DNA from: Bacillota bacterium
GTDB lineage: Bacteria; Bacillota; SHA-98; Ch115; JABLXJ01
Length of the DNA stretch: 34,467 nt
Direction: 5' to 3'
Assembly: GCA_013178125.1 (NCBI GenBank)
Contig: JABLXJ010000021.1
Coordinates: forward strand, 1 to 34,467
The notes beneath the pieces were generated by a model that was not told where the DNA came from, made no database searches, and saw nothing but the letters and a program-made list of their open reading frames with translations. A program made the position numbers and the translations under genes. Below are positions 1 to 34,467 of the stretch, in pieces; within the stretch, counting starts at the first letter, position 1; the number at the start of each line of letters is the position of its first letter.

Positions 1-110
1 GCAAGAGCGGAGGGGAAACACCTGTACCCATTCCGAACACAGAAGTTAAGCCCTCCAGCGCCGATGGTACTGCACTGGCAACGGTGCGGGAGAGTAGGCC
101 GCTGCCGGAT
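1..110 (+). rRNA. rrf: 5S ribosomal RNA, 3' part
   Basis: The stretch carries the conserved 5S core (CCGAACACAGAAGTTAAGC near position 34, then CGCCGATGGTACTGC and GGGAGAGTAGGCCGCTGCC). The 5' end lies just outside the window. A run of six T follows at 113-118, which can end the rRNA transcript. It marks the 3' end of an rRNA operon. The exact 3' end is uncertain by a few bases. Confidence 0.93.
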
Positions 111-129
111 GCTTTTTTATGTACATCGC

Positions 130-157
130 TTGACTGTGTTAGATTTTATGGTATAAT
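130..157 (+). promoter_or_regulatory. Sigma-70-type promoter of the glutamate synthase leader
   Basis: TTGACT (130-135) and TATAAT (152-157) are separated by 16 bp, a near-consensus housekeeping promoter. Transcription would begin at about 164, just before the paired hairpins and terminator at 182-283, so the leader is transcribed from here rather than by read-through from the rRNA operon. Confidence 0.8.
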
Positions 158-181
158 ATAGGTAAAATCGCATTTCATGCG

Positions 182-232
182 AAGGTGCAATGGCGTGCCT
201 TTGCCAGTATGACGCGGGCAACGACGCCCGCG
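182..232 (+). promoter_or_regulatory. ANTAR-type antitermination RNA (two hexaloop hairpins)
   Basis: Hairpin 1 pairs 182-188 with 195-201 around the six-base loop AAUGGC (189-194). Hairpin 2 pairs CGCGGGC (213-219) with GCCCGCG (226-232) around the six-base loop AACGAC (220-225). Both loops have A at position 1 and G at position 4, the recognition rule known for ANTAR-domain targets (the EutV/NasR class). The 3' arm of hairpin 2 is also the 5' arm of the terminator at 225-278, so the two structures exclude each other. Binding of an ANTAR protein would hold hairpin 2 and permit read-through into the glutamate synthase gene. The likely partner is the ANTAR regulator at 3636-4232. Structure is read by eye; the regulatory role is inferred from the family. 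Confidence 0.82.
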
Positions 233-283
233 GCAGGAGTGTTATGGTATGTACTTATATACCCTCCTGTCGCGGGCGTTTTT
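225..283 (+). terminator. Intrinsic terminator in the glutamate synthase leader
   Basis: A 15-bp stem (225-239 with 264-278, one G-U pair) is extended by an inner GGTAT/ATACC stem (246-250 with 259-263) and followed by TTTTT at 279-283. It is a very strong Rho-independent terminator. It stands about 140 bp upstream of the glutamate synthase start, which suits a conditional attenuator. Confidence 0.88.
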
Positions 284-420
284 GTTTAGGGCTCTGTGGC
301 CATGATAGAGGCCTTTGAAAGGGCTATAGAAGAGCCGCTAGAGCGCCGGGAAAAACCATATGGAACTGAACTGCCTGGACTATAGGAACAGGTCAAAATT
401 TGAAGAGGGGAGAGGGAAAC

Positions 421-2046
421 ATGAGCTTTAGTACCGGTATCAACTCTACGGCGGCAACGGGCACAAGGAACAGGACGCCCAACAGCGTCTGTTCATTCAG
501 CGGCCTCTGTGTGACCTGTATTGAAGGCTGCACGGGGTTATGTGAGGTTGGCCGCTCAGCAGTCAGGGGACGGGAGGTTATATACCCCAAACCCTACGGG
601 AAAATCACGACGGCGTCTCAAAAGGATTACCCGATCGACTTCTCGCATTTCAACATCCTCGGGACCGCGGTGGGTGCCCAGGGTGCCGAGGCGGATAGCG
701 ATAAGGCGACATTCCCTGCAGTGGACGTGGAACAGCTGGTTGGGGGCTCCCCAGCATCGGGCGGGGACGCCATAAAGCTCCGGTTGCCGGTGATCATCTC
801 CGCGCTTGGCTCGACGCAAGTGGCCAGGGATAACTGGGAGGGGCTCGCGATAGGGGCTGCCATCTCCGGCACGATCCTGACAATAGGGGAAAACGTGTGT
901 GCGATGGATCCCGAGGCCGAGTTCAAGAACGGCCAGGTTGTCAGGTCCCGAGATATGGAGCGACGGGTGAAGCTCTATAAGGACTGGCATGATGGCTACG
1001 GGACAATAGTTGTACAGGCTAACGTCGAGGATACGAGGCTGGGCGTGCTTGAGTATGCCATCGAGGAGCTTGGTGTCGATACCGTCGAGATAAAGTGGGG
1101 GCAGGGCGCAAAGGACATCGGCGGCGAGGTCAAGCTTTCGTCCCTTGAAGATGCCCTGAAGATGAAATCCAGGGGTTACATAGTCATGCCGGACCCTGAA
1201 GACCCCGAGGTCGAGCGTGCTTACAGGCAGGGGGCGTTCCGGGAGTTTGAGCGCCATTCTAGGATCGGTATGGTGGATCGTGAGTCGTTTATCTCCAGGG
1301 TTGAGCAGCTCAGGAGGGCCGGGGCCAAACACATCTTCTTAAAGACCGGAGCCTACCGGCCTTCGGACCTGGCGCGCGCCCTCAGGTATGCCTCAGATGC
1401 CCAAATCGACCTCGTAACGGTTGATGGGGCGGGCGGCGGGACTGGGATGAGCCCGTGGCGCATGATGAACGAGTGGGGGATACCGACTGTCTTCCTTGAG
1501 GCCCTAGTGGTGGATTACATGGACCGGCTCAATGGAAAGGGCGCATACCTGCCTGATATTGCTATTGGCGGTGGGTTTGCCCTCGAGGACCAGGTGTTTA
1601 AGGGACTTGCGCTTGGGGCTCCCTATGTGAAGGCCATCGGTATGAGCCGGGCCCCGATCACGGCGGTCATGGTCGGGAAGACCATTTCAGGGCTCATCCA
1701 GGACGGGAAGCTGCCACCGGATCTCGCAGGATACGGTGGAGACGTCGAGCAGGTTTTCGCCAGCGCCCACCTGCTGCGCAAGAAATATGGTGAGGCCTTC
1801 GAGAACATCCCCGCATCAGCGGTGGCGCTCTTCTCCTATTTCGACCGCTTGTCATATGGCCTGCGCCAGTTCATGTGCGGTGCGAGGAAGTTTGCCCTGG
1901 GGTATATAACCAGGGACGACCTGGTGGCCTTGACCGAGGAGGCGTCCAGGTTGACGGGTATCCCGTACGTCACCGAGCTCGATCGCGAGGAGGCTTACAG
2001 CATTCTCGAGGGCGAGGGGAGCGAACGGATGGTGGGAGTTGCTTAA
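421..2046 (+). CDS. gltB: Glutamate synthase large-subunit FMN domain protein (GltB-like)
   Basis: The 541-residue product matches the central FMN-binding domain of glutamate synthase, which makes glutamate from 2-oxoglutarate and ammonia. Visible family motifs are IKWGQGAKDIGGEV, the loop VDGAGGGTGMSPW, and AIGGGFALEDQVFKGLALGAPYVKAI as an FMN-barrel segment (the last quoted over two neighbouring stretches). The N-terminal glutaminase domain of classical GltB is absent, and no glutaminase or beta subunit lies nearby, so this is the stand-alone (archaeal-like) form. The N terminus carries C24 and then C30-x2-C33-x3-C37-x3-C41, possibly an Fe-S or metal site. The ATG at 421 is preferred to the in-frame TTG at 400 because GGGGAGAGGG precedes it at a good distance. 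Expression is probably gated by the ANTAR leader upstream. The electron donor and nitrogen donor are not shown by the sequence. Confidence 0.88.
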   Translation: MSFSTGINSTAATGTRNRTPNSVCSFSGLCVTCIEGCTGLCEVGRSAVRGREVIYPKPYGKITTASQKDYPIDFSHFNILGTAVGAQGAEADSDKATFPAVDVEQLVGGSPASGGDAIKLRLPVIISALGSTQVARDNWEGLAIGAAISGTILTIGENVCAMDPEAEFKNGQVVRSRDMERRVKLYKDWHDGYGTIVVQANVEDTRLGVLEYAIEELGVDTVEIKWGQGAKDIGGEVKLSSLEDALKMKSRGYIVMPDPEDPEVERAYRQGAFREFERHSRIGMVDRESFISRVEQLRRAGAKHIFLKTGAYRPSDLARALRYASDAQIDLVTVDGAGGGTGMSPWRMMNEWGIPTVFLEALVVDYMDRLNGKGAYLPDIAIGGGFALEDQVFKGLALGAPYVKAIGMSRAPITAVMVGKTISGLIQDGKLPPDLAGYGGDVEQVFASAHLLRKKYGEAFENIPASAVALFSYFDRLSYGLRQFMCGARKFALGYITRDDLVALTEEASRLTGIPYVTELDREEAYSILEGEGSERMVGVA

Positions 2047-2143
2047 ATCTGTGTATCAAGGTCTGCCGGACGGCGGGAGAAGCGCCGCCCGATGCGAACT
2101 CGATGCTAACTTTAAATTCTACTCTATCTTACACTCCATCTTA

Positions 2144-2186
2144 CTCCGGCGCCGGAGCCTTGTGCGCGAGCGCCGGAGCATTTTTT
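2144..2186 (+). terminator. Intrinsic terminator after the glutamate synthase gene
   Basis: CTCCGGCGC (2144-2152) pairs with GCGCCGGAG (2170-2178) around a 17-base loop, and TTTTTT follows at 2181-2186. The first arm also belongs to a 14-bp perfect palindrome (2144-2157) that could compete with the terminator fold. No hexaloop ANTAR hairpin was found next to it. Confidence 0.75.
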
Positions 2187-2213
2187 GACCGCCGGGCGTA
2201 TTTGGGGTATTAT
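2185..2213 (+). promoter_or_regulatory. Promoter of glnA
   Basis: TTGACC (2185-2190) and TATTAT (2208-2213) are spaced by 17 bp. The -35 box begins inside the T-run of the preceding terminator, so one transcript ends where the next begins. The leader to the glnA start would be only about 30 nt. Confidence 0.75.
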
Positions 2214-2249
2214 ATAGAAAAGCACGGAAAGATTCGGGAAGGTGGTCAT

Positions 2250-3581
2250 ATGGACATCGCTGAAAGAAAGGAAATACTGAAACGCGCCAGAGAGCTGGAT
2301 GTCAAGTTCATACGCCTCCAGTTTACGGACATCCTCGGCGTGCTCAAGAACGTGGCGATCACTGTTGACAGGCTGGAGGAGGCGCTTGATGGAGAGGTTG
2401 CATTTGACGGCTCCTCTATAGAAGGCTTCGTCCGGGTGGAGGAGTCGGACATGCTCCTGATGCCTGATCTCTCGACGTTTGCGCTCTTCCCCTGGAGGCC
2501 CCGGGATGGCTCGGTTGCGCGATTGATCTGTGACATCTACAACCCTGACGGCACGCCCTTTGCCGGCTGCCCGCGCGCGGCATTGAGACGGGTCCTGGAC
2601 GGGGCTCAAAAAGCCGGATACGAGGTGCATATAGGGGTTGAGGGGGAGTTCTTTCTTTTCCATACTGATGAGGCCGGCAACCCCACCACCACAACTCACG
2701 ACAAGGGGAGCTATTTCGACCTGACCCCTGTTGACCTCGGGGAGAATGCCCGGCGCGATATGGTTTTGACCCTTGATGAAATGGGGATCAGGGTCCAGGC
2801 ATCCCACCACGAGGTCGCCCCGGGGCAGCATGAGATTGCGTTCAGGCATGACGAAGCGTTGAGGACCGCAGATAACATTGTGACATTCCGTTATGTGGTG
2901 CGTGCCATAGCCCAGCGCCACGGCCTATACGCGAGCTTCATGCCAAAGCCGATTTACGGTGTCGGCGGCTCGGGCCTGCACCTGAGCCACTCGATCTTTT
3001 GCGATGGACAGAATATCTTCTTCGACCCGAATGGGAAATATAGGCTCAGCGAATCGGCGTTCCATTATATTGGTGGGCTGCTCAGCCACAGCCCCGCTTT
3101 GACTGCCATCACAAATCCCACGGTGAATTCTTACAAACGCCTGGTCCCGGGCTTTGAAGCCCCCAGCTATATAGCATGGTCCTTCCAGAACAGGAGCCCC
3201 CTGGTTAGAATCCCATTCCAGCGGGGGAAGGCCACTAGAATAGAGCTACGCAGCCCCGACCCGACGTGTAACCCCTATCTCGCGATCGCCGCGTCCATAA
3301 AAGCTGGCCTCGACGGGATCGGACGCCGGATCGAGCCGCCCGAACCTATTCAGGGCAGCACTTACGGATTAACAGAGGAGGAGCGGCAGCGGCTCAACCT
3401 GAGACGCCTCCCGCGCAACCTTATGGAGGCCCTGGGGGAGCTATCGCGCGACGAGGTAATAAAATCTACGCTCGGCGATCACATCTATAACAAGTTTGTC
3501 CAGGCGAAATGCGTGGAATGGGAGGATTATTCCACGAAGATTCATCAATGGGAGCTGGATGAATACCTGGCGAAGTTTTAG
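2250..3581 (+). CDS. glnA: Type I glutamine synthetase
   Basis: The enzyme joins ammonia to glutamate using ATP, the main ammonia-assimilation step, as a cytoplasmic dodecamer. At 443 residues it has the length of the GSI-alpha class. Signature stretches are FDGSSIEGFVRVEESDM (52-68), EGEFFLF, the nucleotide/glutamate loop GSGLHLSHS, and NSYKRLVPGFEAP near residue 300. Arg62, which in the Bacillus subtilis enzyme confers glutamine feedback inhibition, is present at exactly position 62. No adenylylation-type insertion of the beta class is evident. The ATG at 2250 follows GGGAAGGTGG, and an upstream in-frame extension has no homology and is rejected. The gene has its own promoter and is followed after 54 bp by the ANTAR regulator gene, probably on the same transcript. 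Confidence 0.97.
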   Translation: MDIAERKEILKRARELDVKFIRLQFTDILGVLKNVAITVDRLEEALDGEVAFDGSSIEGFVRVEESDMLLMPDLSTFALFPWRPRDGSVARLICDIYNPDGTPFAGCPRAALRRVLDGAQKAGYEVHIGVEGEFFLFHTDEAGNPTTTTHDKGSYFDLTPVDLGENARRDMVLTLDEMGIRVQASHHEVAPGQHEIAFRHDEALRTADNIVTFRYVVRAIAQRHGLYASFMPKPIYGVGGSGLHLSHSIFCDGQNIFFDPNGKYRLSESAFHYIGGLLSHSPALTAITNPTVNSYKRLVPGFEAPSYIAWSFQNRSPLVRIPFQRGKATRIELRSPDPTCNPYLAIAASIKAGLDGIGRRIEPPEPIQGSTYGLTEEERQRLNLRRLPRNLMEALGELSRDEVIKSTLGDHIYNKFVQAKCVEWEDYSTKIHQWELDEYLAKF

Positions 3582-3635
3582 GGCTTGAGATGAGACGCAC
3601 CGAAGAGATGAAAACCTTCCGGGCCGGGGTGTAAG

Positions 3636-4232
3636 ATGCGCCGAAGAGAAGTATTCATAGCTGACAAGAGCGCCTCGTCGCGCCAGAGGTTGAGGAGGAT
3701 CCTCACTGAGGCAGGGTATGCGGTTGTGGGAGAGGCGGCGGACGGGTCTAGCGCCCTTCGAGGCATCAGAAGCCTCGAGCCTGAGGTGGTGGTGCTGGAT
3801 TCGGAGCTCCCTGCCCTCAACGGGTTTGAAGTTGCCAGGATTGTTGAGGAGGACCATCTCGCTCCCGTCGTGCTCATAGCCTCCCAGACGAGCTGGGAGT
3901 TTGTGGAGAAGGCCAAGGAATCCTCTGTTTCCGCCTATCTTGTGCGCCCCGTCAGCGAGCGAGACCTGATACCCGCGATCGAGCTGGCCATCGTCAATTA
4001 CGAGCGGAGGAGCAGGCTCCAGGATAAGATCAGGGAGCTGGAGGAGAGCCTCGAATCTCGCAAGGTAATCGAGAGGGCCAAGGGTGTGTTGATGAAAACG
4101 ATGGGCCTGTCCGAGGGCGAAGCCTACCGGCTCATCCAGAAACAGGCCATGGATAAGTCGACCTCGATGCGCGCGATTGCTGAGGCCATACTCCTCACTT
4201 ATGAAATCAAGAAGAAGGGGCGGGGTGGTTGA
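3636..4232 (+). CDS. ANTAR-domain response regulator (antiterminator)
   Basis: A 198-residue protein with an N-terminal receiver domain (about 4-122), a helical linker (123-142) and a C-terminal ANTAR RNA-binding domain (about 135-192, with [21 protein letters not shown] and the IAEAILL helix). ANTAR proteins bind paired hexaloop hairpins and prevent transcription termination. The receiver is atypical: the phospho-acceptor Asp55 and the pocket residue Asp10 are present, but the second acidic residue is Lys11 and the invariant Lys near position 104 is Arg. Phosphorylation may therefore be weak or replaced by another signal. No histidine kinase gene is nearby. The gene lies just after glnA and 3.4 kb from the ANTAR-type leader, so control of glutamate synthesis is the natural inference. 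Its 3' end overlaps aroF on the other strand by 26 bp. Confidence 0.93.
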
Positions 4233-5265
4233 GCATCCCGGCGGGCGTCCTGATGAATGCCCTGCCGGCCACCCTCGCCACATCCTCCAGCTCCGAAAGG
4301 ACGCGTTCGAGGCCCTCCATGTCCAGGGACTGCGCCCCGTCGGATAGTGCTTCATCGGGGTGGATATGGGCTTCTATCAAAAGCCCGTCCGCGCCTGCGA
4401 CTACAGCGGCCTTCGCCATGGGGGGCACCAAGTCCCGCCTGCCCGTCCCGTGGCTTGGATCGACGATCACGGGAAGATGGCTCAGCTGTTTGACAAGGGC
4501 CACGGCAGAGAGGTCCAGCGTGTTGCGGGTGTATAGCTCGAAGGTCCGGATGCCGCGCTCGCACAGGATCACGTTGGGGTTTCCCTCAACCATGATGTAT
4601 TCGGCGGCCATCAACCACTCCTCGATGGTTGCCGAGAGCCCGCGCTTCAGGACCACCGGCTTGCCGAGCCTACCGAGCGCCTTGAGCAATTTGAAGTTTT
4701 GCATATTCCTGGTGCCTACCTGCATTATATCTGTGTAGCTGCTTACCAGTTCAACATCTTGCGCGTCGAGCACCTCGGTGACGATTTTAAGCCCGGTCTC
4801 CTTCTTCGCCTCAGCTAGCAGCCTGAGCCCCTCCTCCTCAAGGCCCTGGAATGAGTATGGCGAGGTCCTTGGCTTGTATGCTCCGCCCCTCAGTATCTTG
4901 CACCCTATGGATTTGATAGCGCAGGCGGTTTCCAGGAGCTGCTCCCGGCTCTCCACGGCGCATGGGCCCGCAATTACCGCGATCTCCGGCCCGCCGATCT
5001 CGACCCCGTCAACGTTGATGATGGTGTTTTCAGGCTTCGCCTCCCGGCTTGCAAGCTTAAAGGGGCGCAGGATCGGGATCGCCCTCTCCACCCCGGGCAT
5101 CAGCTCTATAAATTTCAGGTTCAGGTGACGCTTATCGCCTATAGCCCCGATCACGCGCTTATCCGTGCCGTGGATCACCTGGGTGCGAAAACCGAGCTCA
5201 TGTAGCTTGTCTTCAACCTCTTTGATCTGCTCCTCAGTTGCACCTGATTTCATGACAACTATCAT
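4207..5265 (-). CDS. aroF: 3-deoxy-7-phosphoheptulonate (DAHP) synthase, AroF family
   Basis: The enzyme condenses phosphoenolpyruvate with erythrose-4-phosphate, the first step of aromatic amino-acid synthesis. Its 352 residues comprise an N-terminal ferredoxin-like regulatory domain (1-70, starting [13 protein letters not shown]) and a class I beta DAHP synthase barrel. Barrel motifs are [43 protein letters not shown] and DPSHGTG. The layout is that of the Thermotoga-type enzyme, whose extra domain mediates feedback inhibition by aromatic amino acids. No chorismate mutase domain is visible. The gene is monocistronic as far as can be seen and is preceded by a T-box leader with a probable Phe specifier. 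Its last 26 bp overlap the end of the ANTAR regulator gene. Confidence 0.96.
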
Positions 5266-5292
5266 CGCCTAACAACCCCCTTTGAGAGTCGG

Positions 5293-5331
5293 AAAAAAAC
5301 AAAAACCTTCTCGCCTCAAGGACGAGAAGGT
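5293..5331 (-). terminator. T-box-controlled terminator of aroF
   Basis: On the minus strand ACCTTCTCG pairs with CGAGAAGGT (5323-5331 with 5305-5313) and is followed by TTTTTG and TTTTTTT. It lies immediately after the T-box sequence, as in all transcriptional T-box leaders. Confidence 0.9.
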
Positions 5332-5625
5332 AATCTCGCGGTACCACCTTGATTGGCTGCACCAGCCTGCATCTCTGCTATCGCTCATTCGTCGTTCGAA
5401 GTACGGGGCAGATTCCCATCTACCCGATACCTGCTCCCCCGTAACGGCGGGAGATCCGTCCTGACCTACTTGCCCGGCCTGCCTTTACGAACGCGCACCG
5501 GCCAGGCGTTCAGCTGGAAGCTCGAGGGCGAACTTCAATCGCGTTCCCGTCATCGTGCTCGCACCTTGCCACGACTCTCTTCGACGGGCCCCGCGACCTA
5601 CTTTTCCCCGTCACAGCCTTTCCCG
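5293..5625 (-). promoter_or_regulatory. T-box riboswitch of aroF, probable tRNA-Phe specificity
   Basis: Read on the minus strand, the leader contains GGGGAAAAGTAGG (the AGTA element of stem I), then AGAGAG, the specifier region GAAGTTCGCCCTCGAG, and finally the T-box sequence AGGTGGTACCGCG (5337-5349), directly before an intrinsic terminator. The specifier codon by position is TTC (5530-5532), that is Phe, which suits an aromatic-pathway gene. Uncharged tRNA-Phe would stabilise the antiterminator and switch aroF on. The identity of the specifier is read by eye from the spacing to the conserved elements and is less certain than the T-box itself. Confidence 0.92.
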
Positions 5626-5698
5626 ACTCTACTTGCTTTTCACGGATCTACTCCTGTAGAACATTCCTGTATTTATGATGCCAATTTTGTTTAACATA

Positions 5699-5726
5699 AC
5701 TTTAGCATATATCGCCCTGCTGGCAA
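5699..5726 (-). promoter_or_regulatory. Possible promoter of the aroF T-box leader
   Basis: On the minus strand TTGCCA (5721-5726) is followed after 16 bp by TAAAGT (5699-5704). The -35 matches 5 of 6 and the -10 matches 4 of 6 consensus positions. The position is right for a leader of about 425 nt. Other AT-rich hexamers downstream could serve instead. Confidence 0.4.
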
Positions 5727-5810
5727 AGGGCGGAACCAGCGCGCGAAGGATCGCAATCTGCGCCAGTCGTAGGGATTAGAGCAGATTACGGGGTTTCCCA
5801 TGGTATTGTG

Positions 5811-5834
5811 CAGTTTTTCTAGCAGTTTTTCTAA
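5811..5834. repeat. Two tandem 12-bp units upstream of the hydrogenase operon
   Basis: The units CAGTTTTTCTAG and CAGTTTTTCTAA lie head to tail. The gap 5700-5947 holds no gene and no clear promoter for the hydrogenase operon; it also has GGCGAAAA repeated three times near 5867-5905. This is one of several short tandem duplications in the window. Confidence 0.75.
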
Positions 5835-5947
5835 TAGTGCGTGGCGGTAGCGCGGGGTCGTAGCGGGCGAAAACGTCACGGGCGAAAAGGCAAGGCGAAA
5901 AGGCAAAAAAGAAGGCTGATGATGATCGGATCGGGGGAGCACCGACC

Positions 5948-7228
5948 ATGCTGACTAGAAGGGAATTCATCAAGCTCTGCATCGCCGGGATCGCTGCCAT
6001 GAGCCTCTCGGACCTCATCATACCCGAGCTGGCCCGGGCGTTTCAGACCCCCGGCGGCAGGCCTATGGTGATATGGCTGGAAGCGATGACCTGCGCCGGG
6101 GATTTCATGTCATTTTTGAATGCACTACGCCCCGACCTCCAGGAGCTTCTCTTCAAGACCATCGACCTGCGCTACAGCAACACCCTGATGACGGGCGAGG
6201 GCCGGGTGGCCATCACTGAGCTCGAGAGCATCGCCGGCAGGAGGAGGGGTGAATATATCCTGATAGTTGAGGGCACTGTGCCGACCATGGACGGCGGGAC
6301 CTACGGCCTGATCGGGCACCACCCTGACGGCCGGCCTTTTACCCACCTGGAGGCCGTTCGCCTGCTGGGCGGGGGCGCCAGGCACCTGATCTCAGCCGGG
6401 ACATGCGCGTCATTTGGCGGACCCTACGCGGCAAACCCAAACCCGTCGGGGTCGAAACCCGTGAGCGCGGTCCTGGAGCGGCGACTGGTGAGGGAGCGAC
6501 TGGTGAACGTGCCGGGTTGCCCGATTCATCCCGACTGGCTTGTCGGTACACTATCCCACTTGCTCCTCTACGGCATTCCGGATATGGACGAACATCGGAG
6601 GCCGCGTTTGTTCTACGGGTCCCTGATCCATGACCGCTGCCCGCGCCGCCAGCACTTTGATGATGGGGAGTTTGCCGCGCAGCCCGGGGATAAGGAATGC
6701 CTCTACACGATAGGGTGCAAGGGCCCTGTCACTTTTGCCGATTGTCCGGTAAGAAAGTGGAACAGCGGTCATATGAACTGGCCGGTGGGGGCAAATACAC
6801 CGTGTATAGGTTGTGTAAGTCCGGGCTTTCCTGATAGGACATCGCCTTTCTTTGCCCACCTCCCGGATATTCATATCCCGGGCGTTAAGAGGACGGCGGA
6901 TAAGATCGGCACTGCGGTTGGGGTCGCGGCCGCCGCGGGAATAGGTGCCCACGCTGTGGCGAGCGCCATCACGGGGAGGCTTTCGAAGAACCTTATGGAA
7001 GGGACCGAGGGGAAGCCAGCCGCGATTAGCGGTGCGGCCAGGGCCGCCGTGCCCCAGAAACCCCCGGGGGGTGCAGGGGGTGCAGGGGACGCTAGTGCTG
7101 ACGCCCCCGGCTCCAGTCCTGGTCCCGGTCCCGGCCACGCCCCCGGGAGGGTGCCCCGCGGCATTCGTGGCATTCTCAGGAGGCTTCTCGCGCGAGTGCG
7201 GATCAAACGAGGGGAAACCAGGAGGTAG
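5948..7228 (+). CDS. hyaA: [NiFe] hydrogenase small subunit, Tat-exported
   Basis: This is the Fe-S electron-transfer subunit of a group 1 uptake hydrogenase. The start TRREFIK plus a hydrophobic stretch (9-25) is a twin-arginine signal. Cluster ligands can be followed by position: proximal site C49, D52, C153 and C191; distal site H228, C231, C251 and C257; medial site C266, C286 and C289. Asp52 (CAGD instead of CTGC) replaces a proximal cysteine; an Asp-ligated proximal cluster is known in the actinobacterial-type (group 1h) enzyme of Ralstonia eutropha and in FrhG. Residues 319-342 form a C-terminal hydrophobic anchor. After it comes an unusual 84-residue Gly/Pro-rich tail ending in a basic segment. 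GGGGGAG precedes the ATG. The large subunit, cytochrome b and TatA genes follow in order. Confidence 0.95.
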   Translation: MLTRREFIKLCIAGIAAMSLSDLIIPELARAFQTPGGRPMVIWLEAMTCAGDFMSFLNALRPDLQELLFKTIDLRYSNTLMTGEGRVAITELESIAGRRRGEYILIVEGTVPTMDGGTYGLIGHHPDGRPFTHLEAVRLLGGGARHLISAGTCASFGGPYAANPNPSGSKPVSAVLERRLVRERLVNVPGCPIHPDWLVGTLSHLLLYGIPDMDEHRRPRLFYGSLIHDRCPRRQHFDDGEFAAQPGDKECLYTIGCKGPVTFADCPVRKWNSGHMNWPVGANTPCIGCVSPGFPDRTSPFFAHLPDIHIPGVKRTADKIGTAVGVAAAAGIGAHAVASAITGRLSKNLMEGTEGKPAAISGAARAAVPQKPPGGAGGAGDASADAPGSSPGPGPGHAPGRVPRGIRGILRRLLARVRIKRGETRR

Positions 7229-7248
7229 GGAGGTAGAGTGGCTGCGAT

Positions 7249-8658
7249 ATGGGCGAGCGAGTTACGATAAGCCCGGTAACGAGGCTGAACGGCTTCTGGA
7301 GAATCGATGTCCAGATAGAGAACGGGGTCGTCAGGGATGCGTGGAGCAGCGGGATTTTCTTCAGGGGGTTCGAGCTTATCCTGGAGGGGCGTGAACCGAG
7401 GGATGCCATATATCTCACGGAGCGCATCTGCGGGATTTGCTCGTCGGCCCACGGCATGGCGTCGTCGCGCGCCCTGGAGGATGCCTGCGGGGTGGAGGCG
7501 CCCCGGAACGGGGTGCTCATGCGTAGCCTCATCTTCGCCGCGGACATGCTCCAAAATCACATTAGGCACTTTTACCTGCTAGCTGTCCCTGATTTCGTGG
7601 AGGGACCCGATATGCCGCCCTTCCTGCCGCGGTATAACGTTGATTTCAGGCTTTCAAAGAATGCCACCGAGCGAATCATGGCGAATTACCTGGAGAGCCT
7701 GAAGCTAACCCGGGAGTTCCTGGAGATGCAGGCTAACCTGGGTGGCAAGGCGCCTCACACCCATGGGATTCTGGCGGGGGGCGCACCGGTCGCGCCCGAC
7801 GCAGATAAGATCAGGTACAGCCTCTCGGTGGTGGATAGGGCCAGGAGATTCATCATGGAGAAATATATCCCGGATGTGTATGCCATAGGCGAGGCCTATC
7901 CAGACTACTACAAGATCGGCAGAGGTCACGGGAATTTCCTGGCCTACGACCAGTTCCCTCAGGCTCAGCCGGATGGCGGACCGGTTCACAAGGGCGGTGT
8001 CATGATCGATGGCAGGGTTGAGGGCCTCGATCTCGAGACCATAACAGAACATGTGAAATTCTCTTGGTTTTCACCGGAAGACGGGCCACGCAAGCCGGGG
8101 GTCGGGTCAACCCACCCCGATGTCAGGAAGGTTGAGGCCTACTCCTGGGTAAAGGCGCCGCGGTATAATGGGAGGGCGGTTGAGACAGGCCCCCTGGCTG
8201 CCCAGTGGATCGCAAGGGGCTACAGGCGAGGGATATCCGTCATGGACAGGCACGTGGCCAGGGCCCTGATGACGAAAGAGGTGGCCGAGCTGATGCGCGA
8301 GTGGCTGCTCTCGCTCGAGCCTGGTAAGCCGGTCTTCGAGTCGTACGATATACCTGCTGAGGCCGAGGGGGTTGGCACGGTCGATGCGTTCAGGGGCGGG
8401 CTCGGGCACTGGGTGAGAATCGAGGGGCAGCGGATAGCTAGGTACCAGATCGTCACGCCCTCCGCCTGGAATTGCTCGCCCCGGGATGACTCGGGGCAGC
8501 GGGGGGCCGTTGAGGAGGCGTTGGCCGGCACGCCTGTTGAGAATCCCAGGGCTCCTGTTGAGGTAGGCCGCGTCATCAGGTCGTTCGACCCGTGCCTCGC
8601 GTGTGCGGCTCATGTTATCCGCGATGATGGTTCGTCCGAGGATATCAGGGTGAGTTGA
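7249..8658 (+). CDS. hyaB: [NiFe] hydrogenase large subunit
   Basis: This catalytic subunit holds the NiFe(CN)2CO centre. The metal is bound by ERICGIC (C61, C64) and by DPCLACAAH close to the C terminus. The residues after that His (VIRDDGSSEDIRVS) are the peptide normally removed by the maturation protease, for which a gene lies nearby. The length, 469 residues, is at the short end for the family. The N-terminal motif that is RIEGH in most group 1 enzymes reads RLNGF here, so the Glu implicated in proton transfer (E28 in E. coli Hyd-1) is Asn14. The protein has no signal peptide and would be exported together with the small subunit, 20 bp upstream. GGGAGGTAG precedes the ATG. Confidence 0.96.
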   Translation: MGERVTISPVTRLNGFWRIDVQIENGVVRDAWSSGIFFRGFELILEGREPRDAIYLTERICGICSSAHGMASSRALEDACGVEAPRNGVLMRSLIFAADMLQNHIRHFYLLAVPDFVEGPDMPPFLPRYNVDFRLSKNATERIMANYLESLKLTREFLEMQANLGGKAPHTHGILAGGAPVAPDADKIRYSLSVVDRARRFIMEKYIPDVYAIGEAYPDYYKIGRGHGNFLAYDQFPQAQPDGGPVHKGGVMIDGRVEGLDLETITEHVKFSWFSPEDGPRKPGVGSTHPDVRKVEAYSWVKAPRYNGRAVETGPLAAQWIARGYRRGISVMDRHVARALMTKEVAELMREWLLSLEPGKPVFESYDIPAEAEGVGTVDAFRGGLGHWVRIEGQRIARYQIVTPSAWNCSPRDDSGQRGAVEEALAGTPVENPRAPVEVGRVIRSFDPCLACAAHVIRDDGSSEDIRVS

Positions 8659-8659
8659 C

Positions 8660-8755
8660 ATGCTCGCTGATGTATTCGGAGACATGCAACATGCATACAC
8701 GGAGATGCTCATACTTCAGGGCAATTACAACGGCATTTGGGGGCGGCGGAGGTGA
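8660..8755 (+). CDS. Possible 31-residue ORF between hydrogenase genes
   Basis: An ATG 1 bp after the large-subunit stop opens 31 codons (MLADVFGDMQHAYTEML...) that end inside the ribosome site of the cytochrome gene. It fills the only sizeable gap of this operon. There is no clear ribosome site and no recognised family, so it may be chance or a coupling ORF. Confidence 0.2.
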   Translation: MLADVFGDMQHAYTEMLILQGNYNGIWGRRR

Positions 8756-8760
8756 CTAGG

Positions 8761-9534
8761 ATGCAAAGGGGCCAGAAGACAAGGATGCGAGGACGAGGCC
8801 CGAGCCTGCAAGAATCAAGAAACCTGCAAGAATCAGGAAACCTACAGGAACTAGGAACACCGGGGGGGCGGACGCTCGAGACGGTGCTACTCAACCCGGT
8901 GCCCGTGAGGGTCTTTCATTGGGTATTTGCCGCCTGTATAATCGTTCTCCTCGTCACGGGTTTTTACATCTCACGGCCGGTCGGCTCTTTATGGTCCTCT
9001 TTGGCTTTCATGGACATGAATCTTGCCAGGCTGCTTCACTCGGCTGCGGCCTTTGTCGCCATCGGCGCCGTGATTGTCCGGGTTTATTGGGCCTTTTTCT
9101 CAGGGGACTACAGGGAGTTCCTGCTTTCGCGCCAGGATATCAGGGACCTTGGAGGCTTCGCCCGGTATTACCTTTTCCTCTCGGATCATATGCCCTCGAG
9201 GGGGAAATATAATGTCGGGCAGAAGGCGACTTATGGGAGCTGGCTTGTGGTCTTTGCCTTTCAGGTTATATCGGGCCTTATATTGCGATCACCATACAGC
9301 CTGGTGCGGGCTGCAGGGCTGCTCGGTGGGTTAGAGGTTGTGAGATTGCTGCATTTTGGCGCCGCAGTCTGGTTTCTGGCCACTGTGCTGGTGCATATAT
9401 ACCTCGCGTTGACGGAGGACCCGGGGCGGCTTCAGGCGATGGTTACGGGGTATGTGCGCGTCCCGGTGGCGGCGGTGCCAGCGGAATCCCTGGTCGAGGG
9501 GGGCGCCGCTATGGACGAGAGCGAATATAAGTAG
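8761..9534 (+). CDS. hyaC: Hydrogenase cytochrome b subunit
   Basis: This di-heme membrane subunit would pass electrons from the small subunit to quinone. The 257-residue product has four predicted membrane helices (about 53-72, 90-112, 157-178 and 196-217). His residues at 53, 93, 198 and 212 fit the four axial heme ligands of the HyaC/HupC family. The N-terminal 40 residues form a hydrophilic extension with a three-fold LQES-type repeat, encoded by an 18-bp tandem repeat. The ATG at 8761 is chosen because GGAGGTG lies 6 nt upstream; an in-frame TTG at 8737 has no such site. With the Tat signal of the small subunit it defines a membrane-bound, outward-facing H2-oxidising complex. Confidence 0.9.
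   Translation: MQRGQKTRMRGRGPSLQESRNLQESGNLQELGTPGGRTLETVLLNPVPVRVFHWVFAACIIVLLVTGFYISRPVGSLWSSLAFMDMNLARLLHSAAAFVAIGAVIVRVYWAFFSGDYREFLLSRQDIRDLGGFARYYLFLSDHMPSRGKYNVGQKATYGSWLVVFAFQVISGLILRSPYSLVRAAGLLGGLEVVRLLHFGAAVWFLATVLVHIYLALTEDPGRLQAMVTGYVRVPVAAVPAESLVEGGAAMDESEYK
8805..8858 (+). repeat. Three tandem 18-bp units inside the cytochrome b gene
   Basis: The units start CCTGCAAGAATCAAGAAA (8805), CCTGCAAGAATCAGGAAA (8823) and CCTACAGGAACTAGGAAC (8841). They keep the frame and encode repeated LQESRN-like hexapeptides in the hydrophilic N terminus. Confidence 0.9.
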
Positions 9535-9551
9535 GGGGTGAAGAGTGAACG

Positions 9552-9785
9552 ATGTTTCCGGGCATAGGCGTTCCTGAGCTTGTGCTGATCCTGGTTATTG
9601 CGCTCATCATATTCGGGCCCGGTAGGCTGCCGGAGATAGGCAGGGCCCTCGGGCAGGCCATCCGCTCGTTTAAGGGCGCAATGAATGATATCGAGAGGGT
9701 TATTGATGAGGAGGGTGGAGTGGGCCGGGGGAAGCCGCAAGAGCCACAAGACGCGGCGAAGGTTGCACATGAGGATCACACATGA
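9552..9785 (+). CDS. tatA: Sec-independent translocase subunit TatA
   Basis: A 77-residue protein with the standard TatA/E plan: a short membrane helix (about 5-21), the hinge FGPGRLPEIGRALGQAIRSFKG, an amphipathic helix and a charged tail. It forms the pore-like element for folded, cofactor-bearing proteins. It stands at the end of the hydrogenase operon, whose small subunit has a Tat signal, so it may be dedicated to that cargo. No tatC is present in the window. The purine-rich stretch GGGGGTGAAGAG lies upstream of the ATG. Confidence 0.95.
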   Translation: MFPGIGVPELVLILVIALIIFGPGRLPEIGRALGQAIRSFKGAMNDIERVIDEEGGVGRGKPQEPQDAAKVAHEDHT

Positions 9786-9895
9786 TGAGAAGCTCGCGCA
9801 TGATGAGAATGAACAGGAAGAAGCTCGCACATGATGTCTGCGAGCTTATAGGGGATGATGTCATCATCAGGCCGGACTATCGGGGAATTGCGTGA
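9782..9895 (+). CDS. Possible 37-residue ORF overlapping the tatA stop
   Basis: ATG at 9782 overlaps the tatA stop as ATGA, an arrangement typical of coupled genes, and opens 37 codons (MMRSSRMMRMNRKKLAHD...). It ends inside the 3' end of the convergent protease gene. The N-terminal half is made of short sequence duplications, and no family is recognised. It may be a small real gene or a by-product of slippage. Confidence 0.25.
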   Translation: MMRSSRMMRMNRKKLAHDVCELIGDDVIIRPDYRGIA

Positions 9896-10586
9896 TGAAT
9901 TGGGCGATGAATTGCGCGATGTGCCTGACGATCTCCGGCAGCGCACGTTGCAGCTCATCTGATAGGCCGATGCCGTAATCGATTATGGCAGGCTCTATTC
10001 CAAAAATAGCGGCCGGGCACAGGGTGCCCAGCTGCCTTGCGTGCCAGAGAAGCTGGGGGAGGCCGATATCGTGGGCTGAGGTCACCGGGAACTCGGACGC
10101 CTCCTGCTGCATCTGCGTCCTACATCGCGCTCCATATCGTATTTCGCGTTGCGCTACGCGTTGCGTCGTACATTGTATAGCACGTCGTATTCCGCGCGGC
10201 ATCATACGCCCGGGGGATGGCGGCATCTGGGGCGCCTGGGGCACCTGGGGCCCCAGGATATCCCCGGCATCCAGCTGGTAAACCGATCCGGGCCTCCCGC
10301 CCCTGATCATCGCATCTACGATGATCAGGTGGCGTGCACTGTTCACAACGGGAAGGAGGTCGAGCCCCGCGACGCCTGCCTCGACAAACGCCACGTCGCC
10401 GATGGGGCCGGCGAGCGAGTGTTTCGCGAGCTCCCTGACCACCCATACGCCGGCCCCATCGTCTTTCAGTAAGATATTCCCTATGCCCATGACTACCAAC
10501 TGCCCGGCCGCCCGTTGCCATCGCGCCCCGCCGACAGCGCCACTGAGATGGCGGCTGATATTAGTATCGGCATTTTGCGTCTCCAT
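9867..10586 (-). CDS. hyaD: [NiFe] hydrogenase maturation protease (HyaD/HycI family, M52)
   Basis: The endopeptidase removes the C-terminal peptide of the large subunit once nickel is inserted. The core shows VMGIGNILLKDDGAGVWVV (32-50), FVEAG, IIVDAM (D91) and SAHDIGLPQLL (H172). D42/D43, D91 and H172 fit the nickel-sensing ligands of HycI/HybD. The 239-residue length exceeds the usual 150-165: residues about 112-166 form an insertion rich in Pro, Arg and Gln between YQLDAGDIL and the His motif, and the C terminus ends in IAQF repeats. The start at 10586 follows GGAGG at ideal spacing; an upstream in-frame extension is rejected. It converges on tatA and is separated from the operon it serves by strand only. 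Confidence 0.88.
   Translation of the reverse strand: METQNADTNISRHLSGAVGGARWQRAAGQLVVMGIGNILLKDDGAGVWVVRELAKHSLAGPIGDVAFVEAGVAGLDLLPVVNSARHLIIVDAMIRGGRPGSVYQLDAGDILGPQVPQAPQMPPSPGRMMPRGIRRAIQCTTQRVAQREIRYGARCRTQMQQEASEFPVTSAHDIGLPQLLWHARQLGTLCPAAIFGIEPAIIDYGIGLSDELQRALPEIVRHIAQFIAQFITQFPDSPA
9885..9920 (-). repeat. Three tandem 12-bp units at the 3' end of the protease gene
   Basis: On the plus strand GAATTGCGTGAT, GAATTGGGCGAT and GAATTGCGCGAT follow each other. On the minus strand they encode a repeated I-A-Q-F tetrapeptide near the C terminus, so the expansion preserved the frame. Confidence 0.88.
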
Positions 10587-10798
10587 TGGAATCCTCCGGG
10601 AGGGGTATGACTCGAGACGCCACGGAGAGTACAAACCTTGGATCGGTGCGCTCTTTCGTAGCATAACTATATAATTTACGCCTCTATATTGCAATATGTG
10701 GTGCAACGCTAATCTATGTGGTGTAATGTATAATTAAAGCCTTGTGAGCGGGGCTTCCCCCTGCAAGATCACTCCGGGGCCCTGGGGGCACCACGGTA

Positions 10799-10826
10799 CC
10801 ACACTTCTTGCACCACACTTCTTGCT
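10799..10826. repeat. Two tandem 14-bp units upstream of pstS
   Basis: CCACACTTCTTGCA and CCACACTTCTTGCT lie head to tail directly before the pst promoter and could also serve as a direct-repeat binding site. Confidence 0.75.
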
Positions 10827-10853
10827 GACTTTCGTCGAGATTTATGTTACAAT
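10825..10853 (+). promoter_or_regulatory. Promoter of the pst operon
   Basis: CTGACT (10825-10830) and TACAAT (10848-10853) are 17 bp apart, and TGT just before the -10 box forms an extended -10. No clear Pho box could be assigned by eye. Confidence 0.6.
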
Positions 10854-10924
10854 ACCTCTAGCGCTTGTCCAGTGAAGAGATAGTGGAAGGCGAGAAGCCT
10901 CGGATTCCGGAGGATGGGATCGTA

Positions 10925-11797
10925 TTGAGGAGGATATTTTCAGCGATCTTGCGCGTTTCACCGCGGGTTCTACTCCTATGTTCCATTCTTGGGCTGGCCC
11001 TTGCTCTACTGAGCGGTTGCGGCTTGTGGCCTGCCCGATCGGGACAGGGCGGTGCCCACCAGTCCATCACCCTTGCGGGGTCCACATCAGTCCAGCCCTT
11101 TGCCGAGCTCCTGGCGGATGAGTTTATGAAGGAGCGCCCGGGCTTGATCGTGAATGTCCAGGGCGGCGGGTCGAGCGCCGGCGCCAGGGCAGCCCTCACG
11201 GGCGTCGCCCAGATCGGCATGTTATCGCGGGAGCTCGAAGGCGAGGAGAAATCCCTGAACCGCATAGTCATCGCCCGGGATGCGATAGCGATTGTCGTGC
11301 ACCCATCCAATCCCATTGGTGACCTCAGCGTGGCCCAGGTCCGGGCCATTTTCGCCGGTGACGTTACAGACTGGTCGCAGGTCGGGGGGCCAGGTCGCGA
11401 GATCCATGTCATTAGCCGTGAGGAGGGGTCGGGGACCCGCGGTTCCTTTGATGAGATGATCATGAGGGGCGCCGAGGTGACGCCCGGAGCTGTCGTCCAG
11501 GATTCGAACGGGGCCGTGCGCGAGACCGTGGCTGGTGACCCTTCGGCGATAGGTTATCTGTCGCTGGGGCTCGTGGACGCGAGGGTAAAGGGCGTCAAAA
11601 TCTCGGGGGTAGCCCCGACCGTTGAGAACGTGGAGAAAGGGACCTATCACATAGTAAGGCCTTTCCTTTTTACGACGCGGGGTCGTCCAAGCGCGGTAGC
11701 TCAGGAATTCATAGACTTCGCCCTGAGCAAGACCGGTCAGAGGCACCTGGCAGCTGAAGGCCTGGTCCCAGTTGTTCCCATGGATTCTATCGATTGA
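10925..11797 (+). CDS. pstS: Phosphate ABC transporter substrate-binding lipoprotein
   Basis: PstS captures phosphate outside the cytoplasmic membrane for the PstCAB importer. The N terminus has basic residues, a hydrophobic stretch (about 15-29) and the lipobox LLSGC with Cys32. The binding motifs AGSTSVQPFAE, GGGSSAGARA and SREEGSGTRGSF are typical of the family. The TTG at 10925 is proposed as the start because GGAGGA lies upstream and the signal peptide begins there. Another in-frame TTG at 10865 would lie almost at the predicted transcription start. Genes for PstC, PstA, two PstB and PhoU follow. Confidence 0.93.
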   Translation: MRRIFSAILRVSPRVLLLCSILGLALALLSGCGLWPARSGQGGAHQSITLAGSTSVQPFAELLADEFMKERPGLIVNVQGGGSSAGARAALTGVAQIGMLSRELEGEEKSLNRIVIARDAIAIVVHPSNPIGDLSVAQVRAIFAGDVTDWSQVGGPGREIHVISREEGSGTRGSFDEMIMRGAEVTPGAVVQDSNGAVRETVAGDPSAIGYLSLGLVDARVKGVKISGVAPTVENVEKGTYHIVRPFLFTTRGRPSAVAQEFIDFALSKTGQRHLAAEGLVPVVPMDSID

Positions 11798-11940
11798 CAC
11801 ACGCCGATGATATATGACACGCTGGCGATATGATACACCGGTGATATGATGCTGATACGGATGCTGGTGCGCCGGTGATACGTCGGTGATGCTCCGATCG
11901 ATACCCTTTTGATTGTTTAATGGGGGAGTCTGGTGGTCCG
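11798..11940. other. Degenerate short repeats between pstS and pstC
   Basis: The gap consists largely of variants of GATATGATAC, CCGGTGAT and GATGCT in irregular tandem order. No terminator or promoter is clear. The pattern resembles decayed slippage repeats seen elsewhere in the window. Confidence 0.5.
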
Positions 11941-12795
11941 GTGCGTTACAAGGAAGCGATTATCGAGAAGCTGTTGGTCGTGGTCGCACTCTCAGCTATA
12001 GCCGTGCTCGGCCTCATCATCCTCTTTATTTTCAAGGAGGGTTCGCCCCTAATGGCCAGGGTTGGCTTGATCCGTTTCATCGCCGGTGCGAAGTGGGCGC
12101 CAAGCCGCGGTATATTTGGCATCCTCCCGATGATCTGGGGGTCTATATGGGTGACGGCCGGGGCGCTCGCCATAGGGGTCCCCCTGGGTCTCGCCTGCGC
12201 GATCTTCCTCGCCGAGATGGCGTCCGGCAGGGTCAGCGCGATTTTAAAGCCGGCGGTCGAGCTCCTGGCGGGCATCCCCTCGGTGGTCTATGGCTTTATA
12301 GGCCTTGTCGTCCTGGTCCCATTCATCAGGAAATGGCTTGGCGGGCCAGGTTTCTCAGTGCTCGCGGCTGCGATCGTGCTCGGGATAATGATCCTCCCGA
12401 CCATCATAAGCATATCCTTTGATGCCTTCAAGGCGGTGCCAGCCGCGTACAGGGATGGGATGCTGGCCCTCGGCGCCACAAGGTGGCAGGCCATACGGAT
12501 GGTTATCCTGCCTGCTGCGAGACCGGGGATTGTTGCCGCGGTGATCCTGGGGATGGGGCGGGCTGTGGGGGAGACCATGGCGGTGATAATGGTCGCCGGG
12601 AATGCCACGAAGATACCTTCATCCATCCTGGCTCCGGTGAGGACCCTGACCAGTAATATAGCCCTCGAGATGGGCTATGCGGCGGGGGAGCACAGGGAGG
12701 CGCTCTTTGCCACGGGCATAGTTCTCTTTATCGTTATTGCTCTCTTGAATCTTGCGGCGCGCCTGTTCGCAACGGGCGGGAGGGTCTCGCGGTGA
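11941..12795 (+). CDS. pstC: Phosphate ABC transporter permease PstC
   Basis: This is one half of the phosphate channel, with six predicted membrane helices (first at about 10-30). The coupling segment AVPAAYRDGMLALGATRWQAIRMVILP is the EAA-type loop that contacts the ATPase. ELLAGIPSVVYGFIGL and GMGRAVGETMAVIMVAGN are standard PstC stretches. The GTG at 11941 is preferred because GGGGGAG and GGTGG precede it; an ATG at 11920 in frame lacks any ribosome site and would add seven residues. Confidence 0.95.
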   Translation: MRYKEAIIEKLLVVVALSAIAVLGLIILFIFKEGSPLMARVGLIRFIAGAKWAPSRGIFGILPMIWGSIWVTAGALAIGVPLGLACAIFLAEMASGRVSAILKPAVELLAGIPSVVYGFIGLVVLVPFIRKWLGGPGFSVLAAAIVLGIMILPTIISISFDAFKAVPAAYRDGMLALGATRWQAIRMVILPAARPGIVAAVILGMGRAVGETMAVIMVAGNATKIPSSILAPVRTLTSNIALEMGYAAGEHREALFATGIVLFIVIALLNLAARLFATGGRVSR

Positions 12796-12837
12796 TGAAC
12801 GCAGTTCCAGTTGTGCCAGTTACAGTTATGCTAGTTA

Positions 12838-12867
12838 TGAGAGATGAAAATATGAGAGATGGAAATA
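12838..12867. repeat. Two tandem 15-bp units upstream of pstA
   Basis: TGAGAGATGAAAATA and TGAGAGATGGAAATA lie head to tail, with more degenerate copies up to about 12905. They blur the start region of pstA. Confidence 0.7.
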
Positions 12868-12885
12868 TGAAAGAAAGATAGAGAT

Positions 12886-13773
12886 ATGATGAGAGATATG
12901 AAAGGTGAAGATAGAAAAAAAGATGAAAACGAGGGGAAGAAGGTCAACCAGCATGTCGTAAACGCTAGGGCCACAGCCCTCTTCGCGGGCGCGACTGCGC
13001 TAACAGTCGGTCTCTTGATATTTATAATCGCCTATATTCTGAGCCGGGGGTTCCATATGATAACTCCCGCCTTCCTTTTCGAGACCCCGCGTCAGATGGG
13101 GCGGGCCGGCGGCATCTATCCCGCCATAATCGGGACTATCCTCGTGACCGGGATCGCGGTTATCATAGCGGCCCCGGTCGGCGTCGCGACTGCGATCTAC
13201 CTTACGGAATATACACGGGAGAGCTGGTTGCCGCGAATCGTGCGTTTCGGCACGGAGAACCTGGCGGGCATACCGTCGATCATCTTTGGGCTGTTCGGCT
13301 TTCTTTTCTTTGTGATCTATCTCGACCTGGGCTGGTCCATACTGTCCGGCGCCCTCACCCTCTCGGCGATGATCCTCCCAACCATAGTCCGGACCTCGGA
13401 GGAGGCCATCAAGGCTGTACCCAATGCCTACCGGGAGATAAGCTACGCCCTTGGCTCGACTCGGTGGCAGACTGTAACCGGGGTCATTCTCCCCACCGCG
13501 CTCCCGGGCATAGTGACAGGGGTAGTGTTGGCCATCGGGAGGAGCATCGGTGAAACGGCCGCGGTGATATTTACGGCCGGGGCCTCATTGAGGCTGCCCG
13601 AATCGCTCCTGGACCCCGTCCGGACGCTCCCCGTCCACTTCTATATCCTCGCCCGCGAGGGGATATCCATGGATAACGCTTACGGGACGGCTGCGGTGTT
13701 GATACTCCTGATCCTCGCCATAAATATCGCGGCTTACTCCATCATGAACCGCTTCGTCGCGAGAAGCAGGTAG
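12886..13773 (+). CDS. pstA: Phosphate ABC transporter permease PstA
   Basis: The second channel subunit, about 295 residues with six predicted helices. The loop AVPNAYREISYALGSTRWQTVTGVILP is the ATPase-contact segment, and ENLAGIPSIIFGLFGFLFF and AIGRSIGETAAVIFTAGAS match PstA. The N terminus has a charged lead of about 25 residues that looks like spill-over of the upstream repeats; ATG at 12886, 12889 or 12898 are all possible and none has a strong ribosome site. Lies between pstC and the two pstB genes. Confidence 0.94.
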   Translation: MMRDMKGEDRKKDENEGKKVNQHVVNARATALFAGATALTVGLLIFIIAYILSRGFHMITPAFLFETPRQMGRAGGIYPAIIGTILVTGIAVIIAAPVGVATAIYLTEYTRESWLPRIVRFGTENLAGIPSIIFGLFGFLFFVIYLDLGWSILSGALTLSAMILPTIVRTSEEAIKAVPNAYREISYALGSTRWQTVTGVILPTALPGIVTGVVLAIGRSIGETAAVIFTAGASLRLPESLLDPVRTLPVHFYILAREGISMDNAYGTAAVLILLILAINIAAYSIMNRFVARSR

Positions 13774-13819
13774 GAATTGGGTAGGCAGGTAGGATCATAA
13801 ATACGAGGTCGAGGGGTAG

Positions 13820-14611
13820 ATGGTATTCATGATAGACGATGGGATGATGGGCTCTCCCGAGGTCAAGATCCTGGCGAGGGATTTCAAGTTTTATTACGGC
13901 CAGCACTGCGCCTTGAAGGGGATCAATCTCGAGATCCAGCGCAACAAGCTCCTGACAATCATGGGGCCGTCCGGGAGCGGCAAGACAACATTCCTCCGGG
14001 CCCTGAACCGTCTCAACGACCTGGTGCCCGGGACGAGGGCCGAGGGCAAGCTCGCAATCGATGCGGTGGATGTCTACAGCCGCGGCGTTGATGTAGCCGA
14101 CCTGCGGAGGCGGGTAGGGATGGTCTTCGCGCTGCCGGTTGTCCTGCCCATGAGCATATTTGATAACGTGGCTTACGGGCCGCGGAAGCGTGGGATCCGA
14201 AACAGGCGAAGGCTTATGGAGATCGCGGAAAAGGCGCTCCGCGATGCCATCCTGTGGGATGAGGTCAAAGACAGGCTGGGGGATCACGCGAGCAGGCTCT
14301 CCGGCGGGCAGCAGCAGAGGCTTTCCATCGCCCGCGTCCTCGCCGTGGAACCGGAGATCATCCTATTGGACGAGCCCACATCGGGGCTTGACCCCCTTTC
14401 AACGCTCAAGATTGAGGAACTGCTGTGGGAGCTTGTGAAGTCATATACCGTGGTGCTTGTAACCCACAATCCCCTCCAGAGCGCCAGGGTGGGCGGTGAG
14501 ATAGCATTCTTTCTCATGGGGGAGCTTGTCGAGCGGGGTCCCGCCTCTGATATCTTCACCCACCCGAGGGATAAGAGGACCGAGGACTATGTCTCGGGGA
14601 AATTTGGGTGA
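13820..14611 (+). CDS. pstB: Phosphate ABC transporter ATPase PstB, first copy (Q-loop altered)
   Basis: An ATP-binding subunit of the phosphate importer, about 263 residues. Walker A is GPSGSGKTT (49-57), the signature LSGGQ (160-164) is intact, Walker B is IILLDE with catalytic Glu185, and His216 sits in VTHN. The Q-loop, which in PstB reads GMVFQKPNPFP, is GMVFALPVVLP here, so the conserved Gln is Ala104. That residue links ATP binding to the membrane domains. A second PstB follows with an intact Q-loop but an altered signature motif, suggesting a working heterodimer. The start is uncertain between 13820 and the ATG at 13829. Confidence 0.94.
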   Translation: MVFMIDDGMMGSPEVKILARDFKFYYGQHCALKGINLEIQRNKLLTIMGPSGSGKTTFLRALNRLNDLVPGTRAEGKLAIDAVDVYSRGVDVADLRRRVGMVFALPVVLPMSIFDNVAYGPRKRGIRNRRRLMEIAEKALRDAILWDEVKDRLGDHASRLSGGQQQRLSIARVLAVEPEIILLDEPTSGLDPLSTLKIEELLWELVKSYTVVLVTHNPLQSARVGGEIAFFLMGELVERGPASDIFTHPRDKRTEDYVSGKFG

Positions 14612-14649
14612 TCATCTGTAACTTCGTTAATCATCTATTTATTATGTGT

Positions 14650-14685
14650 GTTATCATTTATGCTATCGTTTATGTTATCATCCAT
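14650..14685. repeat. Three tandem 12-bp units between the pstB genes
   Basis: GTTATCATTTAT, GCTATCGTTTAT and GTTATCATCCAT occupy 14650-14685, with partial copies on both sides. The gap 14612-14752 holds no gene. Confidence 0.8.
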
Positions 14686-14752
14686 GAGGTTTTTATCATT
14701 TATGGCTTTTGCGATTTTGTCCTGTAACTTTGTTTAAGGGGAATATTTGGCG

Positions 14753-15523
14753 ATGCCTGGCAATAAACGCGCTGACAAGATAGAGATCAAGGACCTGAAC
14801 CTTTACTACGGGCCGGTTCACGCCCTGAAGGGGATCACCGTCGGCTTTTCCCAGAATGCAATCACGGCCCTCATCGGGCCGTCGGGATGCGGCAAGTCGA
14901 CCCTGCTAAGATGCTTGAATCGTATGAATGACGTTATCGAGAATGTAAAAATAGAAGGTATGGTCACGCTTGATGGAGAAGATATATACGCGCCCGGTGT
15001 GGATGTGACGCGCTTGCGGAAACGCGTCGGTATGGTTTTCCAGCGGCCGGTTGCCTTTCCAATCTCAATCTATGAGAATGTGGCGTGTGCTGCGCGCGTT
15101 CATGGCATCAACGATAAGAGGAGGCTCGACCCTATAGTGGAGGAAAGCCTCCAGCGGGTGGGATTATGGGATGAGGTCAAGGATAGGCTTGGAAGCTCAG
15201 CGCTCAATCTATCTCTGGGGCAGCAGCAACAGCTGTGTGTCGCCAGGGTTATCGCCACAGGCCCCGAGGTCATCCTGCTCGATGAGCCGTGTTCGGCGCT
15301 GGATCCTGCTTCCACCCTGAAAATCGAGGATTTGATGCGGGAGCTAGAAAAACGCTATACGGTGATCATAGTCACTCATAGCATGCAGCAGGCGGCGAGG
15401 GCATCAGATTACACGGTATTTATGCTCGCGGGAGAGATCATAGAATATGGAGTAACGGATGATGTATTCACCTCGCCGAGGGATGGTAGGACTGAAAGCT
15501 ACGTCACTGGAAGGTTGGGTTGA
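14753..15523 (+). CDS. pstB: Phosphate ABC transporter ATPase PstB, second copy (signature altered)
   Basis: A 256-residue ATPase paralogous to the gene before it. Walker A is GPSGCGKST (42-50), the Q-loop [11 protein letters not shown] is intact (Gln97), Walker B is VILLDE (Glu178), and His209 is present. The signature motif is [13 protein letters not shown] in place of LSGGQQQRLCIAR, so the second residue of the Gly pair (155) is Leu and the following Arg is Gln. In the first copy the signature is intact and the Q-loop is not. The ATG at 14753 has AAGGGGA 10 nt upstream and is preferred to the TTG at 14747. Confidence 0.94.
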
Positions 15524-15661
15524 CAGGTTAACCTGGCGGAGAAAGCCTAATATGTGGCAGGGGTGGCAGCCTCATATCAGACTCATATTTATAATATTTA
15601 TATAAAACCCTGTTAGAAAAGACCCTGTTAGAATTATATGGTGGACTTGGAGGTGTTTCAG

Positions 15662-16324
15662 GTGGTAACCCCCAGGAAGAAGTTCGATGCCGAGCTCAAC
15701 GAGCTTGACCAGTCCCTGCTTCGTATGGGCACGATAGCTGAGGAGATGTTGACCAAGGCGCTCGTCGCCCTTGCAAACAGGGATGTTGCGCTTGCGGACG
15801 AGACGATAGGGATGGACGATAGCGTGGATGCCCTGAACTTCGATATCGAGAGCACGTGTATAAGGCTCATCGCCACCCAGCAGCCCGCGGCCCGGGACCT
15901 GCGGATGATATTCGCGGCCATAAAGATATCCGGGGATGTGGAGCGAGTCGCTGACTATGTGGTTGATATAGCCAAGACGGCCAAGCGGCTTGCCGACCGC
16001 CCGCTCTTCAAACCGCTCGTGGACATCCCGAAGCTGCAGAGCATAGTGAAGCAGATGCTCCACGAGACGATGGACGCGTTTGTAAGCAGAGATCTTACGC
16101 TGGTTCACAAGATGATCGATGACGATGACCAGGTGGATCACCTTTATCGCAGCTTGTATGACGAGCTTGTCGATTTCATGAAGAAGGACCCGTCGGTTGT
16201 GGACCAGGCAGTCCAGCTGCTCCTCATCTCGCGTTACCTCGAGCGGATCGCCGACCACATCACCAATATCGGCGAGCGCGTCTTCTACGTAGAAACGGGC
16301 GAGCTCAAGGAGCTCCATACGTGA
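15662..16324 (+). CDS. phoU: Phosphate-transport regulator PhoU
   Basis: PhoU is a helical-bundle protein that damps Pst uptake and phosphate signalling. The 220-residue product contains two homologous three-helix repeats with the metal-binding signatures GDVERVADYVVDIAK and RYLERIADHITNIGER. The start is GTG 15662, since GGAGGTG lies 6 nt upstream; an in-frame ATG at 15638 would put that site inside the gene. It closes the pst operon. No PhoR/PhoP pair is in the window. Confidence 0.95.
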   Translation: MVTPRKKFDAELNELDQSLLRMGTIAEEMLTKALVALANRDVALADETIGMDDSVDALNFDIESTCIRLIATQQPAARDLRMIFAAIKISGDVERVADYVVDIAKTAKRLADRPLFKPLVDIPKLQSIVKQMLHETMDAFVSRDLTLVHKMIDDDDQVDHLYRSLYDELVDFMKKDPSVVDQAVQLLLISRYLERIADHITNIGERVFYVETGELKELHT

Positions 16325-16487
16325 TGTATATCATCTGATACATGTATATCTGATGCATCTTCGACCTCGAGCTTTACTCGGGCTTCGGGAGAAGGCTCGG
16401 GAAATGCGGCGGCTGATGCGGCCGATGCGGCCCGGGTTGCGGTGAGAATATGGAAAGAGTGGTACGGGAAGGGTTGTAATAGAAATC

Positions 16488-17369
16488 ATGAAGGCGAAGG
16501 AACCTTGCATCGAATGTTCGGTGAACCAGGCTATCCGTGCGCTGGAGCAGGTTAACCATCATTCAGAGGGCTTGACGGAGGAACTGAAGCAGGAGGTGAT
16601 CAGGAAGACGCGGGAGGAGCTGGAGAGGCTTGCGCTGGATGCCACGACTCCGGCCGAGGTCTCCACGATAGCGGTCAAGACGGCGTGCGAGCTCATCGGG
16701 AACGCTGACCCGTATGCAGCTGAAAAGGAGAGGTATAATCGGCTCGCGCTGGAGATGGCGCCGAGCCTCGAGGCCCTGATTGACAGGTCCGGTGACCCGT
16801 TGATGACGGCCATCCTCCTCTCCATAGCGGGCAATATCATCGATCTCGGAATCATAGCCGATATAGACCTGGAGGAGACGGTGGAGAGCGTCCTCAGGAT
16901 GGGGCTTGCCATAAGCCACTATGAGGAGTTCACCCGGCAGCTCAGCCGGTCCGGGACCCTGCTTTTCCTCGCTGACAATGCGGGGGAGATCGTGTTTGAC
17001 AAGTTTCTCTTGAGAAAGTTCAGGGAGCGCGGCATCGACGTGACTTTCGCTGTCAAAGGCGGGCCGATCGCCAACGACGCATGTGTCGATGATGCAAAGA
17101 TGGTGGGGATCGACGAGCTGGCCAGGGTCATAACGATAGGAGCTGATCGGCTCGGAATACCGCTCGATCGCTGCTCGGAGGCTTTTCTTGAGGAGTTCAA
17201 CAAGGCGGATATGGTGATATCGAAGGGCCAGGCGAATTTCGAATCCCTGGATGAGCTCAGGGACCGGGATAATCTCTTCTTCCTGTTGACGGCCAAGTGT
17301 GACATGGTCGCGCAGCGCCTGGGAGTGGAGCCGAGATCGGTCGTGCTCGTCAGGTGCGGTCAAATATAG
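16488..17369 (+). CDS. DUF89 / ARMT1-like metal-dependent phosphatase
   Basis: The 293-residue protein belongs to the DUF89 family, described as damage-control phosphatases acting on unwanted sugar or cofactor phosphates. The N terminus has the C7-x2-C10 pair (EPCIEC) typical of the bacterial and archaeal branch. Further motifs are SIAGNIIDLG, the metal site LADNAGEIVFDKFLL (D163, N164, E167), KGGPIANDA and ISKGQANFESL with K246. The substrate cannot be told. It lies alone between phoU and the decarboxylase-like gene; the flanking gaps (16325-16487 and 17370-17524) show no regulatory site. Confidence 0.85.
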   Translation: MKAKEPCIECSVNQAIRALEQVNHHSEGLTEELKQEVIRKTREELERLALDATTPAEVSTIAVKTACELIGNADPYAAEKERYNRLALEMAPSLEALIDRSGDPLMTAILLSIAGNIIDLGIIADIDLEETVESVLRMGLAISHYEEFTRQLSRSGTLLFLADNAGEIVFDKFLLRKFRERGIDVTFAVKGGPIANDACVDDAKMVGIDELARVITIGADRLGIPLDRCSEAFLEEFNKADMVISKGQANFESLDELRDRDNLFFLLTAKCDMVAQRLGVEPRSVVLVRCGQI

Positions 17370-17524
17370 CCTATAGCCGGGCGTGGCTTCCTTATGCTTG
17401 CGCTCCATCTGGTTTGTGTTCCATCTGGCGACATGCTGGCGACATGGCGCTCAGGCGGTGCTTCAGCGCTTCAGGTGGTGTTTGACTGAGGGTGGCTCAA
17501 ATTCATGAGTGGGAGGGAGAGGAC

Positions 17525-18784
17525 GTGACTTCTCGAGAGAGGGTTAAAAAAACGCTGAACCATGAGGAGCCGGACAGGGTCGCGGTTGATATCGGGAGCA
17601 CAGCGGTGACGGGGATATCAGCAAGCGCGCTCGCGCGCCTGCGAAAGGCGCTCGGGCTCGAAGATCGCATCGTAAAGGTTCATGAGCCTTTCCAGATACT
17701 CGGCTTCGTCGAGGATGATGTCCTGAAGGCCCTGGGGGCTGATGTCGTCGGCCTGTGGTCGCCATCCACCATGTTTGGCTATAGAAATGAGAATTGGAAG
17801 CCGTGGCGCCTCTTCGATGGGACCGATGTCCTCGTGGGCGAGGGGTTCGTCTTGAGCGAGGACAGCGAGGGGAATTTCTACATCCACCCCGGAGGGGATG
17901 CGTCCGTCCCCCCAAGTGGGAAGCTCCCTAAGGGTGGCTTCTATTTCGACAACATCGTGAGGCAGGAGCCTGTAGATGAATCCAGGCTGGATGGCAGGAA
18001 AGACTACGGAGATCAGTTCAAGGTGTTCTCGGATGAGGAATGCAGCTACTATGATGCGGAGTCGCGGAGGCTTTACGAGGAGACCGATTTTGGGATAATA
18101 GGGAATTTCGGGGGCGCGAGCCTGGGGGATGTTGCTCTCCTCCCGGGGCCCTCGCTGGCCCATCCAAAGGGGATAAGGGACCCGCAGGAATGGTATATTG
18201 CCCATATAACTCACCCGGAGTATATAAAGGACGTATTCGCCGTGCAGACCGAGGTTGCGTTGAAGAACCTCGAGCTTTACAGGCAGGCGGTGGGCGACAG
18301 GATAGAGGCCATCTTTGTGAGCGGGACTGATTTCGGGACCCAGAGGAGCGAATTCATATCGCCGGATTTCTACAGGGAGTTCTATAAGCCGTTTCACAAG
18401 CAGCTAAATGACTGGATTCACAAGCATACACCGTGGAAGACCTTTTTCCATACGTGCGGCTCGGTGGTGAACCTGCTGGATGATTTGGTGGATGCCGGCG
18501 TGGATATCCTGAACCCGGTCCAGTGTTCCGCCGCCGGGATGGACTCCAAATATTTGAAGGAAAAATACGGTAAGAAGCTCGTATTCTGGGGCGGGGGTAT
18601 AGATACGCAGCGGACCCTGCCGTTCGGCACATCTGATGAGGTAAAAGAACAGGCGCTCGAGAGGCTCAGAATATTCGCCCCGGGCGGAGGGTATATATTT
18701 AACGCCATACATAACATCCAGCAGCCCACCCCCGTCGAGAATATCCTGGCGATGTTCGAGGCTGTAGAAGAATATAACAAATAA
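17525..18784 (+). CDS. Uroporphyrinogen decarboxylase / MtaA-like family protein
   Basis: A 419-residue TIM-barrel protein of the URO-D superfamily, which includes heme enzymes and cobamide-dependent methyltransferases. It starts MTSRERVKKTLNHEEPDRVAVD, the usual opening of the non-heme branch, and has FHTCGSVVNLL (H309, C311), a position used for zinc in methyltransferase members, plus the C-terminal NAIHNIQ. No corrinoid-protein gene is near, and no heme genes are near, so it is not a clear HemE or methyltransferase. Such proteins are often found beside sugar genes in Bacillota. The GTG at 17525 is chosen because GGGAGGGA lies 6 nt upstream; an in-frame GTG at 17492 lacks a site. Confidence 0.82.
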   Translation: MTSRERVKKTLNHEEPDRVAVDIGSTAVTGISASALARLRKALGLEDRIVKVHEPFQILGFVEDDVLKALGADVVGLWSPSTMFGYRNENWKPWRLFDGTDVLVGEGFVLSEDSEGNFYIHPGGDASVPPSGKLPKGGFYFDNIVRQEPVDESRLDGRKDYGDQFKVFSDEECSYYDAESRRLYEETDFGIIGNFGGASLGDVALLPGPSLAHPKGIRDPQEWYIAHITHPEYIKDVFAVQTEVALKNLELYRQAVGDRIEAIFVSGTDFGTQRSEFISPDFYREFYKPFHKQLNDWIHKHTPWKTFFHTCGSVVNLLDDLVDAGVDILNPVQCSAAGMDSKYLKEKYGKKLVFWGGGIDTQRTLPFGTSDEVKEQALERLRIFAPGGGYIFNAIHNIQQPTPVENILAMFEAVEEYNK

Positions 18785-18827
18785 CATGCTAACGTATGAG
18801 AATCTATTAAAATCAAGACCGGTACCC

Positions 18828-18979
18828 GGTCAAAATTAGACCCGGTGCCAGGTCAGAATTGAACCCGTGCTTTCCCAAAACTGGTCAGAATTCGACCGGT
18901 CTCCCTGGCTGACCGGGTCAAAATTTAGTCGGTTTCCTTGGCCGACCCGGTCAGAACTTGACCGGTCTCCCCCGTCAGA
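18828..18979. repeat. Degenerate 33-bp tandem repeats with internal palindromes
   Basis: Five imperfect copies begin at 18828, 18851, 18883, 18916 and 18949; the last three are spaced by exactly 33 bp. Each opens with an inverted repeat of the form GGTC-N7-GACC (for example GGTCAGAATTCGACC at 18883-18897). The rest of the unit runs CGGTCTCCCTGGCTGACC with changes. They fill most of the 331-bp gap between the decarboxylase-like and isomerase-like genes. No spacers or cas genes are present. One possibility is the multiply repeated end of an IS21-type element. Confidence 0.85.
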
Positions 18980-19115
18980 GCGGTAAATAGTTTGCTCGCC
19001 CAGGTGATGGGCGATTTAAGAGGAACTCTCCGCGGAGTGGCGAAATTATATTATTCGGTGATTATCGGAGATATGTTTGAAAGCCGTAAAATTACGCGAT
19101 GGAGGTATGAGCACA

Positions 19116-20534
19116 ATGAAGCAGATTACACTGGGAGTCATAGTTGGCAACCGGGGCTTTTTCCCTGGTCATCTTTGCGACTCTGGCCGGAAGGAGATTT
19201 TGAGTATTCTGGCAGAGGAAGGGATCAAGGCCATAGCCCTCTCGCCCGAGGATACGAAGTTCGGCAGCGTGGAGTCCCTGAGTGACGCGAGGAAGTGCGC
19301 GGACCTCTTCAAGGCCCACAAGGAGGAGATCGACGGGATCTTGGTCACCCTCCCGAACTTCGGGGATGAACGGGCAGTCGCCAATACGATTAGATTCTCA
19401 GGCCTCGGCGTCCCCGTGCTTGTCCACGCCTTCCCTGATGAGGTCGGGAAGATGACGGTCGAGAACCGGCGAGATAGCTTCTGCGGCAAGATGTCGGTAT
19501 GCAACAACTTGAACCAGTATGGCATCCCATTCTCCCTGACCCGGCTGCATACAGTAGCCCCCTCGTCGCAGAGCTTCAGGGAGGACTTGCGATGGTTTAC
19601 CGCTGTTTGCCGCACTGTAAACAGCCTCAGGGGCCTGCGCATCGGGGCTATCGGGACGCGGCCCGCGGCCTTCAACACCGTGAGGTACAGCGAGAAGCTG
19701 CTCGAGGCAGCGGGGATAAGCGTCGAACCGATCGACCTCTCCGAGATCCTCGGCCGGGCGACGCGCCTTGCGGACGGGGACGCGGCCGTCAAGGAGAAGC
19801 TCGATGCCCTTCGCGCCTATATCGATACGAGCAGGGTTGGAAATGAGGGCCTGATCAAGATGGCCAAGTTTGCCGCTGTGGTTGACAGGTGGATGAAGGA
19901 AAATGAGCTTGCGGCCACCACAGTGCAGTGCTGGACCTCCATTGAGGAGTTTTTCGGCGTTGTCCCGTGCGCCGTCATGAGCATGATGAGCGAGGCTCTG
20001 TTGCCGAGCGCATGTGAGGTTGACGTGCCAGGCCTCATCGGTATGTACGCGCTACAACAGGCGTCAGGAAAGCCGAGCGCTCTTGTGGACTGGAATAATA
20101 ACTACGGCGATGACCCTGACAAGGCCGTTGTCTTTCACTGCAGCAACCTTCCCAAGAGCGTGTTTGGCGACGCCTATATGGATTACCACCAGATCATCGC
20201 CGGCGGGGTCGGCAAGGAGAATGCGTATGGGGCTGTCGTCGGCCGGATCAAGCCAGGCCCGTTCACGTTTGCGCGGGTATCAACGGATGATGAGAATGGA
20301 ATCATCGCGGCTTATGTCGGCGAAGGGAGATTCACAGACGATCCCCTTGAAACCTTCGGCGGCTACGGCGTGATCGAGATCCCGGGCCTGCAGGACCTCC
20401 TCCAGTATATCTGCAATAACGGTTTCGAACACCATGTAGCGGTGAACCTCTCCCAGACGTCCCGCGTGCTCTACGAGGCCATGGACAACTATCTCGGCTG
20501 GGATGTCTATGTGCATGAAGGGGATGGAGACTGA
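19116..20534 (+). CDS. L-fucose/L-arabinose isomerase-like protein
   Basis: A 472-residue sugar-isomerase-fold protein. It has an N-terminal Rossmann-like part (LGVIVGNRGFFPGHL), a middle part with GLRIGAIGTRPAAFNTVR, and a C-terminal part with CEVDVPGLIGMYAL and ALVDWNNNYGD. Glu301 and Asp325 fit the Mn2+ ligands of FucI-type enzymes. The family converts aldoses to ketoses; the substrate here is unknown, and a role with the upstream decarboxylase-like protein cannot be shown. The ATG at 19116 has GGAGGT 9 nt upstream; the ATG at 19107 abuts that site and is less likely. Confidence 0.85.
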   Translation: MKQITLGVIVGNRGFFPGHLCDSGRKEILSILAEEGIKAIALSPEDTKFGSVESLSDARKCADLFKAHKEEIDGILVTLPNFGDERAVANTIRFSGLGVPVLVHAFPDEVGKMTVENRRDSFCGKMSVCNNLNQYGIPFSLTRLHTVAPSSQSFREDLRWFTAVCRTVNSLRGLRIGAIGTRPAAFNTVRYSEKLLEAAGISVEPIDLSEILGRATRLADGDAAVKEKLDALRAYIDTSRVGNEGLIKMAKFAAVVDRWMKENELAATTVQCWTSIEEFFGVVPCAVMSMMSEALLPSACEVDVPGLIGMYALQQASGKPSALVDWNNNYGDDPDKAVVFHCSNLPKSVFGDAYMDYHQIIAGGVGKENAYGAVVGRIKPGPFTFARVSTDDENGIIAAYVGEGRFTDDPLETFGGYGVIEIPGLQDLLQYICNNGFEHHVAVNLSQTSRVLYEAMDNYLGWDVYVHEGDGD

Positions 20535-20562
20535 CGACCTCACTAATGACCTGGGCTGGGCA

Positions 20563-20597
20563 GAAGATGGGGGCCTACATGGGTGGGTCCCCATCTT
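20563..20597 (+). terminator. Terminator-like hairpin after the isomerase gene
   Basis: GAAGATGGGG (20563-20572) pairs with CCCCATCTTC (20588-20597 region) around a loop of about 16 nt. Only a short TT follows, so termination may be weak. It is the first element of a gene-free stretch of nearly 1 kb. Confidence 0.55.
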
Positions 20598-20604
20598 CTT
20601 ATGG

Positions 20605-21010
20605 CCCATATTCCGTATGTAATGATTCCCAGCCGGATATTGGGGGGATTAGAGGGGCCTTATAGCGGATTCCTTCTACTCGATTATCAAATAGCTAGAG
20701 GCATATTGCCATAAGATCAGGGTCATGAGTCATCACTGCACCAGCATCTGGCTCTGATGCTGAGTGGTCATCCCGCGATTACCTACCTCCGGTGTTGGCG
20801 GTGCTGGACTATCATCCCGTGATCATTTGCTGCATATCCGAAGTGTCACCGCATGACCACCCACTGAGGGCCACAACCTATCACCTCGTGATCATCCATC
20901 GCCTATCCCAGACTATCACCGAGTGACCATCTCTCAAAGGCTACAACCTGTCATCCTATGATTATTTATTTCCTATACCACCTATCATTACATAACATAC
21001 GGAATATGGG
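20605..21010. mobile_element. Gene-free element of about 400 bp bounded by inverted repeats
   Basis: A perfect 15-bp inverted repeat, CCCATATTCCGTATG at 20605-20619 and its complement at 20996-21010, flanks the unit. The similarity extends: TAATG follows the left arm, and CATTACATAA precedes the right arm. The interior has no ORF of note but holds degenerate direct repeats, such as CACAACCTATCACCTCGTGA (about 20871) and CTACAACCTGTCATCCTATG (20941). It may be a MITE-like non-autonomous element or a structured intergenic unit. No target duplication could be confirmed. Confidence 0.45.
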
Positions 21011-21323
21011 TTATAGATGGCTTTGGGCTGCCATGGCCGGGGAGGGGAGCAGAGTTGATGTGGGGCGAGCATAAGGCAGCATAAATTTCATAGGAGGCTA
21101 AAATCATTTTAGCCATGCATACGCCACCCTCTCCATCTGGAGCGGGTGCAATGCCTCCTTCCTAATGATAGCTCCAGGATGATTGGAGGGAATGGGTTGG
21201 CATGGCGCCAGTAGTCCGGCTTGGTGACCTCTTGTAGCTTTATCCCTGCCCAGAAATTTTTTTCTTCGAAAGGAAGGAGTTTTGGCCTAAAGGTAGAATA
21301 ACTATATCAGAAGATAATAAAAG

Positions 21324-21342
21324 CACTTTGTAAAGTAAAGTG
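21324..21342. promoter_or_regulatory. Operator candidate 1 (palindrome)
   Basis: CACTTT-GTAAAGT-AAAGTG is an inverted repeat of 6-bp arms with a 7-nt spacer, in the upstream region of the ROK gene. Autoregulation is the likely use, by analogy with other ROK repressors. Confidence 0.45.
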
Positions 21343-21394
21343 ACGCAGAACTTACATATGACATACATATAACCTTATTTGGGATAATGCCCGG

Positions 21395-21415
21395 CATATT
21401 GTAAACCGCAATATG
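21395..21415. promoter_or_regulatory. Operator candidate 2 (palindrome)
   Basis: CATATTG-TAAACCG-CAATATG is a perfect inverted repeat with 7-bp arms and 7-nt spacer, 100 bp upstream of the ROK start. It shares the arm and spacer layout, not the bases, of the palindrome at 21324. Confidence 0.45.
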
Positions 21416-21514
21416 ATGTAGGCCAAACTCGTAGGATTATCGATAAAATTATTTTATCCTTATCCTGCGTAGCTTGTCTTCGAGGCCTTTGTGGTATGTG
21501 AGAGGGAGAAGTTC

Positions 21515-22756
21515 GTGAACTTAGATGATAGCGTCTTTGCAGGGAAGAACTTACGGTCGGTCTACCGCGAAAATAGAGCTGCAGTGGTCAATATCGTGCG
21601 GCGATACGGGCCGATTTCAAAGCCCGATATCGCGCGAATGACTGGCCTTACCACGGTGAGCGCTACGAACATAATAAGGGATCTTACCAGGTTGGGATTT
21701 ATAAAGGAGAGGGGCACCGGCAAGTCCGCGAGCGGGAGACGGGCGACACTATATAGTCTCGATGGCGACGGTAAATATAGCATCTGCGTTGATATGAGTG
21801 ATAGGGAGATTACCGTCGCAGCAGTGGACCTGGCGGGGAGGATAGTTAGTAGTACGAGTTTTCTAGCCAAGCCGGGCGAGAATACCCTCGTGCTCGATTT
21901 GATTCATTCTATTGATAGTTTTATAAAGACCAAAATATCGGCGAAGGATCAAGTCTTGGGAATTGGGGTTGCTTTACCGGGAACGATAGACCTGGAGACC
22001 GGAACCGTTTTGGTCGCATTACCACTGGGCTGGCATAATGTCCCACTTAAGCTCGTGCTCTCGCAAGCATTCGACTATCCTGTATTTGTCACAGTAGAGA
22101 CTGAGGCGGCGATCCTGGGAGAGTATTACTTTGGTGAGCAAGCGGATTATAGAAGGCTCGTATACCTTAATGTGGGAACTGGCGTCGGTGCAGGGATACT
22201 GATCGATAACAGGATATACAGAGGCGCCCACGGTATAGCCGGTGAGATCGGTCACACCCCTCTAGATCCCAATGGTCCGGAATGTGAGTGCGGTAACCGT
22301 GGCTGTCTGGAGCGCCTGGCCTCTATGCGTGCGCTTATAGGCTATGTGGAGGCGATGCTGGATGAGGGCAGGGAAAGTTTCCTCTCCTCCGCAGAACGGG
22401 ATGAGGAGGGTAAAATCCGGGTCTCGGCTATCCTCCAGGCCGCGCGCCAGGGCGACGAGGTAGCAAGAGAGGCTATTCAAAAGGTTGCCGGATACCTGGC
22501 CACCGGCGTGATGATTCTGGCTAGGGTCCTGGATCCGGATGTGATATTCCTCGGCGGTAATATTGTTGAGAAGGGCCAGCCGCTTTTCGAGGAAGTGAAG
22601 AAAGCCGTCGAGGATTACCGGCCGCTTCTAGGCGAGAAAGTTATTGTGAAAGTATCGAGCCTTGGCGAATCCGCGAGGCTTCTCGGGACGAGTATCACGG
22701 TATTCAAGGCTGCGTTTGAACGCCGTCTAAATCAAAAACCTGTGGCCCAGAGATAG
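21515..22756 (+). CDS. ROK-family transcriptional repressor (XylR/NagC type)
   Basis: A 413-residue protein with an N-terminal winged helix-turn-helix (GPISKPDIARMTGLTTVSATNIIRDL, about 32-57, quoted over adjoining parts) and a C-terminal sugar-kinase-like ROK domain. The ROK zinc motif is complete: H247, C257, C259 and C264 in GHTPLDPNGPECECGNRGC. Where active ROK kinases have an N-D pair for catalysis, this protein reads VETEAAILGEY, which suggests a sensor without kinase activity. It probably binds a sugar or amino-sugar ligand and controls the catabolic genes downstream. The GTG at 21515 has AGAGGGA upstream; the GTG at 21491 lacks a site. Confidence 0.92.
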   Translation: MNLDDSVFAGKNLRSVYRENRAAVVNIVRRYGPISKPDIARMTGLTTVSATNIIRDLTRLGFIKERGTGKSASGRRATLYSLDGDGKYSICVDMSDREITVAAVDLAGRIVSSTSFLAKPGENTLVLDLIHSIDSFIKTKISAKDQVLGIGVALPGTIDLETGTVLVALPLGWHNVPLKLVLSQAFDYPVFVTVETEAAILGEYYFGEQADYRRLVYLNVGTGVGAGILIDNRIYRGAHGIAGEIGHTPLDPNGPECECGNRGCLERLASMRALIGYVEAMLDEGRESFLSSAERDEEGKIRVSAILQAARQGDEVAREAIQKVAGYLATGVMILARVLDPDVIFLGGNIVEKGQPLFEEVKKAVEDYRPLLGEKVIVKVSSLGESARLLGTSITVFKAAFERRLNQKPVAQR

Positions 22757-22780
22757 GCATAAAGGCGACGACGGGTCTGA

Positions 22781-22797
22781 TAACGCATGATGCGTTA
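22781..22797. promoter_or_regulatory. Operator candidate 3, perfect 17-bp palindrome
   Basis: TAACGCAT-G-ATGCGTTA is fully symmetric and lies between the ROK gene and the first catabolic gene, where a repressor site is expected. No promoter hexamers are obvious next to it. Confidence 0.5.
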
Positions 22798-22799
22798 AT

Positions 22800-22831
22800 G
22801 GCCAGCTACGTGGTCGGCCAGCTACATGGTC
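22800..22831. repeat. Two tandem 16-bp units next to the palindrome
   Basis: GGCCAGCTACGTGGTC and GGCCAGCTACATGGTC lie head to tail 2 bp after the palindrome. They may be a direct-repeat binding site or simple slippage. Confidence 0.75.
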
Positions 22832-22935
22832 ACGTGGGTAGAAAACGACCATTGACGGCGTGGGCTAATGAGGGTGAATGACGAAGACGTCGGAGGAAGG
22901 TATGAATTTGGAGAGCTAACGGGGGTTGACGTTTG

Positions 22936-23799
22936 ATGTGGTTCAACTACTATGATCTTCGCAAAGCAGCGAAGTCAGAAAATATCGATCTCATCTTCCC
23001 CGACTGGGATAGTGGAAAGGAGAGGGTTGCCATCTTCTCTCCCCACGACGATGACGCCTTGCTGGGAGCCGGCTATCTTATTCAAGCTGTTGCCGGAAAC
23101 GGCGGTGAGCCGTTCGTCTTCATCTTCTGCAATGGTAATGCAGGCTACAGCACCCCTGAAGACAGGGGCGTGATTGTTGCAAGAAGGAAGGGCGAAACCA
23201 AGTCTGCGTATGCAGAGCTTGGGTTGGGGGCGGGGAATGTAATCAGGCTCGATTATCCTGATTTCAGCGTGCTCCCCAATATAGGATGGATGATGCCCTG
23301 GGGCGAGGAAGGAAGCTTTGTTAACATCATTAAGAATCTCCGTAATCTTAAGATTACAAGACTCGTCATACCAAACCGTTACCGGGAGCATATCGACCAC
23401 GAGTCGGTGGGTCGCATCGGCGCATTCGACGGGCCCCAGGTGGGGGACGAGATCCTGGTGGACTGGGGGAAGCCGGTAAGGATCAAGTCCTTCCTCGAAT
23501 ATGCCGTGTGGGGGGATTTCTCGCCCGAGGATGCACTCGTCGCTGGTGGCGATATCTCCATCCGGGCAAACAGGGCTATAAAGGCGCCTCCACCTGCCGA
23601 GGCGAAGGTGGCTGCGGCCCTGAGCAAGTTTGAATCCCAGCAGCGGATAATAAAGGGGCTGCTCGAGGCGAGGAAGGAGCGGCAGTGCAGGGACTCGGGG
23701 GACGGGTATATCGAGCTATATATCGATTTCGACCCGAGGCCAACCCTGCGCTATGACCCATACCGGACCTTTATATCAAGCATTGATAATAAATATTGA
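22936..23799 (+). CDS. PIG-L (LmbE) family N-deacetylase
   Basis: Zinc-dependent enzymes of this family remove N-acetyl groups from amino sugars and related compounds. The 287-residue protein has the metal motif SPHDDDALLGAG (H37, D39, D40, equivalent to HPDD of MshB) and the distal EHIDHESVGR. The N terminus has no signal peptide, so it acts in the cytoplasm on an imported substrate. A ribosome-like GGGGG lies about 11 nt upstream of the ATG. A 22-codon ORF (22868-22936) overlaps the ATG as TGATG. It is the first structural gene after the ROK repressor. Confidence 0.88.
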   Translation: MWFNYYDLRKAAKSENIDLIFPDWDSGKERVAIFSPHDDDALLGAGYLIQAVAGNGGEPFVFIFCNGNAGYSTPEDRGVIVARRKGETKSAYAELGLGAGNVIRLDYPDFSVLPNIGWMMPWGEEGSFVNIIKNLRNLKITRLVIPNRYREHIDHESVGRIGAFDGPQVGDEILVDWGKPVRIKSFLEYAVWGDFSPEDALVAGGDISIRANRAIKAPPPAEAKVAAALSKFESQQRIIKGLLEARKERQCRDSGDGYIELYIDFDPRPTLRYDPYRTFISSIDNKY

Positions 23800-23875
23800 G
23801 ATAATCTGCGTTGAGATAGTCTGCTCGGATAGTCTAAAACATCGGAGCCTGAAGCACCAGAGGGGAGTGTTGATC

Positions 23876-25234
23876 ATGTTTCCCGGACGTCTTGATGAGT
23901 GGTGTAGAGAGGCGGATCTTATAGCGAAGGTATTGGAGAATGCACCGGATATAGATAAGAATTTCGGCATACAGAGGCCTGAGTTCGAGGCCCGCCAGCG
24001 CAAGGTCATCGAGGCTCTGGAGCAGGCTGGCATAGATGCCGCGATAGTCTATTCGGATGAGCACTACGATGGTGATGTCCCCTACCTGGGTGGGAATACG
24101 AACATAAGCATCGAGCCTGTGGCGGGGATTATCGGGAAGAACGGGTTCCACATAATGGCGGGGCTTGAAGGGGGTTACATTGCGGAGCAGCTGACGCCCC
24201 GGTCCGGAGCCAGGGTCCACAAGGTGGAGATGCTTAAACTTGCGGATGAGGATTATCCCATCGATGCGGAGCGGGTGGAAGACGTCATCGAGGAGGCGGC
24301 GAGCGGGAGGCCCCGGAGGATAGGGCTTCTCACGCCTAGGGCTGTCCTTCCCGTTAGCATTTATAGCTTCCTTGTCGATTATATGGGGTCGGCCGAAAAG
24401 GTGGTAGATGCTCAAGAGATCTACTACAGGATAAAATATGAGAAATCTGACGCTGAGATGAAGCTCATCGAGGACGCGAGCAAGATAGCTGATGTGATGG
24501 TAAGGGGTATGCTCGCCGTGTTGAAGCCGGGGATGCTCGAAACCCAGGTTGCAGCCTGGGGATATGCGATAGCGCGCGAGCTAGGGGCCGAGGAGCTGGG
24601 CTTTGATGTGATGGTGACAGCAAATGAGGCCAATAGGACCCTCATTGGCAAGGCGTTGAACCGGAGGATAAACGAGGGGGATTATGTGCATATAGGCGTT
24701 GCACCCAAGAGGGACGGGCTCACTGCCTGCGAACGAGTCTCAGTTGTGGCCGTCAGCGACCCGTCACAAGTTACGGCCGAGCAGAGGTACTGGTTTGATT
24801 TTGTTGAGGAAGCCTTCAGGGTAGGTCTGGAGGCATATAAGAAGGTGGCTGAGGAAAACCTCCCGGCGCGGCTTCAGGAGCAGGCTCTGGTGGACTATTT
24901 CGCGAGCCGCGCAGATGAGGTTTCGGCGAGAATAGGTCGGAAGATCGACCTAACCAAGCAGAAGCCCTATACCGGAACACACAATGCGGGCTACACGGAG
25001 TGCCAGGAGTTTTATGGGGCCATCACGCTCAACTCTAATGAGCCCCTGGGTCACCAGATCGTAACCATGCTCGACGTCGCGATCCGGGGGATCGGAAACC
25101 GCTGGGACGATGTCATAATACCGGGGTTGGACTACCTGGTGGTCGAGAAGACGCTCGGCAAATTTGGGAGGACCGTGCGGGTCTTGAACGAGCTTCCAGT
25201 AAACGTCCAGCACCTGGTGGGAAACGCGGGCTGA
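23876..25234 (+). CDS. M24 (creatinase/aminopeptidase P fold) family protein
   Basis: A 452-residue pita-bread protein with an N-terminal creatinase-like domain (about 30-190) and a C-terminal M24 domain. The usual dinuclear metal site is incomplete: after the conserved GD (D269) the expected metal Asp at about 274 is Gly, and the second Asp is missing in APKRDGLTACERV. H369 and E375 remain in THNAGYTECQE. That favours a metal-free creatinase-like hydrolase of C-N bonds rather than a prolidase. An ATG at 23876 with AGGGGAG upstream is the start. It stands between the deacetylase and the dehydrogenase genes, so an N-containing small substrate is plausible. Confidence 0.82.
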   Translation: MFPGRLDEWCREADLIAKVLENAPDIDKNFGIQRPEFEARQRKVIEALEQAGIDAAIVYSDEHYDGDVPYLGGNTNISIEPVAGIIGKNGFHIMAGLEGGYIAEQLTPRSGARVHKVEMLKLADEDYPIDAERVEDVIEEAASGRPRRIGLLTPRAVLPVSIYSFLVDYMGSAEKVVDAQEIYYRIKYEKSDAEMKLIEDASKIADVMVRGMLAVLKPGMLETQVAAWGYAIARELGAEELGFDVMVTANEANRTLIGKALNRRINEGDYVHIGVAPKRDGLTACERVSVVAVSDPSQVTAEQRYWFDFVEEAFRVGLEAYKKVAEENLPARLQEQALVDYFASRADEVSARIGRKIDLTKQKPYTGTHNAGYTECQEFYGAITLNSNEPLGHQIVTMLDVAIRGIGNRWDDVIIPGLDYLVVEKTLGKFGRTVRVLNELPVNVQHLVGNAG

Positions 25235-25303
25235 ATACCATCAACAGTCTGAGTTAGCTACTTGGAGATGGCCTCTGATCATGGCTTAATTAAAATTAAT
25301 GTT

Positions 25304-25318
25304 GTTCATTGAGTGAAC
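25304..25318. promoter_or_regulatory. Inverted repeat upstream of the dehydrogenase gene
   Basis: GTTCA-TTGAG-TGAAC lies within an AT-rich stretch (25285-25345) in the 168-bp gap before the Gfo/Idh gene. It is a candidate operator; its sequence differs from the palindromes near the ROK gene. Confidence 0.35.
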
Positions 25319-25402
25319 TGAACAATTAAATAGATCGAGTAGATGAGATAAGTAAATCGAGTCGACGAAATATGGGGTAAATGGGGATGTGGAGGGGAGA
25401 AA

Positions 25403-26419
25403 ATGACTCTTCGTGTAGGGTTGCTTGGAGCGGGATTCATTGCAGGAGTGCATTTAGACGCTTATGCTAGGCTGCAGGATGTGGCCGTGGCCGGGATCGC
25501 TGATGTAAATGCGGAGAGAGCCGCAGCTCTGGCCGAAAAATTCGAGGGAGCGAGGGCGTATTCAGATGCATCCGAGCTGATAGCCAGGGGTGATGTCGAT
25601 ATAGTGGATATTTGTCTACCCACGTTTCTCCATGAGGAATATGTTACAAAGGCAGCCCGGGCCGGGAAGCACATATTATGTGAGAAGCCAATCGCGCTGG
25701 ACGTTGACGGGGCGGACAGGATGGTTCAGGCCGCGAGGGATGCAGGGGTAAAGTTTATGGTTGCCCATGTGGTGAGATTCTGGCCAGAATACGCGGCCGC
25801 AAAACGCCTCTTGGATGCCGGCGAGATCGGGAAGGCAATTGAGGTATCGGCGACGAGGTTGAGCACCCCTCCCAGTTGGTCTGCAGGAGGGTGGATATTG
25901 GATCCCAGGCAAAGCGGCGGTGCAGTGGTGGACCTGCTCATACATGACATCGACTACGCCAACTGGCTCCTTGGCAAGCCGGTTTCGGTTTACGCGCGCG
26001 GGTTAAAATCAGAGACTGGCGGCTACGACCACATCCTGCTCACGGTTTCATATGCCGGCGGGGGCGTGGCGACCCTTGAAGGCGGCCGGATGATGCCTTC
26101 CAATTTCCCATTTACAACGAATTTTAGAATCCTGGGAGAAAGGGGCTGTATCGATTATAGCTCCAGGGCGGGAGAGAATATCGAATCCCGGGGGAACGCC
26201 GCATCTGCCCTTGCAATATACAAGCATGGGGAAGACGTGAAATACCCTCATGTGCCTGAGATTGATGCTTATCTCTCTGAAATAGGGTACTTCCTCGACT
26301 GCGTCAGAAACAATACGCTTCCGGAGATAGTAACTCCTGAAGATGCGCTTATGGCCCTTCGGGTGGCCCTTGCGGCCGATCAATCGATTGAGACGGGGGG
26401 ACCGATTGTGATTAGCTAG
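25403..26419 (+). CDS. Gfo/Idh/MocA family oxidoreductase
   Basis: A 338-residue NAD(P)-dependent sugar or cyclitol dehydrogenase. The Rossmann motif is GLLGAGFIAGVH (7-18), the family lysine lies in CEKP (K95), and the C-terminal half has the sheet domain with GGAVVDLLIHDIDYANWLLG, in which HDID supplies the catalytic region. AGGGGAG lies just upstream of the ATG. It is followed by a DegT/StrS aminotransferase gene after 122 bp. Pairs of this kind oxidise a hydroxyl to a ketone and then exchange it with an amine, or do the reverse. The substrate is unknown. Confidence 0.92.
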   Translation: MTLRVGLLGAGFIAGVHLDAYARLQDVAVAGIADVNAERAAALAEKFEGARAYSDASELIARGDVDIVDICLPTFLHEEYVTKAARAGKHILCEKPIALDVDGADRMVQAARDAGVKFMVAHVVRFWPEYAAAKRLLDAGEIGKAIEVSATRLSTPPSWSAGGWILDPRQSGGAVVDLLIHDIDYANWLLGKPVSVYARGLKSETGGYDHILLTVSYAGGGVATLEGGRMMPSNFPFTTNFRILGERGCIDYSSRAGENIESRGNAASALAIYKHGEDVKYPHVPEIDAYLSEIGYFLDCVRNNTLPEIVTPEDALMALRVALAADQSIETGGPIVIS

Positions 26420-26541
26420 AGAAAGGCACGCCTATTTGAGTTTGATTCAAATAAAACATGAAAAACACATCAAAATTCCAGGGAGAGGGGGTTAAGGCCT
26501 GGATCGAGCCTTATATGGGCTTTGGATCAAGGCGAGGTTAT

Positions 26542-27843
26542 ATGAGTGGGAAGCTTGCAATTAACGGAGGAGCACCTGTAAGAACTAAACCATTTCCTAG
26601 GTGGCCGGTGTGTGATGAGAAAGAAGCCGAAGCAGTCAGGGAGGTCGCCCTCAGTGGCAAATGGTGGATGGGTGCCTATAGTAAAGGAGAGTTAGAGAAA
26701 AGAGATAAGATTGAAGGGCGATCCAAGGTAGAGGAGCTCGAGGAGAAGTTCGCAAAGCACCATAAGGCTAGGTACGCCGTAGCTACCAGTAGCGGCTCCT
26801 CAGCCCTTGAGATAGCGGTGAGGGCGGCAGGCATAGGGCCCGGCGATGAGGTGATCACCACCCCCTACACCTTTATCGCCACATCGACCTGTATATTAAA
26901 TAACAATGCGATCCCTGTATATGTGGATATCGATCCTGAGACATATAACATCAATGCGGATTTAATCGAGGAGGCGATCACTGAACGCACAAAGGCCATA
27001 CTGCCGGTGCATTTCAGTGGTAACCTGGCTGACATGGATAAGATCTGCGCTATTGCAGAGAAGCATGGCCTGGTTGTTATAGAGGATGCCTCCCATGCAC
27101 ACGGCGTGGAGCGCGACGGCGAAAAGTACGCGGGAACCTTTGGCCAAATGGGGTGCTTTAGCTTCCAGGAGGCAAAGAACATGGCGGCGGGCGAGGGTGG
27201 TATGATTCTCACCGACGATCCGGAGTTGGAGGATATTTGTTATTCCCTCCACCATTACGGACGGGTGAGGGACGGACTATGGTATGAACACCACCGCCTT
27301 GGATGGAATGCCCGCATGACGGAATTTCAGGCGGCCATCCTGCTCGTCCAGCTGGAAAGGCTGGATAAACTCAACAGGGTGAGGATGGAGAACGTAAAAT
27401 ACCTGAAGTCGAGGCTGGATAGCATCCCCGGGATCAAGTACTGCAAGGATGATCCCCGGATAACAAAACACAGCCATCACCTGTTTATGATGAGATACGA
27501 CTCCGAGGAGTTTGACGGGGTCCACCGCAATAAGTTCGTCGATGCCCTGAACGCCGAGGGGATACCTGCAATTACAGGGTATACATTCCCCAACTATGCC
27601 AACCCATTCATGGTAAATAAGGTATTTCACTCCGGCAGTTGTCCCGCCTCGTGCGAGAAATATAGCAGCGTGACCATAGACTACAGGGTGTATAAGGATA
27701 AATGTCCTGTCGCGGAGAGGGCTTGTTACGAAGAGGCCATCTGGCTTGAACACAGGCTTTTCCTCGGGACAAAGGCTGATATGGATGACATAGTGGAGGC
27801 TATTTTGAAGATAAGGGAAAACCTGGGTGAACTCGCGCGATAG
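26542..27843 (+). CDS. DegT/DnrJ/EryC1/StrS family aminotransferase
   Basis: A 433-residue PLP enzyme of the sugar and cyclitol aminotransferase family. The PLP lysine is K212 in FSFQEAKNMAAGEGG, and ARYAVATSSGSSALEIA and HRLGWNARMTEFQAAI are family stretches. Opening SGKLAINGGAPVRTKPFP is typical of members close to the AHBA-synthase/StrS group. The ATG at 26542 is chosen because AAGGCGAGG precedes it; an ATG at 26458 in frame adds 28 residues without homology. With the preceding dehydrogenase it could convert an amino group to a ketone during degradation. Confidence 0.9.
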   Translation: MSGKLAINGGAPVRTKPFPRWPVCDEKEAEAVREVALSGKWWMGAYSKGELEKRDKIEGRSKVEELEEKFAKHHKARYAVATSSGSSALEIAVRAAGIGPGDEVITTPYTFIATSTCILNNNAIPVYVDIDPETYNINADLIEEAITERTKAILPVHFSGNLADMDKICAIAEKHGLVVIEDASHAHGVERDGEKYAGTFGQMGCFSFQEAKNMAAGEGGMILTDDPELEDICYSLHHYGRVRDGLWYEHHRLGWNARMTEFQAAILLVQLERLDKLNRVRMENVKYLKSRLDSIPGIKYCKDDPRITKHSHHLFMMRYDSEEFDGVHRNKFVDALNAEGIPAITGYTFPNYANPFMVNKVFHSGSCPASCEKYSSVTIDYRVYKDKCPVAERACYEEAIWLEHRLFLGTKADMDDIVEAILKIRENLGELAR

Positions 27844-27944
27844 AGATCATGGGGCCGATTGGGGGTGATAATTGGATCAAAAAAGATATGCGCGGGGTCA
27901 TGTGGGGGTAAAAAATAAATCACGGAAAAGGGGGTCATTTAAAG

Positions 27945-29243
27945 ATGAAAAAAGATATCTTGCGCACGAAAATGTTGTCTATAATCGTGCTCGTCCTAGC
28001 ACTATTATTTACAGTATCTGGGATCGACGCCGCTGCAGCTTCTAAACAAGTAACCCTTAGATTTGGTGCGTGGATGGTATCCGCCTGGGTGGAGCCTTTC
28101 CAAGCTATTATCTCTGATTTTGAGAAAAGCCATCCGAATATAAAAGTGAAATTTGAATACGCCCCATTTGCTCAATACTGGGAGCAGCTACAGACGGCCG
28201 TCGCAGCCGGAACTGCTCCTGATGTGACGCTGATGAGCGTGGCCTATCTCATAGACTTCGCTAAACGTGGCGCTATCGTTAAGTTACAGCCGTATGTGGA
28301 CCGAGATTTAAAAACCAGTGACTATTACATATTCGGAGATAACCGATATCCTGATAAGGAAAAAGGGGAACTATATTCCATCCCGATTCATTGGGTAAGT
28401 AAAGTTCTGTACTATAATAAAAACCTATTCGATAAAGAAGGTGTTAACTATCCAACCAATGATTGGGGTTGGGATGACCTTCTCGCAGCAGCTAAGAAGC
28501 TTACAAAGGATACCAATGGAGATGGGAAGGTAGATCAGTGGGGATTCCTAGTTGATACAGGGTTTGTGGAGAACTTTATCTGGCAAAATAACGGTGAGAT
28601 ACTCAATAAGGATTTCACCAAATGCCTTCTCGATGAACCCGCGGCGCGAGAGGCCGTGCAGTTCCTACATGATTTGATTTACAAGCATAAGGTTTCCCCA
28701 CCTCTTGCTCGAGCTAGTAGCGGGGGGCAGGCTGAGGTTCTTGAGGATATGTTCCAGACCGGCAAGGCGGCCATGTCTATCAATGGAAGCTGGATGATAG
28801 GAATGTATCGTGACATCAAGGCTTTCAAATGGGACATAGCGTTTCTGCCCAAGGGAAAGCGGCGGGCGGTATATGCGGGTCCTGACAGCCTGGCAATCCT
28901 GAGTTCATCTAAGCATAAGGAAGAAGCATGGGAGTTTATAAAGCACTTCCTCAAGCCGGAGAGTCAGAGAATTCTCGCTAAGTATGGTACCGGCACGCCT
29001 GTTTTGAAATCCATTGCACGCTCCAAAGAATTCCTGGATTCGGAGTTGCCTCCGGAACATATGAACGTAATTCCGGATCAATTCCCGTATATACATCGCT
29101 CCTACTTTAGCTCTAAATGGTTTGAATGGATTTCCGCCATGACCAGTGAGCTTGACCTGGCCTTTATGAATAAAAAGCCTATTGATCAAGCCCTTAAAGA
29201 TGCAACAGCTAAAGTTGATGCAATTCTAGCTACCACCAGGTAG
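27945..29243 (+). CDS. CUT1 sugar ABC transporter substrate-binding protein (first system)
   Basis: A 432-residue extracytoplasmic binding protein of family 1 (MalE/UgpB-like). It has a Sec signal (MKKDILRTKMLSIIVLVLALLFTVSG, about 1-30, quoted in parts) ending in AAAAS, but no lipobox Cys. Family stretches are FEKSHPNIKVKFEYAP, GTAPDVTLM, DTNGDGKVDQWGF and AAMSINGSWMIG. AAGGGGG precedes the ATG. It is the first gene of a block of clearly lower GC content. A hairpin lies after the stop, before the two permease genes. Confidence 0.93.
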   Translation: MKKDILRTKMLSIIVLVLALLFTVSGIDAAAASKQVTLRFGAWMVSAWVEPFQAIISDFEKSHPNIKVKFEYAPFAQYWEQLQTAVAAGTAPDVTLMSVAYLIDFAKRGAIVKLQPYVDRDLKTSDYYIFGDNRYPDKEKGELYSIPIHWVSKVLYYNKNLFDKEGVNYPTNDWGWDDLLAAAKKLTKDTNGDGKVDQWGFLVDTGFVENFIWQNNGEILNKDFTKCLLDEPAAREAVQFLHDLIYKHKVSPPLARASSGGQAEVLEDMFQTGKAAMSINGSWMIGMYRDIKAFKWDIAFLPKGKRRAVYAGPDSLAILSSSKHKEEAWEFIKHFLKPESQRILAKYGTGTPVLKSIARSKEFLDSELPPEHMNVIPDQFPYIHRSYFSSKWFEWISAMTSELDLAFMNKKPIDQALKDATAKVDAILATTR

Positions 29244-29252
29244 GATCGCAAA

Positions 29253-29294
29253 ATGGCGTCCCGGTGAACCCGTGGGGGGATGTCGGGGCGCCAT
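29253..29294 (+). other. Intercistronic hairpin after the first binding-protein gene
   Basis: ATGGCGTCCCG (29253-29263) pairs with CGGGGCGCCAT (29284-29294) with one G-U pair and a loop of 20 nt. No T-run follows. Such hairpins often protect the upstream message and raise binding protein over permeases. Confidence 0.65.
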
Positions 29295-29349
29295 ATCCCC
29301 TACCTATATTATCAACTATAAGTATTAAGGTTCGGGAAGTGATGATTGA

Positions 29350-30252
29350 ATGTCCTCTGACAGGCGTAGTGCAGGAAGGTATATGAGACGCCTGGAAATC
29401 TTCTGGGCATATGTGTTTCTTACTCCCACTCTACTAGGTCTCGCATTCTTCTCTCTCGGCCCTATTGTCGCTGGTTTGGCAATCAGTTTTACTAAGTGGG
29501 ATATTATGACTCCGGCAAAGTGGGTGGGTTTAGTTAATTACAGAAGCCTACTTACAGATGACTTATTTTGGAAGAGTTTTTATAATACGATATATTTCAC
29601 GATCGGAACCGTCCCCGTAGGAATAGTAATATCACTTCTGCTAGCTTTGCTCATAGATCGAAAGCTGAAAGGTATAGCCATATTTAGGACGGTCTTCTTC
29701 CTCCCGGTTGTGGTCTCAACCGTCGCGGCGGGAATATTATGGGGATGGCTTTTTAACTCCCAGTGTGGTCTTATTAATTATTATCTAGGTGACATCGGTC
29801 TTCTAACGCCGAATTGGCTGGCAGATACAGCATGGGCCATGCCTGCCGTGATAATAATGACATTATGGAAAACCGTAGGATATAACATGGTGATCTTTTT
29901 AGCGGGGTTGCAAGATGTACCAGAGGAATTATACGAGGCAGCATCGATAGATGGGGCTAACTGGTGGGTGAAATTGAGACATATCACGCTGCCTTGTATT
30001 TCTCCAACAACCCTTTTCGTCATCATCATGTCTCTAATAAACTCATTCCAGGTGTTTGACCAGACTTATATTATGACAAAGGGTGGCCCGGCCCATTCAA
30101 CGATGACCCTTGTTTACTATGTCTATGAGAATGGCTTCAAGTGGTTCAAGATGGGATACGCCTCGGCAGTCTCCTATGCATTTTTACTTATAATCCTCGT
30201 CCTAACCCTGCTCCAGCTTAAATATCAAAACAGGTGGGTACATTACCGCTGA
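29350..30252 (+). CDS. CUT1 sugar ABC transporter permease, MalF-like
   Basis: A 300-residue membrane subunit with six predicted helices (first at about 16-38). The ATPase-contact loop is EELYEAASIDGANWWVKLRHITLP. TKGGPAHSTMTLVYYVYENGF near the C terminus is typical of the MalF/UgpA class. It follows the binding-protein gene after about 100 bp with a hairpin between, and is followed by the MalG-like partner. No ATPase gene is in the window; a shared MsmX/MsmK-type ATPase is likely. Confidence 0.95.
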   Translation: MSSDRRSAGRYMRRLEIFWAYVFLTPTLLGLAFFSLGPIVAGLAISFTKWDIMTPAKWVGLVNYRSLLTDDLFWKSFYNTIYFTIGTVPVGIVISLLLALLIDRKLKGIAIFRTVFFLPVVVSTVAAGILWGWLFNSQCGLINYYLGDIGLLTPNWLADTAWAMPAVIIMTLWKTVGYNMVIFLAGLQDVPEELYEAASIDGANWWVKLRHITLPCISPTTLFVIIMSLINSFQVFDQTYIMTKGGPAHSTMTLVYYVYENGFKWFKMGYASAVSYAFLLIILVLTLLQLKYQNRWVHYR

Positions 30253-30333
30253 ACCAAGGCTTGATATGAGCAGTTGACTTGATCCTGCCCGGCCATGGTT
30301 CTCATGATATACCTAAGGAATGGTGATCGAGAA

Positions 30334-31206
30334 ATGAAGGGTTGCGGTAGAGATAGAGATAAGGTAGGACAACGGAAGCAAACTAGAGCAATCTTCCGGA
30401 CATTAATTTCTTATTTAGTTCTAATAACGATTGCCATACTTATGTTTTTACCTTTCGCCTGGATGATATCTAGCTCTCTCAAGGACCCGGGGGTAATTTT
30501 TCTTTTGCCGCCCCAGTGGATTCCGCGACCATTTAGATTCGATAACTATGCCGAAGTGTGGCAGCTCATCCCATTTTTAGTGTTGCTTTATAACAGCTTT
30601 AAGATTTCACTACTTGCCGTAGTAGGGGGGTTATTCTCCTGTTCTCTAGCAGCTTATGCATTTGCTAGACTGAGATTCCCTGGCAGAGATGTAATATTTA
30701 CATTGGTATTAATCACGCTTATGGTACCGCCACAGGTTACGATGATTCCCGTCTTCATGCTAATGAGACGAATCGGTTGGGTAGATAACCATCTCGCCCT
30801 TATAGTGCCAACATTCCTTGGAGGTGCATTTGGCACATTCCTTCTCAGGCAATTCTTTATGAATATCCCGGGGGAGCTTGAAGAGGCAGCAAAAATCGAT
30901 GGGTGCAGTATCCCGGGAATTTACTTCCGTATATTCTTGCCGCTCTCAAAGCCCGCACTTACGACCTTGGCGGTCTTCATATTTCTCTACCGCTGGAATG
31001 ATCTGTTACTGCCGTTAATCTATCTGCGTACTTTCGAAAAAATGACTTTGACAGTGGGTTTGAGCCTGTTCCAGGGGCTATATTCGGCAAATTGGACTGC
31101 TCTCATGGCGAGTGCAGTCATAAGCATGATTCCGACGGTAATCCTCTATTTAGCTGGTCAGAGCTACTTTGAGAAAGGAATTGCGATGACAGGAATTAAA
31201 GGGTGA
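30334..31206 (+). CDS. CUT1 sugar ABC transporter permease, MalG-like
   Basis: A 290-residue membrane subunit with six predicted helices. The ATPase-contact loop is GELEEAAKIDGCSIPGIYFRIFLPL, followed by LSKPALTTLAVFIFLYRWND as in MalG/UgpE proteins. The ATG at 30334 is preferred because GGTGATC (30322-30328), a match to the 16S anti-Shine-Dalgarno end, lies 5 nt upstream; an ATG at 30295 has none. It completes the first importer. Confidence 0.94.
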   Translation: MKGCGRDRDKVGQRKQTRAIFRTLISYLVLITIAILMFLPFAWMISSSLKDPGVIFLLPPQWIPRPFRFDNYAEVWQLIPFLVLLYNSFKISLLAVVGGLFSCSLAAYAFARLRFPGRDVIFTLVLITLMVPPQVTMIPVFMLMRRIGWVDNHLALIVPTFLGGAFGTFLLRQFFMNIPGELEEAAKIDGCSIPGIYFRIFLPLSKPALTTLAVFIFLYRWNDLLLPLIYLRTFEKMTLTVGLSLFQGLYSANWTALMASAVISMIPTVILYLAGQSYFEKGIAMTGIKG

Positions 31207-31233
31207 AAAATATCTTGATTACGAGAGGAGGCT

Positions 31234-32019
31234 ATGCCGTACCCTGTAGGTAGCAGCAGGCTATGGGTGGAAGAAATGAAATATATTGATGCACATTGCC
31301 ACATTGGAAATCACCTTGAATTTTCGTTGACCCCTGAAGAGCTTCTTGACTTTATGGAGCGATTTTCTATAGATCACTCGATTATCTGCCCCATGGGGAG
31401 CGAGATCATATTGGATGTAAGGGGCGCCAATGAGAGGATTGGTAAACTAGTTAATTTATACCCGGATAAATTTACGGGTTTCGGTTGCACCAATCCATGG
31501 TACGCCTCAGCTGTTGACGAAATAGAGTATGCGATCTCAGTCTTAAAGTTGCAGGGCATCTATCTGGAGCCGAGTTTGCAGGGATTTCCTGTAAATCATG
31601 AGCTTGTATACCCCATTATGGAGAAAATCGCCCAATTAAATGTTCCTTTGTATGTACACACAGGGACGCCCCCGTACGCCTTGCCCTTACAGGTCGCTGA
31701 CCTTGCAGAAAGGTTCCCCGAGATCAATATCATAATGGGCAGCATCCATTCTGACTTTTGGTTTGATGTTTTACCGGCGGCCGAGAAGGCGTCAAATCTT
31801 TATGTGGATGCATCGTGTGTCTTTGTTGAGACCGCTCTTGCGGAGATAATCGACAGGTGCGGAATAGAGCGTGTGCTTTTTGCCACGGATTTTCCGTACT
31901 ATAACCCCTATATGGTGTTTAGCCGATTTTCTCTACTAAAGCTAAGTAAAGAGGGAAAAGAGTCTCTATTTCATGCCAATATAGAGAGGCTGGTCAGGAT
32001 TGGTGGTGGCATGGCATGA
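31234..32019 (+). CDS. Amidohydrolase family protein (COG2159-type), first paralog
   Basis: A 261-residue TIM-barrel metal hydrolase of the amidohydrolase-2/ACMSD group. It has the N-terminal H-x-H motif (IDAHCHIGNH, H21 and H23), a mid-barrel His in LYVHTGTPPY, and Asp in LFATDFPYY. Compared with the next gene, the strand reading KFHPWLQAF is YLEPSLQGF, and the GHMG motif is replaced by SIHSDFW, so chemistry may differ. GAGAGGAGG precedes the ATG at 31234; an ATG at 31279 (MKYIDAHCH) is an alternative. The stop overlaps the next start as ATGA. Confidence 0.85.
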   Translation: MPYPVGSSRLWVEEMKYIDAHCHIGNHLEFSLTPEELLDFMERFSIDHSIICPMGSEIILDVRGANERIGKLVNLYPDKFTGFGCTNPWYASAVDEIEYAISVLKLQGIYLEPSLQGFPVNHELVYPIMEKIAQLNVPLYVHTGTPPYALPLQVADLAERFPEINIIMGSIHSDFWFDVLPAAEKASNLYVDASCVFVETALAEIIDRCGIERVLFATDFPYYNPYMVFSRFSLLKLSKEGKESLFHANIERLVRIGGGMA

Positions 32020-32768
32020 TAATCGATGCTCATACACACCTCGTGGAGGGGGATCCGCTTTATTCTCAAAGTCTTGGAGGCCTTAGAAGCGGTATAGATG
32101 TTTTGTTGGAGAATATGGATGCCTGCGGTATTGATAAGTCGATAATCTTTACCGTGGATTTTAGAATGGACCCTAAAGAAAGCAATGATAAGGTTGCATC
32201 TGTTGTAAGGAAACACAACAACAGGTTAATCGGGTTTGGAAGCGTTCACCCCAGGGATAAGGGTGAGGCTGTAGAGGAAGTCCGACGTTGCGTGGAGGAG
32301 CTTGGCTTAAGGGGATTAAAGTTTCACCCTTGGTTACAGGCATTTAAAGCTGATGATTCGTTAATGTATCCCATCGTCGAGGAAGCGATAAAACTAAATG
32401 TGCCTATAATCTTCCATTCGGGCACCCCTCCTTATACCTTACCTCTACAGGTTGCGTGTCTTTGTGATAGGTATCCGGAGGCGAAAATAATATTGGGGCA
32501 TATGGGTATGGGAAATTACTGGTTAGATGCCGTACACGCCGCGGAAAGGCACCCCAATATAATTCTCGAAACGTCGAGTATGTGCCTCGGTAAACCTTTA
32601 GCCCTTGCTATAGCGAAGCTTGGAGCGAGGAGATTTATCTTTGGATCGGATAACCCGCTGATGCATCCTGCGCCTGAGTTGGCAAAGTTTAAGGCCTTAA
32701 ACTTGACTGACGACGAACTTCACATGGTCTTGGGGGAGAATATAAAGAGCCTGGTTGGGTTATATTGA
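32016..32768 (+). CDS. Amidohydrolase family protein (COG2159-type), second paralog
   Basis: A 250-residue metal hydrolase or decarboxylase of the same group as the previous gene and translationally coupled to it by a 4-bp overlap. Its motifs are canonical: IDAHTH (H6, H8), LKFHPWLQ, IIFHSGTPPYTLPLQVA, GHMGMGNYW and FGSDNP. Both paralogs share the TPPY-LPLQVA segment, so they arose by duplication. They may form a hetero-oligomer or act in consecutive steps on the transported substrate. Confidence 0.9.
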   Translation: MIIDAHTHLVEGDPLYSQSLGGLRSGIDVLLENMDACGIDKSIIFTVDFRMDPKESNDKVASVVRKHNNRLIGFGSVHPRDKGEAVEEVRRCVEELGLRGLKFHPWLQAFKADDSLMYPIVEEAIKLNVPIIFHSGTPPYTLPLQVACLCDRYPEAKIILGHMGMGNYWLDAVHAAERHPNIILETSSMCLGKPLALAIAKLGARRFIFGSDNPLMHPAPELAKFKALNLTDDELHMVLGENIKSLVGLY

Positions 32769-32888
32769 GCTCCTCCAGGCTGAGGGGGGTGAAACCGAGG
32801 TTGGGCTGGCGCAGATATCGCGGGATATCGCGAATTATGCTGGATCCTAAATTGCATCTGAATCAGACTTTAGGGGGGTAATGTAAAG

Positions 32889-34133
32889 ATGAAGTTGATG
32901 CACCAAAACAGCCATAGAATCGGTATAGCACTTGCCCTTATTATGTTTTTGAGCTTGGTAGTCTTCCAGGACGCCGGCTTTACCGCGCCCAAGGCGACTA
33001 TCAAGTTCGTAGCCGCCCTCTACAGCGAGGCGACGGAGCCCTACTGGCAGGGCATAATAAAGGAATTCGAAAAGCAGAACCCGGATATCAAGGTTGAGCT
33101 CGAGGTAGTCAACTGGGATAACATCCGTCAAAAGGTCAATACGCTTATAGCGACCCGCCAGGCACCTGATATCCTCAATATCGACTGGTGGGGGCATTAT
33201 GCTGCTGACGATTTGCTCCTCCCACTTGATGACCTGCTGCCTGCGAAGGTAAGGGATGGATTCATCAAGTCGTTCTATGACTCTAGCAAGATGGATGGCA
33301 AACTCTACGTTTTGCCGTTGGTCGCAAGTGTCCGTGGCCTTTTCTATAATAAGGATCACTTCAAGAAGGCTGGCATCGCCAAGCCCCCTGCTATGTGGGA
33401 TGAGCTGGTGGCCGCGGGCCAGAAGCTCGCGAAGCTCCCCAACGTGTCCCCGTTTGGACTCGAGATGACAGAGTTTGAAGGGCAATGCTTCCTAACATAC
33501 TTCCTCTGGGGTGGCGGCGCGGACTGGAAGGATGCGAAGGGCAACTGGGCCTACAACAGTCCCAAGGCCGTCGAGGCGCTCCAGTTCATGGTCGACCTCG
33601 TGCGCAAGTATAAGATAACGAACCCTGAGCCCACGGTGACCAGTAGGGATGACCTCCAGAAGGTCTTCGCAGCTGGGCGGCTTTCCATGATGATCACGGC
33701 CTCGTTCTTCCCGACGCTCCTCAAGGACCAGGCTCCGAACCTGAACTACGGCATCGCGCCGATACCCGTGAAGGCCGGCAACCCGCCTGTAACTCTGGGC
33801 GTTGCGGACAACATAATGGCATTCAAACAAACGAAGCATCCTGAAGCAGTGGCGAAATTCCTGACCTTCATATACGAGCCGGATAACTACTACAAGTTCT
33901 GCCACGCCGAGGGCATGTTGCCGTGCACTAAGGAGGTCGCGGCGCGGCTCTCGAAGACGGATCCCACGCTTGGGCAGTTTATAGACATGCTGCCGATTGC
34001 CCGGTTTGAACCGACTAACGATCCGCTGTGGACGAATGCTTATATGGCGGCCATACATGCTGCGCAGGCGGCCATCCTCGGGCAGAAACCCTTGAAGGTC
34101 GCGCTTGACGAGGCGATCAAGAGCATCAAATAG
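32889..34133 (+). CDS. CUT1 sugar ABC transporter substrate-binding protein (second system)
   Basis: A 414-residue family 1 binding protein with a Sec signal (about 1-33, core IGIALALIMFLSLVVF) and again no lipobox Cys. Family stretches are FEKQNPDIKVELEVVNWD, ATRQAPDILNIDWWG, KLYVLPLVASVRGLFYNK and AAGRLSMMITASF. GC content returns to the level of the main part of the window, unlike the first binding-protein gene. AGGGGGGTAATG precedes the ATG. It is distinct from the first binding protein, so a different ligand is likely. A hairpin and a permease gene follow. Confidence 0.93.
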   Translation: MKLMHQNSHRIGIALALIMFLSLVVFQDAGFTAPKATIKFVAALYSEATEPYWQGIIKEFEKQNPDIKVELEVVNWDNIRQKVNTLIATRQAPDILNIDWWGHYAADDLLLPLDDLLPAKVRDGFIKSFYDSSKMDGKLYVLPLVASVRGLFYNKDHFKKAGIAKPPAMWDELVAAGQKLAKLPNVSPFGLEMTEFEGQCFLTYFLWGGGADWKDAKGNWAYNSPKAVEALQFMVDLVRKYKITNPEPTVTSRDDLQKVFAAGRLSMMITASFFPTLLKDQAPNLNYGIAPIPVKAGNPPVTLGVADNIMAFKQTKHPEAVAKFLTFIYEPDNYYKFCHAEGMLPCTKEVAARLSKTDPTLGQFIDMLPIARFEPTNDPLWTNAYMAAIHAAQAAILGQKPLKVALDEAIKSIK

Positions 34134-34178
34134 ATATCAAAGATACTAATCAGGATATTAAAATCAAATGGTCATGGC

Positions 34179-34248
34179 GTAGACATGGTGGCGCGCCTCC
34201 AATAGTGAAGGGGGTGGGGGCGCGCCCGCCCACACCCTGGTAGTCTAC
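34179..34248 (+). other. Intercistronic hairpin after the second binding-protein gene
   Basis: GTAGAC (34179-34184) can pair with GTCTAC (34243-34248), and GGCGCGCC (34190-34197) with GGCGCGCC (34219-34226). No T-run follows. The position matches the hairpin after the first binding-protein gene at 29253-29294. Confidence 0.5.
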
Positions 34249-34332
34249 GATACATGCAATACTTGCGTGTATACCAGCATCCGATGCCTCTGTTGGGTTC
34301 ATTAGATTCAAATTATAAGGGGAAATGCCTCA

Positions 34333-34467
34333 ATGCCTGCGTTAGGTTCCGTGAGACGGCAATTTGCCGAGGTCTATGAGCACAGGACGGCCTATATCTG
34401 GCTTCTGCCGAGCGCCCTCCTCATATTCGGGGTGATCGTATACCCAATACTCCAGCTTTTCGTCACG
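34333..34467 (+). CDS. ABC sugar transporter permease, N-terminal fragment
   Basis: The window ends within this gene. The 45 visible residues (start MPALGSVRRQFAEVYEHR) show a basic N terminus and the beginning of the first helix, WLLPSALLIFGVIVYPILQL, as in MalF-type permeases. AAGGGG lies 10 nt upstream of the ATG. It presumably pairs with the second binding protein. Confidence 0.88.
   Translation, partial: MPALGSVRRQFAEVYEHRTAYIWLLPSALLIFGVIVYPILQLFVT

Follow-up and report, generated by a model that had tools for sequence, protein, structure and literature searches.

A predicted ANTAR target RNA upstream of glutamate synthase in a Bacillota genome, and a candidate glnA-linked regulator with a degenerate receiver

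A glutamate synthase gene of a Bacillota bacterium (GenBank assembly GCA_013178125.1, contig JABLXJ010000021.1) is preceded by a leader that is, very probably and on the strength of comparative sequence analysis, a bona fide ANTAR target RNA, with a REC-ANTAR protein encoded behind glnA as the presumed antiterminator for glutamate synthase. The gene lies near one end of the stretch of DNA analysed here (the window, 34,467 nt, forward strand). ANTAR control of glutamate synthase is in principle already published, and the window provides a new and well-supported example of it.

The window opens with a 5S rRNA gene (positions 1-110), and the leader begins directly behind it (window 1-160), an arrangement also seen in the sister genome (L003). 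The leader promoter is at 130-157 on the plus strand (TTGACT-16-TATAAT, with an extended -10; 11/12 in a consensus scan); it is kept in L003, and similar promoters precede the corresponding leaders of two order-level relatives, G002 and G003. Downstream of it on the same strand are two hairpins. P1 (179-204) has the sequence GCGAAGGUGC[AAUGGC]GUGCCUUUGC, with its hexaloop at 189-194, and P2 (213-232) has the sequence CGCGGGC[AACGAC]GCCCGCG, with its hexaloop at 220-225. The loops, with A1 and G4 in both, are as an earlier note on this DNA had described them, and together with stems of at least 3 bp in each hairpin they match the definition of an ANTAR target. The 11-nt spacing given in that note rests on a 7-bp P1, the count used there, and becomes 8 nt for the full 10-bp stem. 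Either count falls inside the 5-12 nt linker range of the eut leaders, in which linkers of 3 or 14 nt failed (PMC3369931). The strong terminator that the note had placed on the second hairpin was also found: an intrinsic terminator on the plus strand at about 223-283, with 17 pairs and a five-U tract at 279-283, uses the 3' arm of P2 as its 5' arm and is mutually exclusive with P2. In L003, G002 and G003, too, the gltS leader has a terminator that draws on the P2 arm. A small hairpin at 168-182 was considered as a further part of the switch and dropped, as the sister genome does not conserve it.

The end of the 5S rRNA gene at 110, just upstream of the hairpins, might suggest that they are simply the terminator of the 5S rRNA transcript, joined by a chance hexaloop hairpin. 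This is scarcely credible, given the near-perfect promoter between the 5S rRNA gene and the hairpins, the presence of the same kind of leader in front of the gene in G002 and G003, and the shuffle control, in which the complete window was dinucleotide-shuffled 150 times and never yielded such a motif with a terminator built on the P2 arm. In the window itself, the motif scan returned three loop-pair motifs on the plus strand and none on the minus strand, and the leader motif is the only one coupled to a terminator.

Folding of the full leader gives -64 kcal/mol with the terminator formed, which is 6.3 standard deviations better than shuffled sequences (z = -6.3), and forcing P1 and P2 to form costs 13.4 kcal/mol. 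This is what one would expect of a default-off switch whose antiterminator must be held in place by a protein. In the ANTAR mechanism that we propose, transcription would start near 164 and, with nothing bound, P2 would open into the 17-pair terminator, so that the transcript stops near 283, ahead of glutamate synthase. An active dimer of the glnA-linked REC-ANTAR protein would grip G4 of both the P1 and P2 loops and keep P2 closed; the terminator could then not form and glutamate synthase would be transcribed. Binding, antitermination and nitrogen limitation as the signal are the steps that we infer.

The gene regulated in this proposal encodes a single-domain glutamate synthase (PF01645, domain match; 421-2046, plus strand). 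It is followed on the same strand by a promoter at 2185-2213, which lies right after a terminator-like hairpin and would serve the glnA-regulator unit. The type I glutamine synthetase gene glnA (2250-3581; 443 aa, TIGR00653 above cut-off) and, behind it, the REC-ANTAR gene (3636-4232, plus strand; PF00072 and PF03861) are located as the earlier note had reported. A second ANTAR element was sought in the gltS-glnA intergenic region and none was found there. The neighbours of the regulator gene are glnA and a DAHP synthase gene, with no kinase. A T-box leader at 5315-5623 on the minus strand, which scores 90.6 bits against an Rfam gathering score of 93, precedes a DAHP synthase gene.

To place the leader among related sequences, 80 loci carrying the same glutamate synthase were fetched, and a covariance model was built on an alignment of 23 dual-loop elements from relatives, each coupled to a terminator. 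The model was trained on other genera, leaving out the window and its sister species. The earlier note had proposed a covariance search of the genome and its relatives; over all 3.5 Mb of the genome, this model gave the window leader as the top match (33.3 bits, at 184-230), followed by one at 21.9 bits. Three matches (L115, L116 and L162) were discarded on reading, as they had no P2 or lay within coding sequence. Among the 80 loci, which are related to one another, so that a p-value on their counts is no strict probability, elements of at least about 20 bits occur in 32 of 38 with a nearby ANTAR gene versus 1 of 42 without; with the training loci excluded, the counts for these related loci are 17/23 and 0/41. 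When the scan was run with the loops unconstrained, A1 and G4 were found in both loops of 25 of 389 terminator-coupled hexaloop pairs, where about 1.5 would be expected at equal base frequencies. Three loci from Actinomycetota/Solincola MAGs (L037, L061 and L069) have ANTAR-domain ORFs upstream of glutamate synthase, the N-terminal part of which does not align to a receiver, and the ANTAR element sits between the ORF and the glutamate synthase gene.

Pair counts from the first scan are partly circular, because that scan selects for pairing and for A1/G4. In a set of nine leaders from the same genus and order (set A2), which is less circular, although some of its rows come from the covariance search with the hairpin register set by eye, 98.8% of pair cells are paired. 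The covariation score of these nine leaders is 0.475, compared with 0.283 for shuffles and at most 0.219 for slid controls. The orthologous leaders pass the check that the earlier note had proposed for refuting its reading, which concerned covariation of the stems and conservation of the loops: three pairs of P1 are changed on both sides, P2 shows one-sided changes only, and G4 is invariant in both loops, with position 1 being A or, in a few cases, G. The combination of an invariant G4 and a variable position 1 fits the EutV-RNA structure, in which Tyr164 stacks on G4 and A1 has no specific contact (PMC8934654). A G at position 1, with G4 kept, is found in L138 (the gltS leader of G003), L141 and L145, and in L138 it is present in both loops.

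A leader with a terminator and alternative folds is also the generic design of an attenuator, and the T-box on the minus strand means that the window has another leader of attenuator type. The element might then be a riboswitch, a T-box or the target of a non-ANTAR protein, with incidental hexaloops. We consider this very unlikely: an Rfam search of the leader matched no family, the loop G4, the closing C-G pairs and the P1 covariation are kept while the rest of the leader varies, and ANTAR genes co-occur with the elements. The earlier proposal that glutamate synthesis is switched by RNA antitermination thus gains support at the sequence level from the top genome match, the covariation of P1 and the co-occurrence with ANTAR genes.

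The ANTAR domain of the glnA-linked regulator scores 78.2 bits against a Pfam cut-off of 27.3 (PF03861). In an alignment with EutV (6wsh), the regulator keeps the RNA contacts R142, K143, K149, E160, Y164 and M172 with identical numbering, and the coil residues L128, I132, L135 and L139 of EutV are also found at identical numbers. Some backbone contacts of EutV are altered (R168Q, N173D, R175S and R177S), which counts against its proposed role. The receiver, a point that the earlier note had missed, lacks three of the five phosphorylation-site residues: the positions corresponding to CheY D12, D13, D57, T87 and K109 are D10, K11, D55, A82 and R104. It therefore does not have the complete site of an EutV-type receiver (two metal-binding acids, Asp, Thr/Ser and Lys). 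Nearly all of the glnA-linked ANTAR relatives examined have a degenerate receiver as well, and a complete site was found in only one of 78 REC-ANTAR proteins, a second, kinase-adjoining ANTAR protein of the same genome. The phospho-accepting Asp is replaced by Glu in 18 of the 78, and hardly any of them retains the second metal-binding acid.

This second ANTAR response regulator (C1:126561; locus L002, G000:C1:125061-128216) has an intact receiver, and its gene neighbours are those for a GAF/HisKA_2 kinase and an ABC transporter. It could be the cognate protein of the leader, which would still be an ANTAR target: an ANTAR domain is present, its receiver site is complete, and recognition of dual-loop RNAs runs via conserved residues. 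It could also compete with the glnA-linked protein. That assignment is unlikely, as its gene has the kinase and transporter genes as neighbours rather than nitrogen genes, and as G002 and G003 retain the glutamate synthase leaders with a glnA-linked ANTAR protein only. These two genomes have one ANTAR protein each, which makes the glnA-linked protein the sole candidate there. A hairpin near the second ANTAR gene (L002, about 1826-1851) was considered and rejected: its loop reads GUGCGA, and it is an ordinary terminator.

With the glnA-linked protein as the preferred regulator, the next point concerns its input. A receiver without key phosphorylation residues is most likely activated via a protein or metabolite partner and not by a histidine kinase, and we consider it probable, from the residues present, that phosphorylation by a kinase is not the input and that the protein resembles AmiR rather than EutV. 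The genome holds two PII genes, and glutamine synthetase or PII as the partner is a guess. A broader and tentative idea, which we regard as possible but doubtful, is that the ANTAR regulators linked to glnA make up an extensive pseudo-receiver branch that works without phosphorylation, in which glutamine synthetase itself or a PII protein would bind the receiver and report nitrogen status. If true, this branch would be an RNA-level counterpart of the Bacillus GlnA-TnrA/GlnR control. The pseudo-receiver trend may be less well known than the rest of the finding.

Two more leaders of this kind are present in the same genome. One precedes a second glutamate synthase operon (C5:62033, minus strand) and the other precedes asnB (C1:137826, minus strand); both come from the genome covariance search, and the matches were read. 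The second glt operon codes for a split glutamate synthase: its genes encode an FeS/FAD oxidoreductase, a class-II amidotransferase protein and, as the third component, a full Glu_synthase protein. Both gltS and this second operon are also preceded by such leaders in the sister genome G001 and in G002 and G003. In G001 asnB has one too, and in G003 one stands ahead of a gene that was judged by eye to encode glutamate dehydrogenase. Within this genus, P1 of the leader of the second glt operon has an irregular loop, which counts against the proposal. Taken together, the leaders suggest that the glnA-linked regulator probably switches the second split glutamate synthase operon and asnB too, and so would run a small amide/ammonia-assimilation regulon.

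These results add a clear multi-genome case of predicted RNA antitermination over nitrogen assimilation in a little-studied Bacillota lineage, with asparagine synthase included among the predicted targets, and the near-general loss of a complete phosphorylation site in glnA-linked ANTAR regulators raises the question of how nitrogen is sensed. ANTAR target RNAs were defined by Ramesh et al. (2012), who reported them ahead of glutamate synthase genes in Desulfotomaculum reducens and within a nitrogen regulon of D. acetoxidans (PMC3369931). The leaders described here share with the Desulfotomaculum RNAs the dual A1/G4 hexaloops, a P2 that overlaps the terminator, a glutamate synthase target and a nitrogen regulon of several operons. 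They differ in belonging to another lineage and in their placement, with elements before gltS, the second glt operon and asnB and none before the glnA-regulator unit. NitR, an ANTAR protein of Clostridium saccharobutylicum, uses antitermination to induce GS/GOGAT genes when nitrogen is limiting, according to a review's account of Stutz et al. 2007 (PMC6316151); as far as that account goes, the two systems have in common an ANTAR protein tied to GS/GOGAT genes and a proposed antitermination. With EutV of Enterococcus faecalis, the regulator shares the REC-coil-ANTAR architecture and the main RNA-contact residues, but the EutV receiver is intact and driven by the kinase EutW, whereas that of the regulator is degenerate. 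In this respect it is like AmiR of Pseudomonas aeruginosa, another ANTAR protein, whose pseudo-receiver is not phosphorylated (PMC3369936, PMC8934654). Control of AmiR lies with AmiC, and an AmiR-type system is marked by a degenerate receiver, which is seen in the regulator, together with a bound partner protein.
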